43,419 nucleotides of DNA from a virus, in the IMG/VR virus record IMGVR_UViG_3300030098_002230, positions 1-43,419 of that record. One strand, given 5' to 3'. Below the pieces are notes generated by a model. The model saw only the letters and a program-made list of their open reading frames with translations. It made no database searches and was not told the DNA's origin. Of the stretch, positions 1 to 43,419 are shown piece by piece. A program made the translations under genes and the position numbers. Each line of letters begins with the position of its first letter. Position 1 is the stretch's first letter.

Positions 1-37
1 TTTTCTCTATACCGAGAGGGGTGTATGTTGATGCCAT
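1..37 (-). CDS. Tail fiber-like protein, N-terminal fragment
   Basis: An ATG at 37 preceded by GGAGAAT opens a frame that runs off the left edge. The twelve visible residues (MASTYTPLGIEK) resemble the start of phage tail or fiber proteins that begin MASTYTPNGIEK. It is the next gene of the late operon after the repeat protein at 58-1110. Only the N-terminus is visible, so the role is an inference. Confidence 0.5.
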   Translation of the reverse strand, partial: MASTYTPLGIEK

Positions 38-57
38 AATATTCTCCTAAAATTTAA

Positions 58-1110
58 TTAAGCAGCCTCTTCTACATCCGTATAGCTGGTATTTGATCCT
101 GATGCAACATCCGAATAAGATGAATTCGAACCCGTTGAGACATCACTATATGATGTATTTGAACCTGTGTCAATATCTGCGTAATGAAGAATTCCAGGTG
201 TTCCAACTGCTCCCGTACCTTCTTGACCCGTTAATCCTACTGTTTGTTCTGTAGGTGAAATTGTACCTACAGCGCCTGTTCCAGTTACTCCAGATAAACT
301 ATATTTAGATTCACAGATTACACTACCTACTCCACCAGTAGCAGATACTCCTGTTAAACCCATAACATCTGCTGGAGCAATATCTCCAACTGATCCTGTA
401 GCTGATACTCCACTAATTAAAGCTGCATCATTAGGTATAATAACTGTTCCTAAAGAAGCTGTAGCTTGGAATCCTGCTGGTTCAATAACTGGGAATGAAA
501 TAATAGTTGGTGCACCAACGTTTCCTGTTGCACTGACCCCGGTTAATGGAACTCCAACGTTTGGAATTATTACACTACCAATTCCACCAGTTCCTTCTAC
601 ACCTGTTAAGCCCATTACATCTGCAGGAGTAATAGCTCCAACAGAACCACTTGCACTTACACCAGTTAATCCAACTGACATTTCTGTTGGTGTAATAGAT
701 CCAACAGAACCAGTTGCACTTACACCGGTTAATCCCATTACATCTGCAGGAGCAATAGTTCCAACAGAGCCAGTTGCTGCCTGACCTGTTAATCCCATTA
801 CTTGATCTGATGGTGTTATAGAACCAACAGATGCTGTTGCAGATAAACCTGTAAGTAAAACGTTTTTATTATGAGTGCCGCCCCAAGGCTCATTGCCCCA
901 AGTACTTCTTCCCCAACCTTCTTCGTAAATATCTAAGTCGCCCCAATTAGCACGACCCCAAGCTAAATGACCCCAACCTACAATTACATCTTGAGCTGTA
1001 AAGCCACCTGTATTCCAGGCTCCTTCTCCATAGGGTGTATTTTGGGCATTCCAACGTGTAGGGTTAACTATACCCTGAACACCTTCAACCGAAAATATTT
1101 GATCGGCCAT
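58..1110 (-). CDS. Repeat-rich tail/fiber structural protein
   Basis: 350 residues. The N-terminal ~80 residues carry WG repeats (GWGHLAWG, NWGD, GWGRSTWG, PWGG). The middle holds about ten ~19-residue glycine/threonine repeats of the type LTGVSATGSVGSITPADV. The C-terminus has three near-identical short repeats ending SYSDV or SYTDV. Such low-complexity beta-rich arrays are typical of virion surface or tail proteins in marine phages; receptor binding is possible but not shown. It is the last complete gene of the late operon. Its ribosome binding site and ATG lie inside a hairpin (1108-1129). Confidence 0.6.
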   Translation of the reverse strand: MADQIFSVEGVQGIVNPTRWNAQNTPYGEGAWNTGGFTAQDVIVGWGHLAWGRANWGDLDIYEEGWGRSTWGNEPWGGTHNKNVLLTGLSATASVGSITPSDQVMGLTGQAATGSVGTIAPADVMGLTGVSATGSVGSITPTEMSVGLTGVSASGSVGAITPADVMGLTGVEGTGGIGSVIIPNVGVPLTGVSATGNVGAPTIISFPVIEPAGFQATASLGTVIIPNDAALISGVSATGSVGDIAPADVMGLTGVSATGGVGSVICESKYSLSGVTGTGAVGTISPTEQTVGLTGQEGTGAVGTPGILHYADIDTGSNTSYSDVSTGSNSSYSDVASGSNTSYTDVEEAA

Positions 1111-1129
1111 AAGGATCTACCTCCTTATG
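1108..1129 (-). promoter_or_regulatory. Hairpin over ribosome binding site and start codon
   Basis: Perfect 8-bp arms CATAAGGA and TCCTTATG with a 6-nt loop. On the minus-strand mRNA the Shine-Dalgarno AGGAGG lies in the 5' arm and loop, and the ATG of the 350-residue tail protein is in the 3' arm. The stop codon of the upstream gene overlaps the 5' arm, so ribosomes finishing that gene would open the hairpin. This looks like translational coupling. Confidence 0.5.
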
Positions 1130-1565
1130 CGATTCTGATTATCGCGTCGCTGGCGTCCGCTGTCGGAAATTGAATTGTAAATGTGCCGTTAGTAACAGTC
1201 TTATCTCCACCAAACGCAATTGCAGCAACTGCTTTGTTGGATGCACTTGAGTTATAGATTAAAGCTGCGTTAGCAGTAAATGAAGCTGATGTCCAAGAAA
1301 TGTCAGGAGCAAAATCACAGAAAGCTGTTGTTCCTGAAGTTGTTGGAGTCACACTTGTTAATGTAGCACCACCTGCTGTGTATGCAGTTCCAGAAGTATT
1401 CGTAATTTCTTCTGAAGTTGCATAAGCTGTTGTTGAAGCTCCTAAAGTTGCATCACTATCGTACAATGCAATTTTAAAAGTGTTTCCTGTTGATGCTGTA
1501 AAGTTGTGAGTAGCCACCAAGATTTCTTGTTTGAAACTTGTGCACATTGCCGATGTATTTGCCAT
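1125..1565 (-). CDS. Phage structural protein, tail-associated
   Basis: 146 residues, rich in Ser, Thr and Ala, with a predicted all-beta character and no transmembrane segment. It begins MANTSAMCTSFKQEIL and ends with a compact domain (FTIQFPTADASDAIIRIA). I recognise the general type from marine phage late operons but no assigned function. It lies between the adaptor gene and the tail repeat protein and is preceded by AAGGAG, so it is most likely a virion component at the tail or neck. Confidence 0.6.
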   Translation of the reverse strand: MANTSAMCTSFKQEILVATHNFTASTGNTFKIALYDSDATLGASTTAYATSEEITNTSGTAYTAGGATLTSVTPTTSGTTAFCDFAPDISWTSASFTANAALIYNSSASNKAVAAIAFGGDKTVTNGTFTIQFPTADASDAIIRIA

Positions 1566-1576
1566 ATTTTAACTCC

Positions 1577-2281
1577 TTATTGAGGCGGAGAGTCAATTTG
1601 AATACGAACTGTACCGTCCGTATAATCGTCTCTTCGTCTTCTTCCAATTTGCTGTGAAGCAAACTTCTGTACTTCTTCTTTATACTTTTGCTCATATAAA
1701 GTCAACATATCCATTGGACCTTTTAAATACCCATATGTTTCCGCTAAACAGCAGTATAATAGCCCTTGCGGGAAGTTTAAACTAATGTAATTAGTGCCCG
1801 ATCCCTCTAAAATAGATTGCACATAATTATAATGAACCTTGAACATATAAGCTGCATCTGGAACTGGAGCAAACATTAGTCTTCCAGAAGTAGTATCTGA
1901 TAAACCAGTAGCTCCTCCAAACATAGCATAGTATTTAGGTTTTCCTCTTTTAGCTGTTTCTGTAGATGGAACATATTCCTGTAAAAAAGTTCTGTCTCTT
2001 TTTAAAAGCCAAACATTGTCTCCTGTTACTGCTGATGTGGAATCATAAACTTGAACTCCTCTAATAAACAAAGCTCCAGCAGGACAGTTGATAGTTGTTT
2101 GACCAGCTACTAAACTTCCAGTTTGAGCTTTCCTATCTGCATCAATTGGCACATCATACATAATTCTCTGTTGAGCGTTTAAAATAATATTTTCTAAAAC
2201 ATCATTCGTAAGAACCGTATCTCCTACTTCTGTGTAGTTTTTAATTTGTGTTTTTAATCCTGATGCACTTAATCCTGACAT
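1577..2281 (-). CDS. Adaptor/neck protein (SU10 adaptor-like)
   Basis: 234 residues. The N-terminal part (VLENIILNAQQRIMYDVPIDAD) is helical, the middle is beta-rich (RGVQVYDSTS, PKYYAMFG, RLMFAPVPDAAYMFKVHYN) and the C-terminus is helical (LTLYEQKYKEEVQKFASQQ). This order matches phage head-tail adaptor proteins of short-tailed phages such as SU10. It starts with an ATG overlapping the stop of the 266-residue gene. Assignment is by pattern memory, not by search. Confidence 0.55.
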   Translation of the reverse strand: MSGLSASGLKTQIKNYTEVGDTVLTNDVLENIILNAQQRIMYDVPIDADRKAQTGSLVAGQTTINCPAGALFIRGVQVYDSTSAVTGDNVWLLKRDRTFLQEYVPSTETAKRGKPKYYAMFGGATGLSDTTSGRLMFAPVPDAAYMFKVHYNYVQSILEGSGTNYISLNFPQGLLYCCLAETYGYLKGPMDMLTLYEQKYKEEVQKFASQQIGRRRRDDYTDGTVRIQIDSPPQ

Positions 2282-3081
2282 TATGGCCTCATATTTACTG
2301 GTCCACCAAAAGAGAAAAATCCTCCGCCTGTCTCTGTGCTGGACGCATTGTTTTTTAAACTAAACGTAAAACTATTACTTACCGTAAGATTGCCTGGAGG
2401 GGAAGCTATTTGTTCCGTTGTAGTTTGTTTGGTAATTTTGTAAGAGCCATAAACGTTAGCTCCGCTACTATGAGCAGCTGCCGTAGTTGACTCAGGAGTG
2501 ACTCCATTAATCGTAGCAGCCGTTCCTCTAGTTAATCCTGATAAAGTGTTCGATGCTGTAGTGTTTGTTGTATAGTAAATTGTTTCACTCACATCATTTC
2601 CATCACTATCAAATAATTCAACACATATATAACCGGGAGCCACAAATTGAGAAGAATCTGCTAATACTAGACTTGTTGCGCTTGAAGTTATATCTCCATT
2701 TAAAGTAGTTGTTAATTCTAAAGTAGATTTAGCAACACCGCCTACAGCTCTCTCAACATTTGTAAATCTAATATAATCATTAGTAGACCAAGGTTGATTT
2801 TTACATTTAACTGTAACACTTGTGTTGCTTCCAGTTGTAGTAAAAGGATTGTTATCTAAAACTACTGGAGTAGCAAAAGCTTTTCTTGAAGGTCTTATAT
2901 GAGGTAATCCTTGAGGATCTCCAACAATTGGTTTTGGTTCTAACTGAGGTTGTTTAGGTTCATATTCAGAAGTATGCACCCAAAGACCTGTCCATTCTTG
3001 CACCATTTCTCTATAAGGAAATGCTACACCTGAACGGTCGGAAATCATTAATGCATGTTTACCTGATGAAAAAGCTGCCAT
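2281..3081 (-). CDS. Conserved phage structural protein
   Basis: 266 residues beginning MAAFSSGKHALMISDRSG, with FPYREMVQEWTGLWVH and a proline-rich PKQPQLEPKPIVGDPQGLP stretch, followed by a Ser/Thr-rich beta domain. The N-terminal block recurs next to adaptor genes in marine podoviruses and SU10-like phages, suggesting a neck or tail component. It overlaps both neighbours by stop/start codons, so it is co-translated with the two adaptor-like proteins. No enzyme motif is visible. Confidence 0.6.
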   Translation of the reverse strand: MAAFSSGKHALMISDRSGVAFPYREMVQEWTGLWVHTSEYEPKQPQLEPKPIVGDPQGLPHIRPSRKAFATPVVLDNNPFTTTGSNTSVTVKCKNQPWSTNDYIRFTNVERAVGGVAKSTLELTTTLNGDITSSATSLVLADSSQFVAPGYICVELFDSDGNDVSETIYYTTNTTASNTLSGLTRGTAATINGVTPESTTAAAHSSGANVYGSYKITKQTTTEQIASPPGNLTVSNSFTFSLKNNASSTETGGGFFSFGGPVNMRP

Positions 3082-3863
3082 TATGTTATTGCTGGGTAAT
3101 AGTTTTTAGGAGTTATGTATGTGCTAGAAGCTGACCCATCCTCTGCTAAAGCTCTAGCTAACTCATCTTCATATAATAATTTCATTTCTTGTGTTCTTTG
3201 TGGAGCAAACTTTTGTGCTAAATAAAAAGCTAGTCCTGCCGTCATACAAGGAACGAATCTATAAGGAACTTGAGTTGCATTTGTAAATGCACCCACGTCT
3301 TGAATTCTTTTTTGATAAAAAATCTTTAATTTGTTTGCTGATCCTGCAGCAGATGCATTAGCTGTAGGATAAATAGTTAATGTAGTGTGAGAAATAAATC
3401 TTTGAACCCAAAAATTTGAAGGTGTACTTTTAGTAGTTTTATTTCCATAGCCAGCATAAGTAGATCTATCTATTTTAGTCATAGTAGTATCTGCTTGAGT
3501 TCCACCGCTGTTATTATTGTACTGACGAAAAGAACATTGCATGATGTCAGTAATTCCATAAATAGAAGTATCCGCTGTTCCTGTGTCATCTACACAAGGA
3601 GCGCTAGTTCCATCTCCGCTTGCTCTATAAAATTTATATTCGGTTTGACCTTCAACTAAAGTAACGTTTGTAGTTCCTACTTCCCAATAGTGAAGTCCTC
3701 TGTTTCCCCATTCAGAAAATAAAACATTTAAAGATCTTTTAGCTGATCTAATTTGATTTCCTGCAGTTCCGACAAGACCTATTCTTTCATATGCCTCCAT
3801 GATTACATCATCGATTGCATAATTCTTATCAAAAATATACGTGCCAGAAGTAGTATTCGCCAT
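3081..3863 (-). CDS. Head-tail adaptor (P22 gp4-like)
   Basis: 260 residues. The N-terminus (DDVIMEAYERIGLVG, IRSAKRSLNVLFSEWGNRGLHYW) has the helical layout of P22 gp4-type head-completion proteins: an alpha-helical start, LNVLFSEWGN-type helix, inserted beta domain, then a helical C-terminus (LAFYLAQKFAPQRTQEMKLLYEDELARAL). Proteins of this family add to the portal ring after packaging. It is longer than P22 gp4 because of the inserted beta region around residues 70-180. Confidence 0.6.
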   Translation of the reverse strand: MANTTSGTYIFDKNYAIDDVIMEAYERIGLVGTAGNQIRSAKRSLNVLFSEWGNRGLHYWEVGTTNVTLVEGQTEYKFYRASGDGTSAPCVDDTGTADTSIYGITDIMQCSFRQYNNNSGGTQADTTMTKIDRSTYAGYGNKTTKSTPSNFWVQRFISHTTLTIYPTANASAAGSANKLKIFYQKRIQDVGAFTNATQVPYRFVPCMTAGLAFYLAQKFAPQRTQEMKLLYEDELARALAEDGSASSTYITPKNYYPAIT

Positions 3864-3874
3864 TGGCTACCTCT

Positions 3875-4207
3875 TTACGTAAATGTGCCTATGATCACAC
3901 AAAAGTCACAATTTGTTAAATCAACATACATTCCAGCATCACAATAAATTCCTTCTCCAGGAATTGTGAAACTTTGTCCATGGTTATCAGCATTTGAAAA
4001 CTTAACGTGATAAACTAATTTAGAAGCAGTTTTAGAATCGTCTCCTTCATTATAAATTTTTATCTCAGCGTCAGCCGCGCTTGCTTGACCATAAACATTC
4101 ATGATTCTAGCTTTAGTAATATTAGTGGCAGATGTGCCAACATATTTCTGAGCTAAACCGTCTGTTGTTAAAGGTATAGTTTGTTTAACATTTGATGTTA
4201 TTGCCAT
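3875..4207 (-). CDS. Small structural protein, likely head-associated
   Basis: 110 residues, MAITSNVKQTIPLTTDGLAQKYVGTSATNITKA..., predicted beta-sandwich with no catalytic signature. The gene has a good Shine-Dalgarno (TAGGAG) and sits downstream of a strong hairpin at 4223-4246. Proteins of this size and composition in this place usually decorate heads or neck. No family recognised. Confidence 0.5.
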   Translation of the reverse strand: MAITSNVKQTIPLTTDGLAQKYVGTSATNITKARIMNVYGQASAADAEIKIYNEGDDSKTASKLVYHVKFSNADNHGQSFTIPGEGIYCDAGMYVDLTNCDFCVIIGTFT

Positions 4208-4222
4208 ATTATCTCCTAATTA

Positions 4223-4246
4223 TCTAGGCTCCCGAAGGAGCCTAGA
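4223..4246 (-). terminator. Very stable UUCG hairpin between late genes
   Basis: Ten-base arms TCTAGGCTCC and GGAGCCTAGA around a 4-nt loop that reads TTCG on the minus strand and is closed by C-G, the exceptionally stable C(UUCG)G tetraloop. No T-run follows (TAATTAGG), so it is a poor intrinsic terminator. It may instead stabilise or process the polycistronic mRNA between the 264- and 110-residue genes. Confidence 0.6.
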
Positions 4247-4255
4247 ATAATACTA

Positions 4256-5050
4256 TTATCTTTGTTGGATAGTTTGTATCCAATCTGTGTTTAGACCATT
4301 AGCATTAGTACCTTTGTTTTCTATGAAAACTTTTAGTTCTAAAGCTATATCATCAGGAACAGTTGTCGCTGCTTGCGTTCCAACACAATTACCGTCTAAG
4401 TAAAGTTTATACTGAGCCGATGTTTGGTTATTTTCCGTACCTGCAGGTTGAAAATGAAAACCTAATCTAACAGAGTTAGATGGGATTTCAAATTGCGTTG
4501 CAGATTGAGTTGGTACAGTAGAGTCAGCTATAGCATAAGTACTTCCAGCTGCACTGTCTTTCATATCAAAAGATACACCAGCACCATTCTTCCTAGATAG
4601 GAATTGAATAGTTGTAGTGTCTTCTAAGTGAGAAAAACCAATACAGTCAGTTGGTACAGTTGCCGGATCAGCAAATGCATTGTCAGCAAAGCCAACAAAA
4701 ATATTGCCGTCACTAACATCAAATAAACTAATTCTGGTTTCATACCACCATTGTTTACCTGAGTTATAGTTCCAGACTTCTTTACCAGAAATACCAGTAA
4801 CTTCGCCTGCTGCTGGAGCTTCATCTCCAAGTCTTAACCATCCGCCAGCATAATCTACTAATTGATAGTCAGATCCACCGCCAGATGTTACATCCCAATC
4901 ACTTGCATTATAAGTTAGCCAGTCGTTTTGATAAGCGACTTCTTGATTATAACCGCCAGTAATTAAGGGCTGTTTGATACCACTAAACAAGGATGTTCCA
5001 CCTTGTTTACCTCTAACGTTTGTTACGCCAGTTGAAAAGTGTGTAGTCAT
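4256..5050 (-). CDS. Lectin-like (concanavalin-type) virion protein
   Basis: 264 residues. The central part alternates hydrophobic strands with WWYETRISLFDVSDGNIFVGF, SVRLGFHFQPAG, YKLYLDGNCVG, a pattern of jelly-roll/LamG-like beta-sandwiches that phages use as head or tail surface domains. The C-terminus (ELKVFIENKGTNANGL) resembles phage capsid-decorating lectin-like proteins. A candidate promoter lies about 85-110 bp upstream. The carbohydrate-binding idea is inference only. Confidence 0.5.
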   Translation of the reverse strand: MTTHFSTGVTNVRGKQGGTSLFSGIKQPLITGGYNQEVAYQNDWLTYNASDWDVTSGGGSDYQLVDYAGGWLRLGDEAPAAGEVTGISGKEVWNYNSGKQWWYETRISLFDVSDGNIFVGFADNAFADPATVPTDCIGFSHLEDTTTIQFLSRKNGAGVSFDMKDSAAGSTYAIADSTVPTQSATQFEIPSNSVRLGFHFQPAGTENNQTSAQYKLYLDGNCVGTQAATTVPDDIALELKVFIENKGTNANGLNTDWIQTIQQR

Positions 5051-5132
5051 ATTAATCAGCGCCTCCTCGCGCCAGTTACTCCTACTAAGAAAAGAGCAAC
5101 CAATTTTATGATTTATATATCTTAGTAAAGCT

Positions 5133-5161
5133 TTTATACGCTAAATTTGTATAGAGCGCAA
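5133..5161 (-). promoter_or_regulatory. Candidate late-region promoter
   Basis: On the minus strand TTGCGC (5161-5156) is followed after exactly 17 nt by TATAAA (5138-5133). The -10 is good and the -35 weak. It lies in the 159-nt gene-free gap 5051-5209 and would give a long leader to the lectin-like gene. A 7-bp inverted repeat (ACTAAGA at 5084-5090, TCTTAGT at 5120-5126) lies in that leader. Confidence 0.35.
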
Positions 5162-5209
5162 GTGATCCTGTAATGAAGTGCTAATTTCAATGATGTAGCT
5201 TTTTTTGAC

Positions 5210-5419
5210 TTAAGTGGCTACTGACACTTCTGGAGCCGAGTTCAAAATTGCATTTTCTCTGTCTGCAATTTTAGCCTCTTCTAGTTTAATGGCCGTAATG
5301 ATTTCTCTGATTTTTGCATCTATAGCCACCATGTTGAGATTGTATCTACCTTCGTTAAGGTGTTCCTGTTCCCAACTCAACTCCAAGGACTTTTTTTGCT
5401 TGTATAGGTCCTCGATCAT
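5210..5419 (-). CDS. Small coiled-coil protein
   Basis: 69 residues, almost entirely helical: YKQKKSLELSWEQEHLNEGRYN and AKIREIITAIKLEEAKIADREN. Strong Shine-Dalgarno (GAGG) upstream of the ATG. It overlaps the 83-residue gene by 65 nt. It sits just downstream of the capsid gene; no family recognised. It could be an accessory head or assembly factor. Confidence 0.5.
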   Translation of the reverse strand: MIEDLYKQKKSLELSWEQEHLNEGRYNLNMVAIDAKIREIITAIKLEEAKIADRENAILNSAPEVSVAT

Positions 5420-5606
5420 TTATAACCTCCTCATAGGTTATCCATTTACGACTTGTGTCGTAAAATCCCGTTGTGTCCCACTTTACACTATTTTCTCCTA
5501 GTTTGTCAACTATAGCGTTTTCAATAGATTCAGAACTATCTTCAGCTTTAATGATAAAGCTAGTTCTATATCCGTAGGCAATTATAATGATTTTAAAGTC
5601 CTTCAT
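5355..5606 (-). CDS. Small hypothetical protein
   Basis: 83 residues, MKDFKIIIIAYGYRTSFIIKAEDSSE..., looks like a small alpha/beta domain: strand, strand, then helix SIENAIVDKLG. It starts 64 nt after the capsid gene, just beyond the capsid terminator-like hairpin, and its 3' end overlaps the next gene by 65 nt. Function unknown. Confidence 0.5.
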   Translation of the reverse strand: MKDFKIIIIAYGYRTSFIIKAEDSSESIENAIVDKLGENSVKWDTTGFYDTSRKWITYEEVINDRGPIQAKKVLGVELGTGTP

Positions 5607-5631
5607 AGTTTAATTTCTTACTTTATGTAGT

Positions 5632-5661
5632 AAATGTGGCGGTTTTAAGGCCGCCACATTT
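5632..5661 (-). terminator. Stem-loop downstream of the capsid gene
   Basis: Perfect 11-bp arms AAATGTGGCGG and CCGCCACATTT with an 8-nt loop, eight nt after the capsid stop codon. On the minus strand it is followed by ACTACAT rather than a long T-run, so termination would be partial. A capsid-distal hairpin that lowers expression of later genes or protects the capsid mRNA is the likely role. Confidence 0.65.
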
Positions 5662-5669
5662 TAAATTAA

Positions 5670-6581
5670 TTACGCACCTTCAACGCCGAAGATACCTCTA
5701 GGGTCAGATACTCCAAATGAGTATCTTTCTCTAGCTTTGTATCTCACGTTTCCAGTATCGAAATCGCCTTCCATTGCTGTTGACAATGGAGATCTAACGA
5801 ACATTTTCATGCCGTTAGGAACGTCAGTGATGATGTACCAAGAGTCAGCATCAGTTAGGTAATTATTCACTCTGTATCCTTGAGGAATCATTCCCATTGA
5901 GTTGACTGCGTTGATGTCATTATCAGCTGTACCAGTTCTACCCTGAGATTTCATTAATCTCTCTGCATTAAATTGGTTCTCAGGTGGAACAATCATTTTT
6001 ACGCCTTTAGCTGCGATTAAAAGACCTCTTTCATCAGTCATCTCTCCAATGTCGATTAGAGATTGTTCTAATGAAGTTTCATTTAAATCAGCTTGAGTCG
6101 CTAATGTGTTCGCAAATGAGCCACCTAATGTAGTGTGCGAAGCGTTAAACAAAGAAACACCATCACCAGAATCAAAAGAATCCGTTGAAGGAAGTCCGTT
6201 GATTAGTGGAGCTGCTGCTTTCACTTGTTTTGAGTTCGCCATAGATCTAGCCAAAGCTTTTGTGTATCTAGAAGCAAGTCTATCGTAGAGGTTGTCTTCG
6301 ATAGCTTCTTCAGTGATAGCAAATGCTAAAGCTACAGTCTCATGAGTGTATCTAGCCGTGAAAGTCTCTTGTGCATCATCGTAAGATATGCCTTGACCTT
6401 CAGGTTTCACTTGTGCGTTTCCGAATCCTGATAACATAACTTCCTCTTCGAAAGCTCTGTCTGAAGATTCTATATTGTAGATTTCAGCGTGTTGGTTTTC
6501 GTATCGCTTGTATTCCAGTCCGAATAAGGCATTCAAACCTGGCTCAAGCTCTTTAACTAACTGCGCTCGTGATATTGCCAT
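5670..6581 (-). CDS. Major capsid protein (Mu gpT-like, HK97 fold)
   Basis: 303 residues. The N-terminal arm is followed by TFTARYTHETVALAFAITEEAIEDNLYD, then RYTKALARSMANSKQ, SLFNASHTTLGG, SLEQSLIDIGEMTDERGLLI and IVPPENQFNAERLMKS, the block order of Mu gpT-type major head proteins. The C-terminus (VRYKARERYSFGVSDPRGIFG) is typical of the P-domain end. It has the usual length of about 300 residues, is preceded by scaffold-like and decoration genes and followed by a hairpin. This is the shell-forming subunit. Confidence 0.85.
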   Translation of the reverse strand: MAISRAQLVKELEPGLNALFGLEYKRYENQHAEIYNIESSDRAFEEEVMLSGFGNAQVKPEGQGISYDDAQETFTARYTHETVALAFAITEEAIEDNLYDRLASRYTKALARSMANSKQVKAAAPLINGLPSTDSFDSGDGVSLFNASHTTLGGSFANTLATQADLNETSLEQSLIDIGEMTDERGLLIAAKGVKMIVPPENQFNAERLMKSQGRTGTADNDINAVNSMGMIPQGYRVNNYLTDADSWYIITDVPNGMKMFVRSPLSTAMEGDFDTGNVRYKARERYSFGVSDPRGIFGVEGA

Positions 6582-6594
6582 ATTATATTACTCC

Positions 6595-7272
6595 TTATAC
6601 GTCTCTTAGGAACTGATTAGCCCTGTTGTTCATAATTACAATAACATCGCAACCTGCGGCTGCTACGTCTTCCTGATCTGGCACTTCTGCCACACGGATC
6701 ATTCTCCACATATAGCCATCATTGTCTGATGTTGAGTAATTTAGAGTAGCTGTGGACTGACCTGATACACCAGATCCACCATTGTTCTGATTCATTCTAA
6801 CTACTAAGCAGTCAGATTGAAACGTTGCCAATGATGTCATTGTTGCATCGGATCTACACATATACTCTTGAAACGGGTTATCATTAACGAATACCCAACC
6901 ATTGCTGTTACCTGTATTTGGGTTTGTTGCGAAAGTCTGACTCGCTGCTACAGAATTTGACCATGTAGGTTTACTTGTAGTTCCGTCGATGTAAAATACA
7001 CCGTTAGAAACTCCTACACATACTTCTGGAGTAGTTGTATCAGCATCCCAAGAAGCTCCACCTGTTCCACCGTCGTCCATAGTAGCGGGGGCTAAACTTT
7101 GAAAGTAGCCATCGTCACCTGAACTGTCTTGTGGTCCAACTGGTTCGTTCTTAAGGATTCTTACGCCCAAACCTGACACGATAGAGTATTTAGATTGCCC
7201 TTGAGTAGCTGGACCATTGCCCAGAACTTCAACTGCTCTAAAACCGTATCCTGTTGTACTAGTGTTAGCCAT
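6595..7272 (-). CDS. Head decoration / capsid-associated protein
   Basis: 225 residues directly upstream of the capsid gene with a 13-nt gap. The sequence (MANTSTTGYGFRAVEVLG...) is beta-rich, with Gly/Ser/Thr-rich loops and a C-terminal MWRMIRVAEVPDQEDVAAAGCDVIVIMNNR. Position between scaffold region and capsid, and lack of enzyme motifs, fit a decoration or auxiliary head protein. Its mRNA leader holds two hairpins at 7292-7348. Confidence 0.6.
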   Translation of the reverse strand: MANTSTTGYGFRAVEVLGNGPATQGQSKYSIVSGLGVRILKNEPVGPQDSSGDDGYFQSLAPATMDDGGTGGASWDADTTTPEVCVGVSNGVFYIDGTTSKPTWSNSVAASQTFATNPNTGNSNGWVFVNDNPFQEYMCRSDATMTSLATFQSDCLVVRMNQNNGGSGVSGQSTATLNYSTSDNDGYMWRMIRVAEVPDQEDVAAAGCDVIVIMNNRANQFLRDV

Positions 7273-7291
7273 AGTTTGTCGTCTCCTAAAT

Positions 7292-7348
7292 GTTCATAGT
7301 TTTACCTATGAACGGGTTATTATTAAAATCGATAGTAGGGATTAACCC
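7292..7348 (-). promoter_or_regulatory. Two stem-loops in the head-gene leader
   Basis: The 88-nt gap between the 154- and 225-residue genes contains GTTCATAG/CTATGAAC (7292-7299, 7306-7313; 6-nt loop) and GGGTTA/TAACCC (7314-7319, 7343-7348). They directly abut, and lie just upstream of the Shine-Dalgarno TAGGAGA. No consensus promoter is visible. RNA processing or stabilisation to raise decoration and capsid synthesis is the simplest reading. Confidence 0.5.
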
Positions 7349-7360
7349 ACGAATTCCTAA

Positions 7361-7825
7361 TTAGGATTTCTTTGTACCACCGAATGTTACACGAGATTGT
7401 CGATCAATATTGATCGGCATACTCTTATGCTGCTCTCTCATAAGATCGTTGTCTACTGCTTCATTCATACCTTCAGTACGTTTTTTAATGTACGCGGTAC
7501 GTTGATCTGCGATCTCTTGAGTTACCTTTGCAAGCAAAAGGCCACCAACCCCAATCATCCCCTTGTATTTTCCCGATTCTATAACCGGGTAATCAGAAGC
7601 ATTTTCGATTTCTTCGGCTCTTACTAATTCATAACCAGATCTTAAACGACCTTGTATATTCTTAGTATCATCGAATCCCATCGATTCTGCTCTAATCCAT
7701 CTGTACCTGAATCCATCAGGAGCAGGGGGTGCATCTAGAGAAGATGGAGGAATCCACACTTTTGGTCTTTCAGTCTTTGACCGTGTCAGATTCGCACGAG
7801 AAGTTTTGGTTTCTTGTTTTTTCAT
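7361..7825 (-). CDS. Conserved head-region protein
   Basis: 154 residues: a basic N-terminal 25 residues, then a proline-rich PKVWIPPSSLDAPPAPDGFRYRWIR, then KNIQGRLRSGYELVRAEE and a Lys-rich C-terminus. Proteins with the RYRWIR...SGYELVR layout sit beside scaffold genes in marine podoviruses. The role is not assigned; minor head or assembly factor is plausible. Four nt separate it from the scaffold-like gene upstream. Confidence 0.6.
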   Translation of the reverse strand: MKKQETKTSRANLTRSKTERPKVWIPPSSLDAPPAPDGFRYRWIRAESMGFDDTKNIQGRLRSGYELVRAEEIENASDYPVIESGKYKGMIGVGGLLLAKVTQEIADQRTAYIKKRTEGMNEAVDNDLMREQHKSMPINIDRQSRVTFGGTKKS

Positions 7826-7828
7826 ACG

Positions 7829-8824
7829 CTATACCTCCTTCGTGAGTTTTAATTGTTTTGCGTAATCTTCGAGTGGCACACCTAATTTTTTCGCTATTGC
7901 GACTTGTGAAGATGTGAGTTTCACAGTTTTGCGACCAGGTCTTACGCTTCTATTTGCTGAAGCCACCGACTGAACGGGTTTGGTCGTTCTATGTTGTTCA
8001 GTATTACCAAATTTATGCGGAAAGTCAACACGTATTCGTTTATCTATTTCCGTATAGTACTCGTTAGACTGAGGATCAAATCCTTCTTTTTCAACTAAAT
8101 CCTTGTGGATTTCAAAAGCTGTGAATGTCATAGCTCTATCTTGTCCAAACCAAGTGTTCTTAGAAGCCCAATCTTCGGCTCTAGGGTCTTGTCTTTGGTT
8201 AGTTGGTAAGTCTTTGGGAGTACTATCTGGTAATTTACCACCATCAGATAGTTTTACTTCTTCTCTACCTTCTTTAGCTTGCTCCAATTTCGCATTCTCA
8301 AACGCCAGTGTAGCAATTCTTTTATTAGCTTCGACTTGAGCTTTAGCATCTCCAGACTCAATAGCTGCAGCCAGTTCTCGTTCTGCTGCGCTTATTCCAG
8401 TCTTGATGTTAGCTTCAAATCTTTTTTGATAATCAGAGTCTATTTTAAAATATTTTCTCTGATCAGCTTTTCTTTGTTCTTCGATAGCTTTTGCGTATTC
8501 AGTGGCTGAATCCCTCTGCCTTTCTGCTTCACGCATTTTACGAGTTAGTTTAGCTATTCTTGATTGAACACCTTTACTGTACTCGGCTAGCTTATCGTCG
8601 TCTGGTTTTGTTTCTTCTTTAGCTGGTTCTTGTTCCGTGGTTCGTGGTTCTTCTTTCTTGTCTTCTACTATTTTTACTGTGGACTCTTTTTCTTGAGTTT
8701 CCACAACTGATTCATCTTTTTCTTCAGGAACATTAACTTCGGCTCCTGGTCCTGATGTATCAATATCAACCGTTTTCTGTTCTTTTTCTGCTATCGGTTG
8801 TTCTTTAGCATTGTCTGTTGGCAT
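7829..8824 (-). CDS. Scaffolding-like protein
   Basis: 331 residues. The first ~85 are very acidic and disordered (EEKDESVVETQEKES, TTEQEPAKEET). Residues ~85-200 form long charged coiled coils (RIAKLTRKMREAERQRDSATEYAKAIEEQRK). The C-terminus is basic (SVRPGRKTVKLTSSQVAIAKKLG) and suited to contact capsid subunits. Acidic-coiled-basic architecture and position upstream of the capsid genes are those of head scaffolding proteins. The acidic part contains one of the RTCCRTG heptad DNA repeats (8633-8653). Confidence 0.65.
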   Translation of the reverse strand: MPTDNAKEQPIAEKEQKTVDIDTSGPGAEVNVPEEKDESVVETQEKESTVKIVEDKKEEPRTTEQEPAKEETKPDDDKLAEYSKGVQSRIAKLTRKMREAERQRDSATEYAKAIEEQRKADQRKYFKIDSDYQKRFEANIKTGISAAERELAAAIESGDAKAQVEANKRIATLAFENAKLEQAKEGREEVKLSDGGKLPDSTPKDLPTNQRQDPRAEDWASKNTWFGQDRAMTFTAFEIHKDLVEKEGFDPQSNEYYTEIDKRIRVDFPHKFGNTEQHRTTKPVQSVASANRSVRPGRKTVKLTSSQVAIAKKLGVPLEDYAKQLKLTKEV

Positions 8825-8841
8825 AGTTTATCCTCCTATGG

Positions 8842-9294
8842 TTAATATGCGTGAATTAGACTTTTAGGGTCTTTCACGGTCGCCAATATTTCGTCATCAT
8901 TAAGAAGACGAATTTCCCCACCTTCAATTTGTAAACGCGATCCTGCGTAACGGGCAAAGACAACCCAATCGTTGACCTTGCACCACGGACCTTCTGGATA
9001 ACGTTCTTTATCGTTATAGCATTGTGGTCCCATGGCTAGAACTAAACCACATTGAGACGCCACTTGTTGGCGCTCCAAAGTTGTTTCAGTTACTAATACT
9101 CCCCCGGCCGTTTTCTCATCCATTCTGAATGGTAAAACGATCATTCTCCAACCTGTTGGTTGTGGAATCTGTTCTCGTTCTAATTTTTTTGGTTCTTTAG
9201 GTTCAGACGGTTTAACGCCTACTAATTTTTTATCTGGTAATTCTATTTTAGGTTTTTGGTTTGGTGTTGAGATCGACAATGTTTCTTTTTGCAT
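8842..9294 (-). CDS. GroES-like co-chaperonin
   Basis: 150 residues from the ATG at 9294, chosen because AAGGAG lies 5 nt upstream; an upstream ATG has no such site. Residues ~50-150 match the Cpn10 fold: GWRMIVLPFRMDEKTAGGVLV (strand, mobile-loop region), QVASQCGLVLAMGP, VNDWVVFARYAGSRLQI and LLNDDEILATV. Host GroES has the same order: IVL-P, GG-I/V, G-V-A-VG, GD-V-F, G-E-Y, ILA. The N-terminal 45 residues are an extra Lys/Pro-rich extension. It probably helps GroEL fold the capsid protein, as T4 gp31 does. Confidence 0.75.
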   Translation of the reverse strand: MQKETLSISTPNQKPKIELPDKKLVGVKPSEPKEPKKLEREQIPQPTGWRMIVLPFRMDEKTAGGVLVTETTLERQQVASQCGLVLAMGPQCYNDKERYPEGPWCKVNDWVVFARYAGSRLQIEGGEIRLLNDDEILATVKDPKSLIHAY

Positions 9295-9481
9295 TTGGCT
9301 CCTTATCATCTAGCAGGTTAGAGATTTCCTGACGCACTGATTCCAGTGCATTAATCTGACCTATTATATACTTATAAGTCTCCATATTGTCAACCCCTCC
9401 AGTCGTAATTGACATAGAAAGAGATTGAATTCTTCTTTCAAGGGCTCTTTTTAATTTATAAACTAATGTTTCTGTATCCAT
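9248..9481 (-). CDS. Small helical protein
   Basis: 77 residues, MDTETLVYKLKRALERRIQS..., two amphipathic helices joined by a short TTGGVDN loop. It overlaps the start of the GroES-like gene by 47 nt, so the two are probably co-translated. I have seen such proteins in marine phage head modules but know no function. Confidence 0.55.
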   Translation of the reverse strand: MDTETLVYKLKRALERRIQSLSMSITTGGVDNMETYKYIIGQINALESVRQEISNLLDDKEPNAKRNIVDLNTKPKT

Positions 9482-9500
9482 ACTACTTTCTTAAATAAGA

Positions 9501-9782
9501 TTACATCTTTCCCATTTTAAAACCGGGATGGTTATAATACTTACCATAACTCGGGTTTGCTACTTCTGTTCCTCCTAAATTTCCATGTACATAACTTCCA
9601 ATGTAAGGTTCTGAAACCCCACCAGTTGCCATTTTTTTTCTTTTCTGGGCCATTTTTTTGAATGTCTTAGCAAGAGCTTTAGCTCTACCTGTGCATCCAG
9701 GTTTTGTAATCGGAGTACACTTTCCTTTAGTGCCTCTTTTTTTAATAGATTTATTTACTTTCTGAATCCAGTTCTTAGACAT
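9501..9782 (-). CDS. Basic protein with Cys pair and GG motif
   Basis: 93 residues, strongly basic at the N-terminus (KKRGTKGKCTPITKPGCTGRAKALAKTFKKMAQKRKK) followed by MATGGVSEPYIGS and a Gly/Tyr-rich tail. The two cysteines and GG motif recur in basic late proteins of related phages. It could bind DNA in the head. It is one of six consecutive small basic proteins. Confidence 0.55.
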   Translation of the reverse strand: MSKNWIQKVNKSIKKRGTKGKCTPITKPGCTGRAKALAKTFKKMAQKRKKMATGGVSEPYIGSYVHGNLGGTEVANPSYGKYYNHPGFKMGKM

Positions 9783-10144
9783 TAATCTTTTTCTTTAATT
9801 TCTCTTGGACGGTATTTCCCTGTAGGTTTACCTTTATAATCCGTCCATTCGTCAGCTTGCTTTGTAGCTTCCATGTCTTTTAAAGTTTTTTTACCTTCTT
9901 TAATTTGTTTTTCAGCTTTATCAACTTTGTCAATACGTTTAACGTACATATGGGTTCTAACTTGGTTAGCTCTCTCTTTTGCAGATCCACGAACATAAGG
10001 TGGTATTTTACCTGATAAAGGTTTAACACCTGTAATCGTTTTTCCTCTTTCACCTTTAGCTATTCTTCTAGCACGTTGTGCACTTTTAATTTTTCCAAGG
10101 GCTTTCCCCCAACCTCTTTTTGCTAATCCTACTATACTACCCAT
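9782..10144 (-). CDS. Basic late protein
   Basis: 120 residues from the ATG at 10144, which overlaps the stop of the upstream gene (TAATG); the frame extends three codons further to a TTG. Very Lys/Arg-rich (KIKSAQRARRIAKGERGKTI, KIDKVDKAEKQIKEGKK). No enzyme motif. A DNA-condensing or internal head protein is conceivable. Confidence 0.5.
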   Translation of the reverse strand: MGSIVGLAKRGWGKALGKIKSAQRARRIAKGERGKTITGVKPLSGKIPPYVRGSAKERANQVRTHMYVKRIDKVDKAEKQIKEGKKTLKDMEATKQADEWTDYKGKPTGKYRPREIKEKD

Positions 10145-10677
10145 TACTTCCAACCTTTCTTAGCTAATTTAGGTTTGCCTTTTATAAGACCACCTTTTTT
10201 GTATCCTCTGTTTAATTCTCCAATAACTCTTCTTTTTTCAGCTCTATCTGCTGCATCAGGATGTCTTCTAGCATCAATTCTACCCATTTCTTCTAATAGG
10301 TTAGCTCTGCCACCTATGTTATGTTCTGCTCTACCACCTTTTTTAAATGGTGTTGCATCAGGTTTATCTGTTTTTATCATTTCTTTTACTTTTTTCCAAT
10401 TTTTACGACTCCTAGGGCCCTGCATACCAAGTCTTGGAAAGTTTACTTTGTTTCCTGGTCTGTCATACTTATTTATAAAAGCTCTTTTATCTTGTGAAGT
10501 TGCAAATTCACTAGCTGCAAACCCTTTGTCTTCGTCAAATTTTTGTTTAGCTTCGTTCTGTTGTCTTAGCCGAGCTTCGGACTTTGAACCCTTTGGTCTT
10601 GGTCCACCATATTTTCTAATTTCCTTCCTAATCGCTTCTTTTCGATGAGGAGGAATTTTACGGTCGGTTGGTTGCAT
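10144..10677 (-). CDS. Basic GG-motif late protein
   Basis: 177 residues, rich in Lys/Arg: RKIPPHRKEAIRKEIRKYGG at the N-terminus, then KFDEDKGFAASEFATSQ, then GGRAEHNIGGRANLLEEMGRI and YKKGGLIKGKPKLAKKGWK. The repeated GGRA/GGLI elements are shared with TerL and the two large virion proteins. Function unknown; internal virion or assembly protein inferred from place and charge. Confidence 0.5.
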   Translation of the reverse strand: MQPTDRKIPPHRKEAIRKEIRKYGGPRPKGSKSEARLRQQNEAKQKFDEDKGFAASEFATSQDKRAFINKYDRPGNKVNFPRLGMQGPRSRKNWKKVKEMIKTDKPDATPFKKGGRAEHNIGGRANLLEEMGRIDARRHPDAADRAEKRRVIGELNRGYKKGGLIKGKPKLAKKGWK

Positions 10678-10685
10678 AAATCTCC

Positions 10686-10910
10686 TTAAGCTTTATTAAT
10701 TTTTTGATTAGGTCTTTTGCCCCATTTTCCGTAAGATTCATCTCTACGATCTTTCATAGATTGTTTCTTACCAGATTCTTTTCCAGTTCTCATACCTAAA
10801 GATTCATCTTCTCTATCTTTGTAGCCTTGTTTCTTTTTCTTAGAAACAGATTTACCACCTTTGTAAGGGAATCTAGATTTATAGGGTCTTGTTCCAAAGT
10901 CGTTTCTCAT
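10686..10910 (-). CDS. Small basic late protein with internal repeat
   Basis: 74 residues, about one third Lys/Arg. A short internal repeat is visible: KDREDESLGMRTGKESGKK and KDRRDESYGKWGKRPNQK, each built on KDR-DES-G. Likely a nucleic-acid-binding or internal head protein. It overlaps no neighbour; 8-nt gap to the next gene. Confidence 0.5.
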   Translation of the reverse strand: MRNDFGTRPYKSRFPYKGGKSVSKKKKQGYKDREDESLGMRTGKESGKKQSMKDRRDESYGKWGKRPNQKINKA

Positions 10911-10918
10911 ATTACTCC

Positions 10919-11098
10919 TTATGTGTAGAATTTAGTTTTTTTTCTACGGTTAGCCATTACCTTACCACAACCCGTTGCTATTGCAACCTTTGTCGGTAAG
11001 ACTTTTCCACCTTTGCTATACTCTTTTTCCCATCTCTTTGCAATATCTGGAAGATTAGCATGCATATATTTTCTTTGCTTTTCAGATACGAAAGGCAT
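10919..11098 (-). CDS. Small late protein (MPFVSEKQRKYMHAN type)
   Basis: 59 residues, too short for usual ORF cut-offs but clearly coding: it fills the gap between two late genes exactly, its ATG overlaps the upstream stop (TAATG) and its C-terminus is followed by the next Shine-Dalgarno. The N-terminus MPFVSEKQRKYMHANLPDIA is a block often seen in phage late operons. It continues KRWEKEY and a basic tail. Function unknown. Confidence 0.65.
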   Translation of the reverse strand: MPFVSEKQRKYMHANLPDIAKRWEKEYSKGGKVLPTKVAIATGCGKVMANRRKKTKFYT

Positions 11099-11340
11099 TA
11101 TTTCTTATTACCCGGATCCGCAGTAGCTATTCCAACTCCTGCCGCAGGGGATAATTTTAAAATACCCTTAGTTCTTTCCCAAGCTTTATTTCTCTTAACC
11201 TTATCTGTAGGGGAATGTTGTCCTCTTACAATTTGAGATAACATTTTTTGAGATTCTTTGTTGGCCCATTTGTCTGCCTTTTTGCCGAATTTTTTTAAAA
11301 CTGCTCCTAAACCTCTTTTAGCTATTCCTAATCCAGCCAT
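11098..11340 (-). CDS. Small basic late protein
   Basis: 80 residues, MAGLGIAKRGLGAVLKKFGKK..., with an amphipathic basic N-terminus similar in style to the 120-residue protein at 9782-10144 (SIVGLAKRGWGKALGKIK). The shared AKRG-G--L-K pattern suggests the two are distant paralogues. A C-terminal Ala/Gly stretch (SPAAGVGIATADPG) follows. Role unknown. Confidence 0.55.
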   Translation of the reverse strand: MAGLGIAKRGLGAVLKKFGKKADKWANKESQKMLSQIVRGQHSPTDKVKRNKAWERTKGILKLSPAAGVGIATADPGNKK

Positions 11341-11729
11341 TATTTCTTGCCACCGTTCCTGAAGACTTGAGTTCCTTTAATTCCAAAAATGCTCGCTACG
11401 ACCAAAATCCACAAATTTGTAAACCATGACGGGAGCGACTGGAAATACTCAAAAAAGAGTTTTACCTTTTCCATAGCTGCCGGATCGTCTGACATCACCG
11501 CCCACATTAAAACTATGATCGGCGCCGAAATAATGACAAGGACAAATTCGTCCTTGTAGTCGTTTTGACGGGCTTCTAAAAGTTTGCCCTGGTAAGATTC
11601 TTCACCTCGAGCCATACGCTCTGCATGCATAAGCTGTGCATCAGACATAGCCATTTTCGTCTTCTGACGATTGGCGTAAATTTTACTGCCTGCTTGTAAT
11701 GCTATCTTTGCTAAACTAAACCATGCCAT
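11340..11729 (-). CDS. Holin-like protein (3-TM GTA-holin type)
   Basis: 129 residues. An N-terminal amphipathic segment (AQLMHAERMARGEESYQGKLLEA) is followed by DYKDEFVLVIISAPIIVLMWAVMSDDP, a membrane segment, then EKVKLFFEYFQSLPSWFTNLWILVVASIFGIKGTQVF, a second membrane region. This arrangement, with KDEFVLVI-SAP and GIKGTQVFR, matches the three-TM holins of gene-transfer agents and many alphaproteobacterial phages. It would permeabilise the inner membrane for lysis. It is encoded within the head module, far from the endolysin. Confidence 0.65.
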   Translation of the reverse strand: MAWFSLAKIALQAGSKIYANRQKTKMAMSDAQLMHAERMARGEESYQGKLLEARQNDYKDEFVLVIISAPIIVLMWAVMSDDPAAMEKVKLFFEYFQSLPSWFTNLWILVVASIFGIKGTQVFRNGGKK

Positions 11730-11745
11730 AGTATTCCTTTAAAAT

Positions 11746-11777
11746 GTAGGATATACGCGCAACGCGCGCAAAATTTT
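11746..11777. repeat. 32-nt dispersed repeat, copy 1
   Basis: The 49-nt gap between the 75-residue gene and the holin gene holds a 32-nt sequence starting GTAGGATATAC that recurs at 42300-42331 with 28 of 32 identities and no gap. Its core forms a short GC-only hairpin (CGCGC and GCGCG on the minus strand). It could be a phage-specific promoter, RNA-processing site or protein-binding site. Confidence 0.6.
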
Positions 11778-11778
11778 C

Positions 11779-12006
11779 CTAGTACCAAGTTACAGTTTTA
11801 TTTTTATCTTTAAGCATTCGCTTAGTGCCTTTAATTTCGTTTTTATCACCTTGAGCGATATAAACGCCTTTTCCTCTAAAGCTTGACGCACCTTTTGGAT
11901 CGATGTGTAAGTTTTGAGGAGCCACTGCGACAGGATCGGTTTTATTTAAGGAAACACTTCCTTTTCTACCAATTACTGCTTTGCTTGCTTTTTCTAATTT
12001 AGTCAT
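11779..12006 (-). CDS. Small late protein
   Basis: 75 residues: MTKLEKASKAVIGRKGSVSL..., with a central PKGASSFRGKGVYIAQGDKNEI that looks like a small beta-hairpin unit. It has a good Shine-Dalgarno (AAGGAG) and lies between portal and holin-like genes. No family recognised. Confidence 0.5.
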   Translation of the reverse strand: MTKLEKASKAVIGRKGSVSLNKTDPVAVAPQNLHIDPKGASSFRGKGVYIAQGDKNEIKGTKRMLKDKNKTVTWY

Positions 12007-12025
12007 AATTACTCCTTGTTATAGA

Positions 12026-14527
12026 CTACCTTTTAGGACCTTTCAAGGTCTTTACGTCTTTCCTTTTCATCTGGTCCGAATAAAGCTTAGCTGCAGTGGT
12101 CATCTCTGTTTTAGCCATTGCAGTGTTTGCTCTAAGTTCTGCTAATTCTTCATTTTGCTCTAATTTGTCATCCGTTATATCTCTATTTTGAACCAACTTA
12201 GCTTTATCTAGATTAATTCTAGCTTCAGTTTCCATTTCTTTTCTTTGGTTTTCCATAGCTTTTAGATCCACTTCTCTAGCTTTAATTTTAAGTAAAGGAT
12301 CATGATCAAATTGAGATGTAATTCTTTTCTCTTCCTTCATAAATTCTTCAGTCATCTCTGCAATTAATACAGCTTTTCTAGCTTCTATCATCTGAGAGAT
12401 TTGTTGAAACTTTTGTTGAGCTTGTGGATTACCCATAGCTTGTTGTTGAAGCATAGGTAATGTTTGAAGTTCCTCTGCAAATTCTAATTGAATTTGTTCT
12501 TGAGCCATTAAGCTAATGTGTTCTAAACAGTTCTTTTGTAGTGCCGCCATGACTGGTGGATTATTTCTAACCATATTAGTTGCCATAAAATTTAAGTGCG
12601 AAGTAATATGTGCTCTGTGATCCTGACCTGGAAAAGCTTGGAAAGGTTTCATACCTAACGCATCAATGTTTTCAATCGCTGGATCTTTTGGTAAAGGCGG
12701 AGGAGGTGGTGGTAATATTTGATCAATATTTTTAACTCCTATTGCTTCATACATTTTTCTATAAGCCATATATAAATTATGCATCTGAGGATTGGACATT
12801 GCTAACTGTAATTCAGTTTGTGCCATACTCACTCTTTGAGACATGGAAAATATATTTGGGTCTGCTACCGGTAATACATCTACTCTCTCATCAAAATCTT
12901 TTTGTTTAACTAATCTTGAAGCTCCTACAACATCGTATGGATATTCTGGTGGCAGATAAGTTTTAAAAACTTCTGCTAATAGTTTAAATTCTTGTTTCAT
13001 CGCTACATACAATCTTTTGTGTATAGCTGACATAACTCTAGATCCTCTTTCAAGAAGAGCAATAGTTGTTCCTACAGCAGCTTGTTGATTTCCTTCGCCC
13101 ACTTGCATATCAGCAATGGCTGCAAATCTCTGTCCTGCTTGAACTACAATACCCATCAACTGTAATAAAGTTTGTGATGGTTCTTTGTATGGTAAATTAT
13201 AAAATGATTCTTTTAAGCTTCCACCCGGTGCATCAACATCTCTCCATTCACCTGGCTGAATAGATTGAGCATCGTCTTGTACACGTACTCCTCTCTGTTT
13301 AAACCCAGCTGGTAAATTAGAAAGTGTTCCTGCATCTAATAATTGGCGGAGAGCAGCCGTTGCAGTTCTGCTCAACCCGCCAATCATGTGAATGAGTCCA
13401 AATCCGTAGAATCCAAGTCCTGGCAGAAATTTAAAGTGGACAAAATATTGGATCCGTTTCTTCAATGGATCATTGGGCGCAAAGTTCCTTCTTATCGAAA
13501 GAACCTTTTGACTACCTTGTTCGATTGTTACGACATAAGGTAATTTTATTCCTGACGGTTCACCCGTCTGAGGATTTTGGTCTTCAAAACCTTCTAGGTC
13601 TAAATTTACATGACACTCAAAGAGAGTATACATCTGTTCATTTCTAGTGGTTCGAGTTGTTCCTTCCAGTTTTCTTTCCGCTTCTTCCACTTTATCCTGT
13701 GGAGGCGTTCCTGGAGGAGTTAATTCTATATCTCTATAAAATCCTGAAACTTGTTGTTTTCTTAAATCGTTTTCTGAAGTTTTAATAATATGGATAACGG
13801 CTTCTGCATCATCAAGAGATGTAGCTGTGTAAGGTACCACTAGATCATCTGCGGGTACAAATTTAGAAACAGCTCTTCCTAATAATTCATCGTAATAAAC
13901 TTTTTTAAACGTAGATCCAGCTAATGGTAAATGAAATAACATTGAATCAAATTCAGGTTCGTATTCTTTCATTTGATCTATGAGCTGGTAGTTCATAAAT
14001 TCTTTTACCCTCTGTGCTTGTTGCATCCTTTGAGGATTGGATGCACCAATCACTTGGGTTCTCACCGGACCATCCGCAGGCAATAGTTCCTTGTAAGCTT
14101 GCGCTTGAAACTGTGTGACTGCTTCCGCTAAAACGGGATGCGTAGCACCACTTGCTCCTTGGAATGGTTGTGTTCGGTTTTCGTATTTAAAACCTAATAA
14201 ATCTAGACCAGTCACATAAGCTTGTTCCCAGTCTTTTCTAGAAGATTTATAATCTTGGTAATCTCCTGCTAGTTTTAATCCAACAGGATCTAAAATATCG
14301 TCAGGTAATATATCTGCTAAGTTATCGAAGTGACTTTCCGTTCCCGGAATATTTAAATTGGCGCTTGGGTCAAAATCGACCGTCGCTCCGCCATCTGGTT
14401 CAGGTGTAACTTCTATAGGACCTTTAACTTGTTCTTCCGTAACATCAACTTCCAATTCTCCTGGTTTAGGAGGAATCGGTTCAGGTGTAATATTCGGGAG
14501 TCCTTTATCTATTCGATTATCTGCCAT
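12026..14527 (-). CDS. Portal protein (P22-like)
   Basis: 833 residues, far larger than HK97-type portals and the right size for the P22/SU10 group. An acidic, proline-rich N-terminus (~70 residues) precedes DYQDYKSSRKDWEQAYVTGLDLLG and the wing/stem regions. IHMIGGLSRTATAALRQLLDAGTLSNLPAGF is the clip/crown-proximal segment typical of this family. Long C-terminal coiled coils (AQEQIQLEFAEELQ, KAREVDLKAMENQRKEMETEARI) match the helical barrel. It forms the dodecameric DNA gate bound by terminase. A run of nine prolines/leucines (LPPPPPPLP) around residue 600 links the two halves. Confidence 0.85.
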   Translation of the reverse strand: MADNRIDKGLPNITPEPIPPKPGELEVDVTEEQVKGPIEVTPEPDGGATVDFDPSANLNIPGTESHFDNLADILPDDILDPVGLKLAGDYQDYKSSRKDWEQAYVTGLDLLGFKYENRTQPFQGASGATHPVLAEAVTQFQAQAYKELLPADGPVRTQVIGASNPQRMQQAQRVKEFMNYQLIDQMKEYEPEFDSMLFHLPLAGSTFKKVYYDELLGRAVSKFVPADDLVVPYTATSLDDAEAVIHIIKTSENDLRKQQVSGFYRDIELTPPGTPPQDKVEEAERKLEGTTRTTRNEQMYTLFECHVNLDLEGFEDQNPQTGEPSGIKLPYVVTIEQGSQKVLSIRRNFAPNDPLKKRIQYFVHFKFLPGLGFYGFGLIHMIGGLSRTATAALRQLLDAGTLSNLPAGFKQRGVRVQDDAQSIQPGEWRDVDAPGGSLKESFYNLPYKEPSQTLLQLMGIVVQAGQRFAAIADMQVGEGNQQAAVGTTIALLERGSRVMSAIHKRLYVAMKQEFKLLAEVFKTYLPPEYPYDVVGASRLVKQKDFDERVDVLPVADPNIFSMSQRVSMAQTELQLAMSNPQMHNLYMAYRKMYEAIGVKNIDQILPPPPPPLPKDPAIENIDALGMKPFQAFPGQDHRAHITSHLNFMATNMVRNNPPVMAALQKNCLEHISLMAQEQIQLEFAEELQTLPMLQQQAMGNPQAQQKFQQISQMIEARKAVLIAEMTEEFMKEEKRITSQFDHDPLLKIKAREVDLKAMENQRKEMETEARINLDKAKLVQNRDITDDKLEQNEELAELRANTAMAKTEMTTAAKLYSDQMKRKDVKTLKGPKR

Positions 14528-14535
14528 TTAAACTC

Positions 14536-17124
14536 CTACCATTTTCTAACACGATTAAACATAGAAGACAAGCCTCCTCCTTGAGGCATCGGTCCTGATT
14601 TGGGTGGTATAGCGTGAGGTCTTCTGATCCCGGCTATTCCGCCGCCTGCAAAACTACCTGTTTGTAATTGTTTCGAAAAACTAGCTCCTGGCGGCAATAG
14701 TTTATCCGCCGGTCTACCTTGTGCTCCATAAACTTGTTCACCACCAAACACTGAAGCTAAATCAGACAAAGAACTTTGGTGAAGTCCGCCGTAATATCTA
14801 TATAAATTCTCATACATTTTTTGAGCTTCGGCTAAAGGTAATCCTTGTTCGTCCACAGCCCTATCAACAATTTCTAAAAGATGTTGAGGAGTAACTGATA
14901 AGTCTTGTCTAAGATTAGGTAGTAGATTTACATTTAATTGTTCTTGAGTTTTTGTAATAGGAGTTAAATCAATATTTAATCCACTTTCATCTTCCACAGG
15001 TGGGTTTTCTTTACCCCATACTTGCATATCCTGAATTTTTTTGCCAAACCATGTACTAGGGTCAGCTTTAGATATATCATAAGCTTCATCACCTATTCTT
15101 TCTCCTCGAATTAAATCGTCAGCTGATACACTAGACATCCTAATTTTTTCTTCTTGTTCTTTAATGTGTTTGTCATAGTATTTATTTATATCTTCCTCTG
15201 TCATACCAGCCGTCATATAATCAAAATCACCTTCACCACTTAATGCTAAGGCGTTATCTTTAGACTGTTTTAAACTATCGAGTTTGTCTAAATTTTTTTT
15301 ATAAATTTGAGCGCTTTTAAATAAATTTGCAGCATCGTTGCCCAGCGTTCTTTTTACTTTGTCAAAATCAGCAGATAAAGTTTGGTCTCCAGGTAGTATA
15401 TACTCAGATGCTCTTTTTAAAGATTCGGGTAAATTATCTCCCATTCCCATTCCAAACAATGAATGACCGGCAACAAACGCTGCTTCAGGTATAATCCCCC
15501 ACTTGGCAAGAGCTCTTAGTTTGCTAACATCAGTTACTCCAGAAGCTTTTAAAAACTTACCAAAGTTTTCAGCTTCTGTACCTTTTGCAATTTTTCCAGA
15601 GTTAACTTTATCAACCCCTTTACGGAAACAAGTAGTGCCTTCTTGAAACCCGACCCTACCGCCAGCAGCAAGATCAGGGCAGCCCATTTTACTTAAAATA
15701 TCTGCGGGTGAAGTTTTTAGTTTTTTACTATCAAAAGGAATATTTGCTCCAGGTTGCCTTTTACCCAATGCTTTATAAGGATTTCCTCCAATAGGTTTTA
15801 AATTTCCAGCTTCATCCAGTGTTTCAAAATAAAGTAATCCTCTTAAATTTTTAGGTATGTTATTGCTTTCACGTCTAGCTAAAGCATTAATTTCTTTAAC
15901 TCTTCGTTCCCATCCTTCAGGTTTAGTTTCTTTTAATTCTAGCAATTCATTAGCTAAATTATTTCTTACTCTTTCAAAATTTTGAAGTCTTTCGGAATTG
16001 GTAACTACATCAATATAAGTTAAATCATCTAAAGAAGGAGAAATAGCTTTAATCTGCCCTTCTATTACAAATCCTTTTGCGCGCATGTGGTGCAAAGGCA
16101 TTTCTTTGGTTCCTTTCATTTTTTTAGTAATACCTTTTGGGTCACCTACTTTTTTAATTTGTTCTTTTAATTTTCTAGCCTCTAATTCTTCTGGTTTAGA
16201 AATTTTTTTAAACTTTAAACCCATTTCATTACCTAAACGATTGACTTGTCTACTAACTACTACATCTGAAGTTCCTTCTGGAAAATATTTTTTAAAATCA
16301 GAAATTTTCATTGTTTGTTGAGGTCCTACAATTGTACCGCTTTTATATTTCTTAATATCCGCTTTTAATTTAGCTAAAGTATCTGAATCTACTATATTTT
16401 CAATTTTGGCCTGTGCGGTTGTTGTCTTTCCTGCTTTTGTTCTAGATCTTGTGGTATGCATGAGATCAGATTTTTCAAAAGGTAAATCATATTGATTTAA
16501 TATTTCACCAACATAACTTTTTAATAATTCAGGAGTCTTCCATTTAGTTTTAATATTTTTTGGTAATTTGTTTGTTATATTTTTAGTAATAAGTCTATCA
16601 CCACTGTCAGATACTTTTTCATAAGCCTCAATAATTGATGCAATTGTTCCTCCTCTAGGTTGACTCAACTTTAATTTATTTTTTTCTGTATAACTATAAA
16701 CAGTATCTAAACTAGGTTTAACTCCAGGAACAGCCTCCCGAATTTGTTCAACACTTGGAAACGTTCCTTTTGGTAATTTAGATTTAGCTATCTTATATCC
16801 TTCTTTAATTCTTATTTCAGCAGGGTTTGGTTTTGCTTGAAGCTTTTCTACAAAAGCTTTGTACTCGGGCGTCATAACTCTTCTTCTACCATCAGAGTAT
16901 GATGGGTCAGGAACACTTATAAATTTTTTACCTTTAAATTTTTTTCTAGCTTCTTGAGTAGGTGGTAATGTACCCGAACCATATCCCTCTTTTCCAGCAT
17001 AGCTTCCCGGTTCATCAACCAAGCCACGTTTAGGTGTTGCTAGGCCGCCCTCATCAAACCCTTGAGGTGGTATGCCTTCATACTTGTATAAAATTTCATC
17101 AAGAACTTTTAAAACTCTAGACAT
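14536..17124 (-). CDS. Large virion-associated protein with HHM motif
   Basis: 862 residues, no homologue named with confidence. An N-terminal GG segment (FDEGGLATPKRG) is followed by ~300 residues of Lys-rich helical repeats resembling small winged-helix units (PSVEQIREAVPGVKPSLDTVYSY; ISDFKKYFPEGTSDVVVSRQVNRLG). Around residue 343 lies MPLHHMRAKGF, reminiscent of the HH of HNH nucleases. Later come CPDLAAGGRVGFQEGTTCF, a hydrophobic stretch IIPEAAFVAGHSLFGMGMG and a C-terminal FAGGGIAGIRR. It sits between TerL and portal, so an internal virion protein, possibly ejected with the DNA, is likely. Confidence 0.55.
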   Translation of the reverse strand: MSRVLKVLDEILYKYEGIPPQGFDEGGLATPKRGLVDEPGSYAGKEGYGSGTLPPTQEARKKFKGKKFISVPDPSYSDGRRRVMTPEYKAFVEKLQAKPNPAEIRIKEGYKIAKSKLPKGTFPSVEQIREAVPGVKPSLDTVYSYTEKNKLKLSQPRGGTIASIIEAYEKVSDSGDRLITKNITNKLPKNIKTKWKTPELLKSYVGEILNQYDLPFEKSDLMHTTRSRTKAGKTTTAQAKIENIVDSDTLAKLKADIKKYKSGTIVGPQQTMKISDFKKYFPEGTSDVVVSRQVNRLGNEMGLKFKKISKPEELEARKLKEQIKKVGDPKGITKKMKGTKEMPLHHMRAKGFVIEGQIKAISPSLDDLTYIDVVTNSERLQNFERVRNNLANELLELKETKPEGWERRVKEINALARRESNNIPKNLRGLLYFETLDEAGNLKPIGGNPYKALGKRQPGANIPFDSKKLKTSPADILSKMGCPDLAAGGRVGFQEGTTCFRKGVDKVNSGKIAKGTEAENFGKFLKASGVTDVSKLRALAKWGIIPEAAFVAGHSLFGMGMGDNLPESLKRASEYILPGDQTLSADFDKVKRTLGNDAANLFKSAQIYKKNLDKLDSLKQSKDNALALSGEGDFDYMTAGMTEEDINKYYDKHIKEQEEKIRMSSVSADDLIRGERIGDEAYDISKADPSTWFGKKIQDMQVWGKENPPVEDESGLNIDLTPITKTQEQLNVNLLPNLRQDLSVTPQHLLEIVDRAVDEQGLPLAEAQKMYENLYRYYGGLHQSSLSDLASVFGGEQVYGAQGRPADKLLPPGASFSKQLQTGSFAGGGIAGIRRPHAIPPKSGPMPQGGGLSSMFNRVRKW

Positions 17125-18752
17125 TATTCTCCTAATAATTTAGCCACGCCACCAGATGCAAAATCATCAGCTTCATCAGCCCATCTTTCAGCATCAGCTT
17201 CTGCTCTGCCTTGAGCCCACTCATCTGCTTCTCTTTTTTTCGTACCTTTTAGATTGTACTTGTCTACGTTCTTGCCTGTTGCATATTTTTCAACTTCAGT
17301 AAAGTCAGATGCATGGTCTCCATATTTTTCAACTACAGACTCTTCATATTTTACACTCTCTGCATCTCCAGTAAATTCTGCTTCTTCTACGTCAAATTCA
17401 TCTTTTGTTTTAACAGCTTTCTTTTTCCGAGGATTTTTAAGTTTTCCAGTTGCTAAATCCATATCAGGCTCAATCCATTCTCCTTTTTGTAAAGTAAGTC
17501 TTGTAGGTTGACCATGTCTTCCATCAACCCATCCATGTTTTCCTTCTCCAATATCAACTATAGTGTCTCCTGTATTTAAGTCGTGTTCTACTATAATTTT
17601 AGTTTTACTATTTGGAAGTTGTGCTTCTTTAACAATTACTCTTTCAGTCGTAGCATATTGTTTGCTCACATCTTTTCCTTCTTTAAGAACTTTATCTACT
17701 AATTTAGGAAACCAGGCTGGCATTCCCGTTGCGTTAGAAGCCTCAACTGCTTTAAGAGTTTTTGCTGCTGGTTTTGCGAATTTAAAATATTTACCAACAA
17801 CAGGTATTGATGCTAAACCTGCCATAAGTTTTAAAAAATTTCTTCGGCTCATTCCGCCTTTGTCGAATCCTATTCTTCCGCCTTCATTAATTCCTTGTCT
17901 AAAAGGCGTTCTCTCTTTTGGAAGTTTCGTACCGATGTATTCCATTATAGGCATCATGTGTTGATGGTTATCTCTCCAGTCAGCCCAGGATCCTCCATAT
18001 TCGAACGCGAACCCCGGATCGCCTCCATACATCATTCCCACTCTTGGTTCTTCACCAAGCATATAAGCTAAACCACCGCCGGCCATACCTTTAGGATCCC
18101 AATCGGTAAAATCCATTTCTAATTGATCACTAGGATCTTTAACCGTTTGTTTAAAAGGATCTTTAGGTGGAGCTTCTGAATACAGTTTATTTAATTTTTT
18201 AACTAAATCCGCTCTGCTTCTATTTCCCATTGTGTTAAACATAAATCCTCTTTCAATGTCTGAAATATCACCAAGTATAATTTGTCTTCCTTTAGGGTAC
18301 TTAGCCAAATTTCTATAAATATCTAAAACCCCTTTTGAATCCATAGGCTTTTTATCAACTGATTCTTTGTATTTTCTAAAAGCGCTTTTGTAAGCATTCT
18401 CTTTGTTTCTTAGTTCAAATTCTTTAACTAATCGTGATGTTTCAGTTTGCTTATCTACTGCTGCTTTAAATTTAGGATCAACAGGAGCTTTAGGAGTCGT
18501 TTTAGTTACCTGGCCTATTTTAATATCCCCCGACTCTAAAAGTTTTTTAACTTGATTTGGATTTTTAACATCTTTTAAAACTTTAGGAAGTCCCGTCCAA
18601 TCTTGTGGATTGTTCTTACTAAAATCAGGTTTAATGATTTTTGATTTCTCCACCATAGTTTGTGCTTGTTTTTTTAATTTTGCTAATTCGCTGGGTGAAG
18701 GAGATCTACCTTTTGCTTTTTGAAATGCCCTTATAAGTTTAAATATACTCAT
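17124..18752 (-). CDS. Virion-associated protein with internal Tat-like motif
   Basis: 542 residues from the ATG at 18752, which overlaps the TerL stop (TGATG); a TTG one codon earlier is in frame. The first ~230 residues are Lys-rich and helical. Residues ~230-310 carry GMAGGGLAYMLGEEPR, a Met/Gly/His-rich patch and EGGRIGFDKGG, directly followed by SRRNFLKLMAGLASIPVVG (from ~301), a textbook twin-arginine-like segment. The C-terminal half is acidic and ends FASGGVAKLLGE, echoing the internal GGLAYMLGE. It may be cleaved or inserted in the membrane during DNA ejection; this is inference. Confidence 0.55.
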   Translation of the reverse strand: MSIFKLIRAFQKAKGRSPSPSELAKLKKQAQTMVEKSKIIKPDFSKNNPQDWTGLPKVLKDVKNPNQVKKLLESGDIKIGQVTKTTPKAPVDPKFKAAVDKQTETSRLVKEFELRNKENAYKSAFRKYKESVDKKPMDSKGVLDIYRNLAKYPKGRQIILGDISDIERGFMFNTMGNRSRADLVKKLNKLYSEAPPKDPFKQTVKDPSDQLEMDFTDWDPKGMAGGGLAYMLGEEPRVGMMYGGDPGFAFEYGGSWADWRDNHQHMMPIMEYIGTKLPKERTPFRQGINEGGRIGFDKGGMSRRNFLKLMAGLASIPVVGKYFKFAKPAAKTLKAVEASNATGMPAWFPKLVDKVLKEGKDVSKQYATTERVIVKEAQLPNSKTKIIVEHDLNTGDTIVDIGEGKHGWVDGRHGQPTRLTLQKGEWIEPDMDLATGKLKNPRKKKAVKTKDEFDVEEAEFTGDAESVKYEESVVEKYGDHASDFTEVEKYATGKNVDKYNLKGTKKREADEWAQGRAEADAERWADEADDFASGGVAKLLGE

Positions 18753-20233
18753 CAATAATATTCATGTTTCTTGGGCGTTTGTTTTTCTTCTTCGTAATCT
18801 TCCGGGTGTTTGATTAAACCCCCTTGTCTAAATCGCATCACGGCTTGAGTCATTGAGTCAACTAAATCGTCATTGTCGCCATGCGGAAATGCTGCACATT
18901 CTTCGATAACTTCCTCTGCGAACTTCTGTTGTGGCGCCCACACCATACCAGACTCAAAAACAGGGGCACAGCTATTTACTCTTACGTGTTTATCATTTCC
19001 TTTACTAGGTGTAAAGTTAATAACTGGGATGTCCATCTTACGTAATTCATAGGTCAAAGGCAATCCTGAAGCCTTCGCTTCCACAATCACCATCTCCGGT
19101 TGCCAGTATTTGTATTGTTCAAGGGCCTTTCTCCGTAGTTCAGGGAACTCGAACCTGTCTTTAACTGCATCTAATAACATGAGATGTAAAGGAGAATCAA
19201 TATTAGGATAAAACAAACCCCACGTGGTAATAGCCGAATAATCAGCCGTTTCCTTCTTCAAGAACGCCGTATCGTAAGATTGTATGACGTAATGTAAATT
19301 AGGAATCCAATCATGTTTCCATTCTCTCCACCATTCCCGTTTAATAATAGCTCCTTCTTCTGAAGTTGGATTTTGCATCCATTGAGCGTTCCATTTACTA
19401 ACCGGTAAAGTAGCTTGAACTTTTTCTAATTCATCAAGTTTCCAGTATTGAGGCCAAACCGGTTCCTTCTTGTTTGGTCCGTGGTCCAAGATTGCCGGAA
19501 ACTCAACCACGTCCCACTGATCACCTTTCACTTCTTTTTGAGCTTTTAATAATTGAGCTGTTAAATCCTTCGTTGACCAACGTGTCATAACAAGCACGAT
19601 TGAGGCGCCTGGTTGTAAACGTTGTCTTGGTCCTGATGTATACCATTCGTAAGCATTCTCTAAAGCTTGCTCTGACATGGCGTCTTGTTCCGAGTGAGGA
19701 TCGTCAATAATCAATAAATCCGCACCACGGCCCGTGATTGCTCCACCAACACCAGCAGCAAAGTATTCGCCGCCTTGCGCGGTTTCCCATCTGCCCGCAG
19801 CTTTTGAATCTTCTTGTAATCTTGTTTGAAATATTTTTGAGTATTCTTCAGAATCAATTAAATTTTTTGCCTTACGTCCAAATCTTATGGCAAGTTCACC
19901 AGTGTGCGTGGCTTGAATTATTTTTAATTTTGGATTACGGCCCACCATCCACGATGGCAAGAGATAAGACGCAAATTCTGATTTAGTATGCCTAGGTGGC
20001 ATATTTACGATTAAACGTTTTAGCTCACCCGTTGCTAATTTATTAAATTTTTCCGCTATGTGCCTGTGATGGGGCCCCTCTACAAATTCTGGCCACACCG
20101 CTTTAACAAAAGATAAAAAATCACTCTTGGCTTTGTTCTGTATCTTTTTTTCAGCATGCAGCACTTGAAGTTGTCGAAAAGTCTTTCGGACATCAGGCGG
20201 TAATTTTTTTATGTTTACCTTGTTCAAGTCCAT
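18752..20233 (-). CDS. terL: Terminase large subunit
   Basis: 493 residues, the packaging motor. Residues 79-86 (PPRHTKSE) are the Walker A variant found in many phage terminases; LLIIDDPH at 173-180 is Walker B; VMTRWSTKDL at ~215-224 is the coupling motif. The RNase H-like nuclease has D321 in QSYDTAF, E385 in VIVEAKASG and the DDLVDS cluster at 455-460, so all metal ligands are present. It is first in the late operon, behind a candidate promoter. One RTCCRTG heptad repeat lies in codons for DHGPNK (19477-19490). The small subunit is not adjacent but at 24871-25404 on the other strand. Confidence 0.92.
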   Translation of the reverse strand: MDLNKVNIKKLPPDVRKTFRQLQVLHAEKKIQNKAKSDFLSFVKAVWPEFVEGPHHRHIAEKFNKLATGELKRLIVNMPPRHTKSEFASYLLPSWMVGRNPKLKIIQATHTGELAIRFGRKAKNLIDSEEYSKIFQTRLQEDSKAAGRWETAQGGEYFAAGVGGAITGRGADLLIIDDPHSEQDAMSEQALENAYEWYTSGPRQRLQPGASIVLVMTRWSTKDLTAQLLKAQKEVKGDQWDVVEFPAILDHGPNKKEPVWPQYWKLDELEKVQATLPVSKWNAQWMQNPTSEEGAIIKREWWREWKHDWIPNLHYVIQSYDTAFLKKETADYSAITTWGLFYPNIDSPLHLMLLDAVKDRFEFPELRRKALEQYKYWQPEMVIVEAKASGLPLTYELRKMDIPVINFTPSKGNDKHVRVNSCAPVFESGMVWAPQQKFAEEVIEECAAFPHGDNDDLVDSMTQAVMRFRQGGLIKHPEDYEEEKQTPKKHEYY

Positions 20234-20247
20234 ATGGTACCAAAATG

Positions 20248-20276
20248 TTTTTATCAGGGCTGACCCTCTAAATCAA
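20248..20276 (-). promoter_or_regulatory. Candidate late promoter before terL
   Basis: Minus strand TTGATT (20276-20271), 17-nt spacer, TAAAAA (20253-20248), 14 nt before the terL ATG. Both boxes match consensus at four of six positions. It lies downstream of a strong terminator, in the place expected for a late promoter. No Shine-Dalgarno is obvious, so a very short leader is expected. Confidence 0.4.
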
Positions 20277-20310
20277 GGCCTAAAGGCAAAAGCAGTGGGA
20301 CCCCTTTTTA

Positions 20311-20345
20311 AAAAAGCCTAAGGGGGTGTCCGTGTTTCATTGATG
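20311..20345. other. GC-rich imperfect inverted repeat in the gene-free gap
   Basis: Within the 206-nt gap 20234-20439, GGGACCCC is followed after an A/T-rich loop by AAGGGGGTGTCC, giving an imperfect stem with one bulge. Runs of C and G continue to 20400. The gap contains no plausible ORF. The position next to terL makes a packaging-site function possible, but nothing shows it. Confidence 0.4.
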
Positions 20346-20377
20346 ATGGAAATAGGTTTAGGTTCCGGGGGTCTCCC

Positions 20378-20400
20378 CCCCACCCACGGGCGGGGATAAA
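20378..20400. repeat. 23-bp GC-rich direct repeat, copy 1
   Basis: An exact 23-bp sequence (core CACCCACGGGCGGGG, ending ATAAA) occurs here and at 22520-22542, in the same orientation. The copies bracket the 20440-22208 early operon and the first mini-ORFs. The core has C-rich and G-rich halves able to pair. In an otherwise AT-rich genome such a long exact GC-rich match is unlikely by chance. Confidence 0.8.
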
Positions 20401-20404
20401 AGAG

Positions 20405-20426
20405 CCAGCGCGCGTTAGCGCGCTGG
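20405..20426 (-). terminator. Strong terminator ahead of the late operon
   Basis: Perfect 9-bp arms CCAGCGCGC and GCGCGCTGG with a 4-nt loop. On the minus strand it is followed by CTCTTTTATCC. It lies 14 nt beyond the last gene of the small early operon and so would insulate it from terL. On the plus strand a T/G-rich stretch follows, so it could also work in reverse. Confidence 0.75.
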
Positions 20427-20439
20427 TTGTAGTTGTTTG

Positions 20440-20628
20440 TTAGTCTAACAAAGTCATGTAGGCTTTAGGATTTAACCTACTAAACTTATCTAAACACTTT
20501 TGCATTTTAGTATATTCACCCATAGCTTCTGCCTGCTTAACCTGATCATGAAGCATAGCCTCATCATGTGTTAGCATCTCTGATTGACCAGAGAATGGAT
20601 TAGTTCTTTTTATTATTCTGTTATTCAT
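20440..20628 (-). CDS. Small hypothetical protein
   Basis: 62 residues, MNNRIIKRTNPFSGQSEMLT..., helical in the middle (HDEAMLHDQVKQAEAMGEYTKMQKCLDKF). It is the last gene of the four-gene leftward operon that ends at the terminator at 20405-20426. No family recognised. Confidence 0.55.
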   Translation of the reverse strand: MNNRIIKRTNPFSGQSEMLTHDEAMLHDQVKQAEAMGEYTKMQKCLDKFSRLNPKAYMTLLD

Positions 20629-20646
20629 AGTCCCATACTATCCTAC

Positions 20647-20907
20647 TTATCTTTCGCGGTCAACCCATTGATTGTTATCATTTAAATAAGTATTAACAGG
20701 ACGCGATTGTTTAGGTCGTTCAGGTACAGCCCTTGCAATGGCTTCTTTGTTATGAGTCCAATATTCATAAAGACAATTATAAGTACACGCAATTCCAAAG
20801 TAATTTGTTGAGTTGCGTGTTACATAAACCTTATTGCCCTTTAGTCCTCGGACCCTGTCTGTTGTTGATTGGTGGTGGCATTTAGGATTTTGACAATGGT
20901 TATACAT
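20647..20907 (-). CDS. Small Cys-rich (zinc-knuckle-like) protein
   Basis: 86 residues beginning MYNHCQNPKCHHQSTTDR, with C5-x4-C10-H-H and a second pair further on in ACTYNCLYEYW. Four cysteines in two pairs fit a small zinc-binding fold, possibly nucleic-acid binding. The gene ends 2 nt before the next upstream gene begins on the same strand, so they are co-transcribed. Confidence 0.55.
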   Translation of the reverse strand: MYNHCQNPKCHHQSTTDRVRGLKGNKVYVTRNSTNYFGIACTYNCLYEYWTHNKEAIARAVPERPKQSRPVNTYLNDNNQWVDRER

Positions 20908-20908
20908 T

Positions 20909-21136
20909 TTATCTTTCCTTAATTGTCATAGCCCAAGTTGCCATTCTCCAGCCGTCTGCATCTAAATCCCAATAGATGAAACAAGGTTTGCCGTCCTTTG
21001 ATACAAAATACTTTCCTTGTTTTTCTGTGTCTGGATTAGTCCATTGACCTTTACGAGTTATAAACTTCTGATGTTTGTTTGCATAATAAGTTATAAAGAA
21101 GTTTTCTGGTATGTTTATTTGTGTTTGTGTTTTCAT
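20909..21136 (-). CDS. Small beta-rich hypothetical protein
   Basis: 75 residues, aromatic-rich (ENFFITYYANKHQKFITRKGQW, KPCFIYWDLDADGWRMATW). It looks like a single small beta-sheet domain. It is directly behind the strong promoter with an overlapping palindrome at 21157-21192. The Shine-Dalgarno is weak (AGAAAG). Function unknown. Confidence 0.55.
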   Translation of the reverse strand: MKTQTQINIPENFFITYYANKHQKFITRKGQWTNPDTEKQGKYFVSKDGKPCFIYWDLDADGWRMATWAMTIKER

Positions 21137-21156
21137 GTTTTATCGCTTTCTGTTTA

Positions 21157-21192
21157 TATTGGGATAATACATCATTATCCCAATAATGTCAA
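21157..21192 (-). promoter_or_regulatory. Promoter overlapped by a 29-bp operator-like palindrome
   Basis: Minus strand TTGACA (21192-21187), 17-nt spacer, TATTAT (21169-21164). The spacer and -10 are covered by perfect 12-bp arms TATTGGGATAAT (21157-21168) and ATTATCCCAATA (21174-21185) separated by 5 bp. Arm size and spacing are those of a dimeric repressor site. As RNA it could also act as a weak terminator for the 336-residue gene just upstream, though no T-run follows. Confidence 0.7.
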
Positions 21193-21197
21193 ATTAA

Positions 21198-22208
21198 TTA
21201 TGCAGATTGTTTTGCTTCGTATTGCATACGTTCCGCAATTTTTTGTTCTCTAGTTTTAGTTTTATTCTTCATACCTTTGATTAAACTAGCCAAGTTGCTT
21301 GGTTCGTAAATCATTAGTCCTGTTGAATTAGACCTAACCATTTCTGCTTCATCAACCTTGATACCAAGTTCTTCACAGAATTTAATTGCTTCTTCCATAT
21401 ATCTGTATGCTTTTAAACCCTCTTTAACTTTTTGGTATTGAGCTTCTAAACTATCAACCCAAGTTTGATGTTTAGCAACAAGTTGTCCTTTAACTGCTCT
21501 CCAACCCATAAAGATTTCAAACTCTTTACGACTACAAGGTATAGCTCTTTGTCTACAATGTGATGTTCCAATAATATCTACGTACCATTGACTATCAAAC
21601 TTTTTAGTCAAGCCATTAGAATTATCATCATCAGAATTATAAGAAGAATAACGACCACTATAACCAAGAAACTTGTCATTAAGTTCCATGTGTTTAGTTT
21701 TATGTGGGTTATCATCTTTGTTTTTCATTTGAGCTATAATGTCAGGATTTAAACCTTTATCTTTTAGTTCTTCCCTGAAATAAGCATAAGCAAACGCTTT
21801 TTTCTCATCATCTCTACTATGGTAATCGTTTCCGTCTAAACTACCATACAGACCAAAATCAAAATGTGATTGAACAGTTTTCTTTTCATCATCTGTATCA
21901 ACCTCATCTCTTTCTTCATCTGCTTCTTCTTTAGTAGTTGCAAAATAAAAGCATTTATCTTTTGCTACCACATCACAAGGACTACCATATTTCTTTTTAA
22001 ACCCTTGTAATACTTTTACATCTTCAGGTAGATTTGTTCTTTCCACCACTTCTTTAGCAAGGGGAAACACTTTAGAGTATGCTTCATTAACATTCTCTCT
22101 AGCTTGAAAGTATCCCTCTTTTTCTTGCGTCATTTCTTCTTCAAATACATGTTTTATTCTATTAAAGAATTTCTGCCTGTATTCGTTATTTAGTCTTATT
22201 CGCGTCAT
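21198..22208 (-). CDS. Hypothetical early protein
   Basis: 336 residues, no recognised family. The N-terminal ~60 residues are helical (KKFNRIKHVFEEEMTQEKEGYFQAREN type), the middle is very acidic (EEADEERDEVDTDDEKK), and the C-terminal half has a CRQRAIPCSRKEFEIFMGWRAVKG block and a long helix (DSLEAQYQKVKEGLKAYRYMEEAIKFCEELG). Start at 22208 fits GAGGTC upstream and a consensus promoter. It leads the early leftward operon, so a host-takeover or regulatory role is possible. Confidence 0.6.
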   Translation of the reverse strand: MTRIRLNNEYRQKFFNRIKHVFEEEMTQEKEGYFQARENVNEAYSKVFPLAKEVVERTNLPEDVKVLQGFKKKYGSPCDVVAKDKCFYFATTKEEADEERDEVDTDDEKKTVQSHFDFGLYGSLDGNDYHSRDDEKKAFAYAYFREELKDKGLNPDIIAQMKNKDDNPHKTKHMELNDKFLGYSGRYSSYNSDDDNSNGLTKKFDSQWYVDIIGTSHCRQRAIPCSRKEFEIFMGWRAVKGQLVAKHQTWVDSLEAQYQKVKEGLKAYRYMEEAIKFCEELGIKVDEAEMVRSNSTGLMIYEPSNLASLIKGMKNKTKTREQKIAERMQYEAKQSA

Positions 22209-22232
22209 TTATTGACCTCGCTTTCTGATTTA

Positions 22233-22261
22233 AATATATCAGAGCTTGACAAACTTGTCAA
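22233..22261 (-). promoter_or_regulatory. Leftward half of a divergent promoter pair
   Basis: Minus strand TTGACA (22261-22256), 17-nt spacer, TATATT (22238-22233), 24 nt before the start of the 336-residue gene. The -35 is one arm of the palindrome TTGACAA-AC-TTGTCAA (22246-22261), whose other arm is the -35 of a rightward promoter. One regulator bound to the palindrome would block both. Confidence 0.75.
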
Positions 22262-22274
22262 TAGGGATTATATA
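22246..22274 (+). promoter_or_regulatory. Rightward half of the divergent promoter pair
   Basis: TTGACA (22246-22251), 17-nt spacer, TATATA (22269-22274). The ATG of the 32-residue zinc-knuckle ORF is 6 nt beyond the -10, so transcription should begin at or next to that ATG. A TAGGAG sequence also lies just before the ATG but would be upstream of the expected start site. Confidence 0.65.
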
Positions 22275-22280
22275 GGAGTT

Positions 22281-22379
22281 ATGAAAGAAATAAATTGTAG
22301 TCATTGCGGATGTACACCGAAGCCAGACGAATGGTCTAGTGAAACATTATGTATTGATTGTATAAATACGGAGGAATAA
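22281..22379 (+). CDS. 32-residue zinc-knuckle micro-protein
   Basis: Sequence begins MKEINCSHCGCTPKPDEW and ends with CIDCIN-TEE. The CxxC near the N-terminus and the CxxC near the C-terminus form a minimal zinc ribbon. It is the first of three back-to-back micro-ORFs on the plus strand, with TAGGAG before the ATG. The next ATG follows its stop by one nucleotide. Confidence 0.55.
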   Translation: MKEINCSHCGCTPKPDEWSSETLCIDCINTEE

Positions 22380-22380
22380 A

Positions 22381-22452
22381 ATGGGTTACACATTTTGGAT
22401 ATGTATGTTGATATTATTTCATGTGTTAATATTATTTGCTCTTCCCAGATAA
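22381..22452 (+). CDS. 23-residue membrane micro-protein
   Basis: MGYTFWICMLILFHVLILFA then LPR: a single hydrophobic helix with a positive C-terminal end. GGAGG in the last codons of the preceding ORF lies at the right distance from its ATG. The next ORF starts on the nucleotide after its stop. Tight coupling supports translation; function unknown. Confidence 0.45.
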   Translation: MGYTFWICMLILFHVLILFALPR

Positions 22453-22518
22453 ATGGAACTTTGGGAAATGATAATGGCAGGTGTAGTTACAATATTTATA
22501 TTGTACTTCTATACTTGA
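22453..22518 (+). CDS. 21-residue membrane micro-protein
   Basis: MELWEMIMAGVVTIFILYFY then T: acidic N-terminus and one hydrophobic helix. It begins immediately after the stop of the 23-residue ORF and ends just before the GC-rich direct repeat. With its neighbour it may form a small membrane pair, as in phage superinfection-exclusion peptides; this is speculation. Confidence 0.4.
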   Translation: MELWEMIMAGVVTIFILYFYT

Positions 22519-22519
22519 G

Positions 22520-22542
22520 CCCCACCCACGGGCGGGGATAAA
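22520..22542. repeat. 23-bp GC-rich direct repeat, copy 2
   Basis: Exact copy of 20378-20400. It separates the AT-rich micro-ORF cluster from the GC-richer segment beginning at 22543, so it may mark a recombination boundary or end the mini-operon as a stem (C-rich against G-rich half). No T-run follows on either strand. Confidence 0.75.
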
Positions 22543-22554
22543 GTATCGTGACGC

Positions 22555-22590
22555 TTGACAGCTGGTCCCAGATAATATATGATGGGATCA
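22555..22590 (+). promoter_or_regulatory. Strong promoter with operator-like inverted repeat
   Basis: TTGACA (22555-22560), 17-nt spacer, TATGAT (22578-22583). TGGTCCCA (22563-22570) and TGGGATCA (22583-22590) are inverted repeats with seven of eight pairs, centres 20 bp apart, covering spacer and -10. Two turns of helix between centres fits a dimeric repressor. An ATG lies 6 nt beyond the -10. Confidence 0.65.
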
Positions 22591-22625
22591 TGTTTACAAA
22601 GAAAAATTATGCGCTTTCACAGTAA
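22590..22625 (+). CDS. Possible 11-residue leaderless leader peptide
   Basis: MFTKKNYALSQ and stop, starting exactly where the promoter at 22555 should start transcription. It overlaps the next candidate ORF in another frame. Its only support is the repeated -10-to-ATG spacing seen at other promoters in this genome. Confidence 0.2.
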   Translation: MFTKKNYALSQ

Positions 22626-22758
22626 ACAGATTTGGGACGCTGAGGGGTACATCATAACAAACCCCTCGGACCCGCAAAACTTGAGCCCTGATCTGATTGG
22701 AACGCTTAAAGTAATAAAGAGTCCGGATGCAAGCCAGTCAGATCTGGGGTCAAGTTAA
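22609..22758 (+). CDS. Possible 49-residue protein
   Basis: Begins MRFHSKQIWDAEGYIITNPS and ends SPDASQSDLGSS. It is open across most of a GC-richer segment downstream of a strong promoter. No clear Shine-Dalgarno. Composition looks protein-like (balanced, with a WDAEG turn) but no family is recognised; it could equally be an untranslated leader. Confidence 0.3.
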   Translation: MRFHSKQIWDAEGYIITNPSDPQNLSPDLIGTLKVIKSPDASQSDLGSS

Positions 22759-22809
22759 AATACTAGGTAGCGCGCCGCTTAGAACGGCCGCTTCTTGACC
22801 AAGGAACAT

Positions 22810-22844
22810 GGCGCTCGTCTGGAGGACAAAATCTTCGGAGCGCC
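22810..22844. other. Hairpin before the heptad repeat tract
   Basis: GGCGCTC (22810-22816) pairs with GAGCGCC (22838-22844) around a 21-nt loop. It directly precedes the first CAAG heptad tract and follows a GC-rich stretch (GCGCGCCGCTTAGAACGGCC). It may end transcripts from the 22555 promoter or structure a small RNA from 22590 to about 22845. Confidence 0.4.
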
Positions 22845-22891
22845 AAGCTACAAGCAACAAGCAACAAGTTTGACAAGCGTCAAGCTGTAGG
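22841..22891. repeat. CAAG heptad repeat tract 1
   Basis: Seven-base units ending CAAG: CGCCAAG, CTACAAG, CAACAAG, CAACAAG, then a 9-base TTTGACAAG, CGTCAAG, CTGTAGG. The 9-base unit supplies the -35 TTGACA of the promoter for the next operon. The same repeat family forms a 17-unit tract at 23682-23800. Confidence 0.8.
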
Positions 22892-22898
22892 ATAAAAT
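22870..22898 (+). promoter_or_regulatory. Promoter of the Gp88 operon
   Basis: TTGACA (22870-22875), 17-nt spacer, TAAAAT (22893-22898). Transcription should start near 22905, which excludes the ATG at 22897 and supports the start at 22909. The -35 is embedded in the heptad repeat tract. The terS promoter has the same two hexamers with the same spacing. Confidence 0.7.
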
Positions 22899-22908
22899 GG
22901 GAGACATT

Positions 22909-23055
22909 ATGAAAGATATAAAAAAGAAACTAGTAAAACAAGTGAAGAGATCCCGGCCATCGCTGGCGCAGGAGATCAAAGACATGCCAATGAAGGACTT
23001 CAGAGCGCTGTGGTTCGTAGTACAACAAGGCCTGAAGATTAAGAAAAAATGCTAA
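22909..23055 (+). CDS. 48-residue basic protein upstream of Gp88
   Basis: MKDIKKKLVKQVKRSRPSLA followed by QEIKDMPMKDFRALWFVVQQ and a Lys-rich end. It overlaps the start of the Gp88-like gene (ATGCTAA), so the two are translationally coupled. GGGAG lies upstream of the ATG. An ATG at 22897 is in frame but precedes the expected transcript start. Highly basic N-terminal helix suggests nucleic-acid contact. Confidence 0.6.
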   Translation: MKDIKKKLVKQVKRSRPSLAQEIKDMPMKDFRALWFVVQQGLKIKKKC

Positions 23056-23648
23056 AGAAAGAAGCAAAAGAAATAACCGGAGGGCTGTCAAAGCCTTCCA
23101 AGATGCCCGGACCGGCATATAATTTACCAGCTGCGCGCTGTATTACAGGCGCTAAGCTGGTCAAGATCCCAGGCAGCGTTTGCGCTGGCTGTTATGCATT
23201 GAAGGGCCGGTATAGGTTTGGCAATGTTCAAGCAGCGCTGGCCCGGAGGCTCGAGTCATTGGGCCATCCTAAATGGGTCGACGCCATGGTGGTGTTAATC
23301 ACCGGAGAAAAATTTTTTAGATGGCATGATTCAGGAGATATACAGAGCCCGGAGCATTTAAAAGCAATATTTGAAGTATGTAAACGAACGCCGGCAACCA
23401 AACACTGGATGCCAACCCGGGAAGCACGGTTCCTGAAGCTCATGGACCCGGACATAATACCAACAAATTTAATTATTAGAATGAGCTCACATATGATTGA
23501 TCAACAGCCGGTGAAATTCTGGCCGTGGACGTCGACCGTGTCAACGAAGAGCAAGACCTGCCCGGCCATGGATCAAGGCAACAGCTGCAAGGACTGCAGA
23601 GCATGCTGGGACCGGAAAATAACCAATGTCACATACCCGAAACACTAA
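23049..23648 (+). CDS. Gp88-family cysteine-rich protein
   Basis: 199 residues, of the phage Gene-product-88 type. C31, C45 and C48 sit in ARCITGAKL...SVCAGCYALKG; C171, C180, C183 and C186 form a second cluster in KTCPAMDQGNSCKDCRACW. Between them are RWHDSGDI (91-98) and PTREARFL. The cysteine spacing suggests a metal or iron-sulfur site; the family is common in phages but its activity is not settled to my knowledge. Base composition is clearly GC-richer than the flanking genes, suggesting transfer. It follows its own promoter and a coupled 48-residue ORF. Confidence 0.75.
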   Translation: MLKKEAKEITGGLSKPSKMPGPAYNLPAARCITGAKLVKIPGSVCAGCYALKGRYRFGNVQAALARRLESLGHPKWVDAMVVLITGEKFFRWHDSGDIQSPEHLKAIFEVCKRTPATKHWMPTREARFLKLMDPDIIPTNLIIRMSSHMIDQQPVKFWPWTSTVSTKSKTCPAMDQGNSCKDCRACWDRKITNVTYPKH

Positions 23649-23681
23649 GCCGGAAGATCTACACGCAGAAAATACTGCAAG

Positions 23682-23800
23682 ATTCAAGGATCAAGCTACA
23701 AGCATCAAGCCTCAGGCTCCAAGGGCCAAGCTACAAGCTCCAAGCAGCAAGCTTTCAAGCCCCAAGCGCAAGGTTCAAGCTCCAAGCCACAAGCTTCAAG
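23682..23800. repeat. CAAG heptad repeat tract 2
   Basis: Seventeen units in a row, fifteen of exactly 7 bp and consensus near CTYCAAG: ATTCAAG, GATCAAG, CTACAAG, CATCAAG, CCTCAGG, CTCCAAG, GGCCAAG, CTACAAG, CTCCAAG, CAGCAAG, then one 8-base, CCCCAAG, one 6-base, GTTCAAG, CTCCAAG, CCACAAG, CTTCAAG. The last base pairs are fixed while the first three vary. It fills the space between gp88 and the nuclease gene and is read into the nuclease C-terminus. Confidence 0.9.
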
Positions 23801-24100
23801 CTCCTTTATCCGGGAACCACGGTACAAGTACCAGCCAATAAGTTTTGAGGACCTTTGACCAAGGGCCTCAACTAAGATAAATGTATTCTTCGGATGCGTC
23901 ACATGAAACGCAATTTGATGTGGGGAAAATTTAATTTTTTTACCTTTGGTAACTTTTAACTCAACAGTAAAAAAGTTGCCAGAATTGTTGTAGCCCAAGC
24001 AGTCAGGAGTGCCAAGAGAGCTAAGATTTTCAAGCCTAGTCCACTTAATTCCTGGTGTATTTTTTTTAAGTTTAAGATATAATTTTCGCTCTGGAGCCAT
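23705..24100 (-). CDS. VRR-NUC-like nuclease with repeat-derived tail
   Basis: 131 residues. Residues 30-65 carry the PD-(D/E)XK core of VRR-NUC/Holliday-resolvase-like nucleases: GTPD (D33), VELKVTKGK (E47, K49) and SPHQIAFH (Q62). The domain ends near residue 97. Residues ~99-131 (ELEACGLELEPCAWG...) are encoded by the heptad DNA repeat, giving a Leu/Glu/Cys/Ala heptapeptide-like pattern unlike any nuclease tail. It probably acts on branched DNA in recombination or packaging. The stop codon lies within the repeat. Confidence 0.7.
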   Translation of the reverse strand: MAPERKLYLKLKKNTPGIKWTRLENLSSLGTPDCLGYNNSGNFFTVELKVTKGKKIKFSPHQIAFHVTHPKNTFILVEALGQRSSKLIGWYLYRGSRIKELEACGLELEPCAWGLKACCLELVAWPLEPEA

Positions 24101-24122
24101 ATTTTTTTAAGGTAAATCATAG

Positions 24123-24368
24123 CTACAACTCAAAGCCAGATTCTTTATCTGTCGGTGCTTTAATCATCTTTAATCCTTGAGGTTTAAATACTATTCTCAT
24201 CGAGTTCGCACCAATAATTGTACTCTCTTGTACTTCTATTTTCTTTAATTCTTCTAAATGATTTCCTACATGCATGAAGACAGAGGCATCACCCAGCTCT
24301 CCCTTTGTGCCTTTGCCCTTGTTGTCCATGAATTCTTGTAAGAATCCCATTAACTCTCTTAATCTCAT
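24123..24368 (-). CDS. Small hypothetical protein
   Basis: 81 residues, MRLRELMGFLQEFMDNKGKG..., then a mixed alpha/beta region (SVFMHVGNHLEELKKIEVQESTII). Its ATG overlaps the stop of the upstream coiled-coil gene. Middle gene of the three-gene leftward operon from the 24868 promoter. No family recognised. Confidence 0.55.
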   Translation of the reverse strand: MRLRELMGFLQEFMDNKGKGTKGELGDASVFMHVGNHLEELKKIEVQESTIIGANSMRIVFKPQGLKMIKAPTDKESGFEL

Positions 24369-24832
24369 TTACCAAACTCTCCTTTATTTTTAACATTAGT
24401 TAAGTCATCTATATGTTGAGCCAACTTCTTATTATCTTTTTTCAGTTCAGAAACCTGCTTCTCCAACGTATTGGCTTTCGTTGTTTGAAACTTAAGTTCA
24501 ACCATTTGTTCTCCAACCTGAGCTTGATGGGCTTTACTAATCTTCTCTAGCTCCTTAACTCTAGCGGCATATTTATATCCAGCTTTGAGATAATCTTGCA
24601 CGAGTGATCTTGTCCCTTTCAAGAGAGAATCCTTCTCTACTAATTGACTCTTGAGATCTATGTTGTCTTTCTTATATTTATCTATGACTTTAGTTAAATC
24701 TAATTCACCTCTATCATCATGGTGTTTTAAATCATGCGCAAAAGGACCAGCATCAAAGCTAGGAACGTCTGAGGTTTTTAGCTTTTCTATTTGTTTTTCA
24801 AAGTCTATCGAATCTTTCTTAGTCGTAGTCAT
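24365..24832 (-). CDS. Coiled-coil protein
   Basis: 155 residues from the ATG at 24832. The frame extends to a TTG at 24841, but the -10 box ends at 24840, so the ATG 7 nt beyond it is the better start. From residue ~45 on it is one long coiled coil (KYKKDNIDLKSQLVEKDSLL, KANTLEKQVSELKKDNKKLAQHI). It shares a divergent control region with terS and could be a packaging or assembly accessory protein. Confidence 0.55.
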   Translation of the reverse strand: MTTTKKDSIDFEKQIEKLKTSDVPSFDAGPFAHDLKHHDDRGELDLTKVIDKYKKDNIDLKSQLVEKDSLLKGTRSLVQDYLKAGYKYAARVKELEKISKAHQAQVGEQMVELKFQTTKANTLEKQVSELKKDNKKLAQHIDDLTNVKNKGEFGK

Positions 24833-24834
24833 AG

Positions 24835-24868
24835 TTGACAATATAGGACACTTACCTTAAAATGTCAA
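24835..24868. promoter_or_regulatory. Fully overlapped divergent promoters (terS / coiled-coil operon)
   Basis: Plus strand: TTGACA (24835-24840), 17 nt, TAAAAT (24858-24863). Minus strand: TTGACA (24868-24863), 17 nt, TATATT (24845-24840). Each -35 directly abuts or shares a base with the other's -10, so polymerase can occupy only one at a time. Both -10 boxes lie 7 nt before an ATG (24871 plus, 24832 minus), implying leaderless transcripts on both sides. Confidence 0.75.
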
Positions 24869-24870
24869 AT

Positions 24871-25404
24871 ATGGGAGTACCAAAAAGATTAACTGAAATG
24901 CAACAAAGATTTGCTGAATTCTTAGTGTATGGAGGCCCTGAAGGCCCAGTCACTAAGACGGAGGCAGCTATACTTGCAGGATACTCAAAATTAAGAGCAC
25001 CGCAAGAAGGATCAGAGCTAACCAACCCAAGACAAAGCCCATTAGTGGTAGAGTATATCGGTAAATTAAAACAAGATAGAATTGCTAAGCATGATGTTAC
25101 CTATGAAGGACATTTAGCTGAGCTAGATAGAATTAAGAATGCAGCTTTAAAGAAAGGGTCTTTCTCTTCTGCCGTAAATGCTGAAGTAAGTCGTGGCAAG
25201 ACAGCAGGACTATACATAGACAGAAAAATAATAAAGCATGGGAGATTAGAAGACATGTCAGAAGAGCAATTAGAAGCCAAGATGAAAAAGATTTTAGATG
25301 ATTACGGCGCATTATTAAAAGATGTTACTCCTGAATCTAAGGAGATTGAAGAAAAGAAAGATCAATCAAAAACTTCTGAAGCCGACGGGAAATCCTTAGA
25401 ATAA
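24871..25404 (+). CDS. terS: Terminase small subunit
   Basis: 177 residues from the ATG at 24871 (MGVPKRLTEMQQRFAEFLVYGG). A frame ATG at 24862 lies inside the -10 and so is unlikely with this promoter. TEAAILAGYS is the helix-turn-helix core of small terminases; the central helices (YEGHLAELDRIKNAALKKGSFSSAVNAEVSRGKTAGLYID) are the oligomerisation region and match the Terminase_2 type. The C-terminus is charged (SKEIEEKKDQSKTSEADGKS), as expected for contact with TerL. It binds the packaging site and recruits TerL, whose gene is 4.6 kb away on the opposite strand. Confidence 0.85.
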   Translation: MGVPKRLTEMQQRFAEFLVYGGPEGPVTKTEAAILAGYSKLRAPQEGSELTNPRQSPLVVEYIGKLKQDRIAKHDVTYEGHLAELDRIKNAALKKGSFSSAVNAEVSRGKTAGLYIDRKIIKHGRLEDMSEEQLEAKMKKILDDYGALLKDVTPESKEIEEKKDQSKTSEADGKSLE

Positions 25405-25505
25405 CCCTCTTGCATATCAATATAGTCTTTAATACTAGCTATTTCGTTTTCTAGCTTTTCTATTTTTTCTTCTAGCTCTTTTATTTTTTCTTTGTCTTCT
25501 GTCAT
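25362..25505 (-). CDS. 47-residue leucine-zipper-like protein
   Basis: MTEDKEKIKELEEKIEKLEN then EIASIKDYIDMQEG: an a/d heptad pattern of about 30 residues. The ATG overlaps the stop of the 95-residue gene (ATGA), which decides the start. It runs 43 nt into the 3' end of terS on the other strand. Possibly an oligomerisation partner; function unknown. Confidence 0.55.
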   Translation of the reverse strand: MTEDKEKIKELEEKIEKLENEIASIKDYIDMQEGYSKDFPSASEVFD

Positions 25506-25789
25506 TGTAATATTTTTTCCATCTTAAGAACACAACCCATGGGGAATATGTTTCTGTCACTAAATACTTCATCCTTAGTGTCATAAGAACTAAATGTATA
25601 TAAATATTTTTTAGTCTTCTTGTATACATAGGCCTGCGTTATCATCTCACTCACTTCAAATTTGTCAAACTCTTCTACCGTAGCATGTGCTGAATCCCCG
25701 GTAATATCTTCCCACCTTATCATATAGAAGTAATATTTCTTCTTATTAATAGTAGCATATTTATATTTAGATTTCTTGGCTCGTCTCAT
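25502..25789 (-). CDS. Small hypothetical protein
   Basis: 95 residues, Lys/Tyr-rich N-terminus (KSKYKYATINKKKYYFYMIRWEDI) then beta-rich (AYVYKKTKKYLYTFSSYDTKD). No Shine-Dalgarno, but its ATG overlaps the stop of the doubtful 83-residue ORF upstream. No family recognised. Confidence 0.5.
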   Translation of the reverse strand: MRRAKKSKYKYATINKKKYYFYMIRWEDITGDSAHATVEEFDKFEVSEMITQAYVYKKTKKYLYTFSSYDTKDEVFSDRNIFPMGCVLKMEKILQ

Positions 25790-26037
25790 ATAGTACCAAA
25801 TATCACAAAAAAGGTTTTTCCAAAACCATTTACGCGCGCACGACCGATTAACTCTACGTCTTTATTGACTTTTTTGACTATTGGACATTTTAGACATTTT
25901 ACAAATTTGTAAAATGTCAACACTTTAGCTAGTAATACCAACACTAATAGCTCAATTTGACACTTTACATTTAATATACGAATTTTTTTTTCAAAAATTT
26001 TTTTTATGAGTTTAAGTACTATATGTAAAATGTCCAT
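25786..26037 (-). CDS. Doubtful 83-residue ORF across the palindrome region
   Basis: The best start is the ATG at 26037 with AGGA 8 nt upstream (an ATG at 26043 is also in frame). The product is hydrophobic and Lys-rich (MDILHIVLKLIKKIFEKKIR) and repeats itself because the DNA contains repeated GACATTTTACA sites. Its stop overlaps the ATG of the next gene, which favours translation; its low complexity argues against. Treat as uncertain. Confidence 0.35.
   Translation of the reverse strand: MDILHIVLKLIKKIFEKKIRILNVKCQIELLVLVLLAKVLTFYKFVKCLKCPIVKKVNKDVELIGRARVNGFGKTFFVIFGTI
25884..26034. repeat. TGTAAAATGTC site array with a 26-bp perfect palindrome
   Basis: Sites: GACATTTTA 25884-25892, GACATTTTACA 25893-25903, TGTAAAATGTC 25908-25918, GACACTTTACA 25959-25969 (one mismatch), TGTAAAATGTC 26024-26034. 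Sites two and three form a perfect 26-bp palindrome (25893-25918). An A/T-only stretch with an 8-T and a 9-T run lies at about 25980-26005. Iterated sites beside a melting region resemble a replication origin or a cooperative operator. Confidence 0.7.
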
Positions 26038-26061
26038 TGCCATATTCCTGCCACATTCTTG

Positions 26062-26799
26062 TCACTTTTGCGCCATTTTCTCGAATTCTTCCAGTAATTC
26101 TGCCTGATTTACGTCAGCTTGTTCCTTCGGATCGTGTTTTATTTCGTAATATTGGTTTACTCTAGCCAAGAACTTGTGCTTCCACTGCCTTAATTCACCA
26201 TCCTGGAGCTTAAACTCCTGGAAGTATAGATCTGGCGTACATATCATAATAACCGCCTGCCTGATGTTGCTTTTATGAACATAGTCATGGGCCATAGCGT
26301 AGCCGGCCACTTGTAGCTTATAGTCTGTAATCCACTCTTCTCTCTTGGGCCTGTTAGATTGCTTGAAGTCTACAATAGTCTCCATGTCATTGTGCCTACA
26401 AACTAGGTCTGTGGCACCGGCGTAGAGACCTGGGTAGTATACTGTGACCTCTGACCCGAAATACTCTGAAACAGGCGCTAGACCTATCTCTATGACCTTC
26501 TCAGACATACGTTTTGCCTCACGTCCCAATGTAGTTAAATCCTCATACCCTCGTTCCAGGATATAAGACTCTAGGAACTTGTGCATCACCGTACCTCTGG
26601 CACTCGATTGATTCTTTATGATTTCTGCGTTCTTTTCTCCAACTTTAGCTTTCCATTTATGTAAGAAAGTCTTGTCCTTGGTTTTATCTAATATGGATGT
26701 GACTGATGGTAATTGATAGCCCGCTACATCATAGATCCGTGTTCCATGGTCCATGATCCGCGAACCCCGGACATAGCTGTATTTCTTATTATGCTTCAT
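26062..26799 (-). CDS. PD-(D/E)XK exonuclease (Cas4/RecB-like)
   Basis: 245 residues. Motifs in order: SSARGTVMHKFLE (H73), GATDLVCRH (D131), ETIVDFKQSNR (D144, K146) and DYKLQVAGYAMAH (Q163), which are the H, D, D-x-K and Q of the RecB/Cas4 nuclease family. It probably resects DNA ends during replication-linked recombination or degrades host DNA. The N-terminal codons for RGSRIMDHGTRIYD (residues 11-24) consist of five RTCCRTG heptad DNA repeats, making this region possibly an insertion relative to relatives. Confidence 0.75.
   Translation of the reverse strand: MKHNKKYSYVRGSRIMDHGTRIYDVAGYQLPSVTSILDKTKDKTFLHKWKAKVGEKNAEIIKNQSSARGTVMHKFLESYILERGYEDLTTLGREAKRMSEKVIEIGLAPVSEYFGSEVTVYYPGLYAGATDLVCRHNDMETIVDFKQSNRPKREEWITDYKLQVAGYAMAHDYVHKSNIRQAVIMICTPDLYFQEFKLQDGELRQWKHKFLARVNQYYEIKHDPKEQADVNQAELLEEFEKMAQK
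26735..26769 (+). repeat. RTCCRTG heptad repeat, five units (longest copy)
   Basis: Reads on the plus strand ATCCGTG, TTCCATG, GTCCATG, ATCCGCG, AACCCCG, perfectly in 7-bp register. It lies within the start of the nuclease gene. Other copies with 2-4 units: 8633-8653, 19477-19490, 30096-30123, 34187-34207, 34670-34690, 41945-41965, all in the same plus-strand orientation. Confidence 0.8.
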
Positions 26800-26803
26800 G
26801 CAC

Positions 26804-26872
26804 GGTGTACTCCAGATCGAAAAAATGAATGAGGATACCCCGATGACCTGAAGTACTTAGCGCCCGTGCGAC
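26804..26872. other. Structured gap between oxygenase and nuclease genes
   Basis: The 108-nt gap 26800-26907 has no ORF. GCACGG near its left end pairs with CCGTGC near 26870, and GTACT with AGTAC inside, giving a nested long-range stem. A GGGGTCCCC palindrome lies to the right, just before the oxygenase stop. No TTGACA-type promoter is seen. Confidence 0.35.
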
Positions 26873-26907
26873 ACCAACAAATGGAATGGGGTCCCCAACT
26901 TATAATT

Positions 26908-27564
26908 CTATTCTTTACCAGCATAATAATTCATTCTAGAGTCCGCATCAATTAAGAGATTACCTGATACCGATACTCGTTCTACATTAGACTTAAACGG
27001 AAAGACCCAATGACGTAGATGAGCTGGAAAAATATACATATCCCCCGTCTTAGGAAACTGATGAACCGTACTAATACACTGACGTCCACCCTCCCCGTAG
27101 GTCCAACTAATTCCACCAGGACCTTGTAGGGTCCCTTTAAATTCTTTATTTTCTTTTTCTAATTCTTTAGGTACATGAGGGAAGATAACAAAACTTAAGT
27201 CCGCACTATGATCGTGAGGAGGATTAAAATCTCCAGCCTTCATATAATTAATCCAAAGAGATGTTAAACTAAAATTAGGTTTGAGCGATCCACCACCTCT
27301 CCATTTATTATAACCTTGGCTATACGCATCAAAGTAAAACACCATCCACTTCACGTACTGTTGAGGATCTTCTAATTTATACTCTTCTTTAAGATGACCG
27401 GCTAGTTTATCCACCATACTATTATTAGGATTAAGCCTAGACTTCGCTCCACCATCAATTAAAGATTGACACTCCTCCGGAGTGATCGTGGTATACATTA
27501 GAAACGGTCCCCAATTAAAATAACTAAAGGTTACGTTTTTCTTTTCTGTTTTCTTTTTTCCCAT
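26908..27564 (-). CDS. 2-oxoglutarate/Fe(II) oxygenase-like protein
   Basis: 218 residues. The double-stranded beta-helix signature is visible: LWINYMKAGDFNPPHDHSAD (iron ligands H117 or H119 and D122), GDMYIFPAHLRHWVFPF (distal His 182 or 185) and ERVSVSGNLLID with R196 to hold 2-oxoglutarate. Order and spacing match the phage 2OG-Fe(II) oxygenases with an NPPHxH motif. The substrate could be protein, nucleic acid or a small metabolite; nothing in the window decides. It overlaps a 47-residue membrane protein gene by 34 nt. Confidence 0.75.
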   Translation of the reverse strand: MGKKKTEKKNVTFSYFNWGPFLMYTTITPEECQSLIDGGAKSRLNPNNSMVDKLAGHLKEEYKLEDPQQYVKWMVFYFDAYSQGYNKWRGGGSLKPNFSLTSLWINYMKAGDFNPPHDHSADLSFVIFPHVPKELEKENKEFKGTLQGPGGISWTYGEGGRQCISTVHQFPKTGDMYIFPAHLRHWVFPFKSNVERVSVSGNLLIDADSRMNYYAGKE

Positions 27565-27674
27565 AATCTTTCAAAAAAATCTATTACCGTATCGCATACA
27601 TACATAACACCTAACCAGAACATAGTCCAGATCGCAATGAGTCCAAGTCCAATGGCTGTGATTAAGTTTCTCAT
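27531..27674 (-). CDS. 47-residue one-TM protein
   Basis: MRNLITAIGLGLIAIWTMFW LGVMYVCDTVIDFFERLW and a Lys/Arg-rich tail: one or two hydrophobic segments then a basic cytoplasmic end. GAAGGA precedes the ATG at 8 nt, and the ATG overlaps the upstream TAA (TAATG). Its end overlaps the oxygenase start. Small holin-like or membrane-interference role possible. Confidence 0.55.
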   Translation of the reverse strand: MRNLITAIGLGLIAIWTMFWLGVMYVCDTVIDFFERLWEKRKQKRKT

Positions 27675-27853
27675 TAAATAATTCCTTCTTTTCTAAGTTT
27701 ATCTACTTTTTCATTTTTCTTTTCTAAATATTCTATTCTGTGGTTTAAACCATCGATTGTTGTGTACATCCAACCACAATCTCTTGGTTTGATTTGTTTT
27801 TGAAACCACTTAATCGTGAGTCTTAATGCTGCTATTTGTTTTTTATTTGTCAT
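27674..27853 (-). CDS. 59-residue coiled-coil protein
   Basis: MTNKKQIAALRLTIKWFQKQ, then IKPRDCGWMYTTIDGLNHRI, then a charged coiled coil (EYLEKKNEKVDKLRKEG). Strong GGAG upstream; stop overlaps the next ATG. It lies between a lipoprotein and a membrane protein in a chain of overlapping micro-genes. Function unknown. Confidence 0.6.
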   Translation of the reverse strand: MTNKKQIAALRLTIKWFQKQIKPRDCGWMYTTIDGLNHRIEYLEKKNEKVDKLRKEGII

Positions 27854-27978
27854 ACTCTCACTCCACTTGTGGCTTGTATGGGTTCAGCGCACCCTGTCAT
27901 AACCATAAAAATACTCAATAAAATCAGTAGTATAAAGCTACTGAAGATGAATGCAAAGATCTTATCTCTTGGATCCAT
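27850..27978 (-). CDS. 42-residue lipoprotein (spanin-like candidate)
   Basis: MDPRDKIFAFIFSSFILLIL then LSIFMVMTGCAEPIQATSGV: a signal sequence ending in the lipobox MTGC, leaving a mature part of only ~15 residues. Size and lipobox recall Rz1-type outer-membrane spanins, though no embedded Rz is evident. Overlaps both neighbours (ATGA at its end, 17 nt at its start). Confidence 0.55.
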   Translation of the reverse strand: MDPRDKIFAFIFSSFILLILLSIFMVMTGCAEPIQATSGVRV

Positions 27979-28165
27979 ATTCCTCCAATCGTTTCTTCCA
28001 TGCATTGTATCCATCAATCCATTCCTTTCCGGTAATGGGTCTGTCAGGATATTTCTTTTTAGTTCTCTCTTTTCTGTTAGCTAAAGATTGTTTGTAAGAC
28101 TGTTTCAATTCTTCTTGTTCTTTTTGTCCATAAACTTCTTCAGTATACTTTTGGTTTTTTAACAT
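27962..28165 (-). CDS. Small basic helical protein
   Basis: 67 residues from the ATG at 28165 (MLKNQKYTEEVYGQKEQEEL...), chosen because AAAGGAACAG precedes it; the frame is open up to 28216 without a good ribosome site. Charged coiled coil, then KKYPDRPITGKEWIDGYNAWKKRLEEYG. The W-x-x-x-Y-AW-K-R pattern also appears in the 40-residue ORF upstream. Confidence 0.5.
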   Translation of the reverse strand: MLKNQKYTEEVYGQKEQEELKQSYKQSLANRKERTKKKYPDRPITGKEWIDGYNAWKKRLEEYGSKR

Positions 28166-28262
28166 AACCTGTTCCTTTCTCTCTGTTGCTCCATCGTTTA
28201 TTCCATGCATAGACATTCATCCAGGAGCCGCATGATTCCATAAATCGATATGGATAGTCCAT
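28140..28262 (-). CDS. Possible 40-residue protein
   Basis: MDYPYRFMESCGSWMNVYAW NKRWSN and a basic tail. It overlaps the next gene's start by 26 nt and covers an otherwise empty stretch. The SWMNVYAWNKRW block resembles EWIDGYNAWKKRL of the following gene, supporting coding. The Shine-Dalgarno is poor. Confidence 0.4.
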   Translation of the reverse strand: MDYPYRFMESCGSWMNVYAWNKRWSNREKGTGYVKKPKVY

Positions 28263-28281
28263 CGTTTTCTTGTAATAATAT

Positions 28282-28647
28282 TTAATTAAGCTTGCTAAGT
28301 CCGGTAATGTTATCATCATAATGTTTTACTATTTTTTCTAAATCTTTTTTCTTTGTTCTTGCATAAGGCAGCAAAGCTTTTGCTAGTTCGTAAGCGGAGT
28401 GATAAGAACAAGACCAACGCCACTGAGGTTTACGTCCGGGCCTTACTTTTCTAGGACCCCACCAACCACACAACACGGTATCATATAAATATTTAATAGT
28501 GTCTTTGTCGGTCATGGCAACGTCTATTCTAACACGCCAAGTCCAATAAGCTTTTGGTCTATTCTGTTTCTTTTCTAAATATTGTTTGTACATAATAGAT
28601 CCTTCACCATCGATGAGTCCTGCTATGTAAGCCAATTTTTCACTCAC
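28282..28647 (-). CDS. LAGLIDADG homing endonuclease-like protein
   Basis: 121 residues from a GTG at 28647. The single motif YIAGLIDGEGSI (residues 7-18) is the dodecapeptide of LAGLIDADG nucleases; RVRIDVAMTDKDTIKYLYD follows, as in this fold. With one motif it should act as a dimer. It is free-standing, not inside an intron or intein visible here, and its GTG overlaps the stop of a lipoprotein gene. It may spread this accessory segment, or work as a small DNA-binding protein. Confidence 0.75.
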   Translation of the reverse strand: MSEKLAYIAGLIDGEGSIMYKQYLEKKQNRPKAYWTWRVRIDVAMTDKDTIKYLYDTVLCGWWGPRKVRPGRKPQWRWSCSYHSAYELAKALLPYARTKKKDLEKIVKHYDDNITGLSKLN

Positions 28648-28777
28648 TTTTTTCTACCTTTTTACCATTGGTTTGAAAAGTCCATTTGATGATTGACGTC
28701 TTGGGGTCAAACTCAACGTTTTTGCAACCGGTTAAAATAAAAGTCGTAAATAAAATTATCAACGTCTTTTTGTACAT
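28640..28777 (-). CDS. 45-residue lipoprotein
   Basis: MYKKTLIILFTTFILTGCKN then VEFDPKTSIIKWTFQTNGKK: a short lipoprotein signal with lipobox LTGC and a ~28-residue mature domain. GAGGT precedes the ATG at 8 nt. It starts inside the 75-residue zinc-finger gene and overlaps the start of the LAGLIDADG gene. Confidence 0.6.
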   Translation of the reverse strand: MYKKTLIILFTTFILTGCKNVEFDPKTSIIKWTFQTNGKKVEKSE

Positions 28778-28940
28778 ATTCTTTTACCTCTCCCTGGGAT
28801 TTACAGACCCAGCACTGTTTTATATCATCTTTCTTATTAACTGTATCTACCTTAATATACCCATTCCCACCGCAATTATTGCAGGGTTTGGTTACTGGCT
28901 TGGGTTCCTGTATGCCATTTACGTCCCCATCTTTTACCAC
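28713..28940 (-). CDS. DnaJ-type zinc-finger mini-protein
   Basis: 75 residues with CNNCGGNGYI and CWVCKSQGE, that is two CxxC knuckles 19 residues apart, as in half of the DnaJ cysteine-rich domain. No J domain. Such free zinc fingers are common in small phage genes and may modulate host chaperones or bind nucleic acid; this is inference. Confidence 0.65.
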   Translation of the reverse strand: MVKDGDVNGIQEPKPVTKPCNNCGGNGYIKVDTVNKKDDIKQCWVCKSQGEVKEYVQKDVDNFIYDFYFNRLQKR

Positions 28941-29346
28941 TATGATATCCTCCTTTATGTCTTCTACCTATTGTACCACCAACTTTTTGTTTGGTAGCTA
29001 GAATAGCATTTTTCTTTGCCATGCCATTCTCTATTTTTTTCTTTATACTTTCTTTCCACTCTTCTATTTTTTTCTTTCTACTTAGAATTTGAGTTAAAAG
29101 TTTTTTTATAACGTAATTAGAATCTCTCCCTGCTAGATGGCATACGAATCTAAAGTCTCTGCCTCCTCCTTCGATCCAGTTAATAGCACTGAGAGCTTCG
29201 TCGTAATCAGATGTATAAATAGCATCATCAACAGCCTTAGCCAAAACAGCAGTCCATAATAACTCTTCGGGTTCCTTTCTATCTCCAAAGATTTCTATAG
29301 CGTTATTATTTGCCGTTCCTTGACTTCTGAAGTTTGATCTTGCCAT
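28876..29346 (-). CDS. Conserved phage hypothetical protein
   Basis: 156 residues. ELLWTAVLAKAVDDAIYT, EALSAINWIEGGGRDFRFVCHLAGRDSNYVIKK, then a Lys-rich helix and a basic Gly/His-rich tail (GRRHKGGYHSGKRWGRKWH). The AINWIE...DFRFVC-LAGRD block recurs in marine phages without assigned function, to my memory. The basic tail suggests nucleic-acid binding. Overlaps neighbours at both ends. Confidence 0.6.
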   Translation of the reverse strand: MARSNFRSQGTANNNAIEIFGDRKEPEELLWTAVLAKAVDDAIYTSDYDEALSAINWIEGGGRDFRFVCHLAGRDSNYVIKKLLTQILSRKKKIEEWKESIKKKIENGMAKKNAILATKQKVGGTIGRRHKGGYHSGKRWGRKWHTGTQASNQTLQ

Positions 29347-29500
29347 TTAATTTTTCTGCTTTCTCGTTTGTTAACGTTTCAACTGTTTTAGAAATTGACA
29401 AAGTAGTATTGCCTGGCAATAAAACTTTGGACAATTTTTTCAAAGTGTTGTATGTTTCGTGCGTTAACGACACGTTTCTGTATTTACTAATATCTGTCAT
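29306..29500 (-). CDS. Ribbon-helix-helix-like regulator
   Basis: 64 residues from the ATG at 29500 (MTDISKYRNVSLTHETYNTL); the frame is open further upstream but a -10 box lies 7 nt before this ATG. YRNVSLTHETYNTLKKLSK is a strand followed by helix 1, and SISKTVETLTNEKAEKL is helix 2, the layout of Arc/CopG repressors. The phage has several operator-like palindromes and this is the clearest small repressor candidate in the window. Confidence 0.6.
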   Translation of the reverse strand: MTDISKYRNVSLTHETYNTLKKLSKVLLPGNTTLSISKTVETLTNEKAEKLNGKIKLQKSRNGK

Positions 29501-29507
29501 AACCACT

Positions 29508-29535
29508 AACATATAGGATTTTATATAAATGTCAA
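29508..29535 (-). promoter_or_regulatory. Promoter of the RHH-like gene
   Basis: Minus strand TTGACA (29535-29530), 16-nt spacer, TATGTT (29513-29508), then 7 nt to the ATG at 29500. It overlaps the start of the plus-strand gene at 29529, so the two genes are divergent with interleaved control. Confidence 0.5.
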
Positions 29536-29747
29536 CGCAATTTTTATTAATATTACAGGTGTGCTCATTTTTAACTGGAGAATGTAAACCTGCGGTACAA
29601 ATGCCACAGTTATACAACTCCTGGTATGAATGTGCTAAAGCAGGCCATGTGCATGGACTCGAACTTCTTCAAAGAGAAGGGGAGTTTAATATAAATACTT
29701 ATAAACTAGCTACCAAATATGGTTGCTACGAAACTAACAGCTTGTAA
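29529..29747 (+). CDS. Small exported two-cysteine protein
   Basis: 72 residues. MSTQFLLILQVCSFLTGECK is a short hydrophobic leader, followed by SWYECAKAGHVHGLELLQ and a C-terminal YGCYETNSL. It shares with three minus-strand neighbours a hydrophobic start, a mid cysteine near W/K residues and a Cys near the C-terminus. TAGGA lies 10 nt before the ATG. It stands alone on the plus strand and is followed by a hairpin. Confidence 0.5.
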   Translation: MSTQFLLILQVCSFLTGECKPAVQMPQLYNSWYECAKAGHVHGLELLQREGEFNINTYKLATKYGCYETNSL

Positions 29748-29789
29748 TTGTGGCAAAAATGTGGTATAGGAAATTCTTCTCACCTTTAT

Positions 29790-29820
29790 ACCTATCTCCG
29801 ATTCCCTCGTAGAGATAGGT
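29790..29820 (+). terminator. Hairpin after the plus-strand two-cysteine gene
   Basis: Perfect 9-bp arms ACCTATCTC (29790-29798) and GAGATAGGT (29812-29820), 13-nt loop, followed by TTGTTT. It lies 43 nt beyond the stop of the plus-strand gene and probably ends its transcript. Confidence 0.55.
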
Positions 29821-29835
29821 TTGTTTCCATGCACC

Positions 29836-29864
29836 CATATAAAGTTAACCTAGGTCTTTATATG
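29836..29864. other. Second stem-loop with nested palindrome
   Basis: CATATAAAG (29836-29844) and CTTTATATG (29856-29864) are perfect 9-bp arms; the 11-nt loop contains the palindrome ACCTAGGT (29848-29855). The stretch 29748-29928 carries no ORF. With the adjacent hairpin it forms a structured non-coding segment between convergent genes; a bidirectional terminator or small RNA is possible. Confidence 0.5.
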
Positions 29865-29928
29865 AGTGGCGTAGGTTTCAGGAGCAGTGACAGCGCGTTA
29901 GCTATGTGGATTCCCTTCCCACGTCTTT

Positions 29929-30057
29929 TCAAAATATTATAGCGCCAATTATAAAACCGGCAATAAATCCTGCTGAAGTTAAAACAATTTCTGTTCTATA
30001 CAATAAATGCCATAGATCAAACTTGTCTTTTAACCTTCGCAAATGTGTCCTATCCAT
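29929..30057 (-). CDS. 42-residue tail-anchored membrane protein
   Basis: MDRTHLRRLKDKFDLWHLLY, then RTEIVLTSAGFIAGFIIGAI and IF: a basic N-terminal helix and a C-terminal membrane segment with small-residue (G/A) spacing. It overlaps the end of the upstream exported-protein gene by 28 nt. It would face the cytoplasm; function unknown. Confidence 0.5.
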   Translation of the reverse strand: MDRTHLRRLKDKFDLWHLLYRTEIVLTSAGFIAGFIIGAIIF

Positions 30058-30239
30058 AAATTACCTTCCTTTGTATACCAACCTTGATCTTTATGATCCG
30101 TGTTCCGTGAGTCATGATACGTGGCATTTGCATCACGCCACTCGATCATCTGTTCTTCACACGTTAGATTCTTTTTTATCGGGTACTTTATCTGTTCCAG
30201 TCCGCTTGTGGTCAGGAGCAGTATTATTAAATATTTCAT
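30030..30239 (-). CDS. Small exported two-cysteine protein
   Basis: 69 residues: MKYLIILLLTTSGLEQIKYP (leader), NLTCEEQMIEWRD, and a C-terminal GHICEG. GAGGTGG precedes the ATG. Codons for residues ~40-48 (YHDSRNTDH) are four RTCCRTG heptad DNA repeats (30096-30123). Same layout as the other small two-cysteine proteins here; periplasmic location likely. Confidence 0.55.
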   Translation of the reverse strand: MKYLIILLLTTSGLEQIKYPIKKNLTCEEQMIEWRDANATYHDSRNTDHKDQGWYTKEGNLWIGHICEG

Positions 30240-30315
30240 TCCACCTCTTTTTATATAAGTCAGTAGAAGGACGAGATCGTCCGTCCCACTTTCTACCTTT
30301 CTCTTTTTTCTTCAT
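30157..30315 (-). CDS. 52-residue basic protein (GRKWDGRSR type)
   Basis: MKKKEKGRKWDGRSRPSTDL then YKKRWNEIF and a charged tail. The KGRKWDGRSRP-T-LYKK-WNEIF block is one I recall from several marine phages, always as a small unassigned protein. It shares 83 nt with the exported-protein gene in another frame, an unusually long overlap. Confidence 0.55.
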   Translation of the reverse strand: MKKKEKGRKWDGRSRPSTDLYKKRWNEIFNNTAPDHKRTGTDKVPDKKESNV

Positions 30316-30497
30316 ACGATTTTATACGTACCATTAAAAACAAGTTTAGTACAGTCATTAGACTTCTTGTTTTCATACTCTACTCTAAATGTTTTTTTAG
30401 GATCTAGTTTCTTAATCAACTTATGTAAGCTCATGGCTTCCATCGTTTCTTCTTTATCTGTTCCTTCTTCTACTACTTTATATTTAAATTTTGCCAT
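30312..30497 (-). CDS. Small hypothetical protein
   Basis: 61 residues from the ATG at 30497, preceded by AAGGAGG at an ideal distance. MAKFKYKVVEEGTDKEETME, helix MSLHKLIKKLDP, then strands KTFRVEYENKKS and KLVFNGTYKIV: a small beta-alpha-beta-beta domain. No family recognised. Confidence 0.55.
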   Translation of the reverse strand: MAKFKYKVVEEGTDKEETMEAMSLHKLIKKLDPKKTFRVEYENKKSNDCTKLVFNGTYKIV

Positions 30498-30657
30498 CAA
30501 TTTTCCTCCTTATATATTGTTCATGAAGTCTGGCTTTAACTTCAGGACGTTTATTGTATTCTTTGTTGTATTGGTGATCCCACCATTGTCCTTTTCTGCT
30601 CTTTCTCCATTTGAGTCGAGCTCTTCTTTTGCTTTCACAATCTGCGTAAATAGCCAT
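30484..30657 (-). CDS. 57-residue Arg/Lys/Trp-rich protein
   Basis: MAIYADCESKRRARLKWRKS then RKGQWWDHQYNKEYNKRPEV and a basic end. The RRARLKWRKSRKGQWWDHQYN block suggests a small nucleic-acid-binding fold. It overlaps the next gene by 14 nt and supplies its Shine-Dalgarno in its last codons. Function unknown. Confidence 0.6.
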   Translation of the reverse strand: MAIYADCESKRRARLKWRKSRKGQWWDHQYNKEYNKRPEVKARLHEQYIRRKIDGKI

Positions 30658-30770
30658 ATCTTTCTACTTGTGAGGAGTAAAACCCTTTATACATTTAACG
30701 GATTGTCAAACTCCTTAAGGAATACATAGGATATTATAAGAAATATGTCAAGGTACCAATAGAAATATAA

Positions 30771-31007
30771 TTAGTAACCAGAACATCTATAACCTACTAT
30801 ATCTAGTGTTTCTCCATTAGTTCCATAACCATTATACACGTAATAGTTGCGTTTGCTAAGGGGTCTTTGTTTCTTGGGTAGGGTCTTAACATTCCAATGA
30901 TACCAGGTTGCACAACTACTTTTACTTACTACTTCAAACCAAGGGGTTGTTTTAACTTCGCCGGTAAAGGTTAAATATAACAGAGAGATCATCACAATCT
31001 TTTCCAT
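30771..31007 (-). CDS. Small exported two-cysteine protein
   Basis: 78 residues: MEKIVMISLLYLTFTGEVKT (leader), SKSSCATWYHWNVK, a Tyr-rich middle (RNYYVYNGYG) and DIVGYRCSGY at the end. AGAAAGG precedes the ATG. Same signal, mid-Cys, terminal-Cys plan as its neighbours. A disulfide between the two cysteines in the periplasm is likely. Confidence 0.55.
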   Translation of the reverse strand: MEKIVMISLLYLTFTGEVKTTPWFEVVSKSSCATWYHWNVKTLPKKQRPLSKRNYYVYNGYGTNGETLDIVGYRCSGY

Positions 31008-31024
31008 TTTAAAACCTTTCTAAA

Positions 31025-31159
31025 TTAACGTTTGCCTTGGCCTACGCTAGGCTTATAATTTCTTTTCTCTGCTTTATTCATACGTTTCTTATGTCTTCCT
31101 ATCTTAGGTTTTGTTCGTTTTACGTATGTGTTGACACCGAACTTGTACTTCTTAGCCAT
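31025..31159 (-). CDS. 44-residue basic protein
   Basis: MAKKYKFGVNTYVKRTKPKI then GRHKKRMNKAEKRNYKPSVG. The KRTKPKIGRHKK-MNK-EKR block looks like a ribosomal-protein or DNA-binding tail and I recall it from other marine phages. It starts within the end of the zinc-ribbon gene (8-nt overlap). Function unknown. Confidence 0.6.
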   Translation of the reverse strand: MAKKYKFGVNTYVKRTKPKIGRHKKRMNKAEKRNYKPSVGQGKR

Positions 31160-31394
31160 CGTAATCTCTTATTACATCGAGTTTAGGTAGTTTCCCACCT
31201 TGAGCAACTGATGGAATATAGCTGATTACTCCGTTTACTTTCTGTTCAAGTTCTTTTCCGCAGCTTGTGCATTTGTAAATGTTTTCTTCCACACCTACAA
31301 AAATAGATAAATGATGACACATAGGGCAAACACCATTCACAAGTTCTGTGTGTAAATGAAATGCTCTTCCAAAAGGTCCGCCGCCGTATGTCAT
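31152..31394 (-). CDS. Small zinc-ribbon protein
   Basis: 80 residues. VCPMCHHLSIF and YKCTSCGKELEQ give a CxxC-x(17)-CxxC zinc ribbon in the middle. Short alpha/beta ends, no other domain. Zinc ribbons of this kind bind nucleic acids or RNA polymerase; a transcription modifier is possible. ATG overlaps the upstream stop (TAATG). Confidence 0.65.
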   Translation of the reverse strand: MTYGGGPFGRAFHLHTELVNGVCPMCHHLSIFVGVEENIYKCTSCGKELEQKVNGVISYIPSVAQGGKLPKLDVIRDYDG

Positions 31395-31549
31395 TAGTAA
31401 TCCGTAAAGTTAATTAGTGTTTTTCTATTATATTTCTTTTTATCTTTTACTACACGTTGATGGAAACGTCTATCCCTTAATTGTTGAGCAAATTGATTTA
31501 AACGTTTAAGATTATTCAAGAATGATTTTTCTGATACTTTTTTGGCCAA
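31394..31549 (-). CDS. 51-residue basic protein with TTG start
   Basis: Begins at a TTG with GGAGAT 6 nt upstream: MAKKVSEKSFLNNLKRLNQF AQQLRDRRFHQRVVKDKKKY. It overlaps the end of the two-cysteine gene by 38 nt and the start of the zinc-ribbon gene by one nucleotide. Basic amphipathic helices suggest nucleic-acid binding. Confidence 0.55.
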   Translation of the reverse strand: MAKKVSEKSFLNNLKRLNQFAQQLRDRRFHQRVVKDKKKYNRKTLINFTDY

Positions 31550-31721
31550 GGTATATCTCCGTTTCAGCTTTAGATTTTATACACTTATAACTCACGCTTG
31601 GATTGTAGTCTCTTTCAGCAACCCTTTTACCACGTAAGCACGTAGCCATATTCTCTTGTATACGGTGTTCTTTGATTTCCCCGTTAATAAACATTAAAAG
31701 TGCAACCACAGTTTCTATCAT
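31512..31721 (-). CDS. Small exported two-cysteine protein
   Basis: 69 residues: MIETVVALLMFINGEIKEHR (leader), ENMATCLRGKRVAERDYNPS and VSYKCIKSKAE. The ATGxxxC-K and Y-x-C pattern is the same as in the other small exported proteins of this cluster and in many phage genomes as an unnamed family. It overlaps the upstream membrane protein gene by 4 nt. Confidence 0.55.
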   Translation of the reverse strand: MIETVVALLMFINGEIKEHRIQENMATCLRGKRVAERDYNPSVSYKCIKSKAETEIYLGQKSIRKIILE

Positions 31722-32140
31722 TTATATGCTCCATTTCCATTAGCAAAAGTTCTTTGCCTATCTTTAAGTTTTTCAATATCAATTAAAACTTTGTTCATTT
31801 GTTTCTGTAAAAATTCTATATTAACTTTATTGTGCATACCATCTTCAATAGCTTTATTTAAACGATCAACAGATTTATAAAGATCCTCCACTAACATGTA
31901 GAGCTCTGCCTCTCCAGATGATTTACCTAATTGTCCACGAGGGTATTTAATTCTAAATTCAGAGTTAGCTTCTAAATCTTTTCCCATTAATTCTAATTGT
32001 GTTGAATGCTGGTTAAGCTTCTCATTAATACCAAAGTAAGCCCAGGTTCCGATCGCAACCATCATAATTAAAGAGGCAACCGTCTTCATAGGCATTTGTA
32101 CTGCCGCTTCTTCAGATATCTTTAAAGGTTTATTTGACAT
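31718..32140 (-). CDS. One-TM coiled-coil protein
   Basis: 140 residues: a short cytoplasmic N-terminus, TM segment VASLIMMVAIGTWAYFGI (~21-38), then a mostly helical exterior (KLNQHSTQLELMGKDLEAN, LYKSVDRLNKAIEDG, IDIEKLKDRQR) broken by FRIKYPRGQLG. This N-in, coiled-coil-out plan is that of inner-membrane spanins or holin-accessory proteins, and three tiny lipoproteins are encoded nearby. Confidence 0.5.
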   Translation of the reverse strand: MSNKPLKISEEAAVQMPMKTVASLIMMVAIGTWAYFGINEKLNQHSTQLELMGKDLEANSEFRIKYPRGQLGKSSGEAELYMLVEDLYKSVDRLNKAIEDGMHNKVNIEFLQKQMNKVLIDIEKLKDRQRTFANGNGAYK

Positions 32141-32663
32141 TTTTTAATCTTGGGTCATTCATTATTACCACATCTGGATTATCTTTCAAATACTGCTTTT
32201 TAAGTACAGTCCAGTAACTCACTTTGGGATCAAAATCCCTATCTCCATTGAAGTGAGAAGCAGACATAACTCCTACTTTCATACACATATTGATTAATTC
32301 AGCAAATTCTGCAGGCGGAGGACTGATTCTAGGTACTCTTTTACACTCTTTAATAACCTCTAATTGAGTCTTAATCTTCATTTGTTTTTCTTGTTCTTCT
32401 ACAAATTCATCTGTGCATGCCGAACCCAAATATTTTCTGTATGTAAACCTTAACATTCTATCATCATCAGTTCCTTCATAATTATTACTAGAACTATAAT
32501 GATTATAGTTATATTGATCATCTCTTTGTTCAACGGAAACTGAAAATTCTCCTTGAGCACATGTGTTTGTGCCATTGTTTAGATATTCGTTTCGGGCTTG
32601 CGCTGTTGTTGAGAACAAAGCAAATAAAGCACTAACGATTAAGATCTTTAATATCGTATTCAT
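32130..32663 (-). CDS. Secreted/periplasmic protein
   Basis: 177 residues with a clear signal peptide (ILKILIVSALFALFSTTAQA, cleavage after AQA-R near residue 23). The mature part has four cysteines (C36, C82 region, C110, C131 region), a Tyr/Asn-rich patch and a proline-rich RISPPPAEF. Related proteins occur beside TM coiled-coil genes in marine phages. Periplasmic role in lysis or exclusion is inferred. Confidence 0.55.
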   Translation of the reverse strand: MNTILKILIVSALFALFSTTAQARNEYLNNGTNTCAQGEFSVSVEQRDDQYNYNHYSSSNNYEGTDDDRMLRFTYRKYLGSACTDEFVEEQEKQMKIKTQLEVIKECKRVPRISPPPAEFAELINMCMKVGVMSASHFNGDRDFDPKVSYWTVLKKQYLKDNPDVVIMNDPRLKNVK

Positions 32664-32949
32664 GTTCTCTTACCTGATCTGCTAGTTGTCTATATAAATT
32701 TTCTGCCATTTCCCATGTTGCCTCTGCTGCTGAAAGTCTTGTTTGTATTCCTGTTACTTTTTCTTTAAGATTTTTAATATCTCTATTTATTTCTGTAAGT
32801 GCGGTCTTATTTTCTTCAATTGTATCTGTTAGATTTAATACATATCTGATAGACGTAAATGTTCCGGCTAAGATAGCTGCTATAACAGGAACAATTACAA
32901 TATTTTTTTTAAGCCATTCAAATTTACTTTGTTTAACTTTTTTAGCCAT
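32632..32949 (-). CDS. One-TM coiled-coil protein (XhlA-like)
   Basis: 105 residues: basic N-terminus (KKVKQSKFEWLKKN), TM IVIVPVIAAILAGTFTSI, then coiled coil (NKTALTEINRDIKNLKEKVT, ALSAAEATWEMAENLYRQL type). Resembles phage holin-accessory or i-spanin-like proteins. It lies directly after a 25-residue lipoprotein, reminiscent of spanin pairs. Confidence 0.5.
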   Translation of the reverse strand: MAKKVKQSKFEWLKKNIVIVPVIAAILAGTFTSIRYVLNLTDTIEENKTALTEINRDIKNLKEKVTGIQTRLSAAEATWEMAENLYRQLADQVREHEYDIKDLNR

Positions 32950-33019
32950 TGAACCCTACACATCCTGTAATTCCAGCAAAAATAATAACTAAACACAATA
33001 CGACTATTAACCAGTTCAT
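32942..33019 (-). CDS. 25-residue lipoprotein
   Basis: MNWLIVVLCLVIIFAGITGC then VGFNG: almost only a lipoprotein signal with lipobox ITGC. AGGA at 8 nt upstream supports the ATG at 33019; the frame is open further upstream, but that part is covered by the Cys-rich gene ending 5 nt before. One of three micro-lipoproteins in the accessory region. Confidence 0.5.
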   Translation of the reverse strand: MNWLIVVLCLVIIFAGITGCVGFNG

Positions 33020-33023
33020 AATT

Positions 33024-33194
33024 TTAATCCTGATCCTCGCTTGTTGTTCCCTGATTTGTGCTCGTCTCATCAACTCCTTCAGAGTTTTGAATCCTATCAT
33101 TTTCGCACTCGCAATCTTCACACTTACAGCCATCGTGATCGGCTTCCATGCAATGACATAAATGTCCGCATTCCTTGCAGGTTTTTTCCGTCAT
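33024..33194 (-). CDS. Metallothionein-like Cys-rich protein
   Basis: 56 residues: MTEKTCKECGHLCHC, then HDGCKCEDCECEND. Eight cysteines and several His lie within residues 6-30 as CxxC, CxC, CxCxxCxC. This density fits a metal-binding mini-protein (zinc or copper). The C-terminal half is acidic and disordered. It is encoded between a 25-residue basic peptide and a 25-residue lipoprotein. Confidence 0.6.
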   Translation of the reverse strand: MTEKTCKECGHLCHCMEADHDGCKCEDCECENDRIQNSEGVDETSTNQGTTSEDQD

Positions 33195-33203
33195 AAACTA
33201 ACC

Positions 33204-33281
33204 TTACTTATTAAATTTACTATATTGTGCTACGATCCAATTAGAAATTTTTCTAAAGAATCTTTTAATTTTTATCATCAT
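33204..33281 (-). CDS. 25-residue basic amphipathic peptide
   Basis: MMIKIKRFFRKISNWIVAQY then SKFNK: a strongly amphipathic basic helix. GAGGAT precedes the ATG at about 8 nt. It overlaps the end of the 218-residue gene by 17 nt. Membrane-active or regulatory peptide possible; no family recognised. Confidence 0.45.
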   Translation of the reverse strand: MMIKIKRFFRKISNWIVAQYSKFNK

Positions 33282-33921
33282 ATTTTTTATCCTCAATATC
33301 ATAAAAGAACTTATCCGTATCAGCAGTTCTCCATTCACGACTATCTTCTACACTCCATACCTGGTGATTAACTTTCCAATCAGGTATTTCATCCCTTACC
33401 GTAAAAGAAGGGATATGCCACAATATTCTATTATTTGGCTGAGCTGCATAATTGCCGTCGTCTAAAGCCATTATGTGAGCACATTTGTGCTCTTGCGGAA
33501 CTTCAGAATGATCCGTATCTACTATATTACTATCTGGATGAGCCCAGTCAACCGTAAAAAGATAAGATCCGGTATGCCATTTCCCATCTTTTCCCCAGTA
33601 TTTCCCAGCTACAGTTAATGCATCGTAGACAGTAATAGCAGGATAATAACTGAAACAATTCCAAAGCTCCAACTCGTCAAGTCTAGGCCTAGGAACGTTT
33701 TTGACATCAAACCCGTTTTGAACAAACGCTGTAATTGGAAGACGATAGTAGACCCCACCATTTTGCATAATTGCATGAAAGAGTAAAGCGCGCCCTGGCA
33801 TCGATGTAATGCCAAAAACCATGCAGTCTTCAGCCTCTCCTTCGTGCTGTTCGAGATCATAAAGATATTCGCGTCTTATTTGACAATAGATAACGGGTAT
33901 ATTTACATTTAAATATGCCAT
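33265..33921 (-). CDS. Conserved phage hypothetical protein
   Basis: 218 residues, beta-rich: NVNIPVIYCQIRREYLYD, CMVFGITSMPGRALLFHAIMQNGGVYYRLPI, and RILWHIPSFTVRDEIPDWKVN. I recall this family directly downstream of polA in marine phages, with no known function. Ten nt separate it from the polymerase gene, so it belongs to the replication operon. Confidence 0.65.
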   Translation of the reverse strand: MAYLNVNIPVIYCQIRREYLYDLEQHEGEAEDCMVFGITSMPGRALLFHAIMQNGGVYYRLPITAFVQNGFDVKNVPRPRLDELELWNCFSYYPAITVYDALTVAGKYWGKDGKWHTGSYLFTVDWAHPDSNIVDTDHSEVPQEHKCAHIMALDDGNYAAQPNNRILWHIPSFTVRDEIPDWKVNHQVWSVEDSREWRTADTDKFFYDIEDKKYDDKN

Positions 33922-33930
33922 AGTTAAACC

Positions 33931-35784
33931 TCATTTTATTTCGCCCCAGTTTTTACCAAACTCATAATCTACTTTGTTAGGAACTTCAAGTTCTACAGCA
34001 CCTTCCATAATATCTTTTATTCTTTGTGCTTCTTTTTCAGAACCAATAGAAATATCTAATTCATCATGAACTTGTACATGAGGTATTATACCTTCTTTAT
34101 GCAATTCAATCATTGCTTTTTTTGTCATATCTGCCGCAGATCCTTGTATTAATCTATTTAAAGCTTTGTATGTATAAGCTCTTCTGATCCCTGGTCCGTG
34201 CTCCGCGAGCGCTGCATCATGTGGTAATGGCTTGTGGATACCGAACTGATTTGGTTCCCATAAATGGAACCTACAAAGTCGACCCAAAAGAGTTCTAACT
34301 TTACCGGCACCTTGAGCTCTGGCCATAACAGCATCCATAAGTTGTTTAACAAATGGAACTTTAGAATGATATTGTTTGAATAGAGATTCCGCTTGAAGTT
34401 TATTTACACCAAGCTCTGCTTGTAATTTATTTTTACCCATACCATAAAACAATCCTAAGTTAATTGTCTTGGCTTGAGTTCTAGGAATGTCAGCCATATC
34501 AGCCACAATCTGGTGGAAATCTGCATCTCCTTCTAGATATGCATGTACTACTTCATCTACACCATACAAATTTTGTAGTGATGCATAGTGTACAACTAAT
34601 CTTGGTTCTTGTTGGTTGTAATCAAAACAACCCCAAGTATGATCTTGTTCCGGAATAAATAATGATCTGATCCGTGGTCCGAGTTCCTTATTCCTTGCAG
34701 GTATCTGCTGTAAGTTTGGATTATTCATACTGAATCTTCCGGTTACAGTTCCACCACCCTCGGCTCTTAGTTGATTAATCTCTGCGTGGATTCTTCCTTT
34801 GTGTGAGTATTTCAATATTGTATCTATAAACGTAGTGTGAGCTTTATTAATCTCTCTAGCCTTAGCTATTTTTTGAACTACTGGATGTGAGTGATTAGCT
34901 AAAAAGTTTTTAGTAAATGAAGGAGCTTGCGTCTTGAGAGTTCGTTCATAAGGAAGTTTAAGTTTATCAAAAGCTTTAGCAATAGATCTTGCAGCCCAGA
35001 TCTGTACATCTATACCCGTACTTGTTAACACCTCATGAAGTAATTTTTTCTCTTGTTCTACTAATGTTTTCTTTTCTTTCGCTGCTTGTTCTTGATTTAC
35101 ACGTACACCGAGAAACCTCATATCAACTAAAACGGGAAACAACTCTGTTTCCATATCGAATATAGATTGAATATCCTGATGTAAAATTTGCTTTTTCATT
35201 TCCTGCCACAACTCCAATGTGAGTTGGGCGTCACGCTCCGCGTAAGCTCCAACGTACATGGCTGGAAGTTTGTACATCTCGGCTTTAGCATCTACTCCCC
35301 ATGACTTGGCTGCTTCATATAGTGCTGCTTCGTCTTTTCCTTTACCTACATAATCTCTAGATAAACTATTTAAATCATAACGTAATCTATTCTCGTCAAC
35401 TAAACTGGATGCAATCATTGTATCAATAACCTTTCCTTGAACTGTAATACCAATGGCTCTTAACCAACAAATATCATACATTGCATTGTGAAATATTTTT
35501 ATAGAATCAGAATTCATTTGGTCCTGTAACCATTTAAGAACCATCTTACGATCCATGTTGCCACCACCTTCGTGAGCTATTGGATAATAAGCACACCAAT
35601 CGTGCGTGGCTAAAGAAATTCCTACAACATCTCCTACGCCTACAACAGAACCAGAACCCATTCTTTCATTAAGGTTTGGGTCTTTTGTTTCTAAGTCTAT
35701 TGCTATTTCATCATATTTAGATAGGTCTGGAAAATCTGTAGGTGGGATCCATTCTGTTTGTGGTTTAAATAAAGGTGTTTGCAT
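33931..35784 (-). CDS. polA: Family A DNA polymerase with 3'-5' exonuclease
   Basis: 617 residues, size of phage T7-type enzymes. The exonuclease domain starts with EIAIDLETKD (D-x-E, ~26-33) and has AERDAQLTLELW (ExoIII, ~182). Polymerase motifs: A CFDYNQQEPRLV (~382), B RTQAKTINLGLFYGMG (~434), C HVQVHDELD (~567), with both catalytic aspartates present. The residue equal to E. coli Phe762 is leucine. No 5' nuclease domain. It replicates the phage genome together with the primase and helicases upstream. Two RTCCRTG heptads fall in its codons (34187, 34670). Confidence 0.93.
   Translation of the reverse strand: MQTPLFKPQTEWIPPTDFPDLSKYDEIAIDLETKDPNLNERMGSGSVVGVGDVVGISLATHDWCAYYPIAHEGGGNMDRKMVLKWLQDQMNSDSIKIFHNAMYDICWLRAIGITVQGKVIDTMIASSLVDENRLRYDLNSLSRDYVGKGKDEAALYEAAKSWGVDAKAEMYKLPAMYVGAYAERDAQLTLELWQEMKKQILHQDIQSIFDMETELFPVLVDMRFLGVRVNQEQAAKEKKTLVEQEKKLLHEVLTSTGIDVQIWAARSIAKAFDKLKLPYERTLKTQAPSFTKNFLANHSHPVVQKIAKAREINKAHTTFIDTILKYSHKGRIHAEINQLRAEGGGTVTGRFSMNNPNLQQIPARNKELGPRIRSLFIPEQDHTWGCFDYNQQEPRLVVHYASLQNLYGVDEVVHAYLEGDADFHQIVADMADIPRTQAKTINLGLFYGMGKNKLQAELGVNKLQAESLFKQYHSKVPFVKQLMDAVMARAQGAGKVRTLLGRLCRFHLWEPNQFGIHKPLPHDAALAEHGPGIRRAYTYKALNRLIQGSAADMTKKAMIELHKEGIIPHVQVHDELDISIGSEKEAQRIKDIMEGAVELEVPNKVDYEFGKNWGEIK
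34187..34207 (+). repeat. RTCCRTG heptad repeat in polA (three units)
   Basis: Plus strand ATCCCTG, GTCCGTG, CTCCGCG. It encodes (minus strand) AEHGPGIRR, a conserved stretch just before the YKALNRLIQGSAAD block of the polymerase, so the repeat is realised by codon choice rather than an added segment. Confidence 0.6.
34670..34690 (+). repeat. RTCCRTG heptad repeat in polA (three units)
   Basis: Plus strand ATCCGTG, GTCCGAG, TTCCTTA. It encodes NKELGPRIRS, directly after the conserved NPNLQQIPA block. Second copy within the same gene and same orientation, 480 bp from the first. Confidence 0.6.
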
Positions 35785-36050
35785 TATTTATTCTCCTTAT
35801 TAAAACTAAATCCATGTGGAAGAGGTAATGTAGTGTCATCACTATAATCTCTTTCTATTGCCATCTCACAATAATGGATAGCTTTTAATAAATCTTCTCT
35901 TTGTCCTTTTTGTTTATGCCTGCATAAATATTTAATTGCATTGCCTTCGGCAAAAGGAATATTATTTTTATTTATAAATTCACTGGGCTGAATAACCATG
36001 TCCCGGTAATGAGATCCTCCAATTTGTTTTTTGTATGTATCTTTCTTCAT
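35784..36050 (-). CDS. DUF3310 / SaV-like protein
   Basis: 88 residues with the family core QIGGSHYRDMVIQPSEFI, NNIPFAEGNAIKYLCRHKQKG and EDLLKAIHYCEMAIERD. The DUF3310 family is frequent in phage replication modules and was once linked to nucleotide kinases; its activity is not established. It overlaps polA and the helicase gene by stop/start codons. Confidence 0.8.
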   Translation of the reverse strand: MKKDTYKKQIGGSHYRDMVIQPSEFINKNNIPFAEGNAIKYLCRHKQKGQREDLLKAIHYCEMAIERDYSDDTTLPLPHGFSFNKENK

Positions 36051-37537
36051 ATTCTGTACGATTTATAAATATCCTTTGGACGAACAATATGCAAGTGGTT
36101 TTTTGTTCTTGTTGCACCCACATAAAATAATCTGTTTTCATCGTCTGGATATCTTTCATAATTTGATTGTGTATTTTTACTGAGATCCGTTAAGAGAACT
36201 ACGTTGTCTGCTTCTCCGCCCTTGACTCCATGAATGGTTGATAATAAAATGCGCGGTTCTTGATTTAATTCTTCACCATTCTTTCTCATCTTTCTAATAT
36301 AATGAACTTGTTTTTCTGGAGCTGCAGTAAAAGATTCAAACCAAACCGCATCTGTATTTAATCCATACTTTAATTTTAATTCTCCTATAGTATATAAATT
36401 ATCTGATATAAATTCTTTAATCCTTTTCCTACTAAATTGGTCGGGTTTCATATAAGAAGATATTCTTTTTACTTGTTCACCATTAAGTTGTTTTCCTTTT
36501 CTAAATGATTCCCAATCCATTACAGCTTCATATAAATCCTTTTCATATGCCTTTTTAAATTTATTTCTGTAGTACATTCCATTTGCATACAACACATTTT
36601 CTAAATCATTCAACATATGCCTGGTTCTTGCTAATACTAACCATTTTCCTTTACTCATATCTATGTTTTGAAATTCATTATGATAAGAAAGTAGCCCTGT
36701 TTCTGTTTTAGGTTTCCATTCCTTATGTAAACGATTAGATATTTTACCAACTATATTCATAGCCACATCATGTACTGCTCGTGGTATTCTGTATGATTGT
36801 GTAAGATTAAGTAGTTTGCCTTTTTGTGTTATAAAACTATCTACATCTGCACCAGCCCATCTAAATATAGCTTGATCATCATCACCTGCAATATAACTAT
36901 CTCCTGTCTTATTCCATATTGATTTTGCCATATCCCATTGCATACGAGATAGATCTTGTGCTTCATCTATAAATACTACATCAAACTTAGGTGATGCATC
37001 AGACTTAACAAACTCTGTAATCATGTCATTAAAGTCAATTAAGTTGTATTGTTTTTTGTATGATTCTAGTTCTCCTGCTAGTATTTTTAATTCTCTTACT
37101 GATAAATCCTGACTATGTTCTTTAAGATTATATTGTTGTTCCGGTGTTATGTTTCGTAGTTTAGCTAGTTGTATGATTCGTAAGTATTCACTATTAGTTG
37201 TAAATAAACCTGTTTGTTCCTCATCATATTCATTATAATCTATACGCATATTAATCTTCTTTCCTAGATCTGCATAATGTCTACGTTGCATTACTTGTTC
37301 TTTCTTAATACCTAATCTTCTAAATGCTAAAGAATGTAATGTTCTAAAGTATGGTAAATCATCTTCACTAAAATTAAATTTATCCATGGCTCTGTCTCTT
37401 GCTTCATACGCAGCTTTCTGTGTAAATGAAAAAAACCCAATTTTATTTGGGTCTGTGTTCTTTAAATGTTTATCTACTTCATTTAATAATGTTGTAGTTT
37501 TCCCTGTACCTGGTGGTCCTAATACAATAGTTTTCAA
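36047..37537 (-). CDS. UvrD/Rep-like SF1 helicase
   Basis: 496 residues. Walker A GPPGTGKTTT (7-16), motif Ia region FFSFTQKAAYEARDRAM, Walker B FIDEAQD (189-195), motif III AGDDDQAIFRWAGAD, motif IV-type TQSYR, motif V STIHGVKGGEADNVVLL and motif VI FYVGATRTKNHLHIV. All SF1A motifs are present, in a compact version without large 2B insert. It unwinds DNA for replication or recombination. It overlaps the primase gene by 4 nt. Confidence 0.9.
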   Translation of the reverse strand: MKTIVLGPPGTGKTTTLLNEVDKHLKNTDPNKIGFFSFTQKAAYEARDRAMDKFNFSEDDLPYFRTLHSLAFRRLGIKKEQVMQRRHYADLGKKINMRIDYNEYDEEQTGLFTTNSEYLRIIQLAKLRNITPEQQYNLKEHSQDLSVRELKILAGELESYKKQYNLIDFNDMITEFVKSDASPKFDVVFIDEAQDLSRMQWDMAKSIWNKTGDSYIAGDDDQAIFRWAGADVDSFITQKGKLLNLTQSYRIPRAVHDVAMNIVGKISNRLHKEWKPKTETGLLSYHNEFQNIDMSKGKWLVLARTRHMLNDLENVLYANGMYYRNKFKKAYEKDLYEAVMDWESFRKGKQLNGEQVKRISSYMKPDQFSRKRIKEFISDNLYTIGELKLKYGLNTDAVWFESFTAAPEKQVHYIRKMRKNGEELNQEPRILLSTIHGVKGGEADNVVLLTDLSKNTQSNYERYPDDENRLFYVGATRTKNHLHIVRPKDIYKSYRI

Positions 37538-39033
37538 AATGCATCCTTCGGTTTAAATTGTTTTGGTCTGTATACATCAGCCATTGGTTTAAATTCTCCA
37601 ATAACCATTACACTTTTCTTTTTATTTCCTATGTCTACCCTATCAATTGTGCATCCGCATTTATCTCTAAGTAATAATTGTGTTTCATCATATTTCTCTG
37701 TCCATCTTCGTTTTAATAGATACTTATTAAAGAACTCTCTAAATATGAAATAATGTTTACCTTCATGTGTCCATACTAAACCATTTACCATATCTTCTTT
37801 AGTTGCACCTGATGCTGTTCTATCTGTACAATATTCTTCTAGATGATCTAGTAGTTGTTCTACTTTAGATGATCCTTTAGGTGGTTCTATTATTTCTATT
37901 CCGGCAAACAATAGTTTAATCATTTCATTAAAATCTTTTTTTCTTAAAGTAGGTGGAACCTTGTTAACTTGTTCCATGACTGCTCGTTGAAATAATCTTT
38001 GCTCCTGTAAATAAGATGTATCTTTTAATCGAACTCTTTCTCCATCCACGTTCACATAATAATAAGGTTCATCTAAATTAATTTTTTGAAGATCATTTAA
38101 ATCTGGAAATAAAGATTGTCCTTTAATTCCAAAAGGTCGAGTCAGACATAACTTTTTATCACAGTGATTACACATAGGTTCTTCATTACATTTAAAACCT
38201 AATTCTTTTTTCTCATGATATTTAATTTTGTCTTGAATAACTCTGTCTTCTAATGGTGGATCAAAATATTTATAGTTAAATGCATTAATATGTTTTTGCC
38301 ATTCTTCAGGCCATTTTCTTTTTGCATATTGAATGTATTGATAAATGACTCTATCTCTTCCATCATTTAATTTATTTTGTGTAAGAGATTCAATACAAGG
38401 AGGACCATCTTTAAATTCTGAGTCCGGTCTTTTTAATTCTAATTTTTCTAATTCTTCTGGAGTGAGTCTTTTTATTGCTAAAAAAAATTGTGATATTGTA
38501 ATTGCTTCGCCTTTAAAGTTAAAGGCATATCTTGTAGTATTTTTTGAATTAAAGTATGGTAAGTTAAGAAAATTTCCTGTATCATCTTCCGATTTTAATT
38601 CCACCTGTTTTGGAAAAACTTCTGCATTACCAAATCCCAAAAAGGCGCTTATCGAACATAACTTATCTCTCATTAACGACGCATCCACGGGAACGGTAGT
38701 AAATAAAAAGATATGTGCTCCTCCACTTTTGGAACGACACATTGTTAATGGAAGTTGATAATTGTTTATAAGGTTAATAATTTTTTTGTGATCTAAATTA
38801 TATTTGTCAACATCGATACATCCCCATCTACATTTGTTGTTTTCATCGATAGGAATAATTCCTAAACTTGGTTCAATTCCATTTAAATGGTCTTGCCAAT
38901 GTTTCTCGGTTACGGGTTCACGTTTAACAAATGATTTTCCTTTAATCTTAGTACCATCTGCGTTTTTCTTTTCAACGTAGGTACACCCATGCGCTCTTTG
39001 TAATCCTGAAAATAAATCTATAAAATTCTTCAT
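37534..39033 (-). CDS. AEP-type primase(-polymerase)
   Basis: 499 residues. RWGCIDVDKYNLD gives the D-x-D pair (D74, D76) of archaeo-eukaryotic primases; SKSGGAHIFLF contains the sxH-type His107; VELKSEDDTGNFLNLPYF follows, as in the third motif region. A zinc-knuckle-like CNEEPMCNHCDKKLC lies near residue 290. The C-terminal part (EYCTDRTASGATKEDMVNGL) looks like a helical winged-helix domain. It likely primes replication for the family A polymerase. This resembles PrimPol proteins of phages and TOTE-type elements. Confidence 0.7.
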   Translation of the reverse strand: MKNFIDLFSGLQRAHGCTYVEKKNADGTKIKGKSFVKREPVTEKHWQDHLNGIEPSLGIIPIDENNKCRWGCIDVDKYNLDHKKIINLINNYQLPLTMCRSKSGGAHIFLFTTVPVDASLMRDKLCSISAFLGFGNAEVFPKQVELKSEDDTGNFLNLPYFNSKNTTRYAFNFKGEAITISQFFLAIKRLTPEELEKLELKRPDSEFKDGPPCIESLTQNKLNDGRDRVIYQYIQYAKRKWPEEWQKHINAFNYKYFDPPLEDRVIQDKIKYHEKKELGFKCNEEPMCNHCDKKLCLTRPFGIKGQSLFPDLNDLQKINLDEPYYYVNVDGERVRLKDTSYLQEQRLFQRAVMEQVNKVPPTLRKKDFNEMIKLLFAGIEIIEPPKGSSKVEQLLDHLEEYCTDRTASGATKEDMVNGLVWTHEGKHYFIFREFFNKYLLKRRWTEKYDETQLLLRDKCGCTIDRVDIGNKKKSVMVIGEFKPMADVYRPKQFKPKDAF

Positions 39034-39052
39034 AACTAATATCCTGTAGAAA

Positions 39053-39106
39053 GGGCGGTTTCCACGCTAGCTTCCACCGCCCAAACTAATTACCTTGTGG
39101 GTAATT
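39053..39106 (-). terminator. Tandem hairpins between the SSB-like and primase genes
   Basis: GGGCGGT (39053-39059) with ACCGCCC (39076-39082), followed on the minus strand by TTTCTACAGG; and AATTACC (39088-39094) with GGTAATT (39100-39106). In transcript order the small hairpin comes first, then the GC-rich one with short T-run. A leaky terminator would make the upstream SSB-like protein more abundant than primase. Confidence 0.6.
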
Positions 39107-39108
39107 CT

Positions 39109-39876
39109 TTAATATGGTGCGTCGGATTTGGATTCACCAGATCCATGCTTCGCTTGAACATTGCCTTTTGCAACGTTGTTCGAGAAAGCTTTAGCAATCT
39201 GATAAACTGATTTATTAGTCACTGGACCAACTTTCGATACATCCCAACCAAACCAAGTACCCTTGTCGTTAGACTGCTGTACTGTTTTTAGTTTATAAAT
39301 GTGGCTATATGTTGGCGGAGTAAACAAACCGTTTTTACCCTGCATCTTAATCCCCATCATCATTGAGTTCCACTTACGACTAATTTTTAATTGAGTCGCT
39401 TTCATAGAAATCAAAGCTGAAGATGGATTTTTACCGAGTACAACTACAAAGTGACTTGCAGTATTTTCAAGATAATTGCCGTTGGCTAATCTATCTTTAT
39501 TACCTTTGTCTCTTGTAGTTTGTGGTATGTCATCACCGGCTTCATAGATATGTACCGGAGCTCCTTGACTCTCACCTCTGTCTTGCCATTCAATGTATTG
39601 TCTTTTGTAATACACTGGCAAAACGTCTATCCCCTTTACGCCATCAAACAGTTCGTTTGTAACTGTATTGATTATCATGCCGGGCTCTGCCCCCTCAACA
39701 TGTTTTGCGTCCCTCTTATTGCATTCGGGAGATAGTTGTCCAAGTACCTTTAAGAATGGTAAAGCAAGATCGTCCTGCTTTATATTCGAGATACCTGCAC
39801 CTGCATCAGCTTCGAATATACTCTCCGCTAATGGTCCTGCTTGATCACGTTTCGTGATGTTTGCTTCGTTGTTCAT
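39109..39876 (-). CDS. Putative single-stranded DNA-binding protein
   Basis: 255 residues. After a flexible N-terminus, LALPFLKVLGQLSPECNKRD, GMIINTVTNELFDGVKGIDVLPVYYKRQYIEW and SHFVVVLGKNPSSALISMKATQLKISRKWNSMM give an OB-like beta-rich core; the C-terminus is Ser/Lys/Asp-rich (GSGESKSDAPY). Proteins of this type lie at the same place in marine phage replication modules. SSB function is inferred from place and shape, not proven. Confidence 0.5.
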   Translation of the reverse strand: MNNEANITKRDQAGPLAESIFEADAGAGISNIKQDDLALPFLKVLGQLSPECNKRDAKHVEGAEPGMIINTVTNELFDGVKGIDVLPVYYKRQYIEWQDRGESQGAPVHIYEAGDDIPQTTRDKGNKDRLANGNYLENTASHFVVVLGKNPSSALISMKATQLKISRKWNSMMMGIKMQGKNGLFTPPTYSHIYKLKTVQQSNDKGTWFGWDVSKVGPVTNKSVYQIAKAFSNNVAKGNVQAKHGSGESKSDAPY

Positions 39877-39878
39877 GG

Positions 39879-40433
39879 TTATTGTTTCCTTTTTATGGTT
39901 GTCTTATTTCCAACAAAAATGTTGAAAAGTTCCGTTGGCATTTCTTTACCGCCTTCCAATCGCTCACGGACGAGCGCTTTCAGGGTCATGGGCTCAACCT
40001 TCAACTTTTGTGTCGGTTCAAACCCTCGACCCTTCGCAAGTTCAGCATAATCTGCTGCCTTGTTATCTTCGTTTCGACCGAAAGATACTGATATTTCATT
40101 CTTTATAATATCTCCCAGACCGTTTTGACGAAGCCAGTTAAACGCCTCCTCTTTTTTGGCTTGAGTAATAGTGGCGCTGTAATTCGTTTTAACTTCTACT
40201 GACGATCCATCAGAAAGTTTAAGAAAAGATAATCCCATTTCTGATAACATAGTAGGAATAACTTCTCCGGATAAATGTTCAATATCCTTTTTCTTCTGTT
40301 TAACCGCCTCTTCTTGCATTGTTAGTTGTGTTTGTAGTGCTTGTAGTTGTTTTATTTTATCTCCAAGTTTGTCTATATTCTCTGTTTTATCGAGAACTTC
40401 TTCTTGGTCTTTTTCAAAATCAATTGACTGCAT
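39879..40433 (-). CDS. Replication-module coiled-coil protein
   Basis: 184 residues from the ATG at 40433 (MQSIDFEKDQEEVLDKTENI), with AGGA 7 nt upstream; six further codons are open but overlap the upstream gene. N-terminal coiled coil (KLGDKIKQLQALQTQLTMQEEAVKQKK), then IPTMLSEMGLSFLKLSDGSS and EEAFNWLRQNGLGDIIKNEISVSFGRNED. I recall this family beside SSB genes in T7-like marine phages; no function known to me. Confidence 0.6.
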   Translation of the reverse strand: MQSIDFEKDQEEVLDKTENIDKLGDKIKQLQALQTQLTMQEEAVKQKKKDIEHLSGEVIPTMLSEMGLSFLKLSDGSSVEVKTNYSATITQAKKEEAFNWLRQNGLGDIIKNEISVSFGRNEDNKAADYAELAKGRGFEPTQKLKVEPMTLKALVRERLEGGKEMPTELFNIFVGNKTTIKRKQ

Positions 40434-40824
40434 CAGGTGTTCCTTTCTCATATAAGTTTATTTCAATAGGATAATATTTTCTTTCTTGTTTATCCCATTT
40501 TAGCAATTTAAATTTCCCATTGGTTAAGTCTGCTACAATAGAACATGCAACACCAATAATTGCAGGATCTCCTGTTAACAACAAGTAATCCTCTATTGTA
40601 TAGTTTTTGAGCCCCTCTCTTAGTTTAAAGATAAGAGGCCCTGGAGAAAATATGATTTGTGAAAGTTCTGGTAATAGGAATTTAAAAATTCCATATTCTG
40701 CAGCTCCCATTATATTAATCTTAGGACGCCCTTCACGGGTTCCAGGGATTTCTTGTATTACATACACGGTTGGTACTTTCTTCTTTTTTACGTTTCCGTA
40801 GTCTACAGTTTTTTCTACTTTCAT
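40420..40824 (-). CDS. Conserved replication-module protein
   Basis: 134 residues: TVYVIQEIPGTREGRPKINI, a central AAEYGIFKFLLPELSQIIFS and EDYLLLTGDPAIIGVACSIVADLTNGKFKLLKWD. It resembles small proteins at the head of marine phage replication operons. Its ATG lies 8 nt after a candidate -10, giving an almost leaderless mRNA. It leads the whole leftward replication operon. Confidence 0.6.
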   Translation of the reverse strand: MKVEKTVDYGNVKKKKVPTVYVIQEIPGTREGRPKINIMGAAEYGIFKFLLPELSQIIFSPGPLIFKLREGLKNYTIEDYLLLTGDPAIIGVACSIVADLTNGKFKLLKWDKQERKYYPIEINLYEKGTPDAVN

Positions 40825-40864
40825 ACTTGACTTATATAAGCTATCCTATATAACAAGTCAAGTA
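40824..40864. promoter_or_regulatory. Symmetric divergent promoter of the replication module
   Basis: Perfect 10-bp arms TACTTGACTT (40824-40833) and AAGTCAAGTA (40855-40864), with nested TTATATA (40832-40838) and TATATAA (40847-40853). Leftward: TTGACT (40861-40856), 17 nt, TATATA (40838-40833). Rightward: TTGACT (40827-40832), 16 nt, TATAAC (40849-40854). The symmetric layout means equal, linked firing of the replication operon and the SNF2-like helicase. Confidence 0.7.
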
Positions 40865-40869
40865 GAAAG

Positions 40870-42300
40870 ATGAAGTATAAATTTAAGACGACTCCATACA
40901 AGCATCAATTGACCGCTTTAGAGCGTTCATGGAATAAAGAATCATTTGCTTATTTTATGGAAATGGGTACCGGAAAAACTAAAGTGTTAATTGATAATGT
41001 TGCAATGCTTTATGATAAAGGAAGAATTGATGGTGCTTTAATTGTAGCTCCTAAAGGAGTTGTATCAACTTGGTATAAACAAGAACTTCCTGCTCACTTA
41101 CCAGACCATATTGAAAATGTGGCAGTATTGTGGCAAGCCAATATCAATAAAAAACAACAAGAGAAATTAGACACTTTATTTAAAACCGGACATGATCTTC
41201 ATATTCTTATTATGAATGTTGAAGCTTTTAGCACAGAAAAAGGAAGAATTTTTGCAGCGAAATTTTTAAGGTCACACAAATCTTTAATGGCTATCGATGA
41301 GAGCACCACTATCAAAAATCCTAAAGCCAAAAGAACTAAAGCTATTGAATCAATGCGTACTTTGACTTTATATAGAAGAATTCTTACAGGTTCTCCTGTA
41401 ACTAGAAATCCACTAGACTTATACAGTCAATGTGAGTTTTTAGATCCTTACCATTTAGACCATACTTCTTATTATTCTTTTAGGACTAGATATGCTGTTA
41501 TGAGAACGGCTAATATTGCTGGTCGGTCTATTCAATTAGTTTCTGGCTTTAAAAATTTGGGAGAATTATCAGATAAATTAAAACCTTTTTCTTACAGAGT
41601 CTTAAAAGAAGATTGTTTAGATTTACCAGGTAAAATTTATATGAAAAGAGAAATAACTTTAACTCCTGAACAAAAGAAAGTTTATGACGAAATGAAACGA
41701 ACTGCTTTAGCTACTTTAAATGGAAAACAAGTTACTACGGTTAATGCTTTAACACAACTTATGCGATTACAACAAATTGCGTGTGGTCATTTTACAGCTG
41801 ATGATGGTTCTATACAAAATATAAAAAACAACAGAATAGAAGAACTGATGGATGTATTAGAAGAAGTAGAAGGTAAGGCCATTATTTGGTGTCATTACCA
41901 AAGAGATGTAGAAAATGTATTTGAAAGAGTTTCTAAACGTTTTGGTCCGGGATCCGTGGTCCATTATTATGGAGGCACGCTTCAAGAAGAACGGGACAAG
42001 GCACTTAAAAACTTTAAAGAAAAACCTGATTGTAGATTTTTCGTAGGGACCCCTGCAACTGGTGGTTATGGAATAACTTTGACAGTAGCTAATACTGTTA
42101 TCTATTACTCTAATGGATATGATCTAGAAAAAAGAATGCAATCAGAAGACAGAGCACATAGAATAGGACAAAAGTCGTCAGTGACATACGTAGATATTAT
42201 AGCTGATGATACAGTAGATACCAAGATAGTAAAATCTCTTCGTAAAAAAATAAATATTGCTTCTAAAGTTCTAGGGGAAGAACTTAAGTCATGGATTTAG
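40870..42300 (+). CDS. SNF2-type DNA helicase/translocase
   Basis: 476 residues. Q-like start YKHQLTALERSW, Walker A MGTGKTK (32-38), Ia APKGVVSTW, Walker B with DEST (143-146, the SNF2-type DESx), motif III RRILTGSPVTRNPLDLY, IV KAIIWCHYQRDVENVF, V FFVGTPATGGYGITLTVANTVIYYS and VI QSEDRAHRIGQ. All motifs of a minimal phage SNF2 enzyme are present. It is the only large plus-strand replication gene and starts from the divergent promoter. One RTCCRTG heptad (41945-41965) lies in codons for RFGPGSVVHYYG. Confidence 0.88.
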   Translation: MKYKFKTTPYKHQLTALERSWNKESFAYFMEMGTGKTKVLIDNVAMLYDKGRIDGALIVAPKGVVSTWYKQELPAHLPDHIENVAVLWQANINKKQQEKLDTLFKTGHDLHILIMNVEAFSTEKGRIFAAKFLRSHKSLMAIDESTTIKNPKAKRTKAIESMRTLTLYRRILTGSPVTRNPLDLYSQCEFLDPYHLDHTSYYSFRTRYAVMRTANIAGRSIQLVSGFKNLGELSDKLKPFSYRVLKEDCLDLPGKIYMKREITLTPEQKKVYDEMKRTALATLNGKQVTTVNALTQLMRLQQIACGHFTADDGSIQNIKNNRIEELMDVLEEVEGKAIIWCHYQRDVENVFERVSKRFGPGSVVHYYGGTLQEERDKALKNFKEKPDCRFFVGTPATGGYGITLTVANTVIYYSNGYDLEKRMQSEDRAHRIGQKSSVTYVDIIADDTVDTKIVKSLRKKINIASKVLGEELKSWI

Positions 42301-42331
42301 TAGGATATACACGCGAGGCGCGCAGAATTTT
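42300..42331. repeat. 32-nt dispersed repeat, copy 2
   Basis: Begins with the last base of the SNF2 stop codon and matches 11746-11777 at 28 of 32 positions without gaps. Both copies lie in short non-coding gaps and both can form a tiny GC-only hairpin although the bases differ there. Here it lies just beyond the end of the 39-residue minus-strand gene. Confidence 0.6.
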
Positions 42332-42450
42332 TAGTTTTTAAAATATATAGCCAACAGCATTAAAAATAAAACAAGTCCTTGATACTTATTGAAAAGGGTA
42401 ACGAAGACTTTTTCATGATAAGCTTTAAGCTTTTCCCATATAAATTTCAT
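42331..42450 (-). CDS. 39-residue one-TM protein
   Basis: MKFIWEKLKAYHEKVFVTLF, then NKYQGLVLFLMLLAIYFKN: an amphipathic N-terminal helix and a C-terminal membrane segment. AGGAGAAAC precedes the ATG. It follows the endolysin gene on the same strand and could be a small holin or lysis accessory. Confidence 0.55.
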   Translation of the reverse strand: MKFIWEKLKAYHEKVFVTLFNKYQGLVLFLMLLAIYFKN

Positions 42451-42462
42451 TGTTTCTCCTGG

Positions 42463-42921
42463 TTAGATAGGCGCGTAACAAGTTTTATTATTTTCGTCTT
42501 TATATGCTTTCAAATATTGTTTTCTATTGTTGCCTTCAGAATAACTGCAGTGTACCCAGCCCGAGTTAGGATCTGATTCGTTCCAGAACTCGAGAATCAA
42601 TTGGTCATAGTCTAGGTTTTCGTTGATGTAATCTGCTAATTCTTTATTAGATACTCCAAAAATTTCGAAGTCTGCCGCCTCTCCTTTTGCATGTTGCGAC
42701 GTGGTTTTACTGCCTATGGCAATACACAATTCTGGAGAGCGATATCCGCTAGAAACGGTCACTACGCGTCCAAAGTGCTCTCTGACAGGCTGTAGGACGT
42801 GCGTACAGAGCGATTTGAGGTTGTCCTGGTGCTCCTCACTAGGGGTATTATCAATGCCTTTCCTCGTGGCTGTTTGGGACTTTATAAGTTCTGCTAAACT
42901 AAAATTTGCTGATAATTTCAT
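42463..42921 (-). CDS. Endolysin, M15-type peptidase
   Basis: 152 residues from the ATG at 42921, decided by its overlap with the upstream stop (ATGA); the frame is open for 20 further codons. The zinc ligands of the M15/VanY-like fold are visible: SSGYRSPELC, SQHAKGEAADFEI (H77, D84) and GWVHCSYS (H124). It should cleave peptide cross-links of peptidoglycan at lysis. It has no signal peptide, so it needs a holin; a TM protein is coupled upstream and a holin-like gene lies at 11340. Confidence 0.82.
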   Translation of the reverse strand: MKLSANFSLAELIKSQTATRKGIDNTPSEEHQDNLKSLCTHVLQPVREHFGRVVTVSSGYRSPELCIAIGSKTTSQHAKGEAADFEIFGVSNKELADYINENLDYDQLILEFWNESDPNSGWVHCSYSEGNNRKQYLKAYKDENNKTCYAPI

Positions 42922-43112
42922 GATAAGAAGTGTTGAAATAATTGTAAGGCCACGGCCCCCACCGTAGCTAAAAGAACCCAATAGATTTTATCTATCTTGC
43001 CACCCAATTCATGAATACCTTTGTGCATATGACTGATATCTTTTTTTACACCCTTTACATGTCCATATAGGGATACAATGTGTTCTCTAGTTGTTTTTGG
43101 TTCAATAGCCAT
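42918..43112 (-). CDS. Small C-terminal TM protein, lysis-linked
   Basis: 64 residues: charged helical N-terminus (KTTREHIVSLYGHVKGVKKD, MHKGIHELGGKID) and a C-terminal membrane segment (IYWVLLATVGAVALQLF). This is the XhlA/holin-accessory layout. It is translationally coupled to the endolysin, which makes a lysis role likely. Confidence 0.6.
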   Translation of the reverse strand: MAIEPKTTREHIVSLYGHVKGVKKDISHMHKGIHELGGKIDKIYWVLLATVGAVALQLFQHFLS

Positions 43113-43417
43113 TAAGTTCTTCTCGCAATTTCCTGTTCACTTGGTGACAATAACGCTGTCTCTGTTCGTGTCAACCCTGTAATTGGACTTTTTTGTGGCG
43201 AAACTGCGGCTATATTTGGACTAGGCATTTTTGGTAGTGGTGGTGTCTGAATTGGTTGTTTTGATAAAGCTGCAAGCCTATTTGCTTTAGGCGTTATAAT
43301 TTCTGAAGTTTTATCTATTACTTCTTCTTCTTCAATCTCTGGTTTTTGTTTAGGCATAGTTAGATCTTTGTTTCTATATTCTTTTATTACTTTTCTTAAT
43401 TCCTTAATTGGAAACAC
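43112..43417 (-). CDS. Pro/Lys-rich protein at the window edge
   Basis: 101 residues read from a GTG at 43417; the true start may lie beyond the window or at an internal ATG at 43357 (MPKQKPEIEEEEVIDK). The sequence is disordered, rich in Pro, Lys, Glu and Ser (PPLPKMPSPNIAAVSPQKSP) and ends SPSEQEIARRT. It overlaps the next gene by one nucleotide. Function unknown. Confidence 0.4.
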   Translation of the reverse strand: MFPIKELRKVIKEYRNKDLTMPKQKPEIEEEEVIDKTSEIITPKANRLAALSKQPIQTPPLPKMPSPNIAAVSPQKSPITGLTRTETALLSPSEQEIARRT

Positions 43418-43419
43418 AA

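Follow-up and report, generated by a model that had tools for sequence, protein, structure and literature searches.

The question raised by this locus is whether a reading frame of 56 codons, crowded with cysteines and overlapped by longer frames, is a real phage gene and, if so, what its product does with so many potential metal ligands. The window, by which we mean the whole 43,419-nt stretch analysed, carries this ORF on the minus strand from ATG to TAA (33024-33194; MTEKTCKECGHLCHCMEADHDGCKCEDCECENDRIQNSEGVDETSTNQGTTSEDQD), as read from the translation and from coding conservation in relatives; AAGG, a weak Shine-Dalgarno-like site in the sequence, lies 8-11 nt 5' of the ATG (33202..33205, minus strand). 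Its eight cysteines fall within 25 residues as CxxC, CxC and CxCxxCxC, exactly as the first-pass annotation had it. They sit in residues 6-30, the candidate metal-binding head (CKECGHLCHCMEADHDGCKCEDCEC; 33105..33179, minus strand), whose sites are conserved as Cys or His, and they make up 14% of the protein and 32% of the head. Three histidines bring the head to 11 candidate ligands, and the protein contains no F, W or Y. The density of cysteines deserves the word "extreme" that had been applied to it: eight per 25 open-frame residues are seen within the window only at this ORF and in none of 60 dinucleotide shuffles of the window, where the maximum was seven.

The frame had also been described as hidden under a longer, probably false ORF, which holds in part. 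Two longer ORFs do overlap it, an antisense one of 70 aa (32949-33161, plus strand), for which we found no support, and a same-strand one of 63 aa (32942-33133), which is probably only partly false. The latter overlaps the 56-aa protein from residue 21 on, and its frame is also open in two relatives (L002 and L004). The 25 codons at its end (MNWLIVVLCLVIIFAGITGCVGFNG, from near 33019) begin just past the stop of the cysteine-rich gene and form a tiny membrane/lipoprotein-like ORF directly downstream (32942..33019, minus strand). The acidic hydrophilic tail of the window protein (residues 31-56; 33027..33104, minus strand), delimited by alignment, tail scan and frame comparison, may be partly a by-product of this overlap, since it resembles the tail of a degenerate second ORF in L004 and runs across another open frame.

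Comparison with relatives indicates that the ORF is a real phage gene under protein-level selection, as judged from synonymous TGT/TGC swaps at invariant cysteines. Relatives were collected from IMG/VR by a protein scan (13 loci) and a small-alignment scan (80 loci), and in more than 100 contigs they keep all eight cysteines with such swaps. Among the matches listed, 117 distinct core DNAs have eight of eight cysteines invariant with both codons in use at every one of them, and differences by codon position amount to 0.24, 0.24 and 0.51. Against the nearest relative (L002), 17 codons differ, of which ten are synonymous, including four cysteine codons, and no difference changes a Cys or His. 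The first-pass annotation had proposed conservation of the cysteines as the check on its reading, free variation being what would count against it; in 74 aligned members all eight are invariant, while almost every non-ligand position varies. Searching with CGHLCHC or TGY/CAY as the pattern is biased toward the sites queried, and two further sets are free of most of this bias. The first used a Cys-only DNA pattern, many of whose matches in viral contigs were low-complexity Cys runs and were excluded; a histidine at site 9 (counted from the first cysteine) is present in 23 of 23 real members among the matches listed. The second comprises 60 loci picked solely by their upstream neighbour, phrog_3704: a full head follows 1-219 nt downstream of the neighbour in 39, a seven-Cys head in three and another ORF with four or more Cys in three. 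At 15 of these loci nothing Cys-rich occupies the slot, and the gene is therefore not universal there. In 610 kb of control strand there were only two motif matches.

The head itself follows a fixed layout, C1xxC4x[H/C]6xC8H9C10, a spacer of 6-13 residues and CxCxxCxC, with a His or Cys five residues past C10 (site 15). Of 194 distinct cores among the matches listed, 175 have a Cys or a His at every one of the 11 sites, 100 of these being Cys8His3 and 75 Cys9His2. Over the 194 cores, again among the matches listed, site 6 is His in 137, Cys in 56 and Asp in one, and site 15 is His in 153 and Cys in 23; in the 175 filled cores the pairs at sites 6 and 15 are H/H in 97, C/H in 56, H/C in 22 and C/C in none. 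The neighbour-selected set has 11 sites filled in 40 of 44 distinct cores, Cys 25 and His 19 at site 6, His at site 9 in 44 of 44, and His 38 and Cys 2 at site 15, all of these ligand-site counts being inflated by kinship among the sequences. Column entropy is 0 at the cysteines and His9 versus 0.9-2.9 bits at non-ligand positions, and the 194 cores (among matches listed) are about 2% aromatic and 14% hydrophobic, with next to no hydrophobic interior. AlphaFold2, run with no metal, reached a pLDDT of 59 and gave no confident apo fold. The exchange of His and Cys at sites 6 and 15 is a signature of metal ligands, and metal binding by the head is strongly implied by these patterns. With invariant cysteines and His/Cys exchange at two further sites, the earlier description of the product as metallothionein-like is supported and probably right. 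Some contigs (L026, L060, L363) carry two such genes, and one paralogue type in this group, CHCGLSAGCQCDC, has a Cys at site 16 in place of the His at 15.

Searches of Pfam, NCBIfam, PHROGs and PADLOC returned no family for the protein, and a PDB sequence search returned chance matches only. The nearest known system is that of SmtA/BmtA, PF02069 or Metallothio_Pro (PDB 1JJD; Pseudomonas metallothioneins 6gv6/6gv7/6grv). Bacterial metallothioneins bind 3-4 Zn extremely tightly (PMC10612145), and SmtA has a Zn4Cys9His2 core (PMC10119931). The phage protein is like SmtA in its length of about 56 aa, its CxCxxCxC element, the presence of His among the candidate ligands and an often hydrophilic tail. 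Both have 11 candidate ligands, Cys9His2 in SmtA and Cys8His3 or Cys9His2 in the phage heads, an equality that is a resemblance and says nothing on relationship. The two differ in that CxCxxCxC is C-terminal in the phage head but N-terminal in SmtA, and the phage protein lacks the YCSxAC zinc-finger part; the PF02069 test pattern, which goes on to a C-terminal Cys/His motif ending in CxC, is not found in it. The PF02069 profile, which recovers SmtA at E=4.5e-21 as a positive control, matches neither the window protein at E<=10 nor any of the 74 members at E<=1, and hhalign against it aligned 12 columns (CxCxxCxC only) with a probability of 2.3%. We also considered a rearranged SmtA, for which there was no support past the CxCxxCxC element. 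On these profile comparisons the phage protein stands outside the SmtA/PF02069 family. CxC/CxxC arrays, eight or nine thiolates and few hydrophobic residues recall eukaryote metallothioneins (beta domain, Cys9), from which the phage head differs by its conserved His; their profiles gave no sequence match among the 74 members, the best being a single member against Metallothio_5 at E=0.47. What the protein shares with metallothioneins in the broad functional sense is small size, Cys-richness, CxC plus CxxC arrays, few or no aromatics, and conserved Cys/His ligands among variable positions. We found no report of phage metallothioneins in the open literature searched, and earlier reports in subscription journals are possible.

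The gene lies in a compact operon that reads primase, helicase, a nucleotide-kinase-like small gene, DNA polymerase A, the phrog_3704 gene, the metallothionein-like gene, the tiny membrane ORF and a membrane coiled-coil gene. The polymerase (33931..35784, minus strand) is closest to those of phage 023Pt_psg01 (63%) and of Pelagibacter phages HTVC027P (58%) and HTVC023P (53%), so that the window phage is a relative of HTVC023P-type pelagiphages, from which we infer a SAR11 host. The upstream neighbour (33265..33921, minus strand) belongs to phrog_3704 (E=3.9e-69) and gave no match in Pfam; PHROGs names it "ferredoxin" and pelagiphage records call it "PurM", but no good fit is obvious for either label. 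Downstream, a 105-aa membrane-anchored coiled-coil protein (32632..32949, minus strand) has weak Rz-like spanin matches (phrog_739, E=8e-4; phrog_89, E=0.035). It adjoins the lipoprotein-like 25-aa ORF (together 32632-33019), and a spanin-like pair near the polymerase is possible.

Beyond the window, the protein belongs to a very large, overlooked marine-phage family that is common in relatives of SAR11 phages. HTVC023P-type phages form one group: in a total of 140 distinct head loci among the matches listed, the neighbour clusters number 83 (polymerase) and 54 (phrog_3704) members, and in HTVC023P a copy without annotation directly follows the phrog_3704 gene (L300:3001-3081, record 29068-29148). 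Autographiviridae of SAR11 form a second group: Gjalp gp42 and Eyrgjafa gp29 are named "hypothetical protein", HTVC041P (L469) and KT997847.1 (L301) carry the gene without annotation, and in all four it lies just upstream of the capsid gene. Of the phages with a member, HTVC023P, Gjalp, Eyrgjafa and HTVC041P are cultured phages of SAR11. A third group, with Cys at site 15, occurs in contigs with AMG-rich neighbourhoods that, read from neighbour genes, are probably T4-like phages. In another phage group (L119, L127, L152, L165, L212, L232, L234, L236, L250) the gene adjoins one for a phrog_7084 protein, which also occurs in haloarchaeal tailed viruses; genes nearby resemble, by eye, a Rieske-type oxygenase, a carbamoyltransferase and an ABC substrate-binding protein. 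No relative turned up when 84,980 cellular genomes were scanned in two ways, so that the family is apparently virus-only within their reach; the sole exact-spacing match, in a Ruminococcus MAG, is a Cys-run translation artefact. A first tblastn of the phage collection matched only mycobacteriophage transposases (E>=3, chance), and variant sequences as queries found the Pelagibacter phages. HTVC033P, matched via a tail motif in a DUF3310 protein and not via a head, was left uncounted, and the human-gut phage match H110 was rejected as having no head.

Taken together, the best reading of these sequences would be a phage metallothionein-like binder of Zn (or Cu(I)) with swappable tails. With somewhat better than even confidence, we take the product of the gene to be a small protein of this kind, presumably cytoplasmic, whose head would hold a Zn/Cu(I) cluster and buffer metal during infection. 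At the C-terminus, the majority of pelagiphage-type members carry the tag VVDDTxxCExCQ, which the window protein lacks. A scan for the tag alone retrieved 80 distinct ORFs (L378-L467 set), all ending in it, with a full head in 56, a seven-Cys head in 17, a CHC-type head in one and another or no head in six. Besides metallothionein-like heads, its carriers include unrelated CysCys/His heads (CSTHTKEKEKSGTCC) and one head-less ORF (L388, L416, L450, L460). The tag behaves as a swappable tail. Other tails comprise an aromatic amphipathic helix (L322, L349, L351, L363), FWK(I/V)MS, SYENEVKYD and EDIPSSFTxPNT. The N-terminus of the DUF3310 protein of HTVC033P (gp29, L470:2498-2797) shares SYENE(V/I)xYD with such tails, which suggests gene-boundary shuffling.

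Heads may also be reduced. In HTVC025P gp32 (L474:2249-2425) and Fussvirus S30C28, CxCxxCxC is all that is left of the head; the reduced proteins of L474 and of L473 (near 2219) bear a related FW-type tail and are encoded directly ahead of the capsid gene. In L004 (2882-3322) and L005, an intact gene is followed by a second ORF with a window-like tail, whose head is missing its N-terminal half and has one further Cys replaced by Tyr. HTVC027P gp12, a zinc-ribbon-like CxxC...CxxCxC protein, shares the slot after phrog_3704 and has CxxCGH at its front and CxxCxC at its back. Unlike the phage head with its eight cysteines, it has five, lacks the CHC and CxC pairs and gives weak Lar/Zn-ribbon matches, whereas zinc ribbon, Lar-like and DksA-like profiles gave no match for the window protein and none convincing among the 74 members. 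The reduced heads argue against metal storage as the sole role: a store should not be expected to shrink so far, which in some lineages speaks for a structural or adaptor function. That His9 is invariant and the tails are conserved also hints at a specific partner.

These features lend some weight to a zinc-cluster adaptor, in which the metals would be structural and head plus tail would bind or redirect a host or phage protein (e.g. RNA polymerase, a protease or a membrane site). Consistent with it are a tag that closes every scanned ORF, nearly always behind a Cys-rich head, that also occurs with unrelated Cys heads or with no head at all (L388, L450), and that has alternatives in the aromatic amphipathic helix (L322, L349, L351) and the FWK(I/V)MS segment; tails are moreover retained on reduced heads. 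Nevertheless, the near-free variation of non-ligand head residues and a spacer of such variable length are not what a fixed binding surface usually shows, tails vary among phage groups, and the window protein is without the common tag. We therefore consider the adaptor possible but rather doubtful. Theft of metal, in which the protein would benefit the phage by depriving host enzymes or defence proteins of Zn or Cu, is improbable: binding as tight as that of bacterial metallothioneins (PMC10612145) would suit it, but it has no known target, no defence-linked genes were noticed beside the gene, and there was no PADLOC match of note. Among buffering, metal competition and a redox sink, the three roles first proposed, the last is the least favoured. 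Eight thiols per 56 residues and a terminal CxxC in most relatives would fit cysteines that act mainly by oxidation and shield phage or host proteins. However, conserved His sites and replacement of Cys by His with a steady ligand total fit metal coordination and are unexpected for thiol chemistry, which leaves the redox sink very unlikely. Finally, a chance ORF under another gene, for which the overlap of the tail with a 63-aa frame also open in L002 and L004 might speak, is refuted for the head by conservation, synonymous substitution, synteny and the shuffles, and hardly merits belief.

Returning to the metal-buffering metallothionein-like protein, the head would fold around about 3-4 d10 metal ions, as bacterial metallothioneins do, most likely Zn(II), with Cu(I) or Cd(II) possible. 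The protein would be made during infection, from a gene beside replication genes in the window phage or beside the capsid gene in other phages. With less certainty, it may buffer metal released by the breakdown of host proteins and ribosomes, in a host presumably poor in metal-detoxification genes; it may also pass metal to phage zinc proteins, and certain tails may tether the head to a partner or membrane. Much of a bacterium's zinc sits in ribosomes. Detoxification genes are few in Pelagibacter (PMC4161860), and after pelagiphage infection some cells are ribosome-deprived, without detectable ribosomal RNA (PMC11066056). The link between ribosomal zinc and the phage protein is offered as a hypothesis only, and it is weakened by HTVC027P and HTVC031P, the phages of observed ribosome loss, which are without a full head. 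More tentatively, the family may constitute a virus-only class of metallothioneins unrelated to cellular ones and spread over three marine-phage groups (HTVC023P-type podoviruses, Autographiviridae of SAR11 and probably T4-like phages), which would manage metal freed by dismantling of the host proteome and ribosomes, the tails sending the cluster to different cell sites.

To conclude, the new points are how large the family is, that it is confined to phages, that His and Cys exchange in the head, that the gene keeps to a fixed genomic slot and that the tails are modular. Far from being peculiar to this phage, the window gene belongs to a marine-phage family of very large size. If its members bind metal, a gene present in some two thirds of the loci sampled would make metal handling a regular part of infecting the commonest marine bacteria. 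It also makes testable the question of whether a phage must manage zinc (or copper) while dismantling a cell.
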